DNA from: a virus | Reading direction: 5' to 3' (one strand) | DNA length: 38,632 bases | IMG/VR virus record: IMGVR_UViG_3300010396_000073 | Location: 1-38,632 of that record | In this document: positions 1 to 38,632 of the stretch, piece after piece | Layout: every line of letters begins with the position of its first letter | Position numbering within the stretch: the first letter of the stretch is position 1 | The notes under the pieces: model-generated | What the model was told of the DNA's origin: nothing | Database searches by the model: none | Seen by the model: the letters and a program-made list of their open reading frames with translations, nothing else | Translations under genes and position numbers: made by a program

Positions 1-404
1 GGCTTTGAAATAAGGTTCTTGAACTTGCTCCAAATCTCGGCAAACGGTACAGTCTGGTGCTCCGCATCCGCGATACGTTCCTGCTCCCGCTTTAACTCTT
101 GTGCCTGTTTCAACTTCACTCCCTGGTATCTCTTCAAGAGCAATTCGATCCGCGAAATTGACGGGAAGAAATCCGACTCCCTGCGGTGCTCCCGAAATAC
201 CCACTCAATTACCTCCGGCGGATGTTCCGCGTACAGCCGGAAGATTTCGTCGCTCAATTCCTGCATTATTTCCGTCTTGCTGTTCGCCGCAGTAATCGCC
301 ATCTCGCGACCGAGAGAGATTCGTGATGGAGTTAATAATTGCTTGCTGAGTGTTAGCCTGTCGTGTCGCTGCGGCACTAGTCCTAACTGTTTGTCTTGTT
401 CCAT
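1..404 (-). CDS. Hypothetical protein, crosses the circle junction (3' end off window)
   Basis: The frame is open from an ATG at 404 to the left edge, giving 134 codons in the window. It contains a charged helical region with W, E and R residues spread as in a folded protein. Joining position 1 to 38632 adds Pro-Gly-Asp-Lys-Arg and then a TGA overlapping the ATG at 38620, so the full product would be 139 residues. GGAGG lies only two bases before the ATG at 404; an in-frame ATG at 302 is the alternative start. From 404 it overlaps the replisome organizer gene by 200 bases in another frame; from 302 it overlaps by 98. The position directly after the replication gene suggests a replication accessory role, but no family is recognised. 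Confidence 0.7.
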   Translation of the reverse strand, partial: MEQDKQLGLVPQRHDRLTLSKQLLTPSRISLGREMAITAANSKTEIMQELSDEIFRLYAEHPPEVIEWVFREHRRESDFFPSISRIELLLKRYQGVKLKQAQELKREQERIADAEHQTVPFAEIWSKFKNLISK

Positions 405-1068
405 TTCCTCCGCCCTTCTGGTAGTTGATTGAGTTCCTTAGCCAGTTCCGCAAAGTTGCCGGCCAGTCGAGCTTTAGTCCCTTTGGCCCCGCAATTCCCA
501 AGTAGTAATCGCGAAATTTCTGGTACTCCATTTCGCAGTTAATTTCCAACGATTTAGCAAGTTCATAGTGCTCAGGTTGTGGAATAAAATCTTCCGGCAA
601 ACGACATGCTTTCTTACGGGAAGGTTTTGTTTTTGATTTTGATTCTTTAGAACCAACATCAAATTCAGATAGAGAGTTAGAGTTAGAAATAGGCGTTTCA
701 TCACCCGTTTCATTTGCATTACAACGGTGCTTTGTAACGCGCTCGTAGTTCTTAGTACGTTCTGCCTGTTCCTTGACCATGCGTCGGTTGTAGATACATC
801 CGTCATCTGTGCGGGATAAAACGCCGGAGTAATCAAGCTCCTGAAGCCAATGGGAGGTGTCGTCGGTTGAGTTCCCGGTCATTCGAGCGAGTAACTCAGC
901 GGTCACGACATTGCCATTGTTCAACTTGAGGTAGCCCCTGCGGACGCTATCGAACATCAGTGAGAGCATGTCTATCCACAAACCTCTAGCACCGGAAGAA
1001 ACAGAACGTAACTCCGGGTCTTTGAGCCAGTCTCCCGGCACAAACTTGAACCAATAAAGTTTCCCCAA
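205..1068 (-). CDS. Phage replisome organizer-like replication protein
   Basis: The 287-residue product begins MGKLYWFKFVPGDWLKDPEL. This matches the N-terminal winged-helix domain of phage replisome organizers (Lin1244/DUF1376-like): a short W-F-x(3)-W-L start, then a segment on regulatory helices with 'ARGLWIDML' near residue 28 and 'GNVVTAELLARMTG' near 52. A Lys/Ser-rich linker at about 135-155 leads to a C-terminal helical segment with 'DWPATLRNWLRN' near 200, typical of the helicase-loader-binding part. The start is a TTG with AAGGGG five bases upstream. By family knowledge it binds the phage origin and recruits the host helicase. The last 65 residues are low-complexity and overlap the next gene. 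Confidence 0.8.
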   Translation of the reverse strand: MGKLYWFKFVPGDWLKDPELRSVSSGARGLWIDMLSLMFDSVRRGYLKLNNGNVVTAELLARMTGNSTDDTSHWLQELDYSGVLSRTDDGCIYNRRMVKEQAERTKNYERVTKHRCNANETGDETPISNSNSLSEFDVGSKESKSKTKPSRKKACRLPEDFIPQPEHYELAKSLEINCEMEYQKFRDYYLGIAGPKGLKLDWPATLRNWLRNSINYQKGGGNGTRQTVRTSAAATRQANTQQAIINSITNLSRSRDGDYCGEQQDGNNAGIERRNLPAVRGTSAGGN

Positions 1069-1115
1069 CTTTTCCCCTTGAAAGAGACTTACTCGGCGAG
1101 TTCCCTAACGCGCCG

Positions 1116-1319
1116 TTAAACTACTTCGGTAACACTGTTACGCGACTCATCCTGCGTCTTGAGGTATGGAGCTAACCATTCCTTCCATTCCGCAGCCTTG
1201 ATCTTCCTGAAACGCATGTAGAGCCTTCTGTAAACCTCTTGGCATTCCCTGGAGCAGAACTTAGAGTGCTTCCTAAGTCTGTCCTCTGGTATCTCGCGTG
1301 AGCATAGAGAGCAGGTCAT
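1116..1319 (-). CDS. Small zinc-finger-like protein
   Basis: The product has 67 residues and begins MTCSLCSREIPED. A CxxC pair at residues 3-6 and a second Cys pair (FCSREC, about 22-26) followed by basic helix 'YRRLYMRFRKIKAAEW' suggest one zinc-binding finger. The start at 1319 is preferred over upstream in-frame sequence because GGAGG lies eight bases before it. It is the gene just upstream of the replisome organizer. No named family is recognised. Confidence 0.75.
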   Translation of the reverse strand: MTCSLCSREIPEDRLRKHSKFCSRECQEVYRRLYMRFRKIKAAEWKEWLAPYLKTQDESRNSVTEVV

Positions 1320-1432
1320 AAAATTTGCCTCCAAGCCGCAGCCTCCATCTGGAGATCGTTCCTCTGAGGAAGAACGCCGACGACATCTCTGCCGCCAGTA
1401 GATTGAGTGAAGGTTTTTGAGCAACTTGTCAT
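1316..1432 (-). CDS. Possible 38-residue ORF coupled to the zinc-finger gene
   Basis: An ATG at 1432 opens 38 codons whose TGA overlaps the ATG of the 1319 gene (ATGA), the coupling seen across this genome. There is no clear Shine-Dalgarno site and the sequence resembles nothing known, so this may be untranslated leader instead. Confidence 0.3.
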   Translation of the reverse strand: MTSCSKTFTQSTGGRDVVGVLPQRNDLQMEAAAWRQIL

Positions 1433-1519
1433 ATTTCAATTCTCAGCATTTAGAAAAATAGCTTTGAGGTTTCAACTTGTGAACTTCTTAACCGTTTCCC
1501 GCTAGGGATGCTCCATAAT

Positions 1520-1595
1520 TGGAGCCGATGCTTGGATTTGAACCAAGGACATCTCGATTAGAAATCGAGTGCTCTACCAACTGAGCTATATCGGC
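1520..1595 (-). tRNA. tRNA-Arg (anticodon TCT)
   Basis: A full cloverleaf reads on the minus strand: acceptor GCCGATA pairing with CATCGGC (six of seven pairs), D-arm GCTCAGTTGGTAGAGC, anticodon stem CTCGA/TCGAG around loop TTTCTAA with anticodon TCT, and a T-arm CTTGG/CCAAG with loop TTCAAAT. A templated CCA follows the discriminator T. It decodes AGA. It lies between the gene ending at 1644 and the zinc-finger gene, within the leftward unit. Confidence 0.95.
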
Positions 1596-1643
1596 AAGTT
1601 TTTTCCTCATTGCTTTCTCACTTCGCCGCCGAAGGCAAATCCA

Positions 1644-2207
1644 CTAATTAAATTCAATAACCGACGTTGCGTTAAAGAGCGACAACTTACCATCAAGGTC
1701 GCCCAAGGTCTGTTCCATCTGCTCCTGCTCGTCCATCAATTTCCGCTCATCCAAGTTCACCAAGACGTGCGGAGGATCGTTCGGTCCGACTGATTCGTTC
1801 ACAGCAATTGCCGCTGCGACCATCTTGCCGCCTTTCTGTTGAATCTGTGCGCGAGTCTGAGTCAGGGATTGCGAAACCGTCCGCAGAAACGTGCTTGACT
1901 GTGTGCTGACCTCACGCCGCCAAGTAAGCCAATCGGCCACGCTCATCGTCTTACCGCCTACCGTCATTTGCGAATCTAGATTGCTTCTCTGAATCGCGGT
2001 GCGGATGGAAATAACCCGTGCCTCCAAGTCAGCAATCCCTTGCCGTTCTCCGGCGATAAACTTCTCCGATCCGCCATCCTTCTCCAGCGGATCACGAATG
2101 CGGGAATCCCGCACGATGTATTGCAAAACTGACTGACGCTTCCGCTCCAGCCGCTTGCCGATGGTCTTAATCTCCTGCAACGCTTCAGTAATGGTTATCT
2201 TTGACAT
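1644..2207 (-). CDS. Hypothetical coiled-coil protein of the recombination block
   Basis: The 187-residue product begins MSKITITEALQEIKTIGKRLERKRQ. Residues 1-85 and 105-130 are mostly long charged helices ('IADLEARVISIRTAIQRSNLD'), and the C-terminal part is again acidic and helical ('DERKLMDEQEQMEQTLGDLDGKL'). The composition suggests a coiled-coil oligomer. The N-terminus recalls the DIP1984-type helical proteins, but this is not firm. The gene follows YqaJ and precedes tRNA-Arg, so a role alongside recombination or replication is likely; the function is unknown. Confidence 0.75.
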   Translation of the reverse strand: MSKITITEALQEIKTIGKRLERKRQSVLQYIVRDSRIRDPLEKDGGSEKFIAGERQGIADLEARVISIRTAIQRSNLDSQMTVGGKTMSVADWLTWRREVSTQSSTFLRTVSQSLTQTRAQIQQKGGKMVAAAIAVNESVGPNDPPHVLVNLDERKLMDEQEQMEQTLGDLDGKLSLFNATSVIEFN

Positions 2208-2244
2208 TTACTTTTCTCCTGATTAACTGTTAGAGCTTGAAAGA

Positions 2245-2331
2245 ATCACCGTTCTATCTCTGGGGAGGTTTAACGGTGATCCTTCCGAGCCCGCCTCTCT
2301 GGGAGGCACGGCTCAAGCTGTTTGTTGAGCC
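2245..2331 (-). promoter_or_regulatory. Stacked inverted repeats between two recombination-block genes
   Basis: The 105-base gap after the YqaJ gene is full of dyad symmetry. GGCTCAA (2310-2316) pairs with TTGAGCC (2325-2331). The same GGCTC (2310-2314) can instead pair with GAGCC (2287-2291), enclosing a GCCTC/GAGGC stem (2293-2297 with 2303-2307). A separate 9-base repeat, ATCACCGTT (2245-2253) and AACGGTGAT (2272-2280), lies closest to the next gene. The competing stems could form an attenuator or an mRNA processing element. The YqaJ stop codon lies inside the first stem. Confidence 0.45.
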
Positions 2332-3002
2332 TTTATGTGCTCAAGATTTTTATTCCATTCTTGCGTCAAGTCCTGCGAATATCCTTCTACTGGCGGGAGC
2401 TTGGCAATTATTTCGTCTATCTCTGCGTTGAACTTCATTACTCCGTTGCGAATTTCTGCTATCTCCGATTCGTCACGTTTCAGCCGCACAATGAAGAGTT
2501 GCAGGTGCTCCGGGAAATCAGGGTTGTAGCTGACAAAATCACTCCACTGCCTTCCCGTGCAATCCATCTCAGACTGCATCTGGTAGCGATGCTCTGCCGG
2601 AACGCCGCCGCGAGTAAGCCAGTCCATGTGCTTTGCGCGATTGGGACATTTGAATTGGACTAGTCCGTCCTTGCCGACATACCCATCCGGGGAGCATCCA
2701 TAGCGAACTATGGTTGCGTGCTTTACAAAACCAACCGTTTCCACGGCTAGCTTTCTCTTGAGTTCATATTCCGAACGCGCCTCTGGCTCCAATTGCTTGC
2801 CGCGCTTCATGTCCCAAGATTCGAATTCTTCTTCGATTGCTTTTCCGCTGAGAATTTCGCAAATCAATCTGGCTCGGTAATTAGCTCGAGTTGTGGATTC
2901 ACTGCTGCCCTTCTTCGGCTTCGCCAAAACAGCATGAATCATGGAAGAGGTCTGGTGTCCGGCCCGCTCATCTCTCCATTCTTGCGTGCCTTGTTCGGTC
3001 AT
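2313..3002 (-). CDS. YqaJ-like viral recombinase (lambda exonuclease family)
   Basis: The 229-residue product has the family's order of motifs. A 'TQEWRDERAG' start near residue 6 and 'RGKQLEPEARSEYE' at 67-80 (with E72) are followed by 'YGCSPDGYVGKDGLVQFKCP' at 101-120, with D106 and K118 in the PD-(D/E)xK position. Gln116 stands where Glu is usual. Family members digest one strand of double-stranded DNA 5' to 3', leaving a single strand for an annealing protein. The partner is the adjacent ERF gene, whose stop overlaps this ATG by four bases, so the two are co-translated. The length fits the family. Confidence 0.9.
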   Translation of the reverse strand: MTEQGTQEWRDERAGHQTSSMIHAVLAKPKKGSSESTTRANYRARLICEILSGKAIEEEFESWDMKRGKQLEPEARSEYELKRKLAVETVGFVKHATIVRYGCSPDGYVGKDGLVQFKCPNRAKHMDWLTRGGVPAEHRYQMQSEMDCTGRQWSDFVSYNPDFPEHLQLFIVRLKRDESEIAEIRNGVMKFNAEIDEIIAKLPPVEGYSQDLTQEWNKNLEHIKAQQTA

Positions 3003-3769
3003 TGGCGGGCCTCCAGAAGTTCTCGCTTCTTGCTCTCGTAAACCTTGCGAAGTCGTTCATAGCCGTTCTTGTCGTTTAGCGACCTTGCCTTATCTCTGGC
3101 CTCTTGAAAGCTCTTGCGAAGTGACTCCATGTCGGAGCAATCTTCCATCTGAACTGAATAGTCAGTAATGGCCTGTTCTGACATCCCTTCGGTACTTCGT
3201 GCGTCATTGTCTATGCCTTCGGGAACAACTCCCGCTGCGGCTAATAGCGTGTACCTCTGGAGATAGAAAGCTATTGATCCGATCTGCTGACCTGGAGTCT
3301 TAGACCCAGAAGTATCCGGCGGCCCTCCGAGAGTGGCCATATCCTCTACGTGCCCGGATGCGGAGTGGCGAAACACACAAGTCATAACCGTTCTCGCATT
3401 CGCGCCTTCGCTCGGCCTCCACGAGGCGACGAGCCCTTCTTTGCGAAGCTCTTCATCAATAACCCGGAACGCCTTGTCCAATTCTGCGTGCCAATACGTA
3501 GTTTGACTGCCATCACGGTTTGGAATTACGACCTGCTTAGTCTTTAGGACTTTGGGAACGTGATCGCGGAACCTTCCTAGTGCGGCCTCGAATTGAAGTC
3601 TTGCATCTTCTTTCCGGGCCTTGATAACCGAATCAACAAATATGGCCAATTGTTCGGCTCCGGCGTTTTTCTCCACCATCACCTGAATAAGCCTGTCCCA
3701 CTTGTCCTGAGGCGCGGCCAGCGCTATCTTTGTTTCCGGCGCGACCACCTCAAATTCCTGCGCGTCCAT
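2999..3769 (-). CDS. ERF-family single-strand annealing protein
   Basis: The 256-residue product has a core at about residues 60-190 typical of ERF annealing proteins: 'FEAALGRFRDHVPKVLKTKQV', 'HAELDKAFRVIDEELRKEGL', 'HSASGHVEDMATLGGPPDTSGSKTPGQ' (in part) and 'GSIAFYLQRYTLLAAAGVV'. The conserved aromatic-Arg-Tyr run before the Gly-rich end is present. ERF proteins pair complementary single strands, and in P22 the same function circularises incoming DNA, which fits a permuted genome. AGGGGAGG lies just upstream of the ATG. It forms a two-component recombination system with the YqaJ exonuclease. Confidence 0.92.
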   Translation of the reverse strand: MDAQEFEVVAPETKIALAAPQDKWDRLIQVMVEKNAGAEQLAIFVDSVIKARKEDARLQFEAALGRFRDHVPKVLKTKQVVIPNRDGSQTTYWHAELDKAFRVIDEELRKEGLVASWRPSEGANARTVMTCVFRHSASGHVEDMATLGGPPDTSGSKTPGQQIGSIAFYLQRYTLLAAAGVVPEGIDNDARSTEGMSEQAITDYSVQMEDCSDMESLRKSFQEARDKARSLNDKNGYERLRKVYESKKRELLEARQ

Positions 3770-3780
3770 GCTGCCTCCCC

Positions 3781-3987
3781 TTAAAGTTTGTCCAAAAGTT
3801 CGTTAACTTTCTTCAACAAGCAAGTTCTTCCGCAAAGATGAAGATAGGCCTGTACGATGTCCTCAACTTTTGCCTGTGACCACGGAGTAATAATTAGCGG
3901 GCCTACGACCGTGACCAGATACCAGTGGTTACTATCGTTCACCCGCTTCACTCCGCAGCCGTCACAGGCGTAGGTGTCAACTTTCAT
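3781..3987 (-). CDS. Small Cys-rich protein
   Basis: This 68-residue product begins MKVDTYACDGCGVKRV. A CDGCG knuckle at 8-12 and a CGRTC pair at 52-56 flank a hydrophobic middle ('WYLVTVVGPLIIT'), consistent with a zinc-ribbon fold. The ATG overlaps the stop of the 46-codon gene upstream (ATGA), and GAGG lies ten bases before it. Function unknown. Confidence 0.75.
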   Translation of the reverse strand: MKVDTYACDGCGVKRVNDSNHWYLVTVVGPLIITPWSQAKVEDIVQAYLHLCGRTCLLKKVNELLDKL

Positions 3988-4124
3988 GCCAAGTCCTCAT
4001 CTCCCTGCCACTCATCCGGCGCGTTCGGGCCGTAAAGAAACTGAAATAAGTCGTTCGCTTCGCGGAGTTCTGGAGCAGGTTCCGGTCGCTCTACCTTCCC
4101 CTGCTCCCTTTCGCCAGAGGTCAC
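3984..4124 (-). CDS. Small acidic protein (46 residues), GTG start
   Basis: The GTG at 4124 overlaps the TGA of the polyalanine gene (GTGA), and its own TGA overlaps the next ATG (ATGA), so it fits exactly between its neighbours. The product (ending PNAPDEWQGDEDLA) is acidic, with a 'REANDLFQFLYGPN' segment. No family is recognised, but the double overlap is strong evidence for translation. Confidence 0.7.
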   Translation of the reverse strand: MTSGEREQGKVERPEPAPELREANDLFQFLYGPNAPDEWQGDEDLA

Positions 4125-4792
4125 GCACTCACCGCTTCTTTGGATTTTTCTAGAGCAGCAATATGCGGAGTTAAGACTTCTCGAACCTTATCCGCGCTTT
4201 CCTTGAGCGATTTACTTCTGGCGACGGCGGCGTAGTCGGCGGCGGCGGCGGCGGCGGCGTAGTCGGCGGCGGCGGCGGCGGCGGCGACGACGGCGGCGTA
4301 GTAGGCGGCGTAGTCGGCGGCGGCGGCGGCGGCGGCGACGACGGCGGCGTAGTAGGCGGCGTCGCCGTCGGCGTAGTAGGCGGCGTCGGCGGCGGCGGCG
4401 GCGTAGTAGGCGACGTCGGCGTCGACGTCGGCGACGACGTCGGCGTAGTAGGCGGCGGCGGCGGCGGCGTCGTTTCTCGCTTCGCGGACTTGTTCTATGG
4501 TGGCGTTTCCAGCGCACCATTCACGGACGATTCGCAAACATTCAGCGGGCCGATTTTCTCCAGCCTTTACGTACTTCAAAGCGGTGGTGGCGCATTCCAC
4601 TGCGGCCAAAACAACCTGCTTGCGAGTCGGCCAGCCCTCTCTTTCGGCCATATACCCACAAAGCCACAGGAGCCAATCTCCGCGTTCGCACGTGTCCCAA
4701 ACTTCTTGCAGGGATTTTCCGTGGGCCCAAGTACGCCCGTCCCTGCAAGCACAAAGCTCTTTAAGTAATGCTGCAAATTTCCTCGAATTCAT
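4121..4792 (-). CDS. Imm5-like protein with long Ala/Tyr/Asp/Val repeat tract
   Basis: The 223-residue product has three parts. Residues 1-108 ('GDWLLWLCGYM', 'RKQVVLAAVECATTALKYV', 'GENRPAECLRIVREWCAGNATIEQVREAR') match the 'putative immunity protein' (Imm5-like) pattern seen in phage and bacterial proteins. Residues 109-190 use only Ala, Tyr, Asp and Val, apart from one Gly. The end (191-223) is a charged helix with 'ADKVREVLTPH'. The start at 4792 has AAGGAG six bases upstream. An Ala-rich helical rod or solenoid is likely. Its position in the early block suggests interaction with host or competing elements, but no function is demonstrated for the family in phages. Confidence 0.75.
   Translation of the reverse strand: MNSRKFAALLKELCACRDGRTWAHGKSLQEVWDTCERGDWLLWLCGYMAEREGWPTRKQVVLAAVECATTALKYVKAGENRPAECLRIVREWCAGNATIEQVREARNDAAAAAAYYADVVADVDADVAYYAAAAADAAYYADGDAAYYAAVVAAAAAAADYAAYYAAVVAAAAAAADYAAAAAAADYAAVARSKSLKESADKVREVLTPHIAALEKSKEAVSA
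4259..4360. repeat. Perfect 51-bp tandem duplication in a GGC-rich triplet tract
   Basis: 4259-4309 and 4310-4360 are identical. Each encodes the 17 residues AAYYAAVVAAAAAAADY on the minus strand (residues 145-161 and 162-178 of the polyalanine protein). The wider tract, about 4220-4470, is built almost wholly of the plus-strand triplets GGC, GTA, GTC and GAC, so every coding-strand codon ends in C. This is a site for slippage in multiples of three. Confidence 0.95.
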
Positions 4793-4959
4793 CTCTGCTC
4801 CTTTTTGAAAGCGCAGAACCAGCACGGCCCGCACTGCTCCGGGTGAAATGGTTCCTGATTTTTATTTTCCAGTTCTGGCATTCTCTTATCCAGATAGGCC
4901 AGCACTGAGTCCGCTGGAAGTACTTGGAACTCGTAGTCAATGAGAGCGTAGAGGCTCAT
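4789..4959 (-). CDS. Small protein with CxxCWFC motif
   Basis: The 56-residue product begins MSLYALIDYEFQVLPADS and has CGPCWFC at about 44-50 near a basic end. Its TGA overlaps the ATG of the polyalanine gene, and GGGGGAG lies seven bases before its own ATG. The closely spaced cysteines could bind a metal. Function unknown. Confidence 0.75.
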   Translation of the reverse strand: MSLYALIDYEFQVLPADSVLAYLDKRMPELENKNQEPFHPEQCGPCWFCAFKKEQR

Positions 4960-4963
4960 AAAT

Positions 4964-5191
4964 TCACTCCCCCGTGACCGCTGAAACAGTAACGTCCGCA
5001 GTTTTAATTGGAAGCATTAGACCAATGGGCTTGATGCGAACACACCAGCAAATCTCAAACGTCACGTCGAGTTTCCTATTCACTTCGCTATATCGGTTGG
5101 TTGCCTTAATTCCGGTTCCGCAGCAGCTTTGGCAATTGTCATCAGCCACTAAGCGCATAGTGTGACGGAGATATTTGCGTGATTTGCTCAT
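4964..5191 (-). CDS. Small Cys-rich protein
   Basis: The 75-residue product begins MSKSRKYLRHTMRLVADD. It has CQSCCG at about 20-25 and CWC at about 48-50, with beta-like segments after them, consistent with a zinc-bound fold. The ATG at 5191 is preferred over an upstream TTG because it overlaps the stop of the membrane protein gene upstream (ATGA) and GGTGAG precedes it. Function unknown. Confidence 0.7.
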   Translation of the reverse strand: MSKSRKYLRHTMRLVADDNCQSCCGTGIKATNRYSEVNRKLDVTFEICWCVRIKPIGLMLPIKTADVTVSAVTGE

Positions 5192-5340
5192 CTCACCCAC
5201 CAGTAGCAATAGGCCAGAATCGCCCAGAATGGACTTGAGAAAAGAAGGCCGAATACGATTGCCTTGGCGTGGGAAATAGTCCAGGACTTTTCGGCCTCGT
5301 AAAGCTCCCGGATGCGCTGGATGTCTTGTTCGTAGGTCAT
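5188..5340 (-). CDS. Small single-pass membrane protein (50 residues)
   Basis: The product begins with a charged helix (MTYEQDIQRIRELYEAEKSW) and ends with one membrane segment at about residues 27-47 (AIVFGLLFSSPFWAILAYCYW). AGGGGAGG stands just before the ATG, one of the best ribosome sites here, and the TGA overlaps the next ATG. It is the first gene of the coupled early cluster after the attP region. Superinfection exclusion would suit its size and place, but that is a guess. Confidence 0.7.
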   Translation of the reverse strand: MTYEQDIQRIRELYEAEKSWTISHAKAIVFGLLFSSPFWAILAYCYWWVR

Positions 5341-5400
5341 CTGCCTCCCCTTTCGGTTCGGCAAGATTGATCTATTGCGCTGAGTGCGCTATTTAGAGGA

Positions 5401-5443
5401 AAGGATTATGAGTCTACTGCTCTAACCGCTGAGCTAAGGGCCC
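5401..5443 (-). other. tRNA 5'-half (CAT anticodon), candidate attP core
   Basis: Read on the minus strand from 5443, the sequence has an acceptor 5' strand GGGCCCT, TA, a D-arm GCTC-AGCGGTTA-GAGC, an anticodon 5' strand GTAGA and loop CTCATAA (5406-5412) with anticodon CAT. Pairing then fails: TCCTT stands where TCTAC is needed, and no T-arm or 3' acceptor follows. This is a copy of the first 40 or so bases of a tRNA-Met or tRNA-Ile(CAT). It lies about 255 bases beyond the 3' end of the integrase gene, where temperate phages often carry the segment shared with the host tRNA site. Confidence 0.7.
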
Positions 5444-5468
5444 GAGCAATAATCCACTCTTCTAATGG

Positions 5469-5690
5469 TCAATCCTGCCGAGGTATGCCTTCTGAATCAG
5501 CCAGCTTGCGAAGGGATATGCGTATAACGTCGGCCTCGCCTACCCCCAACTTAGATTGCAGTTCCTTCATAAGCCGCACATCTTCGATCTTGGCGACCCA
5601 ATTCTTCCTTGTGAGCGGCTTAAGTGGCTTTTTCATGGCAAAGTCATTCTTATGTATGTCTGATTTTGTGTCAATAGCTAAATTGTCCAT
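5469..5690 (-). CDS. Small ribbon-helix-helix-like protein
   Basis: The product has 73 residues. The end, 'VRLMKELQSKLGVGEADVIRISLRKLADSEGI', has the form of the two helices of a ribbon-helix-helix domain (hydrophobic spacing, Gly turn, 'ADVIRISLRKLA'). The basic stretch 'KKPLKPLTRKNWVAK' precedes it. It starts eight bases after the integrase stop and so is probably coupled to it; a second ATG is at codon 19. RHH proteins such as Arc or CopG bind short palindromes, so this is one candidate for the factor acting at the operators near 6906-6946. It could equally be an excision factor. Confidence 0.65.
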   Translation of the reverse strand: MDNLAIDTKSDIHKNDFAMKKPLKPLTRKNWVAKIEDVRLMKELQSKLGVGEADVIRISLRKLADSEGIPRQD

Positions 5691-5698
5691 AGATTCAA

Positions 5699-6823
5699 TT
5701 AGTTGCGAGCCCCACTTTTTGCACAGTTGCTATGCACCAAAAATGGGCCTTTCTTTTGAGATGTGAACTGGATTTCCCTTACTTCTTCCGCATGTCCGCT
5801 GGCTAAAGCCTCTGATCCTTTGCTTATATTTGAGTCCCGCATATGGTCGTATATCCTCTTAGTTTCCGATCCTACCCTGTGGCCCATGTAGTGCTCGACC
5901 ACGTTGTAGGGCACGTCGGGATTCTCCAAAAGGCGTGTATTTGCTGTGTGGCGCATATCATAGAACCTCAGTCGCGCCAGTCGCGGGAACTTTTTCGCAG
6001 CCTCTTTTCGGATGGCATACCATGACTTATAGAACGAATAGATTGGTCTGCTGAAGTCTGGCCCCTTGCTTCCGTTCGGCGCACGGTGAGGGATAATGAA
6101 GTGCTCCGGCTCTGAAGCTCCTTTATCGTAGGCGTGGTCTATAAGCTGCCTTAATGCCCAGCGTGCGTCATGGTTACACTTTAGAGTCCTCACCCGGTAG
6201 TCATTCTTCACCTGATCGCAAATCTTCAACCATGAGCATTCTTTTGTGTCCACATCCATAAACCTCAGTCGGCGTACTTCCTTCGTTCCCATACAAGTGT
6301 TTCTGGCCAAGAGGCTCGCGCAATAAGTAACCAGCCAGCGGGAGTTTCCGGCAGCGACTCGAAACAACTCCTTTTCCTCTTCTGGCTCCAAAGCAATTCC
6401 CACCTTAGTTCTCGGGATTGGCAGAGGTTCGTAAAACTTCTTAATCGGCTCCCACAATGCGGCCCGATCCATGATCTGCGCAAGTATTACCCCTAGCTCG
6501 CGATTGCATCTGATTACCTTGTCTTTTCGTTGTGCTTGGTAGGCCGAAACATGGCCAATGTGGATTTCCCTTAAGCGCAAGAGGCCAAAGAATGGAGTCA
6601 TGGCCTTAATACCGGCTTTATAGTCGCGTACAGAACCCGGAGACAAGCGGACGCGCGAGTCGATCCAGATTCTGGCGGCTTCGGGGAAGGTAAGCTCACC
6701 AAAATCTACTTCCCGCATTAGGTTGTGTTTAAGATTCTCACACGCTGGGCAGGAGATGTGACCCAACGTATGCTGAAATAAGATTGACAAATTGTACTCT
6801 CCCCCCTCGGGCCAGTTATGCAC
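5699..6823 (-). CDS. int: Tyrosine-type integrase
   Basis: The 374-residue product has an N-terminal CPAC knuckle (25-28), a SAM-like core-binding domain at about 45-130 and a catalytic domain from about 145. Visible catalytic elements are K206 in a beta-hairpin, 'YDMRHT' with R291, 'MGHR' with H315 and 'RIYDH' with Y325 as nucleophile. At the first catalytic Arg position, 'NTCMGTKEVRRLRF', the residue aligned with Arg seems to be Gly179. The start is a GTG at 6823 without a clear ribosome site; an ATG at codon 36 is possible. A leftward promoter lies about 70 bases upstream, and the candidate attP is downstream. It would insert the phage into a host tRNA gene. Confidence 0.93.
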   Translation of the reverse strand: MHNWPEGGEYNLSILFQHTLGHISCPACENLKHNLMREVDFGELTFPEAARIWIDSRVRLSPGSVRDYKAGIKAMTPFFGLLRLREIHIGHVSAYQAQRKDKVIRCNRELGVILAQIMDRAALWEPIKKFYEPLPIPRTKVGIALEPEEEKELFRVAAGNSRWLVTYCASLLARNTCMGTKEVRRLRFMDVDTKECSWLKICDQVKNDYRVRTLKCNHDARWALRQLIDHAYDKGASEPEHFIIPHRAPNGSKGPDFSRPIYSFYKSWYAIRKEAAKKFPRLARLRFYDMRHTANTRLLENPDVPYNVVEHYMGHRVGSETKRIYDHMRDSNISKGSEALASGHAEEVREIQFTSQKKGPFLVHSNCAKSGARN

Positions 6824-6896
6824 AGTGCCGCACTATTTCTGAATTTGTAACAAGCGCCGATAGGTCGTCACGAACTGCCCATCGGTCGGCACCAAG

Positions 6897-6926
6897 AATA
6901 TAAACTTGCTAGCAAATTTTCCACAA
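6897..6926 (-). promoter_or_regulatory. Leftward promoter of the integrase unit
   Basis: On the minus strand TTGTGG (6921-6926) and TATATT (6897-6902) are separated by 18 bases. The palindrome TTGCTAGCAA (6906-6915) lies inside the spacer, so a protein bound there would block polymerase. Transcripts would start near 6890 and run into the integrase gene and the early cluster. Confidence 0.55.
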
Positions 6927-6946
6927 GAGAAAACTTGCTAGCAAGT
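6906..6946. promoter_or_regulatory. Pair of palindromic operators
   Basis: TTGCTAGCAA (6906-6915) and ACTTGCTAGCAAGT (6933-6946) are perfect palindromes of 10 and 14 bases that share the same 10-base core, with centres 29 bases apart. The first lies in the spacer of the leftward promoter, and the second abuts a TATAAA (6946-6951) facing the rightward gene at 6972. The pattern is that of paired repressor sites in a divergent control region. Confidence 0.75.
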
Positions 6947-6971
6947 ATAAATTTTGTGTTAAGGTGCGGGA

Positions 6972-7139
6972 ATGCCCAAGTGCAAAGAGCACAACGTTGA
7001 TTTGATTTGCCCCAAATGCCGCGCTGCGGAAGGCGGTAAAGCTAGGGCCAGAAAGTACACGAAGGAACAGCTAAAGAGGATGGGCGAGGCGGGCGGAAGG
7101 CCAAAAACAAAAGCCCTGAAACCGAAGTCTCAGGGCTAG
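6972..7139 (+). CDS. Small basic zinc-knuckle protein with AT-hook-like motif
   Basis: This 55-residue protein begins MPKCKEHNVDLICPKCRAAEG: one Cys/His set (C4, H7) with CPKC (13-16) forms a plausible zinc knuckle. The second half is Lys/Arg-rich and carries 'GGRPKTK', like an AT-hook core. AAGGTG stands seven or eight bases before the ATG. It is the only gene pointing right from the operator region and is probably a DNA-binding regulator. Its last codons overlap the terminator of the leftward late unit. Confidence 0.65.
   Translation: MPKCKEHNVDLICPKCRAAEGGKARARKYTKEQLKRMGEAGGRPKTKALKPKSQG
7102..7137 (-). terminator. Intrinsic terminator of the leftward late unit
   Basis: AGCCCTGA (7112-7119) and TCAGGGCT (7130-7137) form a perfect 8-bp stem with a 10-base loop. 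On the minus strand it is followed by TTTGTTTTTG (7111-7102). It sits 30 bases past the stop of the last tail-region gene (7166) and shields the control region from late transcription. Confidence 0.82.
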
Positions 7140-7165
7140 CCACTTCTTGATTGCTTGGGATTGTA

Positions 7166-7513
7166 CTACTGGATTGTCAGCGTAATAGTTCCCGCCGGGG
7201 CCGCTTGGTCTTTTCCTGTCGTTCCGCACACTGGCGTATTAGGCGAGGAATCTGCGAAGTTTGAGCTTTGGGCAATCACCTGATAGCAGTATTGGGTATT
7301 GGCTTGGACGTTAGTGTCGGTGAACGTCAAACCTGAAATCCCTGCTTGGATAGTGGTAAAGGTTCCTGTAGCTGTCGAGCCGCGCTGAACCTCGTAAGTT
7401 ACCCCCGAAGTAGACGAAGCAACCCAAGTCAGTACAGCTTTATGGGTGGTCTGGCAGGTTGCCAGAATCGCCAGTAAAGGCAGAAGCGAGAGACATTTTA
7501 TTAGGTATTTCAT
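7166..7513 (-). CDS. Lipoprotein-like fibronectin type III domain protein
   Basis: The 115-residue product has a lipoprotein signal: MKYLIK, a hydrophobic core LSLLPLLAI and the lipobox LATC with Cys20. The rest is one fibronectin type III domain at about 25-100, with the usual 'VLTWVASSTSGVTYEVQRG' opening, 'TFTDTNVQANTQYCYQVIAQ' and closing strands. AAGGA lies about six bases before the ATG. It overlaps the end of the beta-helix gene by 74 bases. In the cell it would be a lipid-anchored envelope protein, odd for a gene in a tail module. It could affect adsorption or mark the lysogen's surface. Confidence 0.75.
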   Translation of the reverse strand: MKYLIKCLSLLPLLAILATCQTTHKAVLTWVASSTSGVTYEVQRGSTATGTFTTIQAGISGLTFTDTNVQANTQYCYQVIAQSSNFADSSPNTPVCGTTGKDQAAPAGTITLTIQ

Positions 7514-9638
7514 TGGTATCCTTTCGTGAGAACTTTACGAACATGGCTCCGGCTGGGGCAGGCGGCGGGCTGGTAGAATTTGCCGGGTAGCAAGCCGTTG
7601 GATCGAAGCTCAATGCGCTGCCTGAACCATCCGGTTTTCCGCCCATAACATTCAGGAAGCAATCAAATGCTGGAATGCTATTAGCTTCTCCGTTCGCATC
7701 TGTGACTAGACTTCCCCCTGTACACTGCGAACTCTTTGTAGCCAAACTACCCGCATATGTTCCACCTGAGCACCGTCCCAAATTGCCTCCGGTAACGTCT
7801 GGGCCGATGGGAGGAAATGGTTCAGACTGCCAAAAAGCAGGTTTCGTGGACAAAAAGAATGATGCTGGCAGGTTGTTGTTACTTGGCACGGCATTGGCGA
7901 ACTGCGCAAGGCCGCTTGGAACTTCCCCTGAAACAAACCGATTCGCGGCGTTTACAACATCATAGTTTCCCCAGCGCATCAGTCCTGTGGTTGTACATTT
8001 ATCAGCATCAAACGTTCCTGTTCCGCCGCAATCAGAAACAAAATGCGTTAGAGAGCTATCCTGTGCGCCACCATTACCTGTGAATCCCAGCGTGTAGACG
8101 GAGGTATTTCCCGAGGCACACGTAGGGCTCGCGGAAGTGGCCGAACATGTGTAGTTGTTCGTGAAGCTTGCTTGCCCTAACACATTTCCGATGACGTTAA
8201 AGAAGCGGGAGGCAGCATAAATCTGAATCGGTACAGTCTGTGCATTGCAAGCTACTCCATCGCACAATGCTTGCCAGCCTAAAATACGATTTCGGAATAC
8301 GCTCAGGAATGAGTGGTTACCGTGTACGTTGTCTGCCTGATAGCCTCCGGCGATATTACCTTCCGCCAAATTAAATGAGTTTCCTGAGGAGTGATCGTTA
8401 ATGCAAGGCTGGAACCATCCCGCCGAGACCGTGTAAACGTCGTCAATGCAAAAGTTATAGGCGAATACATCTCCTGTGCCGCCGCCGTTGTTTGGGTTCG
8501 GCTCGGTCAATTGCTGAAAGATGTTATTGACGATGAGATTATCGCCATCCGTGAAGTCTTCCACTCCATAGCTGCGCGAAGCGTGGCTCTGCGATTGGTA
8601 AAAGTAGTTGTTTTGCGCTGTGCAGTGAGCGGCGTCCTGGAAGCTAATATGGGCACGTCCAGCCACCGTACTGCGCACGCCGCTGATCCAGCAATTAGAC
8701 GCGTTGAACGCCAGCATTGCCCAAGTCCCGGAGTTTCCAGACGTATTGTCTATAGATAGGTTCTCTATCCCTACGTTGGTGACAATCGAAGTCGCGTACC
8801 ATGCTTGAGGCTTTTGTCCTGTAGACCAATTGGACATCCTGATTGCCGGACTGATTGTGACTGTGCGGCTTGATCCCGAACCACTTACTGCGGTGATTGT
8901 CACTACCTGCTGCTGAGAGCGGTTGCACATCACTGTGCCGTTATTGCAGTTTGTGACATTGCAGGTTCCCCCATTGCAGGTTCCGTCCGTACGTGCTGCT
9001 CCGGCGCTTCCTCCGTTTGAACACACGCCAGTGACTAAGCAGTTCCAGATTTCTCCCGTGTCTGCCGTCTCATCCAACTGGTCAAGAACTAAAACATTTC
9101 CTACGGTAAGATTGGTCGCCGATCCAACGGCTGGAGTGGTAGAGCCGCAATTTGACAGGGTAATTACCGTCGTACCTGCCGAGTAACCTGCCGTCCAATC
9201 GCATACATTCTGTTCGGAATTGGAAGATGAGTTTGATCCGCACATTCCAATACCAGCGTTCAGGCCGCCACAGCTATTTGAGTCGCTTGTGAATGCCAAA
9301 AATGTCGCATTTGCGCCTGATCCTCTGATCACCACATTGCTGCGGGTGATTCCTATGCCCGCCGAAAGCGCGAAGTTGCCTGGACCTAAGAGCAAGAAAG
9401 TGTTGTTCGGGCACGCCGCCAGAAGAGAATTTATGGTTGCTGGACTAGTCCCCGCTGCTACGGTTGAACCACACTGCGTCCAGGATCCAGACGGTATACC
9501 CCCCGTAACGCCAGCCGTTGACCAATCCGTAGCGCGGGAAGGGTCAATAATTCCAGACCACAATTGCGCATGTGAGCAAATAGTTGCAACTAAAAGGCAA
9601 AATAATATTTTTGCTGAAAACAACCGAATCTTAGGCAT
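7440..9638 (-). CDS. Secreted parallel beta-helix protein (tailspike or adhesin-like)
   Basis: The 732-residue product has a Sec signal (MPKIRLFSAKILFCLLVATICSHA, cleavage before or after Q25). It then follows the pectate-lyase/parallel beta-helix plan: an opening 'SPATINSLLAACPNNTFLLLGPGNFAL', rungs such as 'GIGITRSNVVIRGSGANATFLAF', 'IENLSIDNTSGNSG' and 'NNYFYQSQSHA', and many Asn/Gly and Cys residues. A Pro-rich stretch 'SPPPAPAG' near 690 precedes a short tail. Such folds form tailspikes that bind or cleave surface glycans, but virion tailspikes lack signal peptides. No active-site set can be assigned by eye. Confidence 0.75.
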   Translation of the reverse strand: MPKIRLFSAKILFCLLVATICSHAQLWSGIIDPSRATDWSTAGVTGGIPSGSWTQCGSTVAAGTSPATINSLLAACPNNTFLLLGPGNFALSAGIGITRSNVVIRGSGANATFLAFTSDSNSCGGLNAGIGMCGSNSSSNSEQNVCDWTAGYSAGTTVITLSNCGSTTPAVGSATNLTVGNVLVLDQLDETADTGEIWNCLVTGVCSNGGSAGAARTDGTCNGGTCNVTNCNNGTVMCNRSQQQVVTITAVSGSGSSRTVTISPAIRMSNWSTGQKPQAWYATSIVTNVGIENLSIDNTSGNSGTWAMLAFNASNCWISGVRSTVAGRAHISFQDAAHCTAQNNYFYQSQSHASRSYGVEDFTDGDNLIVNNIFQQLTEPNPNNGGGTGDVFAYNFCIDDVYTVSAGWFQPCINDHSSGNSFNLAEGNIAGGYQADNVHGNHSFLSVFRNRILGWQALCDGVACNAQTVPIQIYAASRFFNVIGNVLGQASFTNNYTCSATSASPTCASGNTSVYTLGFTGNGGAQDSSLTHFVSDCGGTGTFDADKCTTTGLMRWGNYDVVNAANRFVSGEVPSGLAQFANAVPSNNNLPASFFLSTKPAFWQSEPFPPIGPDVTGGNLGRCSGGTYAGSLATKSSQCTGGSLVTDANGEANSIPAFDCFLNVMGGKPDGSGSALSFDPTACYPANSTSPPPAPAGAMFVKFSRKDTNEIPNKMSLASAFTGDSGNLPDHP

Positions 9639-9664
9639 AATATTCAGGAATTTGGAGGCAAGAT

Positions 9665-9772
9665 ATGAGCGAATTGAAAAGACTTGCTTGGACTGGAATA
9701 TGGACTGGCATCGCTTTGTTCGGCGCGATGTTTTTAGGTATTTGGACCGTTATGACAGTTTTCGGTAGCTAA
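9665..9772 (+). CDS. 35-residue single-pass membrane protein
   Basis: MSELKRLAW is followed by a hydrophobic helix (TGIALFGAMFLGIWTVMTVFG) and a stop. GGAGG lies seven bases before the ATG, a strong reason to accept so short a gene. It runs rightward, diverging from the beta-helix gene 26 bases away and abutting the end of the 9773 gene. A moron-like membrane peptide is likely; function unknown. Confidence 0.65.
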   Translation: MSELKRLAWTGIWTGIALFGAMFLGIWTVMTVFGS

Positions 9773-10474
9773 TCACTTGAATGCTATCGAAGAAAACGCC
9801 GCCTCCCCGGACGGTGTTTGATTGAGCACCGGAGCCGTTCCCGTCGTCGCATTCAACAGATAGCAATACACATCGTTTACATCCACCGTGTAAGGCGAAC
9901 CAATACTCACGAATGAATGCTGCTCATTGATTGCGTGAAAAATCAGATCATCGCTTCCCGTAAGACTTAGCGCAGTTCCAGTGCACGCTGTACACCCGGT
10001 AGGCTCCGCATTCCCTGACACGTCAAAAGTGGCCGTCCCTGTTGATCGGTGCCATTCCGTGATCTGCACGGCGAAGAACGCATCCTCGCTTAAAGAGAGC
10101 GTCACGCTTACCGAGGTCGTGCCGCCTGTAACGCTCGTAATGTACGAGATGTCTGTCGCGCCCGATGAAGGAATAAACGCCGAACAATTGCTGCAATGAG
10201 TGGAAGTCCCGCCGCCCGAAGTGGATGCTATCGTTACGTTTTCAGTTGTGAATGTATCAATGATGAGGAGATTCCCGTCGGTAGCAGCGGGAATGGTCGT
10301 AGCGCAGGTCGTGGACGGAACAGTGCACGACGGATTGAAGGTTGAATTAACCAGCGTCCATGTAACTCCACCGCTGGCCGTTTGCCCGTTCAACTGCATA
10401 AACGTAGCCCTCTGTCCAAAACACAATGCGGAGAATAAGAGAAGGCTAGTTGTAATTTTTGCCAAGAGTCGCAT
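9773..10474 (-). CDS. Exported beta-rich protein of the tail region
   Basis: The 233-residue product begins MRLLAKITTSLLLFSALCFGQ, a clear Sec signal peptide. The mature part is Thr/Ser/Gly-rich with Cys pairs ('CTACTG', 'CSNC') and a regular beta pattern ('TSVSVTLSLSEDAFFAVQITEWH'), ending in 'GEAAFSSIAFK'. The signal-peptide ATG at 10474 overlaps the end of the 1196-residue fibre gene by 29 bases. Extra in-frame sequence upstream is ignored. It may be a surface-binding or host-range factor; no family is assigned. Confidence 0.7.
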   Translation of the reverse strand: MRLLAKITTSLLLFSALCFGQRATFMQLNGQTASGGVTWTLVNSTFNPSCTVPSTTCATTIPAATDGNLLIIDTFTTENVTIASTSGGGTSTHCSNCSAFIPSSGATDISYITSVTGGTTSVSVTLSLSEDAFFAVQITEWHRSTGTATFDVSGNAEPTGCTACTGTALSLTGSDDLIFHAINEQHSFVSIGSPYTVDVNDVYCYLLNATTGTAPVLNQTPSGEAAFSSIAFK

Positions 10475-13400
10475 AGCAGTTTGTCCCGTCATAAGTGAAG
10501 GCCAAGACATCAATGGCATTCGCGGAGGATGAAAGCGTGATCGCTCCAGATCCCCCGTTGATTACCTTCCATGTGCATCCGGTTCCGAGGGTCAATCCTT
10601 CCCCGCCAGTGGCATCCTGTTTGAGCCAAATAACGTAAGAGCCTCCATTCACCAAGCCTGTCAGGTTTAAGGTGCGCGAACCGCTATGAACAGTGAAGGT
10701 CAGTGAGGCGTTAGAGCAAGGTACAGAGCCAATCGCCCACGTTACCGTTGCGCTATCGGTCTGTGCGGAGAACGATCCCGGAACACAAACGGAAGAGCTG
10801 TTGTCCACCAATTGGCTGCTTGAGTTTGATCCAAGCACGGTTTTGCTGGCCGGAATGGTTGCCCCATTTACTTGATTGGCATTATTCACGCCAGTGCTAG
10901 TAGTGGTTATTGTGCAACCTGCCCCGCAGGTCATAGTTGCCGTGGTATTGGTTGCCGTTGATATAGCACTAAAAGCGGTGGTTCCGGCAGACCCGAGAGC
11001 CGTCCACGTATTCGCGGCGGAGCAAAACTTCATTACTCCACCCGTTGAATTAAATTCAATCTGGCCAGCGGTGCAAGTCCCAGGATCGGAAGAATGCACT
11101 GGTTGCAAGAGGTCTGCTGCGCTAAAACTCTGCAATCCTGTCGAGTAGGTATTTGCTTGATCGTTATAAACAGTAGTTGAAACCTGATCGCTCTTTGTGA
11201 GCGCCGAGAATGTACCTATCTGATTTGTAGCTGAGGCATGGAGAACGTGAGTCGTGGTGTTGTCAGTTGCGGATTCTCCTACGATTCCGGTGGTCGCATC
11301 TGGGAAAGTAAAGACGCGGTTCCCCGTCGGCGTTCCGGTAATTTTCATTGATGTGCTGCCCTGCGTTCCGCCGCCGTAGAACCAAATGTTCTGCGGGGGA
11401 GCAGTTGCAGAGCCTAAATCCTTGGCCGATTGAAATAGAAGCGGGCTGTTAATGCTTACTGCGGACAAATTGTCTAAGTGGACGGTCGCGCCACCCGAAT
11501 TAGCGCCAAAAAGAATGGCGTCATAATTCGTGTTATCGCTATACCAGAAAGAGCACTGCCCATTTGAAAGCGCAAGCGAAGATTGTCCGGGCGTGTAGGT
11601 AGTGAGGCTGAAAATATTTACCAGAGAAGTTACAGGGTTGGCGTTGATTGTTCCCGCACCACTGTTGCAAAGTGCGAATGGAATATTGTTTCCAAATCCT
11701 GTCGAGCCTGCTTGGGGAACGGTATAAGACTGAGACGAAGCATTTCCTCCGATAACTAGGCTGGCGCGGTCGGTTGCTGCAATCGTGTAGCTAGTCCCGG
11801 TTTGGGTATTGACGCCAATCCCTGCGGGAGACCACTGTGGCGCGGTCGCCAATCCACCCGAAGGAATAGAAATCAGAGTTTGCGGGACTCCGTTGGTCGC
11901 GGTCGGGCCTGCAAGTCTCGTGAATGCTCCAGATGCCCCGCCATAGGGAAGATCGCCCAACGTGGTGAGAGGATTAGCGACCGAGTTATTCAGAACGAAA
12001 GCATCCGTCGCAACTTTAGTTGTGCTGTCTCCATTGGTCTGCGTAGTTGCAGTTGTGCCATTTGCAAGTGCGGTTGAAACCGACATCGTTCCGGCGGCAT
12101 CTTGCACAACTCCGGTGCTCGCAGAAGCATTTATTCCCAATCCGCCGGAAGCGGGATTGACCGTTCCGGTAATCTCTACTTTTTCCTGATTCGTTGCCGG
12201 ATTGGAATGCGTTGCCGTTAAGCCTGTCGCGTTCACTGTGCTAGTAATGAAGTTGATGCCAGCCTGCGAAGTGTTATTTACGCCGCCCGTCTGGTGCGGA
12301 ATGGTGCAGGAGCCGCCGAGCGCACAACTCTGACTGTTTACCGTTGTCGTCGTATTGTTGAGAGTTGCACTTTCGACACCGCCGGAAGGATTCGAGAACG
12401 TAATGCCGCCCGCGCCAGCAGTGTTAGTAAAGTTCAAAAGCACCTGTGACGTGTTATTGACAGTGTTTGTCTGAAGTGTTGCCCCAGAACCACCTGACCC
12501 GCACGGTGAGCCTGTATCGGCAAGGAACCATGTTCCACCGCTATTTGTCGGCTGGGCGCAATCGCCAGTGTTGAATCCGGCAGCCAGTGGCACCATTAAG
12601 TGATCCGCGCCGTTTACCCAAAAGTGCCAATTGTTATTGGTGGAGTCATATCCAACCTGCCCATTTGCTGTACTCGCGAAACTAGCGAACACTGGGAGTT
12701 TAAGGTTAGTAGAACTGCTGAAATCTACTATGCCGCTTGCGGAGAATTTCTGCGTCGGAATGGATACTCCGTTAGTATTGATGAGTAAATAATCCGCGCC
12801 AGCATCTTGCCGACTCCATCTCCACCCCGTAGACCCGTCCACCAATGGAAAGTATTGAATCGTGTTGTCTGATCGCCATTGAATCGTGTGGCGCGGAGTT
12901 CCGCCGTTGTCCGTCACGTCGAATTGATGACCATTGACAGCCTTCCAGTCGCCCCGTCCGAACATGGAATAGTTTTCGCTGGTGCCTGCCGTTTGATTGT
13001 CACCGACCACGCCATAGCATTTACTTACCGCTGCGCCAAGGATTGAATTGCATCCCAAGCCCTCATATCCATCTACTTCACCAACGGTCGTGGTGCTTCC
13101 GTTTACAGAGTTTACATATCCAATTCCACCTCGAAGAAATGGCAGATTGCCGCCAGTGGATTCGACCGCGATTGCATTTTCAGACGCTTGCAATGCGGTG
13201 TTTGTAGGGCTATTGACTGTTCCAATTACGTCAATTTCTGGGCTGACCGCATCTAAGGATTGATTATTAGCGAAATTTCCCGTCAGAACATTTACGAAAT
13301 ATCCCGAAAGATCGCTACTGGTAGGGCTTGTTCTTGTCTGAGTGCAGCGAAGCATGGCATGTAATCCGCTTCCAGAGGTTGAATTCCATGCACAGGTATT

Positions 13401-14036
13401 AAGAGCGGATGGGTCTCCACCCGTAAAATCCCAAATGGTCACATTGGCGGGAACAGAAGGGCATGCAGGCCCGGAATATCCCGTGGGAATTTCTACGATG
13501 CCAGTGCTAGAGCCTAGGTCTGCTACTGCCGCTGCGCATGTGGTGAAATGAGTTCCGTCTACTACCCGGATACCATTGATGTTTGGGAATGTGTTTGTTC
13601 CGGTGAAGTTATTGTTTGCTGGGAGAAGGTTTGTTCCTCCAGAACCTCCGACTGATACCGTATAAGGGCCGAAGCTGAAGCCTTTATAGGTCAGCGTATA
13701 GTCGTAATTTCCTGATGCAGCGTAGGCTCCCCAGTTCCCTTGTCCATCCGTGGTGGAGACGCAAGCATTGGTTCCCGCTAAAACTACTTGTTGATTCGAT
13801 GGGCACGAAGTTCCCAGCGAAAGGTCGGTATAAGTAGTTGCCTTATTGGTACACGGAACGGCATTGGCGGGGTGAGTACAAATGCTCACCAGCGTATCCG
13901 GCATGGCCTGAATAAATATTCCCGGAGTACCCGGAACGCTGCCGCTTGTAAATGCAGGAGTGCTATCGCCAAAGCGAGAACCTTGCCCAAATGCCGCAAG
14001 TGAGCACAGGAATAAAAAGACTATTAATTTTTTCAT
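10446..14036 (-). CDS. Very large tail-fibre-like protein with Sec signal peptide
   Basis: The 1196-residue product begins MKKLIVFLFLCSLAAFGQGS, a good signal peptide. Residues 140-260 include a pectate-lyase-like opening ('FTTCAAAVADLGSSTGIVEI'). The middle (about 520-640) repeats 'NNTSQ' units. Residues 680-960 carry phage-fibre text: 'TLGDLPYGG', 'PQWSPAGIG', 'YTIAATDRASLV', 'SPLLFQSAKDLGSATAPPQNIWFYGG' and 'NRVFTFPDATTGIVG'. The C-terminus ('SYVIWLKQDATGGEGLTLGTGCTW') resembles receptor-binding tips. It lies after the fibre anchor gene (14053), so it is probably the receptor-binding fibre, but an exported surface protein cannot be excluded. Confidence 0.8.
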   Translation of the reverse strand: MKKLIVFLFLCSLAAFGQGSRFGDSTPAFTSGSVPGTPGIFIQAMPDTLVSICTHPANAVPCTNKATTYTDLSLGTSCPSNQQVVLAGTNACVSTTDGQGNWGAYAASGNYDYTLTYKGFSFGPYTVSVGGSGGTNLLPANNNFTGTNTFPNINGIRVVDGTHFTTCAAAVADLGSSTGIVEIPTGYSGPACPSVPANVTIWDFTGGDPSALNTCAWNSTSGSGLHAMLRCTQTRTSPTSSDLSGYFVNVLTGNFANNQSLDAVSPEIDVIGTVNSPTNTALQASENAIAVESTGGNLPFLRGGIGYVNSVNGSTTTVGEVDGYEGLGCNSILGAAVSKCYGVVGDNQTAGTSENYSMFGRGDWKAVNGHQFDVTDNGGTPRHTIQWRSDNTIQYFPLVDGSTGWRWSRQDAGADYLLINTNGVSIPTQKFSASGIVDFSSSTNLKLPVFASFASTANGQVGYDSTNNNWHFWVNGADHLMVPLAAGFNTGDCAQPTNSGGTWFLADTGSPCGSGGSGATLQTNTVNNTSQVLLNFTNTAGAGGITFSNPSGGVESATLNNTTTTVNSQSCALGGSCTIPHQTGGVNNTSQAGINFITSTVNATGLTATHSNPATNQEKVEITGTVNPASGGLGINASASTGVVQDAAGTMSVSTALANGTTATTQTNGDSTTKVATDAFVLNNSVANPLTTLGDLPYGGASGAFTRLAGPTATNGVPQTLISIPSGGLATAPQWSPAGIGVNTQTGTSYTIAATDRASLVIGGNASSQSYTVPQAGSTGFGNNIPFALCNSGAGTINANPVTSLVNIFSLTTYTPGQSSLALSNGQCSFWYSDNTNYDAILFGANSGGATVHLDNLSAVSINSPLLFQSAKDLGSATAPPQNIWFYGGGTQGSTSMKITGTPTGNRVFTFPDATTGIVGESATDNTTTHVLHASATNQIGTFSALTKSDQVSTTVYNDQANTYSTGLQSFSAADLLQPVHSSDPGTCTAGQIEFNSTGGVMKFCSAANTWTALGSAGTTAFSAISTATNTTATMTCGAGCTITTTSTGVNNANQVNGATIPASKTVLGSNSSSQLVDNSSSVCVPGSFSAQTDSATVTWAIGSVPCSNASLTFTVHSGSRTLNLTGLVNGGSYVIWLKQDATGGEGLTLGTGCTWKVINGGSGAITLSSSANAIDVLAFTYDGTNCYATLGKNYN

Positions 14037-14052
14037 GGAATTGTGGTGAGTT

Positions 14053-15186
14053 TTAGCCGAGGTAAACTAAACGCAGATGCAAACTATATTGGCCGCTGCC
14101 AATTGCTCCAGAAAGCGTGGAAGCATAAGTTATATTGTGGCCAGCTTCCTGATAAAAAGATATTTTCCCCAATCCAAGTGCCGTAGTTGACTCCGTGGCA
14201 GTGGAGCAATCTAAATTTGCGGTAGCTAGCGTCCGCCCTCCGCCACCAAGATCATCAGTCCAACCAAATACTCCCTGCAAATTGACTGCATTGCCTGTAG
14301 TGGTGACTTCCAAGTAGTAATGCAATTCATACATTCCAGCCGGAGCTGAAGAAAGTAACGGTGTGGTAGATATGGCGGAAGTCTGGGCAGTGATATTAGC
14401 TAAAGCAACAATCGTTCCTATGCCTGCTCCAGCTAGAGATGCGCCGTTATATAGGCCTAGCGTTCCGGTCATTTGCAAATTTCTTAAGATCACATCTGCC
14501 AAACTGGAGTTGTCGGCGGCTGCTATGCGTAATTGCTGATCAACAGCAACTTGCAGCATTACATCGTTAACTTGCTGCCCATCATCGGAAGTTAGTCCAA
14601 TATTTATCTGAGGATTTATTCCGCCAGAGACAATGAATTTCCCGTCATCGGTGAATCTTGCTATATCCTTATCTGTGCCTAATGCTCTTTTCGCTATTCC
14701 AAGATAAAATCCAGTTCCATCGCCGCAGTAAATTCTTCCAATTACATTTGTGCCCAATGAATGGGTATTATCGGTTCCGGCAATTAATAGCTTATTAGTT
14801 GCTGAATTCGGCCAAGTTTCGGGAAATGGGCCTTGGATCGCTAAATCGCGGAATGTCTGGAGGGCAGTCCAAGTCTGCGGAAGGGAGGTTATTGCCGTAC
14901 CGGGAATAACGCTATACACATTATCCACGCTCCACAGTTGAGCATTATTAGCATCTGTAAGTACAAATTTATATGTAAGAGATGCGTCTAGCCATACCTC
15001 TGCCCATCCGCCGGAGTCCAAAGTTACGGGGTTAGTATTTGGTACCGTGCCTGATTCATCGGCATAGGTAGACTGCGGGGTTGAGGTACCTGCCGCATAG
15101 GAGTATAGAAACCCTCCGGCCAGTGGATTCCCATTAGAATCAAAGAATTGCATTCGTGGAACGGGTAAAAGCTGAGTAGTTGGCAT
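14053..15186 (-). CDS. Tail fibre or tailspike anchor protein
   Basis: The 377-residue product begins with a head-binding module widely used by podophage fibres: 'PVPRMQFFDSNGNPLAGGFLYSYAAGTSTPQSTYADESG', 'NPVTLDSGGWAEVWL', 'YKFVLTDANNAQLWSVDNV' (residues 8-105). The middle contains 'FRDLAIQGPFPETWPNSATN', and the end is beta-rich ('YELHYYLEVTTTGNAVNLQG'). Unlike the next three fibre-region genes it has no signal peptide, so it is the best candidate for a true virion attachment fibre. It follows the ejection protein genes, across the plus-strand pair at 15260-15813. Confidence 0.85.
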   Translation of the reverse strand: MPTTQLLPVPRMQFFDSNGNPLAGGFLYSYAAGTSTPQSTYADESGTVPNTNPVTLDSGGWAEVWLDASLTYKFVLTDANNAQLWSVDNVYSVIPGTAITSLPQTWTALQTFRDLAIQGPFPETWPNSATNKLLIAGTDNTHSLGTNVIGRIYCGDGTGFYLGIAKRALGTDKDIARFTDDGKFIVSGGINPQINIGLTSDDGQQVNDVMLQVAVDQQLRIAAADNSSLADVILRNLQMTGTLGLYNGASLAGAGIGTIVALANITAQTSAISTTPLLSSAPAGMYELHYYLEVTTTGNAVNLQGVFGWTDDLGGGGRTLATANLDCSTATESTTALGLGKISFYQEAGHNITYASTLSGAIGSGQYSLHLRLVYLG

Positions 15187-15259
15187 TCGGTTTTTATTCT
15201 CTTATCTAGAGATTCACTTGGAGAAAGCCTTTAGAAATGGGAAGATTTATAACCTTTTT

Positions 15260-15616
15260 ATGAGACTTTGTTGGGTTTTATTAATCGCTGCTTGCGCACC
15301 TTTATGCTTCGCTGTCAACAAAAATTGGCAAGACGCAGAGTTTTCGCAAATGGAAATTCGCCAGGATGACGGAGGCACCGTTGTTGCTCCTGTTGGCGGA
15401 ATGATTGCCGCGATCCCAGTCAACAGATGCACGATTATCTATACATTTAAAACTGATAAGTTGATCGTGCAGGCTTTCAATAATTGCAAGCATCTAAATT
15501 TCACACTTCATGAGCATATGAAGATCTTCCCGGAAACGAATAAATTAAAAGTGCTCGACGACTCTGGGAAAGAAGTAGGGTTGACCATTTTGGTAAAGAA
15601 ATTGAGGAACCCGTAA
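15260..15616 (+). CDS. Small exported protein, host-like
   Basis: The 118-residue product begins MRLCWVLLIAACAPLCFA, a signal peptide. The mature part opens NWQDAEF and has 'VAPVGGMIAAIPVNRCTIIYTF' and 'LKVLDDSGKEVGLTILVKK', a beta pattern that resembles small exported proteins common in acidobacterial genomes. An upstream TTG at 15218 is in frame but would extend past the signal peptide. It runs right, opposite its neighbours, and its TAA overlaps the next ATG. A moron taken from a host is the likeliest reading. Confidence 0.65.
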   Translation: MRLCWVLLIAACAPLCFAVNKNWQDAEFSQMEIRQDDGGTVVAPVGGMIAAIPVNRCTIIYTFKTDKLIVQAFNNCKHLNFTLHEHMKIFPETNKLKVLDDSGKEVGLTILVKKLRNP

Positions 15617-15813
15617 TGTTGGTTGATATTTTTCTCACTATGCTGGTCGCTGGCATAGGCGGCTATACACTAATCAAGTTGTCTCATTTTTTTATGGGCT
15701 GCGAGTATCGTCAGTGGAAGAACTCTGGCGGGCCGCAGCAGCAGACGCAAGAGATGCTTGATAGGCTGCGACGCGAGAAACAGCTCGCGCATACGGAACA
15801 CCGCTCTTATTAA
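15616..15813 (+). CDS. Small N-terminal-anchored membrane protein
   Basis: The 65-residue product has a membrane helix at about 4-27 (DIFLTMLVAGIGGYTLIKLSHFF) and a charged, Gln-rich tail ('QQQTQEMLDRLRREKQLAH'). Its ATG shares a base with the stop of the exported-protein gene (TAATG), so the two form a rightward pair. Its last 122 bases lie antisense to the end of the 15692 gene, an unusual overlap that lowers confidence. Membrane anchor plus exported partner recalls a spanin pair, but neither has a spanin coiled coil. Confidence 0.5.
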   Translation: MLVDIFLTMLVAGIGGYTLIKLSHFFMGCEYRQWKNSGGPQQQTQEMLDRLRREKQLAHTEHRSY

Positions 15814-17137
15814 GAGCAATCGCTAGTCTTGATTTAACCCCCGGATCATCCAATACAGCCTTTAATGCCCCGGCTACCATCCCTAATTTCCCGCTTCCTG
15901 TAATAGCTTGCGTTGCAGCCGCCGTAATAGGAGTACCAATGCCCAAAAGTTGGTGATTACTAATGCGGCCAACCGCTCTCTCTAGGGTGGGTTGCAAATC
16001 ATAAAGTTTTGATTCAGCAGCATTGAGTTCTCTAAGTTCTGGAAATTGATTTGCAATCTCTTCTTTCAATCCACGCGCTAGGGCTTTTTGCGCTTCGATT
16101 GATGCGCTTCCCTGCTCTCCGAATTTTCCATTCAATACTCGGTATGTTCCGATCTTCATTGCCTGAGCTTTATCTGCTGGGATTGGACTTGGATTGTTGT
16201 CCAAAAACTCTTGTTTAGAATCTGCAATAGCTTTTAAATCAGCGTTTCTGTTAACTTGTTCCGTGAAGTTGTTTACAACTCCAGATGTTCTAGCCGCCAC
16301 CGCATTTGGGTCTATAGTTTTGTTTGGATTCGATGCAATAGCATCTGTAACTTTTTGCTGTAATGCATCGAGTAAATCTCCAATTTTATTCACGCCTTCT
16401 TTTGATACTGGAATTCGTTCTTGCAGCCCCGTATTTACAATGGCCGCTCTCTCATCTGGACTCAAGGTGGTAGAAGGCTTCAATGCACTTTCATAGGCTT
16501 GCTGAGGCGTTCTCCCCATTAATAATGTTCTGGAGATTACAGGATTAGCAAGATATTTAGCTGCATCGGCGGCTCCAGCCGCCCCACCCGTTGTCATAGC
16601 TGCACCTTGTAGTCCTTGCTGGATTCGATCAGGCAACGGTTGGTTGTTATCCGAAGAAACGGCGTTGGCAACTTGCTTTGCACCCGCTCCTGCGAAGGTT
16701 GCTGCTGCTGTTCCTTGTAAGGCTTTCAGTGCGGTGGCTGTTTTGCTTGCTGCTGGGACAGCCTTTCCTAATGCGCTGGCGGCCATCATTCCTAAACTTG
16801 CTGGCGATGTAAAGGATGAAAGAGTATCTGCCGTATCAACTACCGCACCTGATAACCCTGAACGGATCGCAGCAAGGATGGGATGATCCATGTTTACGTA
16901 TCCCTCATTTCGCTTCAGATAATCGTATGTACTTTCTCCGGGCTTCATGTCTGGAGGTTTGCGCGATCCAATGCTGGCGAGATCAAGAAGGGTTTTACCT
17001 TTAACGATTGGAGTATTGATGGCACTCCATACGCGCGAGGCAATAGAAGGCTGCTCTTTTGGAGCATCATCCCACTGAACTTGGGGGGTCTGATTTTGAG
17101 TACTTGGAGCGTCCCAGGTTATTTGCGAAGTACTCAC
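15692..17137 (-). CDS. Internal virion (DNA ejection) protein
   Basis: The 481-residue product begins with short repeated 'W-D' motifs ('ITWDAPSTQ', 'VQWDDAPKE') and continues in Ala/Gly-rich helices, 'SGLSGAVVDTADTLSSFTSPASLGMMAAS' and 'GTAAATFAGAGAKQVANAV', with long alpha-helical stretches to the end. This composition, and the place between the tail hub and the fibre anchor, fit the gp7/gp16/gp20 ejection proteins of P22-like phages, which leave the capsid with the DNA to bridge the envelope. No enzymatic motif is seen. The stop lies antisense within the 15616 gene. Confidence 0.7.
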   Translation of the reverse strand: MSTSQITWDAPSTQNQTPQVQWDDAPKEQPSIASRVWSAINTPIVKGKTLLDLASIGSRKPPDMKPGESTYDYLKRNEGYVNMDHPILAAIRSGLSGAVVDTADTLSSFTSPASLGMMAASALGKAVPAASKTATALKALQGTAAATFAGAGAKQVANAVSSDNNQPLPDRIQQGLQGAAMTTGGAAGAADAAKYLANPVISRTLLMGRTPQQAYESALKPSTTLSPDERAAIVNTGLQERIPVSKEGVNKIGDLLDALQQKVTDAIASNPNKTIDPNAVAARTSGVVNNFTEQVNRNADLKAIADSKQEFLDNNPSPIPADKAQAMKIGTYRVLNGKFGEQGSASIEAQKALARGLKEEIANQFPELRELNAAESKLYDLQPTLERAVGRISNHQLLGIGTPITAAATQAITGSGKLGMVAGALKAVLDDPGVKSRLAIALNKSGVPYARAVSRVAAYQASLASAAAARQSSSTDDTRSP

Positions 17138-18630
17138 TGAGCTACGATCCTTCCACCGCGAATTATCACTTTGGTTCCATTAGGCAGCGTTCCGGTTGAT
17201 CCTTCTGGTTTTCCCGCAGGAGCCGGGCCCAAATCTTGTGCACCGCCTTCACCAAAATTTGGCTGCGCTTGGGTACCAGATGCAAATCTCTGCTTGAGCG
17301 CATCACGCTTAGAATTCATCAACGAAATTGCATTGTTGATTGCGCCTTTGAGTTGTGCGGGAGAATTTGCAGCATTAAATGGCCCTTGTACGGCTTCAAT
17401 TTCCGCGTCCGTAGCCCCGCCGCCTTTGAATACCTTGGAAATTTCCCCCGATAGCGCGTTCTTAATAACATTGAAATTTGTCGTCCTATCCGATCCGAAC
17501 TGATAACCCAAGGCGTTCCCAAGTTTATTGAGTTGCACTACATTCCCATTGTTAAGTGCGTCAGTAGCCTGAGAGAGTTGCTTCGCGTGATCGATAGCAG
17601 TGTTGAACGCTGTCAAACTATCCGCCGATTTTCCTGAAGTGAAGTCTTTCAGCACGCCTTTTTCCACGTCATAGTTCGCAGAATTAAATTGCGGATTGGC
17701 CTGCATCACAGCTTGCAAAAATTCCTGACGCTTTGCTAACGGAGTTCTATAAGTGATGGCGTCAGAGATTTTCATCTTCCCATTGGCGACAGCCTGAACC
17801 ATCGGGTTATCAGGCGTGAAGGTTGCGCCTTGGTTCTGCAAATTGAAATTGAATGCAGGCACCAACTGCGCTTTATATTTCTGGTAGTCCGCGAGCGTCT
17901 TTCCCGGATGCTCCTTGAGCCATTGATTTGCTTCTTGAACTTCCAAGGGAATCCCAGGAGCCGCTCCGCCGCTCTGCATTGCCTTCAATTCATTCTGCTT
18001 TATCTGCGATTCTGCTTGTAGTCCCGGCAATGTTGCCGAGGCCGATGCCGCTTCCCTTTGATCTTTCTTTTCAGCAAGTAGCTGTTCAACAGTTTTCATG
18101 CTGTTGGCCATTAACTGTGCTTGCTGGTCGCCGGGGTACTGCGCAGGAGCGGACTGTTCGTTAATCAATCCCTGCCGCAAAGCCATATTTCTATTCAGCG
18201 TCCAAAGAGCCTGCTTATCTTCTTGCGGAGCCTGTACCACTGATTCGATCAGCGGAATTAGTTGCTGATGCTGTTTGCTGGCTAGATCAAGTTTGTCCTG
18301 AGGAAGTTTGTCGAGTTCCTGCTGAGTTGCTGCGAGATTCTTTCCAATGGCCGCAATGCCGTTTGGTGAAACTCCATATTGAGCAGCCAATTGCTGAAAT
18401 TTCTGCGGGTCGCCGTTTGCATCTTGGAAAGCTCGCGTACTTTTCTGGCGGTCAAGCAAATCCTGGGTGCGTTGTTCATTCTCTAACTGGCCCGCCTGTA
18501 CTTGCTGCTTCTGAATTTGCTGGCCTTGCAAAAGAGATTTCAATTGGACATACTTCCCCACTGTTCCGAGGATGTCGTTATTGTTCTCTTGTGGTCTTAC
18601 TGAGAGTGCTGGCAGTGGAATGGATGACAT
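17134..18630 (-). CDS. Internal virion (DNA ejection) protein
   Basis: The 498-residue product is almost entirely helical and Gln-rich ('LKSLLQGQQIQKQQVQAGQLENEQRTQDLLDRQKS', 'AEKKDQREAASASATLPGLQAES'), with a Gly/Pro-rich end ('LGPAPAGKPEGSTGTLPNGTKVIIRGGRIV') resembling short beta tips in virion proteins. It overlaps both neighbours by a few bases. Size, Gln/Ala bias and context suit the second of three ejection proteins. No conserved enzymatic residues are visible. Confidence 0.7.
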   Translation of the reverse strand: MSSIPLPALSVRPQENNNDILGTVGKYVQLKSLLQGQQIQKQQVQAGQLENEQRTQDLLDRQKSTRAFQDANGDPQKFQQLAAQYGVSPNGIAAIGKNLAATQQELDKLPQDKLDLASKQHQQLIPLIESVVQAPQEDKQALWTLNRNMALRQGLINEQSAPAQYPGDQQAQLMANSMKTVEQLLAEKKDQREAASASATLPGLQAESQIKQNELKAMQSGGAAPGIPLEVQEANQWLKEHPGKTLADYQKYKAQLVPAFNFNLQNQGATFTPDNPMVQAVANGKMKISDAITYRTPLAKRQEFLQAVMQANPQFNSANYDVEKGVLKDFTSGKSADSLTAFNTAIDHAKQLSQATDALNNGNVVQLNKLGNALGYQFGSDRTTNFNVIKNALSGEISKVFKGGGATDAEIEAVQGPFNAANSPAQLKGAINNAISLMNSKRDALKQRFASGTQAQPNFGEGGAQDLGPAPAGKPEGSTGTLPNGTKVIIRGGRIVAQ

Positions 18631-19352
18631 TAGGTTGTAACCCCACTTCCGCTTCCGCCTTGCTTACCTAGCTTACCTAAAAGTTCCTTCAAGAGAACCG
18701 CCTGTGTAGCATCTCCGCCGAGATCGTTAAATAGGTTCCCGTAAATGTTCCCGCTTGCCGCGTACCCGCTTGCTCGCGCTGCCGCAGCATTCTGAATATC
18801 GTTGGATTGTTGCTGACCTCCAGTAAGCAATGTATTGGCCACTTGACCCGCTGAATTGCTTCCCGCATTAGCTTCCGTAGAAGCGGAATTTTGGCCAAAC
18901 CCTGCAACTGTGGCGTAGCGGTTGAAGATGTTTTGAAATTCGTTAGATCCATAATTCTGCCCAAACTCGTCAAGCGCCTTCGCCGTTCCGCCGGTGAGCA
19001 AATTGCCCCTTGCAGCCGCCGACCTATTAAGAGCTTTTGTGCCTTCTGAAAGCCTGAACGCTAATCCAGGGTCATTTTGCTCATTGGGAGTGATCTTCCC
19101 ACTTAGTAAATCTTGGATTGAGCCTAATGCTGACTGCCCAGCGGCAATATAGGGAGCTTCATTCTTTTGAGTATCGGCATATTGCTGCTTTTCAAAATCA
19201 AGGGCCGCTTGCTGATCTTCATGTTGGAGTTCGGCTGCTTGATCGGCTGCGCTGACTTGAGCATTAGCCGCTTTTCCTGCCGCGTGAACGGAAATCGCAG
19301 AACCACCAATAGCTCCCGCTGCACCTATCGCCGCAATCGCCGCTAGAGGCAT
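18630..19352 (-). CDS. DNA ejection protein with N-terminal Ala/Gly segment
   Basis: The 240-residue product begins MPLAAIAAIGAAGAIGGSAISVHAAGKAANAQ, the hydrophobic Ala/Gly start typical of phage internal proteins that insert into membranes on ejection. A glutamine-rich helix ('ADQAAELQHEDQQAALDFEKQQYADTQKNEAP') follows, then a Gly/Asn-rich domain ('LNRSAAARGNLLTGGTAKALDEFGQNYGSNEFQNIFNRY') often found in podovirus head proteins. It forms a three-gene set with the genes at 17134 and 15692. Confidence 0.75.
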   Translation of the reverse strand: MPLAAIAAIGAAGAIGGSAISVHAAGKAANAQVSAADQAAELQHEDQQAALDFEKQQYADTQKNEAPYIAAGQSALGSIQDLLSGKITPNEQNDPGLAFRLSEGTKALNRSAAARGNLLTGGTAKALDEFGQNYGSNEFQNIFNRYATVAGFGQNSASTEANAGSNSAGQVANTLLTGGQQQSNDIQNAAAARASGYAASGNIYGNLFNDLGGDATQAVLLKELLGKLGKQGGSGSGVTT

Positions 19353-19807
19353 TTGCTTACTCCCATGAGAATCTGATCCCGCAATATTCCGCTTTTCATA
19401 AATGATTTGGGATTTACGCCGTAAACCTGAAAGCCAACATCGTGAGAAAACTTAAGCGCACGCCGATTGTTGTCAGGTATGTCAGTAACAATTCGCGCAT
19501 ATGCCGTATTCGTCCAGGCCCACTCGATAGCTTCCTTAGCACATTGCCTCGCCCGTTCTCCGTAAGCGGCCGGCAGTAAGCAGGTGTGAACTTTTGCGCA
19601 GACATGGTTTTCGGGGACCAAAACGAACATTCCCATGAGTTCGGTTTCATCCCAAATAACGACATAATGTATTTGCTCGCTTTCAATGGGTTTGTAATCG
19701 TCTGCTTTTGGCGAGAAATCATCAGATATGAATGGATATACAAGGCGATGAGTAGCTATTCTTCGAATAAGTTCATAATCCTTGCTTAGCTCTATCCTAA
19801 AAGCCAT
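19343..19807 (-). CDS. GNAT-like protein of the head-assembly block (P22 gp14-like place)
   Basis: The 154-residue product has an acetyltransferase-like fold pattern: 'HYVVIWDETELMGMFVLVPEN' (beta hairpin), 'CLLPAAYGERARQCAKEAIEWAWTNTAYARIVTDIP' and the 'NRRALKFSHDVGFQVYGV' ending that GNAT proteins use for cofactor and substrate. Podoviruses often carry such a DUF2824-like protein among head and ejection genes, where the P22 counterpart aids assembly. Whether it acetylates anything here is unknown. No Shine-Dalgarno site is evident at the ATG. Confidence 0.75.
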   Translation of the reverse strand: MAFRIELSKDYELIRRIATHRLVYPFISDDFSPKADDYKPIESEQIHYVVIWDETELMGMFVLVPENHVCAKVHTCLLPAAYGERARQCAKEAIEWAWTNTAYARIVTDIPDNNRRALKFSHDVGFQVYGVNPKSFMKSGILRDQILMGVSKCL

Positions 19808-19840
19808 TCGGGAACACTGTTACGCTGCCCACTGTGACGA

Positions 19841-20068
19841 TCATAAGTAGTAAGGAACCTTGAACTGCTGAGTCCCGACCTGAATCACTACATAGCCTTG
19901 TGGCGTTGCTGGCAAAGCCTGAGAACTTCCAGCATCCGCGCTGGTCACCGTTCTAGGGAATAATCCTGAAACCTGCTGAAACCATCTAATCCATCCGTAA
20001 CTTATTGCCTTGGTGTCAGGATCAATAAACGGAGTCCTTACGGGAGGATCGGGAAATAAATTAGCCAC
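19841..20068 (-). CDS. Small virion protein of the tail-hub block
   Basis: The 75-residue product (GTG start) reads 'FPDPPVRTPFIDPDTKAISYGWIRWFQQVSGLFP', a pattern common in short podovirus proteins encoded beside the gp10 hub. The rest is beta-like ('GYVVIQVGTQQFKVPYYL'). It overlaps the end of the gp10-like gene by eight bases. Probably a tail or fibre connector component. Confidence 0.7.
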   Translation of the reverse strand: MANLFPDPPVRTPFIDPDTKAISYGWIRWFQQVSGLFPRTVTSADAGSSQALPATPQGYVVIQVGTQQFKVPYYL

Positions 20069-21485
20069 CGTTCACCTGCAAATAAGCGTCTGTCACACGC
20101 CAAGGAATAGGGTCACTAACCGAGAACTCATAAATCCTGTCTCTAGACCTGCCTAATCTTCGAAACATCACGCGCTTTTTGTATTCTCCGGCAAACCCAT
20201 ACCCTACTGCGTATTCATCGCTCCACGTCTGGGCAGCATCATCTGACCATCTGAGGACAGCTTGAGGTTCACGAGGATTGCCGAATCCATCCAATAATGG
20301 AGATGGCGCCAGGCCCACCTGTAAGTCAACTTGAATCTGATTATGGATGATCCATTGCTGCTCATTTGAAATGTGCGGAGCGCGGCGGAACCGACGAATT
20401 AGTTGGCCGTCATCATCTAAGATATTGGGCGACATTTCGAATATTGCTCCGCTCATCCAATCGCCAACTAGGTGCTTACCGAATGCAGACGCGTGACATT
20501 CGCTTCTCTGCGCTGAATATGATCCATTACTGAAGTATCCCCGTTCGTGCCATAGACCTGTACCTGCGTCGTACACCCAAGTCTTGTTGGCTGTTGGAAA
20601 GTAAATCTGCCAGAACGAATGTCCTCTATCTTGAAATGGATAGGCAATCGCATCCGAAATAGTCGGATATCCGGCCCATTCATTCTCTATTGCATATGTA
20701 CTAACTCTTTGCGGAGTGTAGCCTTGCGCTCGCCAAGCAATTCCCTGCCCACGTTCATCTGCGCCAATCCAGAAGTTGCTGTTATCTAGTCGCACCGGAG
20801 AAAACGAAGCCGCGCATCCTTCCTCAATAAATGCTCCAGGAATTGGTTGCAATGGATTGTCTGGATCGGTTGTTGCTCCGTAAACAACTGTGCGCTGGAG
20901 TCCGTAAAACCAGAATTCTCCGTGATCTACTAATAGCGAAGAAATATTGTCGGGGTAGCCTTCAATCTCTGCAATGTCTAGTGGATCCCATGTAGTACCG
21001 TCGCCCAAGGTAAACTGAAACTTATTTGTATCCTGCAAAACCGCGACAAAGTATCCCGAGCCATATCCCGCCATAAGTACCGGGCCTTGTAATCCAGTGG
21101 CCTCGGTGAACGTAGCAGCAAGCAAGTCATAGACAAAGACTCTTCCGCCTGTAGTTATTAGTAATTGAGTCTGATTGGCCGACATCGAAGCGGTATTTGC
21201 GCTGGTAGCAAGACTATGAATCAGGTTGAATGATCCATCAGGGAAAATCTCATAGAGATTCGATGCCGCCGCGAACAACCGCCCATTGATTGCAAATAAT
21301 CCAGGTACGGAAGTTTCATTGGGCAGCGTGCTAAATCTCTTAAGGCCGCCAGTGGGATAAAGAGAAACTTTAGACTTCCCCGCACCAGATTCATCTGGTT
21401 CCGGGTACCAGTTCATACAGGATTGAGCGTCAGTATTAAGCGACTGGCTTTTATAAGCTGCGCCTACAAAACCGAATCTAGCCAT
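20061..21485 (-). CDS. Packaged DNA stabilization / tail hub protein, P22 gp10-like
   Basis: The 474-residue product matches the gp10 family in length (P22 gp10 is 472) and pattern: 'CMNWYPEPDESGAGKSKVSLYPTGGLKRFSTLP' at 23-56, then repeated beta blades ('LFAINGRLFAAASNLYEIF', 'FWIGADERGQGIAW', 'YPFQDRGHSFWQIYFPTANKTWVYDAGTGLWHERGYF') and 'RDRIYEFSVSDPIPWRVTDAYLQV' at the end. It closes the portal after packaging and builds the tail. An ATG at 21485 with AAGG upstream is used in preference to the TTG three bases earlier. Confidence 0.93.
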   Translation of the reverse strand: MARFGFVGAAYKSQSLNTDAQSCMNWYPEPDESGAGKSKVSLYPTGGLKRFSTLPNETSVPGLFAINGRLFAAASNLYEIFPDGSFNLIHSLATSANTASMSANQTQLLITTGGRVFVYDLLAATFTEATGLQGPVLMAGYGSGYFVAVLQDTNKFQFTLGDGTTWDPLDIAEIEGYPDNISSLLVDHGEFWFYGLQRTVVYGATTDPDNPLQPIPGAFIEEGCAASFSPVRLDNSNFWIGADERGQGIAWRAQGYTPQRVSTYAIENEWAGYPTISDAIAYPFQDRGHSFWQIYFPTANKTWVYDAGTGLWHERGYFSNGSYSAQRSECHASAFGKHLVGDWMSGAIFEMSPNILDDDGQLIRRFRRAPHISNEQQWIIHNQIQVDLQVGLAPSPLLDGFGNPREPQAVLRWSDDAAQTWSDEYAVGYGFAGEYKKRVMFRRLGRSRDRIYEFSVSDPIPWRVTDAYLQVNGG

Positions 21486-22263
21486 CAATCCTTACCCAGG
21501 TGTCGGAAATCCAGTTGTAAACAAGCGATCCGTTATTCACTACTGCCGGATCGCATCTCAGTCCGATCAGCGGAATGTTTATGCTCTTAACTTTCGCTCT
21601 TGATTCACTAGCTTGTTGCGCGACTATTGCGGGTACTTGAACGCCAAACTCTGGTGCAAGGTCAACAGCCAAGCTATATCGCAGAGCTTTTAGGTAGGCT
21701 GGCGGAAAGCTGTACGGCGTGGATAAATCTATAAACCTATTAACTGACTGCCAGCTATAAATCCCGGCTTGGAGATAGCCCACATTCGGAACAGCCCAAT
21801 AGCTCAAGTTTCTAAATGGGAACGAGCCATCATCATAAACCGCAGTAGGAATTGAACTCTGTACGTTCTTAACGGGAACATTTGCCCATGCCACATCGGT
21901 ATATACATCCAAGGGCAATTCAAGAGGCTGCGCGGGGTTTTGCAGGGAAATGATTGTGTAACTTTGAATGCTGGCTGGCCGCGCCATATCAAAATCGCCG
22001 CCATTGCCCAAGGTGTAAGTCTGCTGGCCGGAAACGATATTGAATACATTCCGTTGAATCGTGTAAATCATCAATCGTTCCGAGTTCCAAGAATCAATCA
22101 TCTGATTCAGGACCATCAAAGCGTCTTGAGCTTCACTGGCAGACGGAGTTTCCCCATTGCCTAAAATTCCGCATAGGCGCATGGAACTCTTAATCAAGTC
22201 CAATGCGGTCATCTGCAATGGAATTGCTTGAGATGTAGGGGTAGGAGTCGGGGCTACAGGCAT
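21478..22263 (-). CDS. Head-tail adaptor, P22 gp4-like
   Basis: The 261-residue product has the gp4 superfamily opening after a Pro/Thr-rich start: 'MTALDLIKSSMRLCGILGNGETPSASEAQDALMVLNQMIDSWNSERLMIYTIQRNVFNIVSGQQTYTLG' at 18-86, a helix bundle that fills the portal's base. 'YPFSFPPAYLKALRYSLAVDLAPEFG'-type helices follow (here 'FPPAYLKALRYSLAVDLAPEFG'). Its partners are the portal and the gp10-like hub; its stop overlaps the latter's start. P22 gp4 also has muramidase activity, for which no motif is visible here. Confidence 0.88.
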   Translation of the reverse strand: MPVAPTPTPTSQAIPLQMTALDLIKSSMRLCGILGNGETPSASEAQDALMVLNQMIDSWNSERLMIYTIQRNVFNIVSGQQTYTLGNGGDFDMARPASIQSYTIISLQNPAQPLELPLDVYTDVAWANVPVKNVQSSIPTAVYDDGSFPFRNLSYWAVPNVGYLQAGIYSWQSVNRFIDLSTPYSFPPAYLKALRYSLAVDLAPEFGVQVPAIVAQQASESRAKVKSINIPLIGLRCDPAVVNNGSLVYNWISDTWVRIDG

Positions 22264-22271
22264 GAAAATGT

Positions 22272-22293
22272 GGGGCGGCGATTAAACCGCCCC
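22272..22293 (-). terminator. GC-rich hairpin between head-fibre and gp4-like genes
   Basis: GGGGCGG (22272-22278) and CCGCCCC (22287-22293) form a perfect 7-bp stem with an 8-base loop, nine bases after the stop of the 22302 gene. On the minus strand it is followed by ACATTTT, only a weak U-run, so it may tune rather than end transcription, lowering expression of genes beyond the coat. Confidence 0.45.
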
Positions 22294-22301
22294 ATTTTGA
22301 G

Positions 22302-22889
22302 TTAAGCCAACCGCGACGGATGCCACTTAGAATCAACCGGGTTATAGAAAAACTCCACAGTTGACGCAGCGGTGGTAGACGTACCCGCCACGGCGATGTT
22401 TCCCGCAGCAGTCCATGTCAAACCAGAGCTCGTGCCTTGGAATTCAATCGTGATCTTCCCACCAGAAACCAATCCGGCTGGAGGAGTGATCGTTACCAAA
22501 GCAGTTGATCCGGTGAAGCGGAAATACGAACCATTAGGAGTAATAGTCGCTCCGGTCTGATCCGTGCCGATTGGAGCATTGCTGTAAGGCGTTGCATCGG
22601 CACTAACATTCTGTGCCGGCACAAAGCCGTTGAAGTCTGAAGGCAAACCCGCAATGACTCTTGCTGAGATTAAATGCGAAGTTGCCTGGGTACCCAATTG
22701 ACCACGAAGAACGGAAATGAATGTACCCGAAACTGCGGTAACAAACATAAGCTCCTGGTCAATCTGCAAATAGGTAAATCCCGATCCGGTTGTAGAAACC
22801 GGAGCAGTAATACCTGTAGCACTGGCAACACCAATTTGAGTGTCGGTAAGCCCGACTGCGCCTGTAAGAGTGGTTACGTTAATTGACAT
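22302..22889 (-). CDS. Head decoration or small structural protein
   Basis: The 195-residue product begins MSINVTTLTGAVGLTDTQIGV, with AAGGAGAG five bases before the ATG. It is beta-rich: 'LQIDQELMFVTAVSGTFISVLRGQLGTQATSH' is a pattern shared with phage head or tail proteins that carry an immunoglobulin-like or small barrel domain. 'ITPPAGLVSGGKITIEFQGTSSGLTW' follows. It sits directly after the coat gene, where decoration proteins are usually encoded. Confidence 0.7.
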   Translation of the reverse strand: MSINVTTLTGAVGLTDTQIGVASATGITAPVSTTGSGFTYLQIDQELMFVTAVSGTFISVLRGQLGTQATSHLISARVIAGLPSDFNGFVPAQNVSADATPYSNAPIGTDQTGATITPNGSYFRFTGSTALVTITPPAGLVSGGKITIEFQGTSSGLTWTAAGNIAVAGTSTTAASTVEFFYNPVDSKWHPSRLA

Positions 22890-22900
22890 GTTTTCTCTCC

Positions 22901-24142
22901 TTAGCTCGCAATCCGGCAAGCCCACTGGGGATAAATCGGAGCAAAACCATAGAGGAAATCAATCCTTAATGGATAACGATCCGTATTGATGTCATAGGCC
23001 CGAATAAGACGAATGCTTAATCCAAGCTGATCGTCTTTCACTCGATCCCGCATATCTACTCCCTGAGGCAATGGCAGGTCAGCCGTTGCCCAAGTAAAGG
23101 CATCGGGATGGAAGGCCAAACCTTGCGGAGTAGCAGTACTGCCAGCTCCAAACACCGTAATCAAACCATTAGTTGATCCGGTCGTGGGAAGCTGATTGAC
23201 TGTTGCGAATGGCCCAGTGCTCTGAATCGGAGGCTGGAAGTTTATCGTGGCATTTCCAGAACTATCAGAGCTTACTGGAGCAGTGACAACGAACTGCTGA
23301 AGTGATCCGGTTGATTGCAGAGAGACAGGGTTAACGCCGTTCACTGGAGTGGTTCCAGCCGCGCCAATTGTAAACACATCTCCCACGTTCAAGCGAAGCG
23401 CAGCGGCAGCCGTCCATCCCTGAGTTGAAATGGAAGTTGCTCCCTGAGCAGGAACCGAAGCCACGTTTGGAGTGGAGCCGCCAAGGGGCCCGATAGTATG
23501 AACCTTGACGTTCTGATCCATGTACCAATCAAATCCAATCGTCCCGGTACTCATCTGGCCCTTTTCATACTGGCGAGAAATTGTTCCGGTTGGATTGAAG
23601 ATGTTGGTCAATGAATTAACGATGGTTGCCTGCATCTGCGGATTAATGCAGAGTGCCCGCTCATCGTCACGCGGAGTCGAGTTGTTATCCAACAGAACTC
23701 CAGCATTCAGATATGTGGCAAGAGTGCTTGGAGGTGAACCTGGCGTACCTACAACGTTGTACACCGTCTTGTAGAGAGCCAAGCCGTCAGAGTCCACCTG
23801 GTTTGCAAGAGAAACTACGGCGGGCTTGACAAATCGCTTTGTGAAATCATCGATATTCAAAGCGAGATCGGCAGAAGTGAACTGGAAAGCTCGCTGCGCC
23901 TGAGTCGTAAGAGTCAAAGGCACCGAAGTTTCCGTTACGTCCTGAAGTTGAAGTCCCTGTCCGCTAGTTTGTACATAGCGGGGCGGCAGGCGAAGATTCA
24001 ATACTGAGCCAATCTTTGCGCCTGATTTCGCGAAAGAATTATCATACTTGCGGCGGATGCGTTTCGTGAACGTGAGGCTGTTCTCGAAAACCATCATGCT
24101 TTCGCGTGTAATCTGATTGATTGTTAAAAGGGTGTTAGACAC
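22901..24142 (-). CDS. Major capsid protein, P22 coat family
   Basis: The 413-residue product begins 'MSNTLLTINQITRESMMVFENSLTFTKRIRRKYDNSFAKSGAKIGSVLNLRLPPRYVQTSGQ' (in part), the N-arm of P22-type coat proteins. 'SADLALNIDDFTKRFVKPAVVSLANQVDSDGLALY' is the E-loop and spine region, and a large Gly/Thr-rich insertion domain at about 215-330 fits the extra domain of this family. Length is near that of P22 coat (430). It forms the T=7-type head with scaffold and portal encoded just upstream. Confidence 0.93.
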   Translation of the reverse strand: MSNTLLTINQITRESMMVFENSLTFTKRIRRKYDNSFAKSGAKIGSVLNLRLPPRYVQTSGQGLQLQDVTETSVPLTLTTQAQRAFQFTSADLALNIDDFTKRFVKPAVVSLANQVDSDGLALYKTVYNVVGTPGSPPSTLATYLNAGVLLDNNSTPRDDERALCINPQMQATIVNSLTNIFNPTGTISRQYEKGQMSTGTIGFDWYMDQNVKVHTIGPLGGSTPNVASVPAQGATSISTQGWTAAAALRLNVGDVFTIGAAGTTPVNGVNPVSLQSTGSLQQFVVTAPVSSDSSGNATINFQPPIQSTGPFATVNQLPTTGSTNGLITVFGAGSTATPQGLAFHPDAFTWATADLPLPQGVDMRDRVKDDQLGLSIRLIRAYDINTDRYPLRIDFLYGFAPIYPQWACRIAS

Positions 24143-24153
24143 CGATTAATCTC

Positions 24154-24930
24154 CTATTTGCGTTGCCGCTCGGACTCTCTAGCCTTTTTGTAGGCTTGAT
24201 AATCGAGTTGCCCTAGCGGAACGCTGCTTCTCGCAGCCGAAGAGCCCACATGCCTTACTGGGGCAGGGGCCGTGGTGCGCGGTTTTTGCTTAGAAGCAGA
24301 GGAAATCTGATAGCCGATTCGGCCAATTTCAGCGACAGCGCGAGTGCTACTCATTTCGAGTAATTGCTCAGCTTCGTCTGGATGTTTGGCGAGGTAGTAG
24401 GCTATTTCTGGCCCATTTTCGTGCTCAATAATGGCTATTTGCGCGGCTTTAGGAATGGATACCGTTGCCGATTCCATTACTTCGTCAAAGTCCTCGTACT
24501 TTTCTTCGAGAGATTCGACTCCGCGGTTATAGTCATCGAAAACTTGCTGCATCCGGCGATCTTCCGCGCGTTTTTCTTCCGCAGCACGTTCCGCACGAAC
24601 TTCTTGACGGGCTTCCCATTTTGCTTGTGCCTTCAGAAAAGCGTGTACGTCGTTAAAATCGCTTTCTTTCGGCTCGGGATCTTCTGTAGGTCTGGTTTGG
24701 CCTTTTCCTGATTCCCGTTCTTTTTCAAGCTCATAGATTCGGCGCGTTAGTTTGTCTATACGCCGCTGAAATCCGCCTTTACCTTTCGGCTTAGACTCCC
24801 GCTTCTCATCTGCCGCTCCTGATTCGGCTTCGCTTTCGGTCTGTTCGACCTCAGGTTGTTCTTGCGTTTCCTCCGATTGCTCGGTTTCAGTCTGCAAGTC
24901 GGCTGCGTCAACTTCTTCTTGTGTCGGCAT
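24154..24930 (-). CDS. Capsid scaffold protein
   Basis: The 258-residue product is highly charged. Its Glu/Gln-rich start (residues 1-50, 'EVDAADLQTETEQSEETQEQPEVEQ') is followed by coiled-coil helices with Lys/Arg/Glu ('GGFQRRIDKLTRRIYELEKERESGKG', 'EVRAERAAEEKRAEDRRMQQVFDDYNRGVESLEEKYEDFDEV') and a basic tail that would bind coat. The location between portal and coat is the classical scaffold position. GGAG lies eight bases before the ATG. Confidence 0.85.
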   Translation of the reverse strand: MPTQEEVDAADLQTETEQSEETQEQPEVEQTESEAESGAADEKRESKPKGKGGFQRRIDKLTRRIYELEKERESGKGQTRPTEDPEPKESDFNDVHAFLKAQAKWEARQEVRAERAAEEKRAEDRRMQQVFDDYNRGVESLEEKYEDFDEVMESATVSIPKAAQIAIIEHENGPEIAYYLAKHPDEAEQLLEMSSTRAVAEIGRIGYQISSASKQKPRTTAPAPVRHVGSSAARSSVPLGQLDYQAYKKARESERQRK

Positions 24931-25028
24931 GGATTGTCTCCGGTGGATTTAGGCGCGGCGTATCAACAGGCCCACCGCTGGGCCGAAAATTTAGAATGGC
25001 TTCTGAGGCTTCCCAAGACTCATCTGAG

Positions 25029-27125
25029 TCAGGCTGTTGGTTGCTGCTCTGCGGCTGCATTAGGATCAACTGGAGGCGGCATCTGGCTCATCGCGGCCTC
25101 ATGCAAATTCTGCTGGTCGGTCATATCCTGCTCGTGTTGCTGCCCCATAATGTCGGAGGCTGATTTCTGTATCCACTTCATGCGCTCTAGAGCAATTTGG
25201 GCCTTAGTATTTATTTCTGCGACCGTGATCTGAGTTTCCGCATGGAGTTTTTCTACGTCCATTTTGTTCTGCGCTTCTACCTGCTTTGTCTGGATTACAT
25301 CTTTAGCCTGATTAAGCTGAGCAACCAATTGCTCATGCTGCTGCATAACAGCCTGTAATTGAGATTGCAGTGCAATAAGTTTGGACTTCGGATCATCCGA
25401 ATCGCCTTGCAATGCCGGTGGGAGCATGGCTTTTAATCGGTCAGCAATTTCATCCGAGTACGGCCAGTCCATATTCCTAAGCAGCAGATCCCCGGCCACC
25501 TGCATGGCCTGTGGGTACGCTTGAATCAATGCCATAATGGAGGCAACAGCCTCTTGCCGCTTGCTCTGATAACTAGGCCCCACGGAAATTGCTACATCGT
25601 AACGTCCTACGCCGAGATCATAGATTTTCTTAACGCCTTGCATCTCTTCCAATTGCTGAACGTCGTCTGTAGAGGTTTTGCTCAGCTTGGAATTGAACAC
25701 GCCAACCATTTTTGTTGTCTGGTCCGGATGAATAATTCTCTGAATGCGCGGCGCATCGTAGATTTTAGGAATGAGATCGAGCAGGATTTTACCTTCTAGG
25801 CGAATAGACCGCGCTAGATTGTCGGAATAGTTAAGGGTCGCGACATCGGTCTGCTTCTGGCGGGCCAATATAGCCTTGCCGGATTGATCTGGGCCCTTTT
25901 CTCCCAGAGAAGCGTCATAAATCCCGGTGGTTGATTTCAGATCATTGTCGGCTTGACGAATCATCTGATTCATAGCCTGAATTGGCGGCTCATAGGTATT
26001 GCGCTGGGGAGGGCCAATAACCTGACCGCTAATTGAAACAGGCTTATAAATCAGTCTGGCAAAATTCTTTACATTAGCTTGCGACCATTCATCCTCGTGA
26101 TTCTCATCTTGTCCTTCCGCAATAATGAATGGGGCTTTGGGAGCGAGAGCAATCGTCTCAGTCGCCGATGATACCCAATAGTTGTACATGCGCTGGGGAT
26201 CCTTGGCGGCTCTAACCATTCCTGACACAAAGCGCTTTCCATCAACGATATGGTCATCGCCAATTACCGGGATGATAGGGATATACTTTCCTACCCATTT
26301 AGGCTGATCCAGTATTTCCAGAGCATTGATGATTGCGCACTTCACTGTAGACTTAATTCTCTGTCCGACTTTTTCTTCTTCTACATACCAGTACTCAGCA
26401 ATACGGATCATTTGCTGTCCGGTTTCTGTCGAGTAATACCATTCCTGCGGCTGGTCGCCTACGCTGGTAGCCTCAAGCAGGGAGGCCATCTCCGATTTTT
26501 GGTAATTTAAGCGGTATTCTTGCTCGGTGAGATCGCAAACTACAAATCGAAATTTGGCATCTGATCTATCCGGCATTGTGCAGTTTGGATCGTCATAGAC
26601 TGTGAAGGAATTAGGGATGGGCTCAATGAATATTTCTTGCTCATCACCATCATCGGATAGGTAATTTGTGCAAACTCTTCGCCAGCCAATGCCGATGCGC
26701 ACCATCGAATCAAACGCCACATCTCGCGCTACATCGGCCTCGCTATTAACTTCAATATGCCTTACGCATCCCTCGAAAATGTCTGCGGTTTCTTTGTCCG
26801 CTCCATCCCCGATGGGATTAATTTGAATTGCTGGCCGCTGCTGTCTCTGCTCATTGGTTATTTGGCGTATGAACTGGGGAAGTCGGTTATTTGTAAGGCA
26901 TGGACGGCCCTCATTAGAGCGTTGCGTTCTAAGCTCAGGCGGCCACTGTTCTCCTACAGAGAACTTAAGATCATCAAGCATGTCAGCACGCATAAGCATC
27001 TCCGCTTCAGCAGCAATCTTGAAGCGTTGCAGGGCTAGCTCAATGAAGTCTTTGGTTGACTGTTCGTTCGGTTTGTTTGCTGTAGCCTTTTTTGCGCTAT
27101 CAGCAATCTCTTGGGATTGGCTCAA
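25029..27125 (-). CDS. Portal protein, P22-like
   Basis: The 698-residue product is close to P22 gp1 (725). 'MLMRADMLDDLKFSVGEQWPPELRTQRSNEGRPCLTNNRLPQFIRQITNEQRQQRPAIQINPIG', then 'VARDVAFDSMVRIGIGWRRVCTNY' and 'PNSFTVYDDPNCTMPDRSDAKFRFVV' are the family's wing and stem text (residues 42-205). The C-terminal part is a long Gln-rich helix ('LQSQLQAVMQQHEQLVAQLNQAKDVIQTKQVEAQNKMDVEKLHAETQI'), like the P22 barrel. The start is a TTG overlapping the stop of the 27122 gene (TTGA), so translation depends on coupling. Confidence 0.93.
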   Translation of the reverse strand: MSQSQEIADSAKKATANKPNEQSTKDFIELALQRFKIAAEAEMLMRADMLDDLKFSVGEQWPPELRTQRSNEGRPCLTNNRLPQFIRQITNEQRQQRPAIQINPIGDGADKETADIFEGCVRHIEVNSEADVARDVAFDSMVRIGIGWRRVCTNYLSDDGDEQEIFIEPIPNSFTVYDDPNCTMPDRSDAKFRFVVCDLTEQEYRLNYQKSEMASLLEATSVGDQPQEWYYSTETGQQMIRIAEYWYVEEEKVGQRIKSTVKCAIINALEILDQPKWVGKYIPIIPVIGDDHIVDGKRFVSGMVRAAKDPQRMYNYWVSSATETIALAPKAPFIIAEGQDENHEDEWSQANVKNFARLIYKPVSISGQVIGPPQRNTYEPPIQAMNQMIRQADNDLKSTTGIYDASLGEKGPDQSGKAILARQKQTDVATLNYSDNLARSIRLEGKILLDLIPKIYDAPRIQRIIHPDQTTKMVGVFNSKLSKTSTDDVQQLEEMQGVKKIYDLGVGRYDVAISVGPSYQSKRQEAVASIMALIQAYPQAMQVAGDLLLRNMDWPYSDEIADRLKAMLPPALQGDSDDPKSKLIALQSQLQAVMQQHEQLVAQLNQAKDVIQTKQVEAQNKMDVEKLHAETQITVAEINTKAQIALERMKWIQKSASDIMGQQHEQDMTDQQNLHEAAMSQMPPPVDPNAAAEQQPTA

Positions 27126-27250
27126 TTGATGTAAGAAGATAAAGTGGGAAGGTTTCGCTTAAGCCATTCGTTCGGCGTATCCCAAAAAACAAAATTTCTT
27201 TTCAGAACTTGAATGTATTGCGCTGCATAAAAATCCTCATTGAATATCAT
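27122..27250 (-). CDS. 42-residue protein linking GroES-like and portal genes
   Basis: The ATG at 27250 overlaps the stop of the GroES-like gene (ATGA), and its TGA overlaps the TTG start of the portal. The product, 'MIFNEDFYAAQYIQVLKRNF', then 'VFWDTPNEWLKRNLPTLSSYIN', is a normal-looking soluble helical protein. It seems needed to carry ribosomes to the portal start. Function unknown. Confidence 0.75.
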   Translation of the reverse strand: MIFNEDFYAAQYIQVLKRNFVFWDTPNEWLKRNLPTLSSYIN

Positions 27251-27624
27251 TTCAGTTCTCTTCTACTCCGCGAATATCCGCTTCGGTATGGCCCCTTAGG
27301 GCCGGGGGACTTAGCCGGGGGACTTATCTTATCTACACCTTTAATATCAGCTTCCGTTATTAACAGCACATCGCCTTCCTCATAATCAGAATACTGGCCG
27401 AAGTACACCACTTGACCAGGGACTACTGCTACAGGCCTCATTCTTCCGTGATCGCAGCAATATTTACCCGGCCCAGTGGCTAATACTTCACCGCGCAAGC
27501 TGCGCTCTTTATCGGTCAGAACAATTGTGCTTGATCGCATATCGGGCAATCTGCGAATTAAGATTCGGTCATGCAACGGACGGAAGTTTTGGAGCTGCTC
27601 CGCTGTGAGGTTGGATAGGCTCAT
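27247..27624 (-). CDS. GroES-like co-chaperonin
   Basis: The 125-residue product has the Cpn10 beta-barrel: 'FRPLHDRILIRRLPD' at 14-28, 'TIVLTDKERSLRGEVLATGPGK' and 'VVPGQVVYFGQYSDYEEGDVLLITEADIKGV' at about 67-97. The C-terminal 25 residues are an added basic tail ('SPGPKGPYRSGYSRSRRELK'). The segment between the two barrel halves is short and Cys-containing ('YCCDHGRMRPVAV') where the GroES loop would be. AAAGGA lies upstream of the ATG. It probably diverts host GroEL to fold the coat, as T4 gp31 does. Confidence 0.85.
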   Translation of the reverse strand: MSLSNLTAEQLQNFRPLHDRILIRRLPDMRSSTIVLTDKERSLRGEVLATGPGKYCCDHGRMRPVAVVPGQVVYFGQYSDYEEGDVLLITEADIKGVDKISPPAKSPGPKGPYRSGYSRSRRELK

Positions 27625-27803
27625 GCGATTCCTTTCGCGGCTAGATTCTTGCGGGCTTGAGATATTGCGCGGTCTGCCATGATTCGACCATTGGCCTTTA
27701 GTTGTGCGGTGGTTTGCGTGGCCTTCATATTCTGCGAGCAGTTTGAAATATATTCAGAGATAATCCGGCGGCGCAGTTGGACAATCTCTTTCCTATCCTG
27801 CAT
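27621..27803 (-). CDS. Small basic helical protein
   Basis: The 60-residue product begins MQDRKEIVQLRRRIISEYISNC and is helical and basic throughout ('ARKNLAAKGIA' end). Its stop overlaps the GroES-like ATG by four bases, and its start overlaps the 27793 gene. Function unknown; the place among head-morphogenesis genes suggests an assembly role. Confidence 0.7.
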   Translation of the reverse strand: MQDRKEIVQLRRRIISEYISNCSQNMKATQTTAQLKANGRIMADRAISQARKNLAAKGIA

Positions 27804-28026
27804 AACGTAAGCTGCTCAACTTAACTGAATTGCTCGCCACTTTCCTTGCTCTCGACCGAATGCGGTTTGTAAACGATGAATTCGCGCCGTGGTGCATTGC
27901 AGCCAAAGACACAGCTTCGGCTCTATGCTTTGACGTGTCCAAAGGGTAAGAACCTGTGCCAGATTTGGAAGGTACTCCGCGCTGCGATTTGGGTACGGCT
28001 CGCTTGGCCGCTTCAGTCATTGCCAT
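27793..28026 (-). CDS. Small phage protein of DUF6582-like type
   Basis: The 77-residue product reads 'SGTGSYPLDTSKHRAEAVSLAAMHHG' at about 22-47 and 'NRIRSRARKVA' later. This is the 'YP(L/I)-D-..-AR-A-..-HG' plan of small proteins found between terminase and portal in several phages (DUF6582-like; assignment tentative). A second ATG at 28020 overlaps an upstream TGA and may be the true start. Probably a head-associated factor. Confidence 0.65.
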   Translation of the reverse strand: MAMTEAAKRAVPKSQRGVPSKSGTGSYPLDTSKHRAEAVSLAAMHHGANSSFTNRIRSRARKVASNSVKLSSLRYAG

Positions 28027-28192
28027 TGGTATCGATCTCCCGTATGAAATGCTATTGGCCTCATACCCAAAATAGCCCTAGCAGCATCTAGTAAAATCTC
28101 CGCGGCAAGCGACTCACCTATGACGAACTAACGGGCAAGAGTGATTCGCCACACCACGAAGAGACAGGGACGCGGGAAACGCCACTCCCGTT

Positions 28193-28357
28193 CTAGTCCT
28201 TGTCTGTCCGCTTCTGTTTCCGTACCGAAGAAGCCTTCTTCTGTTTCTTCTTCCCGGACTGTACAATTGCGGCTTTGGGAGCCTTGAACAATGCCTTCAT
28301 CCCCCGTTCAAAGCTCTCAGTTGCTTTAGACCCCTCGGTGTATTCAGGTTGTTTCAT
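28193..28357 (-). CDS. Small tADF-like phage protein (54 residues)
   Basis: From the ATG at 28357 the product reads MKQPEYTEGSKATESFERGMKALFKAPKA and then becomes very Lys-rich. The 'EG..A...F...M..L...P' pattern is that of small proteins often found near phage terminase and portal genes. In-frame sequence runs on to 28426 but would cover the divergent promoter, so the shorter start is preferred. No ribosome site is evident. Confidence 0.65.
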   Translation of the reverse strand: MKQPEYTEGSKATESFERGMKALFKAPKAAIVQSGKKKQKKASSVRKQKRTDKD

Positions 28358-28370
28358 AGATTTATGTTCA

Positions 28371-28399
28371 TTGCCAATAAGTACAAAAGGCAAGATAAA
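28371..28399 (+). promoter_or_regulatory. Rightward promoter for the 28426 gene
   Basis: TTGCCA (28371-28376) and GATAAA (28394-28399) are spaced by 17 bases, matching five and four of six consensus positions. It lies in the 68-base divergent gap and points at the plus-strand gene starting at 28426, as expected for a separately expressed moron. Confidence 0.5.
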
Positions 28400-28425
28400 A
28401 TTGCCCCTAGTGAGAGGTATTTCCA

Positions 28426-28866
28426 TTGTCCAAATTCAAGCCCGTACCTAAGGCACCCAATAGCAAAAACAAACAAAACGACGAAAATAAAAATCTTGAG
28501 GCCGATGTAAAGATGCCTAAAAAAATTTGGAATTTTCTGTTCGCTAATAAAGCCGCGATGTGGACTGCTGTATTTACTGGAGTCCTTACGCTTTTCACTG
28601 TCAAGATGTGGCAAGTAGCTTGGAACAACAAAACCAAACTCTTTTTGTGGGGCGATGTGGTTTATAAAGATGTTTTCCCTGGCGATCCTGAGAGGCTCAG
28701 TGAAAACTGTATAGAAATCAGCCATCTGGTAGCTGTTGCTTCTCTGGGCGATCCTAACGTTGGCTTGAGTGGGGTGAGTTGGAAGCCGCGTCCCAAGGGA
28801 TTGCACATTTGTTATGACGAGGATTGCAAAGATTACCAAGACCGCATAAAAGACATGAGACAATAA
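28426..28866 (+). CDS. Membrane-anchored protein, host-like moron
   Basis: The 146-residue product has a Lys/Asn-rich cytoplasmic start, one membrane helix at about 45-66 ('MWTAVFTGVLTLFTVKMWQVAW') and an outer domain 'LFLWGDVVYKDVFPGDPERLSENC', then 'ICYDEDCKDYQD'. The 'G.V.Y.DVF......FC' plan recurs in small bacterial membrane proteins of unknown role. The start is a TTG with GAGAGG nine bases before it. It runs opposite to all its neighbours and has its own promoter. An overlapping minus-strand frame is also open but looks less natural. Confidence 0.65.
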   Translation: MSKFKPVPKAPNSKNKQNDENKNLEADVKMPKKIWNFLFANKAAMWTAVFTGVLTLFTVKMWQVAWNNKTKLFLWGDVVYKDVFPGDPERLSENCIEISHLVAVASLGDPNVGLSGVSWKPRPKGLHICYDEDCKDYQDRIKDMRQ

Positions 28867-29029
28867 CGCAGATATGTGCGTCAAGTATATATTTGCCCAA
28901 TATTCTCCCTTTTCTTTAAGGACGTAGCGCACAATGCGATGCACCTTTTGCCATGATTCCAATATGCTCATCATGCCCTCCGCAAAGAACTCAACTTCAC
29001 TTTTTCATCATGATCTCGGCTTCCCAAGA

Positions 29030-29233
29030 TTAATCGGAATGGGGCCGCGTAACTACATAATACTGGGGCATTCTAATTTTTATGGCGCTACCGATTCTTT
29101 GGAAGCAATTCCAATTAAGCTCTCTGCATCCACACCGCGTGCAATCATGTTCATTTAGGCCATGATTCCAAACGGTTGTGCATTTTCGCCACTCGCCCCA
29201 CTTATGACCGAACAATCGGCAAATTATTTTCAT
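29030..29233 (-). CDS. Small DUF1660-like zinc-ribbon protein
   Basis: The 67-residue product begins MKIICRLFGHKWGEWRKC and has 'CTRCGCRE' at about 31-38. 'ICRLFGHKW' followed by a CxxCG knuckle is the plan of small prophage proteins (DUF1660-like). One zinc ion could be held by C5, H10 and the knuckle cysteines. It sits between the terminase gene and the plus-strand moron; function unknown. Confidence 0.75.
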   Translation of the reverse strand: MKIICRLFGHKWGEWRKCTTVWNHGLNEHDCTRCGCRELNWNCFQRIGSAIKIRMPQYYVVTRPHSD

Positions 29234-29272
29234 ACTCCATTAGCGTCCTATCTTTAGATCAATATGAAACAT

Positions 29273-30709
29273 CTACCCTGCCATCCAGTTCTGACCCGCT
29301 TGGCCTGCATAGCGATACTCATTTACAACTTTAGGCGGCAATGGTTTAGTCTTGAAAGAAGTCAAGCGACTCTCTAAATATCGAGTCGCATCCATGTAGT
29401 GGTCGTTTTCTTTAACGACTCGGCCTTTATCATCTCGCCGATAGAGTCTGAACTCCTCAAACCATCCGCCTATACTGGAGAATACTTTCAATCTTCCAGT
29501 ACTCATGCGGTTCCACATGGAATACAAACCACTCTCCACGCCATTGTCGGCAAGGTCGAGATGCAAGCCTAATTGTTGATAGTCATAGAGAAGTTGCGAG
29601 CCATCCTTCTGGCTTCTACCCCTAGACGCTGGATCAATAAATCCGGGAATCCACTCTCCGGGACTCCTAATTGCCTGAACGTGAATGGAAGGCTCTGCTT
29701 GGCTGCGCTTGTATCCGTGAGTGAGGTACAAAGTGTCAGTCTGGCGATCCACCGCGCCCCACACAGCAGCAGTAAAGTTCCAGCCCACATCCATTCCATA
29801 CCCCTGTGGCCAGTGTGGGGGGATTACAAATGGCGCGCATGTAATATCTGATTCGGGTACCGGGTAAATAGCCCCTGACCCCAATTGTGGAACGCCTTTT
29901 GATCTAGCATCACGCTGATACGGTGGAATTGATGCCCAAAGTTCCTTTTTGGCAGATTCCGTGAGATGAGGTGCGTCATCCCATGTCGCCATAACCGTAA
30001 ATCGTGATGGGTTAGCACTCTCTAATTCCAGCTTGCCGCCGGGAAGAAACATTAGCACGACATCAGACATACCCTGCAATGGGGTGAACGTACACATAAC
30101 CATGCCGTCATTGGTCATGGTTCTTAGCAGGCATTCTGTGTAGATATCTAATGGCGGCTCTTCATCCAGCCATATGAGGTCTTGCTCTGTGCCTTGGAAT
30201 GCTTCTCGCCGCTGATCGTACGATTTGAATAGCAGGTAGCTCGTTGTTCCACTCTTATGCTTTACATAGACAGCTTCTACCGTGTCAGGAACTCCGCCAC
30301 TAGCCCTTACCGTGCGCTCAATGGATTCACCAGGTATCAAACCTGTACCCCATTGACCGATTGGGCCCAATAGCTTCGCTTGAAGAATCTCTCGTACAGT
30401 CTTTGAAGTGTCGCCAGCGGCCCACGCCCGTATACCCTTGGTGAATCTCCTTCCCGTCCACCAATCAGGATATTCACCCGTAAGATGTAGGGACATTTCA
30501 TAACCACCAACCCCTTCAGTCTTTCCCACACGGTTGCCAGCCAGCATCAACCGTTCACGAAAACGCGATCCTGCCGCAAAGAACTCGCAGTGCTTTACAT
30601 ATAGCTCTCTGCGTAGCGGCCCAGTATCAGGAAAGTATGCTTGGATTTTCCGCATGCTCTTCCGCCTGTTGGTCTCCTGCCGCAGTGATGCTAGTTCTTC
30701 CAGCTTCAT
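29273..30709 (-). CDS. terL: Terminase large subunit
   Basis: Read from the ATG at 30709 the product has 478 residues. 'IQAYFPDTGPLRRELYVKHCEFF' (22-44) leads to Walker A GNRVGKT (58-64), Walker B LIWLDEE (178-184) and coupling motif TFTP (207-210). The RNase-H-like nuclease includes 'GYGMDVGW' (D307), 'FIDPASRG' (D359) and a late 'DHYMDATRYL'. It pumps DNA into the head and cuts it. It overlaps the small-subunit gene. The ATG at 30655, with AGGCGG upstream, is an alternative; the frame is open further upstream, but this would extend into the small-subunit gene. Confidence 0.94.
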   Translation of the reverse strand: MKLEELASLRQETNRRKSMRKIQAYFPDTGPLRRELYVKHCEFFAAGSRFRERLMLAGNRVGKTEGVGGYEMSLHLTGEYPDWWTGRRFTKGIRAWAAGDTSKTVREILQAKLLGPIGQWGTGLIPGESIERTVRASGGVPDTVEAVYVKHKSGTTSYLLFKSYDQRREAFQGTEQDLIWLDEEPPLDIYTECLLRTMTNDGMVMCTFTPLQGMSDVVLMFLPGGKLELESANPSRFTVMATWDDAPHLTESAKKELWASIPPYQRDARSKGVPQLGSGAIYPVPESDITCAPFVIPPHWPQGYGMDVGWNFTAAVWGAVDRQTDTLYLTHGYKRSQAEPSIHVQAIRSPGEWIPGFIDPASRGRSQKDGSQLLYDYQQLGLHLDLADNGVESGLYSMWNRMSTGRLKVFSSIGGWFEEFRLYRRDDKGRVVKENDHYMDATRYLESRLTSFKTKPLPPKVVNEYRYAGQAGQNWMAG

Positions 30710-31106
30710 CAATCTGTTTCGCAAGGCCAAGATCGCGTTCGAGTTCTGCGATTCGCTTATTGAGGTCTGCATCAGATACTTCGTTAAACTCACTGCCTGT
30801 GTCGCGCGTTTCTTTTAGCTTTCCATAAGCCCGCTCAGCCAATACTTGAAATCCGAATGCACTTCCCTTGAGTAACAATTCCACATAGGACTTGTAGATA
30901 GTTTCCTTATTGTTCTCAAACGCTTGCCGCGCAATTTCCTGAGAGATATCTTTCTTTGGTCGCCCGCCATTCCGCGGAGCAGTTTCAGATGTCCATGGGG
31001 CAACAAGATTGGCTAAACTCCTGGGATTTTTACCCCTCGGCGTTTTGGCCGATTCTGGATTCGGGGTTTCCAGCGTCTGAGCTTCAATACTTTCGCGCGT
31101 TTTCAT
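30627..31106 (-). CDS. Terminase small subunit-like protein
   Basis: The 159-residue product starts MKTRESIEAQTLE with AGGGAG five bases upstream. A basic, Pro-rich start ('PRGKNPRSLANLVAPW', 'RNGGRPKKDISQEIARQAFENN') leads to 'YVELLLKGSAFGFQVLAERAYGKLKE', a pattern of small-subunit or DNA-recognition proteins in front of terL. A coiled coil ('DADLNKRIAELERDLGLAKQ') follows, suited to ring formation. It selects the packaging site; with the permuted genome, a pac-type headful system is likely. Confidence 0.8.
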   Translation of the reverse strand: MKTRESIEAQTLETPNPESAKTPRGKNPRSLANLVAPWTSETAPRNGGRPKKDISQEIARQAFENNKETIYKSYVELLLKGSAFGFQVLAERAYGKLKETRDTGSEFNEVSDADLNKRIAELERDLGLAKQIDEAGRTSITAAGDQQAEEHAENPSILS

Positions 31107-31126
31107 TAAGCTCCCTTCGCTTCCAA

Positions 31127-31609
31127 TTACTGTCCCCATCCGAACAAAATGCCCACAATAGGCTGGAATCCAGTTCCGCCCGAGACCGAGCTTTTCACTA
31201 CTCGCACATTAGGCATCAAACGCCAATTACCCTTAAGCTTGAATGAAGCCAAAGCACCAGTAGACCAAGCCCATCCAGTATTCGAGCCGTTAAACGATAT
31301 TCCTGCGCTTGTCGGCACATACACAGGAACATTGCTGATTGTGAATACTTTTTGTGCGACCCCAGCGCCAATGTTTGTAGTCACAGAGAATGGGTGAAAC
31401 GTATTCGGCAGAGCATCAATCACCGTGAACGCGTAAGTTCCTGAATCGCTGATGCTGTGAGCGTACAAGGCAGTTCCTGCGATTTGCGGAGTTGCGCCTT
31501 GATTGAATGAGATTCCAGCGGCGTAGATGTTTGTCGGATTGCTTGCCGCGGTTTGCGCGAATACCGCATTTGAGATAAATAGGGCCAGCGCGATGATGAG
31601 AGATTTCAT
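31127..31609 (-). CDS. Exported beta-rich protein next to terminase genes
   Basis: The 160-residue product begins MKSLIIALALFISNAVFAQ, a signal peptide with A-x-A-type cleavage. The mature part has regular Gly/Thr/Val beta segments ('YAAGISFNQGATPQIAG', 'QKVFTISNVPVYVPTSAGISF', 'WRLMPNVRVVKSSVS') and ends 'VGILFGWGQ', an aromatic terminus like that of small outer-membrane barrels. It lies between lysis and terminase genes. It might alter the envelope of the infected cell; function unknown. Confidence 0.75.
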   Translation of the reverse strand: MKSLIIALALFISNAVFAQTAASNPTNIYAAGISFNQGATPQIAGTALYAHSISDSGTYAFTVIDALPNTFHPFSVTTNIGAGVAQKVFTISNVPVYVPTSAGISFNGSNTGWAWSTGALASFKLKGNWRLMPNVRVVKSSVSGGTGFQPIVGILFGWGQ

Positions 31610-31888
31610 TTAGACCAATCCTTCCAATTCAACGATTTGGGCCTGAATGTCAAAGAGTGTTCCGCGAAGACAGCCCATATCCTGCATTAGGCTATATTCA
31701 GCGTTTTTAGCGAGGCTCGGCTCACCCTGTGGCTGCGACCCACGCAATCGCGCTAAAATTACATTGAGGCGATCTGCTAGGGTGAGTGCCAGTTTGTTGC
31801 TTTCCGCGCAAATGCTAGGCAGATTTTCTCGCGTTGGTTTGGAAGGAGAGTCCATGCCGCGCTGGGCATTTCCATATTGTGTATTCAT
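31610..31888 (-). CDS. Small helical protein of the lysis block
   Basis: The 92-residue product begins MNTQYGNAQRGMDSPSKP, with GGAGG six bases before the ATG. The second half is two helices ('ICAESNKLALTLADRLNVILARLRG', 'MQDMGCLRGTLFDIQAQIVELEGLV'). No membrane segment. It directly precedes the exported-protein gene. Function unknown. Confidence 0.75.
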   Translation of the reverse strand: MNTQYGNAQRGMDSPSKPTRENLPSICAESNKLALTLADRLNVILARLRGSQPQGEPSLAKNAEYSLMQDMGCLRGTLFDIQAQIVELEGLV

Positions 31889-32148
31889 TGTGTTCCTCCA
31901 GGGATTGGGTGCTGCGAAAACCACTTAATCAGCGATACTCCAGCCGAGCCAATAGCGACTACCAGTGAATGCTTCCAATCAACGCCTACTCCGAAGCTCA
32001 ATCCACCTGCCGCCAGTCCGCTTATTGCCGCGTTCGCTGCGCCGATCAAATACGCTTTCATTGGTGCTGACATGCTCGACTCCTTAATGGCCTGATCTAC
32101 TAAACCTTCTGCTTTCTTCTTGACGATCAGTTTTTCTAACCAGTTCAT
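31885..32148 (-). CDS. Holin-like membrane protein
   Basis: The 87-residue product begins MNWLEKLIVKKKAEGLVDQAIKESSM and has two hydrophobic segments, 'AYLIGAANAAISGLAAGGLSFGVG' and 'HSLVVAIGSAGVSLIKWF', with Gly/Ala faces. Its ATG overlaps the stop of the SleB-type hydrolase (ATGA). Size, two segments and context fit a class II holin, which would release the lysin or trigger lysis timing. Confidence 0.7.
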   Translation of the reverse strand: MNWLEKLIVKKKAEGLVDQAIKESSMSAPMKAYLIGAANAAISGLAAGGLSFGVGVDWKHSLVVAIGSAGVSLIKWFSQHPIPGGTQ

Positions 32149-32564
32149 GCCTCTTTGTAGAAGTGCAGTGAACCGATGTCGCAGGTATGAATTTTCTCCG
32201 CTGCCCATGCTGGCGGATTGTTGTCTAAGCTTTTATCGAAATAGCTAGTTGCTCCGCCTGTGGGATCGGGAGCAATAGGGGTATCGAATACGTCATTGGC
32301 TGCATTCAGTGAATCGAACCACGAAGCATCTGCGGGGCCGGGAAGCTTAGTAGCATTTGGATCATTGGCATTGAAGCTTGAATACTGATAGGGCTTGAGG
32401 ATTACCGTGGGCCACGTATTTCCCCACCATCCGCCGCGCACTACGCGATTCCTGATTGACCATGCAACCGCCAGCTTCGTCGTTGCCGATTCCCCGCGCG
32501 CCTCACGCCAGATACACAATGCAAGCAGAGTGAACGGGTAGGCTTGAGTCATTTGGTCAATCAT
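32145..32564 (-). CDS. Cell-wall hydrolase, SleB type (endolysin)
   Basis: The 139-residue product matches the SleB/Hydrolase_2 domain: 'LLALCIWREARGESATTKLAVAWSIRNRVVRG' with E21 as probable catalytic Glu in W-R-E-A-R-G-E, then 'WPTVILKPYQYSSFNANDPNATKLPGP'. The family cleaves the glycan strand of peptidoglycan, as a lytic transglycosylase in well-studied members. There is no signal peptide, so a holin is needed. It is flanked by two small membrane-protein genes, giving a classical lysis cassette. Confidence 0.9.
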   Translation of the reverse strand: MIDQMTQAYPFTLLALCIWREARGESATTKLAVAWSIRNRVVRGGWWGNTWPTVILKPYQYSSFNANDPNATKLPGPADASWFDSLNAANDVFDTPIAPDPTGGATSYFDKSLDNNPPAWAAEKIHTCDIGSLHFYKEA

Positions 32565-32758
32565 CAGTCGCCGCTGTGTCCGTTCTCTAAAGGCACATAG
32601 TGCTCATCATGCTCTTTGCAGTAAGACCGCCACAGAGAATTCATTCTGTCTTTCATCCGCACCCAGACTTTGTGCTGCTTCAATGCAATGCCCAGCAAAA
32701 GTAGGACTCCGCCAGTGGTAACTCCATGAAGCGTCAGAGTGATTGCGGTCTCAGGCAT
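32564..32758 (-). CDS. Small single-pass membrane protein of the lysis cassette
   Basis: The 64-residue product has one membrane segment at about 8-26 ('LTLHGVTTGGVLLLLGIAL') and a charged tail ('KVWVRMKDRMNSLWRSYCKEHDEH'). The ATG follows the LuxR-type stop directly (TAGATG), and its own stop overlaps the hydrolase ATG. It could be a second holin or an antiholin, or a spanin-like protein. Confidence 0.7.
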   Translation of the reverse strand: MPETAITLTLHGVTTGGVLLLLGIALKQHKVWVRMKDRMNSLWRSYCKEHDEHYVPLENGHSGD

Positions 32759-32980
32759 CTAGGCGTATCGCCCTCTAAGTAACCAGACAATTCGCACGCG
32801 CACATGAAACACGTCAGCATCTATCAATAACTTGTCCGCGATTCGATTGATGTTCTGCTTGACTGTCCTCACGCCTATTCCCAGCTCCTTCGCGATTTCC
32901 TTGTTTTCCATACCCGCATACAAGCAGTTAATTACCTGCTGCTGTCTCGGCGTGAAGGCTGGCCACAACCCTGATCTCAT
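32759..32980 (-). CDS. LuxR-type (GerE) helix-turn-helix regulator
   Basis: The 73-residue product is essentially one GerE domain: 'FTPRQQQVINCLYAGMENKEIAKELGIGVRTVKQNINRIADKLLID' (9-54) has the family's conserved spacing, with 'T.R...V...L..G..NKEIA..L.I...TVK..I..I..KL'. There is no receiver or sensor domain. It heads the lysis cassette and precedes the first membrane-protein gene without a gap, so it may control late genes. Confidence 0.85.
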   Translation of the reverse strand: MRSGLWPAFTPRQQQVINCLYAGMENKEIAKELGIGVRTVKQNINRIADKLLIDADVFHVRVRIVWLLRGRYA

Positions 32981-33053
32981 ACGGCTGCGCTACTAATATT
33001 TCCCCGCACTCAGTACACCGATACCCGCCAACTGCCGGAGGCTTGGGATTCAT
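32928..33053 (-). CDS. Possible 41-residue zinc-knuckle protein
   Basis: The frame MNPKPPAVGGYRCTECGEILVAQP has one CxxC knuckle and runs into the LuxR-type gene in another frame, overlapping it by 53 bases. The start has no good ribosome site. The 'YRCTECGEIL' text is typical of half zinc ribbons, so the gene may be real or a remnant. Confidence 0.4.
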   Translation of the reverse strand: MNPKPPAVGGYRCTECGEILVAQPYEIRVVASLHAETAAGN

Positions 33054-33097
33054 TTGCTTGGTATCTATGCGGTGAAGGTCAAGATGAATACAGCGGA

Positions 33098-33448
33098 TCA
33101 TAATTGCGCAGGAACAGTGTTACCAGCTACTCTCGGCATGAATGTGACCGTACGGTGCTCCATGCGCCATCTGTCCGATTGTGGAGGCCGGAAGAACACT
33201 CCAGGTATTTCTCTCGGCGGCAGCTTTACAGCTTTAGCTGCTGGTAGGCACTCGCTCAGGCGTTCGTCCCACATATCTTGAACGCTAGCTCGTCGGCGAT
33301 AGAGTTGCAGGATCGTGCTGCCGTCTCCAAGCTGAAGCAGCCTACCTTCGCCGCGATCCACCGAATCGCTTGCGCTGCTGTTTGAAACTCTGTAGGAAAA
33401 TCTATCTACCTCAGGATTGAGGTCTGAGTGAAAGACACGAATGCTCAT
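33098..33448 (-). CDS. Hypothetical protein downstream of tRNA-Thr
   Basis: The 116-residue product begins MSIRVFHSDLNPEVDRFSY and contains 'LQLYRRRASVQDMWDERLSECLPAAKAVKLPPREIPGVFF'. It is basic and Arg-rich with no membrane segment or motif known to me. No ribosome site is seen before the ATG. It is the first gene after tRNA-Thr in the direction of transcription. Confidence 0.5.
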   Translation of the reverse strand: MSIRVFHSDLNPEVDRFSYRVSNSSASDSVDRGEGRLLQLGDGSTILQLYRRRASVQDMWDERLSECLPAAKAVKLPPREIPGVFFRPPQSDRWRMEHRTVTFMPRVAGNTVPAQL

Positions 33449-33497
33449 TAAGTTGGCAAGAGGGGCAATCTTTGACGCGTGCCCGGCGTTTAAAGTT

Positions 33498-33573
33498 TGG
33501 AGCCTACGGACGGAATCGAACCATCAACCCGCCGCTTACAAGGCGGCCGCTCTACCATTTGAGCTACGCAGGC
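33498..33573 (-). tRNA. tRNA-Thr (anticodon TGT)
   Basis: The minus strand folds fully: acceptor GCCTGCG with CGTAGGC, D-arm GCTCAAATGGTAGAGC, anticodon stem GCCGC/GCGGC around CTTGTAA (anticodon TGT), T-arm TTGAT-GGTTCGATTCC-type with the GTTCGATTC loop, discriminator T and templated CCA. It decodes ACA. It stands alone between the accessory block and the lysis block. Confidence 0.95.
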
Positions 33574-33613
33574 TTTGGTTGTATTCGTGTCCGTTTCCAT
33601 ATTTAACTTTTTA

Positions 33614-33696
33614 ATGGGTGCTGTATCATGTTCCGAACCCGAGAGGTCGCCCCAGCACCCATGCCCTTTTAGTTAGCTAAGGGTTTCTACAACCCT
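33614..33696. repeat. Long inverted repeat and hairpin in a 174-base gene-free gap
   Basis: ATGGGTGCTG (33614-33623) and CAGCACCCAT (33653-33662) are perfect 10-base arms around 29 bases that themselves contain the small dyad GTTCGGAAC on the minus strand. A second hairpin, AGGGTT/AACCCT (33680-33685 and 33691-33696, 5-base loop), lies beside it. No gene fits this gap. It may be a structured RNA, a processing site for tRNA-Thr, or a regulatory site between accessory and lysis blocks. Confidence 0.55.
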
Positions 33697-33748
33697 ATAT
33701 GTAGGACAACTTAGGTTGGATGTACAGCAAATAGCGTAGGAGAGGTGT

Positions 33749-33949
33749 TTAAGTGTCGCGTTCTTGCAGCAGCGTGCGGAGCTTTGCAACTGTAATTGGC
33801 GCAACTACTCCAGCGGCGAGTAGCTTTCTGTAGATCGTATTGCGGTGGATTCTTAACTGTTTGCTTGCCTGAAATATTCCGCCCTGCGCGAGAATGGTTA
33901 CTGCAATTCGGCGAACCTCAAAAAGTTTAGTTTGTTCCCGCAGCGTCAT
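33749..33949 (-). CDS. Fis-type helix-turn-helix protein
   Basis: The 66-residue product has a Fis/NtrC-C-type HTH: 'VTILAQGGIFQASKQLRIHRNTIYRKLLAAGVV' at about 17-49, with the 'A...L.I.R.T.YRKL' spacing. It overlaps the stop of the next gene upstream by four bases. At the end of the accessory block and before the lysis block, it is a candidate late activator. Confidence 0.8.
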   Translation of the reverse strand: MTLREQTKLFEVRRIAVTILAQGGIFQASKQLRIHRNTIYRKLLAAGVVAPITVAKLRTLLQERDT

Positions 33950-34185
33950 AGTTGCTTGGACCTTGCAAACTGGTGATACTCTCCTATGCAGTTTTTAGCA
34001 TAACAAGTTGTGTTTCCAAGATGGGCGAGGTCTTCGTTACCGGTAAGCTCAAATCCGCTATAAGACTTGTGATTAGTCTCCGTTAAGGTTCCGCCGCAGA
34101 CAGCACAAGTGTCGAGCACCACGGTTACGCATTTCAGCTTTTTACAGAATTCATTCATAGTTTTTATCCGCTTCATTACCCTCAT
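33946..34185 (-). CDS. Small Cys-rich protein
   Basis: The product has 79 residues from the ATG at 34185; ATGs at 34176 and 34158 are alternatives. 'LDTCAVCGGTLTET' and 'TTCYAKNCIG' provide two Cys pairs, as in a zinc ribbon. AGGGG stands close to the first ATG. Function unknown. Confidence 0.7.
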   Translation of the reverse strand: MRVMKRIKTMNEFCKKLKCVTVVLDTCAVCGGTLTETNHKSYSGFELTGNEDLAHLGNTTCYAKNCIGEYHQFARSKQL

Positions 34186-34188
34186 CCC

Positions 34189-34344
34189 CTATTCTGCGGA
34201 GCCGCCGCGCTTGGCTATTTCCGCATCAATTTCGTACATAAGTGCGTTGGCGGCCTTCAGCATTTCAAATAGTGCAGCCGGAATTATCACGAAAATTACA
34301 AACACAAAAAGCCGTGCGTTGGACCACTTTTTAACTTGTTCCAT
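34189..34344 (-). CDS. Small single-pass membrane protein (51 residues)
   Basis: MEQVKKWSNA is followed by a hydrophobic helix (RLFVFVIFVIIPAALFEML) and a short charged end. AAGGAG lies nine bases before the ATG. It fits the gap between its neighbours without overlap. Function unknown. Confidence 0.72.
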   Translation of the reverse strand: MEQVKKWSNARLFVFVIFVIIPAALFEMLKAANALMYEIDAEIAKRGGSAE

Positions 34345-34347
34345 CCC

Positions 34348-34593
34348 CTATGTCTCCTTCCGGGCCTCAGAGAGTGCCGCCGCTTGTTTAAGTGCTTTCG
34401 CGTTTTTAGGTTTCAGCTTTTCGCGTAATTCCCAATAGAGCGAGCTAACGGCCCTGTATTCGCGGGCGATGGGGCACATGCAATGATTAGCACCATCATG
34501 GTCTTGGTGATAAAGCAAAGGGGTGTGCCTATCTAGGAGGTCTTCCTTTTTCGCATACAGAGCAGCCAATTCTGGAGTTTCCCATTTAGCCAA
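34348..34593 (-). CDS. Small helical protein
   Basis: The 81-residue product begins MAKWETPELAALYAKKEDLLDRHTPLL and is charged and helical, with one His/Cys cluster ('HQDHDGANHCMC') that may bind metal. It overlaps the stop of the next gene upstream by eight bases. Function unknown. Confidence 0.7.
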   Translation of the reverse strand: MAKWETPELAALYAKKEDLLDRHTPLLYHQDHDGANHCMCPIAREYRAVSSLYWELREKLKPKNAKALKQAAALSEARKET

Positions 34594-35011
34594 GTGTCAC
34601 CTTCACTAACGCAGCGCAATCGTAGATAATCTGCCGCATCTCGCCCATCTGATATGACGGGGCCGTATAACCAGTGGTCGGCCTGCCGAGATGATTACCA
34701 ATATTTTGCAAAGCCGCCCGCAACCTCTCCACCTCAGCGCGGAGGGACTGTACTTCAGCAGCCCGTAGGGCATGAGCTTCTGCTTCAACATCAATTGCCT
34801 CAAGAAGCCCTACGCGGTAATCATCAAATTGTTTGGCATGATCTAGTTTCAATTGAGTTATATCTTCGTAACCGCTCTTTAATGTTTCTCTAGCTTCCAT
34901 CAATTGAGCGCGGAGGGACGAGAGTTCAGCCAAAAGACGCATATTTACTTTTTCCGGGTCACTGGTGCAGTATTGAATATCTTCCGGCGCTTGTTGTTCC
35001 TGTTCGCTCAT
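34586..35011 (-). CDS. Coiled-coil protein, Ea22-like context
   Basis: The 141-residue product is largely one coiled coil: 'LAELSSLRAQLMEARETL' and 'HALRAAEVQSLRAEVERLRAALQNIG' repeat the heptad pattern, sharing a 12-base DNA repeat at the two 'SLRA' sites. The end is a short folded tip ('SYQMGEMRQIIYDCAALVKV'). Accessory early proteins of lambdoid type often look like this. Function unknown. Confidence 0.72.
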   Translation of the reverse strand: MSEQEQQAPEDIQYCTSDPEKVNMRLLAELSSLRAQLMEARETLKSGYEDITQLKLDHAKQFDDYRVGLLEAIDVEAEAHALRAAEVQSLRAEVERLRAALQNIGNHLGRPTTGYTAPSYQMGEMRQIIYDCAALVKVTLG

Positions 35012-35301
35012 TTCACACCGCTAATTTTCTTGTACTGTGCGCGAATATGACGCCGGAATTTATCGTTAAACGCGATGCGCTTTTCGGCATCAATGTCACT
35101 ATCAATTGCGGCCATAATTTCATTGTGAACGCATCCGCGAACGGATGTCAGGAACGTAGAAGAGGCTGCCTTAACAGCGTCCGGATATTGAATTTCTATG
35201 TGATGAGCGACCTGCTTGCCGATATCGCTTGCAATCGCCTTAATCATGTCCCGCGTGTTGGCCTTAACTAACTGATCGCGCCGTGCTAATTTTTCTGTCA
35301 T
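35008..35301 (-). CDS. Hypothetical helical protein
   Basis: The 97-residue product begins MTEKLARRDQLVKANTRDMIKAIASDIG. It is helical with balanced charges ('IDSDIDAEKRIAFNDKFRRHIRAQYKKIS'). It overlaps both neighbours by four bases (ATGA coupling). No family recognised. Confidence 0.75.
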   Translation of the reverse strand: MTEKLARRDQLVKANTRDMIKAIASDIGKQVAHHIEIQYPDAVKAASSTFLTSVRGCVHNEIMAAIDSDIDAEKRIAFNDKFRRHIRAQYKKISGVK

Positions 35302-35897
35302 TCCACCCTCACTCCGGCCTCGCGGAGAGCCTCCAAAAAATCAGGCTCGATTCGTTCTTCTGACGAGGAACATTCAGTCTCGCGGAATTTGTAGGTGAAC
35401 CCGTATTTTCGTGCGATCTCTGCGATCCTCGCGCTCGTGATGGAGGGGGCCGATTTAGGAGCATATACGCGGATTTCCCGTGCTATTGATTGAGCAAGTT
35501 TGTCCCGCGCCGCTTCCCACGCCAGGGAATTTAGATACATCGATGTCGGCGTTAACGTTCCAGCTAGTGCACGGCTTAAATTCAATATCCAATCCTGCGG
35601 CCCCTGTACGGAGGGTTGCTGAAATTTGGGGGTATCGGCCTTTACATCTTGTACGAGTTCACGTGCGGTATTCTCGACCCCCGCTCCTATTCCCGCACTG
35701 CCGTGACTTGGTGATGAACTCTGCGCCTCTCGCTGTACGGAGGGTTGGAGAGGTTCATTTGTCATTTCGGCAGAAATTTTATTACCTAAATTGGTTATTA
35801 AATTACCCATGTTTTGACAATTGCCCCCTTCCGCTTTGGACTCGGTTGCCGCCTTTTTCGGTATATCAAACTCTTCCGCGTACATTCCGACGCTCAT
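35298..35897 (-). CDS. Hypothetical protein with duplicated linker
   Basis: The 199-residue product has a variable, Ser/Gln-rich first half in which 'QPSVQ' occurs twice (from a 15-base DNA repeat at 35604 and 35733). A helical segment ('LNSLAWEAARDKLAQSIAREIRVYAP') and a folded C-terminal domain ('SARIAEIARKYGFTYKFRETE', 'PDFLEALREAGVRVE') follow. The repeat suggests past recombination. Function unknown. Confidence 0.72.
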   Translation of the reverse strand: MSVGMYAEEFDIPKKAATESKAEGGNCQNMGNLITNLGNKISAEMTNEPLQPSVQREAQSSSPSHGSAGIGAGVENTARELVQDVKADTPKFQQPSVQGPQDWILNLSRALAGTLTPTSMYLNSLAWEAARDKLAQSIAREIRVYAPKSAPSITSARIAEIARKYGFTYKFRETECSSSEERIEPDFLEALREAGVRVE

Positions 35898-35903
35898 AAC
35901 CCT

Positions 35904-36050
35904 TTATCCCTTCTCCTTATCTGGGGAGGAGTCCGTGCGCTTGCGTAATTCATCCAGAATTTTGCTAAGTAAATAGTTAGTTCCAATTAAAATTCCACAT
36001 ATAAAGGAAACTAACCCGCACATCAAATACCAACTTGGCGGAAATTCCAT
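35904..36050 (-). CDS. Small single-pass membrane protein (48 residues)
   Basis: From the ATG at 36050 the product is MEFPPSWYLMCGLVSFICGI, with the hydrophobic run continuing to about residue 27, followed by a charged tail ('LDELRKRTDSSPDKEKG'). GGGAG lies six or seven bases upstream. It starts three bases after the stop of the frameshifted zinc-ribbon gene. Function unknown. Confidence 0.7.
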   Translation of the reverse strand: MEFPPSWYLMCGLVSFICGILIGTNYLLSKILDELRKRTDSSPDKEKG

Positions 36051-36052
36051 AC

Positions 36053-36230
36053 CTACTCCCTTCCGGTCATGCTTAAATTCGCAATCGGCGCGAAGAAGGC
36101 AACGCATCTACACTTTGTACATTTGCCGTTATGTGCGAACTCAAAACTGCTGCTTCTTTTCGTCGAACTTACGGGCATGATCGTGGTAGTCGTGGCCACA
36201 AAGACAACGTAGTTCAAATGCCCGCTTCAT
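36053..36230 (-). pseudogene. Zinc-ribbon gene interrupted by a +1 frame change
   Basis: The ATG at 36230 overlaps the stop of the upstream gene (ATGA). The frame reads MKRAFELRCLCGHDYHDHAR and on to a TGA at 36143-36141 after 29 codons. Skipping one T of the TTTT run (36143-36146) continues with EFAHNGKCTKCRCVAFFAPI and on to a TAG at 36055, two bases before the next gene's ATG. The two halves together give one zinc-ribbon protein (CLCGH ... CTKCRC) filling the gap exactly. It may be a real mutation, a sequencing error in the short T run or programmed +1 frameshifting; TTT TGA resembles the RF2 site CTT TGA, but no strong upstream Shine-Dalgarno stimulator is seen. Confidence 0.65.
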
Positions 36231-36670
36231 TCCGATTTTTCCTCACTCCCCAACGTCGCAGGCCTGAGAGCTTTGCTGAGAAGTTCCTTAGTTATCTTTT
36301 CGTGTCCGCAATCCCACGCGTTCGCGAATTCAGCGTCTGCTTCAGTGCATGACCACTTTGCATTGCACAATACTCGGCATAGCCGCAAAACCTCTACTCC
36401 GCTCATTTTTACGGCATCCCAGCACCAATTCCCATACCACGATTTGTACGGCGCACAACGAAACCTGAATCGCGCAACCTTGAATCCTGCTGTCTCGCGA
36501 GAATCGTGCGGCTTAGGCGCATAGTCGAGCCAAGTAAAACCCGGAGCGGGATAGGTGCGCGGCTCTAGAGTAACATCGCAGCCCTCTATGCCATGGATTT
36601 CTATTCCAGCCACGCGCCCATCGAAATTACCGTTGTCGGGATCATTGCAGCAAAAACTAACTGTAATCAC
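36227..36670 (-). CDS. Cys- and Trp-rich hypothetical protein
   Basis: The 147-residue product has 'VSFCCNDPDNGNFDGRVAGIEIHGIEGCDVTL', 'FRFRCAPYKSWYGNWCWDAVKM' and 'CRVLCNAKWSCTEADAEFANAWDCGHEKITKEL'. The composition points to a compact, maybe metal-bound fold. The 3' end shares 16 bases with the end of the next upstream gene ('TLGSE(E/Q)K'). It is coupled on both sides. Function unknown. Confidence 0.75.
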   Translation of the reverse strand: MITVSFCCNDPDNGNFDGRVAGIEIHGIEGCDVTLEPRTYPAPGFTWLDYAPKPHDSRETAGFKVARFRFRCAPYKSWYGNWCWDAVKMSGVEVLRLCRVLCNAKWSCTEADAEFANAWDCGHEKITKELLSKALRPATLGSEEKSE

Positions 36671-36954
36671 TTTTGTTCACTCCCCAACGTCGTGGAGGGT
36701 TCCCATCGTGGCTCCCAATGAAGCCGTATTCCTTTTTCTCGCGCTAAGTCTGCAAAGCAGGGGACGCAATACGCTCCGTGCCTGCAACCATTAACGTTCC
36801 CCGCAACGGCAATCCATATTTCATTTTCAGCCCAAAACCCGAGAAATGGAGAGCGGCCACACCGATCACAGAATTGCGTTAATTGGTCGTTGCAACCGAA
36901 GAAAATAGCGATATGCCCCAATAAAAATTGGAATAACAGCCTAACTTTGTTCAT
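36667..36954 (-). CDS. Small protein with two Cys knuckles
   Basis: The 95-residue product begins with a hydrophobic stretch (MNKVRLLFQFLLGHIAIFFG). It then has CDRCG at 29-33 and CVPC at 63-66, a zinc-ribbon pair. It ends 'TTLGSEQK', from DNA shared with the end of the gene at 36227. ATGA overlaps join it to both neighbours. Function unknown. Confidence 0.72.
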   Translation of the reverse strand: MNKVRLLFQFLLGHIAIFFGCNDQLTQFCDRCGRSPFLGFWAENEIWIAVAGNVNGCRHGAYCVPCFADLAREKGIRLHWEPRWEPSTTLGSEQK

Positions 36955-37139
36955 TTCCTCACCCCAGAGGGTTGGGACTGCTTTTCGCAGTCCTTACACC
37001 TCCCTCGTATGGCATTCTCCGTTGCGGTTCCTGTGTGTCCACACTCGAACACGACGTAATTCTTATCGAACATTGACTCTGCGTATCGCGTAACTGCTAT
37101 GATCTTTCTTAACGGCGCTCTGTTGATTTTTCGTTTCAT
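36951..37139 (-). CDS. Small zinc-ribbon protein
   Basis: The 62-residue product reads 'NYVVFECGHTGTATENAIRGRCKDCEK': CGH and CKDC form a single knuckle pair. The start is basic (MKRKINRAPLRK). Near its end lies GGGTTGGGACTG in plus-strand reading, also present near the end of the methyltransferase gene. Function unknown. Confidence 0.72.
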   Translation of the reverse strand: MKRKINRAPLRKIIAVTRYAESMFDKNYVVFECGHTGTATENAIRGRCKDCEKQSQPSGVRK

Positions 37140-37166
37140 AACTGCCTCCTACATGGTAGGAGCAAC

Positions 37167-37688
37167 TTACCCCACATCGTTTTTCACAGGGGGTTGGGAC
37201 TGAGAGGCCACGAACATTTCCCACGCTTTCGTTACCGCCCCACTTCCCGGAAATAGATCGTGGAACTCATCGCACTTGCACATTCCCAGCATCTCGAATA
37301 TCCAATAACACACGCCCAACGGCTTAACTCCGCTCAATCCTTTACGAAGTGTTATGGACTCCGCGCACCAATCGCGCTCAGTTTCTATGTGCTTGCCCGT
37401 TCCTTTCCTGCGACCGCCGTAGAAAATAACAGGCTCCCACGCATACGCCGGATTCACGTTCTTTTTAAAAGAACAGAACGGTTTTACCCACGCGCCGATT
37501 CGCGCTTTCTCTGGATATAAAGGCATCCGAATTATTTCTCGCAAACTTGGTGAGCTGGCGGATAATGCCCAACCATCGGGAAACTCATCCATCAATCGCG
37601 CTAATAACACCTCATGATTCACTTCGGCACAGTCGTAATGCTTCGCGGCCTGTCCGATATAAGGTGGATCAGCATATGCAAACTTCAT
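37167..37688 (-). CDS. DNA adenine methyltransferase-like protein
   Basis: The 173-residue product has the catalytic DPPY at 7-10 ('KFAYADPPYIGQ') and, near the end, 'DLFPGSGAVTKAW' (FPGSG at 146-150), the AdoMet-binding loop. The order DPPY then FxGxG is that of beta-class amino-methyltransferases. No restriction partner is encoded here, so an orphan protective role or control role is likely. The ATG at 37688 overlaps the stop of the 37685 gene. Confidence 0.8.
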   Translation of the reverse strand: MKFAYADPPYIGQAAKHYDCAEVNHEVLLARLMDEFPDGWALSASSPSLREIIRMPLYPEKARIGAWVKPFCSFKKNVNPAYAWEPVIFYGGRRKGTGKHIETERDWCAESITLRKGLSGVKPLGVCYWIFEMLGMCKCDEFHDLFPGSGAVTKAWEMFVASQSQPPVKNDVG

Positions 37689-38620
37689 CGTTCCTCCACC
37701 CGCCCGCTCTCGGCTTTCGCTTGCCAATCCTCAATTACTCGTTCGCTGTAACACTTCAACGATTCTTGTATTGCTGGGTTAGCTGAAAAGAAAGCGTAAT
37801 CGTTCCCTGTAATCAGGAAAGAAAGAAGTTGCAACCGCGAACGCATTACAGTTGCATCAGGATATGGTCGTGAATCTTCCGTCCCGCTCTCGGAGGTTGG
37901 GTGCGCCGATACGAAAAATTCACAAGAAGTACAATCTTGGCACCCGCTTTTGTTGTGCCTCTCTTGACGGTGAGAGCATGTACATATTTTCACGTCCCGC
38001 CCCATCCCCTCTGGAGCCGGAAGTTTCGCCAAAATTTTCAGTAATTCTTCCCGGTCGGATTTTGAGTACGCTTTGTCGCGGCCATCTGCCGGGTGCATCT
38101 GTGTAACCATCCCGAATAGGTCATAAATTTCTTCCGCGATTTTTTCGCGTGTCGCCCCCTCTGGAGCCGGTGCGGACTCTGAGGGAGATTCGGACAGCAT
38201 GTAGCGAACCATCTCCTCCGCTTGAGTTGCGTCGAGAAGATTGGTGCCAGTAGGTTCGTTCTTCTGAGGCCAAGTTGGCAGTTGCTCATTAATGGCCTTC
38301 TTGAAGCTGATGCCGCCGTCAGGGTTGAAGTTCTCCGGCAATCGCCATTGTAAAAACCGATTGACCATGTGCTGTACAAGTGCTTCCCTCTCCGGTGCGG
38401 ATAGGGAGAGAGCGGCTTCCAAGGCACGAATCGTATCGCATAATTCTGAGATTGTCCGAATATCCCCAGCCGGGTCACACTTCGCCTCTACGTCATGGAT
38501 ATACTTTCGCGCCCATTCAGGGAGCATGTTTATTCGTTCTGCAATCGGCTTGCTCTCCGCAACCAATTCGCAGAACTTAAGAGCCGCCTCTACCACATTC
38601 GTCCTCAGTGCTTCGCTCAT
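37685..38620 (-). CDS. Modular accessory protein, common in temperate phages
   Basis: The 311-residue product contains 'MVNRFLQWRLPENFNPDGGISFKK' and 'PTGTNLLDATQAEEMVRYML' (about 90-145), a pair of segments met often in phage accessory proteins. A linker 'APAPEGATREKIAEEIYDLFG', 'LPAPEGMG' and the Cys cluster 'CTCSHRQERHNKSGCQDC' (about 214-231) follow. The two 'PAPEG' linkers stem from a 15-base DNA repeat. The start has GGAG eight bases upstream, spanning the circle junction. Function unknown. Confidence 0.78.
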   Translation of the reverse strand: MSEALRTNVVEAALKFCELVAESKPIAERINMLPEWARKYIHDVEAKCDPAGDIRTISELCDTIRALEAALSLSAPEREALVQHMVNRFLQWRLPENFNPDGGISFKKAINEQLPTWPQKNEPTGTNLLDATQAEEMVRYMLSESPSESAPAPEGATREKIAEEIYDLFGMVTQMHPADGRDKAYSKSDREELLKILAKLPAPEGMGRDVKICTCSHRQERHNKSGCQDCTSCEFFVSAHPTSESGTEDSRPYPDATVMRSRLQLLSFLITGNDYAFFSANPAIQESLKCYSERVIEDWQAKAESGRVEER

Positions 38621-38632
38621 CGCTTGTCTCCA

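Follow-up and report, generated by a model that had tools for sequence, protein, structure and literature searches.

Four adjacent minus-strand open reading frames (ORFs) lie at the late-operon end of the window, the whole 38,632-nucleotide stretch of viral DNA that was analyzed, and each of them starts with a Sec signal peptide (SP). They encode a 1196-amino-acid (aa) fiber (positions 10446 to 14036; SP at 13986 to 14036, MKKLIVFLFLCSLAAFG followed by Q; score, 7.3), a 233-aa protein (9773 to 10474; SP MRLLAKITTSLLLFSALCFG followed by Q; score, 4.7), a 732-aa right-handed beta-helix protein (7440 to 9638; SP at 9567 to 9638, MPKIRLFSAKILFCLLVATICSHA followed by Q; score, 7.2), and a 115-aa FN3-like protein (7166 to 7513; SP MKYLIKCLSLLPLLAILA followed by T; score, 5.0). 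The cassette is tightly packed: the start of the 233-aa gene (10474) falls within the 3' end of the 1196-aa ORF, and the start of the 115-aa ORF overlaps the end of the beta-helix ORF. An intrinsic terminator with an 11-bp stem and a T tail (7112 to 7137, minus strand) follows the last gene, and no promoter was seen inside the cassette. Also on the minus strand, positions 14053 to 15186 encode a 377-aa tail fiber without an SP, whose residues 1 to 99 (14890 to 15186) form a head-binding (anchor) domain. The phage is temperate, with an integrase at 5699 to 6823. A complete head module rules out wrong assignment of the contig to a virus.

SP assignments rest on a home-made rule together with inspection rather than on SignalP. 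All four genes have the positive n-region, hydrophobic core, and AXA-type cleavage motif of Sec-type signals, which bears out the claim of an earlier sequence-only reading that four adjacent genes carry clear signal peptides. The same rule found no SP in the window's terminase, portal, scaffold, capsid, head-closure, and ejection genes, in any of the 41 listed virion and lysis genes of phages Tunturi 3 and Tunturi 4, or in any of the 52 ORFs of DSL-LC05; Rhodoferax phage P26218 had 2 among 39 ORFs. Because the structural genes and comparison phages score nil or nearly so, the SP run in the window is beyond chance. Given a strict SP rule and short loci, a run-length permutation test was weak, and significance therefore rests on the tabulated anchor-domain counts and on cysteine content. 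The sequence-only reading had also called the 115-aa product an FN3 lipoprotein. Its SP stands, but the lipoprotein call is unsupported, because the PROSITE lipobox rule (PS51257) calls for A, G, or S at position -1 before the cysteine and the atypical lipobox here, LATC, has T at that position. The protein has weak FN3 and phage tail matches in Pfam and PHROGs, and related FN3 stretches occur in SP proteins adjoining beta-helix genes at two other loci (L004 and L049). A further SP gene lies at 15260 to 15616 on the plus strand. A 160-aa SP protein encoded near the endolysin (31127 to 31609, minus strand; MKSLIIALALFISNAVFA followed by Q) is not part of the finding and is unrelated to gp24 of P26218.

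PHROGs and Pfam yielded no family for the 1196-, 732-, and 233-aa genes (for the 732-aa protein, no Pfam family reached threshold), and tblastn searches of INPHARED with the 1196- and 732-aa genes at full length gave no match. An exact-peptide scan for close relatives, which alignment queries outperformed, found one locus each for the 1196- and 377-aa fibers and none for Hc3. The overlap of the 1196- and 233-aa genes is repeated at locus L002, where the homologue of the 233-aa protein is 30% identical and has an SP. The fiber-type C-terminal module of the 1196-aa fiber (10446 to 10790) also occurs at L002, L006, and L007, in proteins that all have an SP by rule or by eye; it was absent from the GTDB genome contigs searched and was present in only 2 of 396 Acidobacteriota genomes, one of them with an SP run (L075). 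The fiber's N-terminal domain has 4 invariant cysteines, from a total of 24 in the protein, and is common to two SP fibers of L052. Alignment of this domain with the Pam1-type head-binding domain scored 83% in hhalign with a biased alignment and 3.8% with an unbiased one, and Foldseek of its AF2 model, which was poor, returned no match at an E value of ≤0.001.

Cysteine content is consistent with real export of the SP proteins. It is 2.0 to 3.7% in the cassette versus 0 to 0.9% in the head, neck, and ejection proteins of the window, and the SP genes of viral contigs have a median of 2.08% versus 0.79% (P = 8e-9). SP proteins are 2 to 5 times richer in cysteine than cytoplasmic virion proteins, and their cysteine counts are often even. 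These values bear on the idea that the hydrophobic N termini are uncleaved virion features, such as membrane-docking or assembly segments, of proteins that stay in the cytoplasm until they are packed on virions. The location of the genes among structural genes would fit this idea, as would the annotation of two Tunturi 1 members as "tail spike" and "virion structural protein." However, in addition to the cysteine enrichment, the segments have canonical n-, h-, and c-regions and signal peptidase motifs, as in secreted host homologues, and the segment is missing from homologous tailspikes in other hosts. We regard this explanation as quite improbable.

The AF2 model of the 732-aa protein (pLDDT, 84) is a right-handed parallel beta-helix resembling known depolymerases. 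Its best PDB neighbors in Foldseek are phage capsule depolymerases and tailspikes (E value, 3e-13 to 7w1c), and its fold is nearest those of the K1 capsule lyase, LKA1 gp49, and AP22 gp54. The depolymerase tailspikes (LKA1 gp49, phi297 gp61, AP22 gp54, K1 lyase, and KP34 gp57) share the beta-helix and are the top matches, but identity is only 8 to 14% and TM is 0.3 to 0.4; unlike them, the 732-aa protein carries an SP that predicts export, lacks a virion anchor, and has as its sequence kin proteins from host exopolysaccharide (EPS) loci. The protein is a predicted EPS lyase or hydrolase. It is a member of a secreted family from the EPS loci of Acidobacteriota, where the host copies adjoin genes for Wzx, Wzy, UDP-sugar dehydrogenase, and glycosyltransferases; 44 of the 60 family matches have an SP, and in the family tree phage copies are interspersed with host copies, the label changing at least 8 times. 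The sequence-only reading had set out three alternatives for the SP genes, and the support differs by alternative and by gene. For the beta-helix gene, this secreted EPS-locus family and its interleaved copies support the alternative that host secreted genes were recruited into the tail module. For the fibers the reverse also holds, in that genuine tail fiber proteins gained SPs.

The 377-aa fiber matches phrog_26190 (E value, 1.4e-14) and is homologous to the N termini of 37 phage records, many of them annotated as tail spikes. A profile including its anchor matches PDB 7eeq, "Tailspike head-binding domain" (E value, 5e-15), and the domain is thus of Pam1 type. Among Terriglobia (Acidobacteriota) loci with a window-type backbone, an SP precedes the head-binding domain in 12 of the 13 that were scored (two of the 12 called by eye), versus 0 of 19 reference phages and 2 of 80 IMG/VR loci (Fisher P = 2.6e-13). 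The window's own fiber with this domain has no SP, which counts against the explanation that we favor. So does the finding that some Terriglobia anchor loci, L111 to L113, are isolated relics. Pam1-type podovirus tailspikes (cyanophage Pam1, PDB 7eeq; Pan3; Xanthomonas PBR31; Shewanella X14) come from phages with the same backbone genes as the window and Terriglobia phages, likewise lie in the slot that follows the ejection genes, and are alike in their 95-residue N-terminal anchor and beta-helix depolymerase bodies; they begin at the anchor, whereas their Terriglobia relatives place a Sec SP before it.

Runs of SP-bearing fiber-like genes fill the tail slot of unrelated soil viral contigs and of Terriglobia prophages, directly following the ejection genes in the same-backbone prophages L070 to L072, L110, and L114. 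In the cultured Terriglobia phage Tunturi 1, whose host is T. psychrotolerans X5P2, SPs are found on gp12, gp13, gp14 ("tail spike"), gp16, and gp17 ("virion structural protein"), and the N-terminal domain of gp12 starts 9 codons into the SP-less tailspike of Serratia phage MTx. The trait is not general among Terriglobia phages, since Tunturi 3 and Tunturi 4 have no SP fibers. These relatives also bear on start choice. True starts downstream of the hydrophobic segment would make the SPs an annotation artifact, and at L072 an internal Met does lie immediately ahead of the anchor domain; however, no usable start separates the SP from the domain in L070, L071, Tunturi 1 gp12, or the window beta-helix gene, and dozens of genes unrelated to one another show SPs independently. 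The SP of the beta-helix gene passes directly into the domain (A followed by QLWSGII), so that internal restarts do not account for the SPs, nor do all homologues show the internal starts that the sequence-only reading had raised as a way to remove them. The absence of such starts refutes the artifact for most members, and we give it a negligible probability overall.

By gene order, the cassette occupies the slot in which related phages keep tail fibers predicted to be cytoplasmic. We consider it probable, from sequence and position, that the cassette, a late-operon unit partly recruited from hosts, encodes cysteine-rich proteins that are exported by Sec and that bind receptors and degrade EPS, in a phage that presumably infects an acidobacterium. 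Each protein would be made late in infection, moved across the inner membrane by Sec, cleaved by signal peptidase between A/G-x-A/G and Q, and folded in the oxidizing periplasm. The beta-helix protein most likely would cut or remodel host EPS, letting progeny exit or spread, and the fibers would act outside the cytoplasm. For relatives whose mature N terminus would be a head-binding domain, the best account is that they dock on virions upon lysis or later, and the SPs directly before this proven domain suggest the second alternative, attachment of fibers outside the inner membrane; the window's own SP proteins may act free or virion bound. More tentatively, and short of an even chance, fibers and tailspikes of many Acidobacteriota phages may be exported by Sec, acquire disulfides in the periplasm, and join the virion only at or after lysis, the particle being completed outside the cytoplasm.

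The exported proteins might instead never join virions and serve as free factors (EPS depolymerase, adhesins, decoys, or superinfection exclusion proteins), perhaps made by the lysogen, with the fiber domains as relics. The mature beta-helix protein, residues 25 to 732, would begin at the enzyme domain itself and has no anchor, its host family is secreted, and the window phage is temperate. A precedent is lambda Lom, an SP-bearing outer-membrane protein that lysogens express and whose gene lies between tail genes (PMC12309495). On the other hand, an intact head-binding domain, which a purely free protein does not need, directly follows the SP in Terriglobia prophages, and the genes lie in a late operon with a shared terminator. 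Tunturi 1, for which an integrase is not reported, has an SP cassette as well. We rate this account as a possibility of about one in three in strength of belief, with its lysogen-made form, the remaining alternative of a surface adhesin or exclusion factor, less favored because of the late-operon end, the lack of a visible internal promoter, the terminator after the last gene, and Tunturi 1.

The usual view is that tailed phages assemble their virions entirely in the cytoplasm, and Acidobacteriota are dominant, EPS-rich soil bacteria. If lineage-wide, cleavable Sec signals before tailspike anchors would mean either virion completion outside the cytoplasm or the conversion of fibers to secreted EPS-attack proteins, and neither outcome has a precedent among tailed phages in the literature searched. 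Gene flow between phage tail modules and the EPS loci of Acidobacteriota matters for the ecology of soil viruses and for the interpretation of "carbohydrate-active AMGs." Phages Tunturi 1 and Tunturi 2 of Tunturiibacter (PP887698 and PP885685) likewise have a contiguous late run of SP-bearing, cysteine-rich fiber and tailspike genes but differ from the window in having another podovirus backbone and 63 kb; together with their host, they make the question of virion joining directly testable. The main text of the original Tunturi paper gives no virion proteome and makes no mention of signal peptides. Among other known systems, lambda Lom is a single outer-membrane barrel, whereas here whole runs of fiber and depolymerase proteins have SPs. 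The SP endolysin Lys44 of phage fOg44 is a late phage protein exported by host Sec (PMC6116005). Like Lys44 and the SAR endolysins, the cassette would consist of late phage proteins that use host Sec; those endolysins are lysis enzymes, whereas the cassette proteins are predicted to be receptor-binding and EPS-degrading fibers.

The window, an IMG/VR contig, encodes terminase, portal, scaffold, capsid, Hc3 head-closure, and DNA ejection proteins, which make up a head and neck module of the P22/Pam1-like podovirus kind. On the minus strand, the ejection genes are followed 3' by a 377-aa fiber without a signal peptide (SP) (14053-15186), a 1,196-aa fiber (10446-14036), a 233-aa protein (9773-10474), a 732-aa beta-helix protein (7440-9638), and a 115-aa FN3-like protein (7166-7513), after which come a strong minus-strand terminator (7137-7112) and the integrase gene (5699-6823). 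No promoter-like site worth the name was found along this tail run. The sequence-only reading had assigned SPs to the last four of these tail-region genes, and all four were positive in a rule-based Sec test that found none on the terminase, portal, scaffold, capsid, head-closure, or ejection genes; its description of the FN3 protein as a lipoprotein was not borne out, as LATC fails the lipobox rule. SP calls here were made with a home-made rule and inspection by eye. The best-supported mechanism would be a late fiber/depolymerase cassette exported by Sec, and relatives of the beta-helix and Hc3 proteins suggest that the host was probably an acidobacterium.

Between the 377-aa fiber and the ejection genes, on the opposite strand (15260-15616, plus), lies a 118-aa SP protein (MRLCWVLLIAACAPLCFA, then V) that resembles a lysogenic-conversion moron. 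A 35-residue membrane mini-ORF (MSELKRLAWTGIWTGIALFGAMFLGIWTVMTVFGS; 9665-9772, plus) with a good GGAGG ribosome site lies in antisense orientation between the genes for the 233-aa and beta-helix proteins, and a 19-pair hairpin (ACTTGCTAGCAAGTTTT...GCTAGCAAGT; 6904-6946), possibly an attachment or operator site, separates the cassette terminator from the integrase. A phage-encoded GroES-like co-chaperonin (27247-27624, minus; phrog_3188) adjoins the portal gene, as at the same place in phage DSL-LC05. A 160-aa SP protein near the endolysin (31127-31609, minus) is unrelated to the similarly placed SP protein gp24 of Rhodoferax phage P26218. The minus strand also carries genes for tRNA-Arg(tct) (1520-1595), tRNA-Thr(tgt) (33498-33573), and a 237-aa protein in which Ala, Tyr, and Asp form a long low-complexity repeat (YYADVVADVDADVAYYAAAAADAAYYADG...; 4121-4834).

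Independently of the SP call, the mature cassette proteins are rich in cysteine (24/1,179, 26/708, 7/213, and 3/97 residues); the SP-less fiber, by contrast, has 0.5%, and proteins of the head, neck, and ejection genes have 0 to 0.9%. Median cysteine content was 2.08% in SP proteins of viral contigs versus 0.79% (P = 8e-9), and 1.01% versus 0.54% in prophages (P = 0.02); counts in SP proteins were mostly even (21/29 and 10/12, respectively), and the N-domain of the 1,196-aa fiber has four invariant cysteines. Periplasmic disulfide proteins have this appearance, and export of the cassette proteins via Sec is very probable.

The pattern extends beyond this contig. Contig L002 encodes SP proteins of 812, 1,658, and 248 aa in the same order as the window; the second shares the C-terminal module of the 1,196-aa fiber (81%), and the third is homologous to the 233-aa protein, its start overlapping in the same way. 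The 108-kb contig L004 encodes SP proteins of 420, 220, 819 (beta-helix), and 171 (FN3) aa, and SP genes lie directly 3' of the portal gene in L005, after the capsid gene in L007, and among head-tail genes in L006. A beta-helix alignment scan of IMG/VR yielded 19 contigs. Several of them (L047, L048, L050, L051, L052, L053, and L056) have between three and five large SP genes in a row, and four SP genes stand side by side on Acidobacteriota contig L075 (three by rule, one by eye).

Homologues of the beta-helix gene were found in 41 of 399 Terriglobia genomes and, in GTDB, mostly in Acidobacteriota; those in bacteria adjoin genes for UDP-sugar dehydrogenase, Wzx flippase, Wzy polymerase, glycosyltransferases, and related functions. 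By rule, 44 of 60 matches bear SPs themselves. Viral and bacterial rows interleave in the tree, with at least eight changes, and the window copy groups with Acidobacteriota loci L008 and L011. Identical genes in GTDB MAGs labeled Acidobacteria gp2, Acidobacteria gp1, and Verrucomicrobia (L017, L018, and L039) are probable binning contamination. The folds closest to the AF2 model (pLDDT 84) are phage capsule depolymerases; the protein likely cleaves or remodels exopolysaccharide, and action on this substrate is probable. The mature protein has no anchor, which for this one protein favors the main rival to virion attachment, namely, that the exported proteins act as free secreted proteins.

Against free action stands an intact head-binding domain kept behind an SP. 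In 37 deposited records of phages with this backbone, the tailspike N terminus is formed by the N-terminal domain seen in the SP-less 377-aa fiber; that domain matches the head-binding domain solved for the Pam1 tailspike (7eeq) as well as the tail spike of 9vyg/9vyh. Hc3 relatives in Terriglobia genomes are 40 to 49% identical to that of the window, versus 39% for the best isolate phage, and their loci (L070, L071, and L072) have SPs on genes after the ejection module; in proteins of 469, 449, and 636 aa, respectively, the SP is followed immediately by the head-binding domain. Directly downstream of the SP-bearing tailspike of prophage L072 is a Sel1-repeat SP protein (6237-7757 of L072). An SP precedes the domain in 0 of 19 reference phages (of Gammaproteobacteria, Betaproteobacteria, cyanobacteria, or unassigned hosts), in 2 of the best 80 IMG/VR loci, and in 12 of 13 Terriglobia genome loci, counting two clear cases missed by the rule (L083 and L086) and leaving out one fragment. 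For the Terriglobia excess, the Fisher P is 2.6e-13; with only the reference phages as comparison, it is 5.8e-8. Both values are nominal because related loci are not independent. Several Terriglobia anchor loci have clear phage neighbors (ejection or capsid genes), and L111 to L113 look isolated. That the domain is retained intact speaks for docking of anchor-bearing tailspikes onto virions after export, a possibility that we would rate as somewhat less likely than not.

Cultured phages of Acidobacteriota, Tunturi 1 to 5 (PMC11924767), were sought only after the view of an SP cassette had formed; neither signal peptides nor mass spectrometry are mentioned in the main text of that paper. In Tunturi 1, five SP-bearing proteins are encoded in one contiguous block: gp12 (1,190 aa), gp13 (675 aa), gp14 (919 aa; "tail spike protein"), gp16 (149 aa), and gp17 (1,184 aa; "virion structural protein"). 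Its other listed late genes have no SP except gp18, a 44-aa membrane peptide, and in Tunturi 3 and 4 all 41 genes listed for virion and lysis functions lack one. The first 183 residues of gp12 are identical in Tunturi 2, and its SP and N-domain are related to the SP fiber of prophage L117. The N-domain also matches the tailspike of Serratia phage MTx, in which, unlike in the SP-bearing gp12, the domain starts nine codons after the start without an SP. Thus, at least two families of tail fibers have gained an N-terminal SP.
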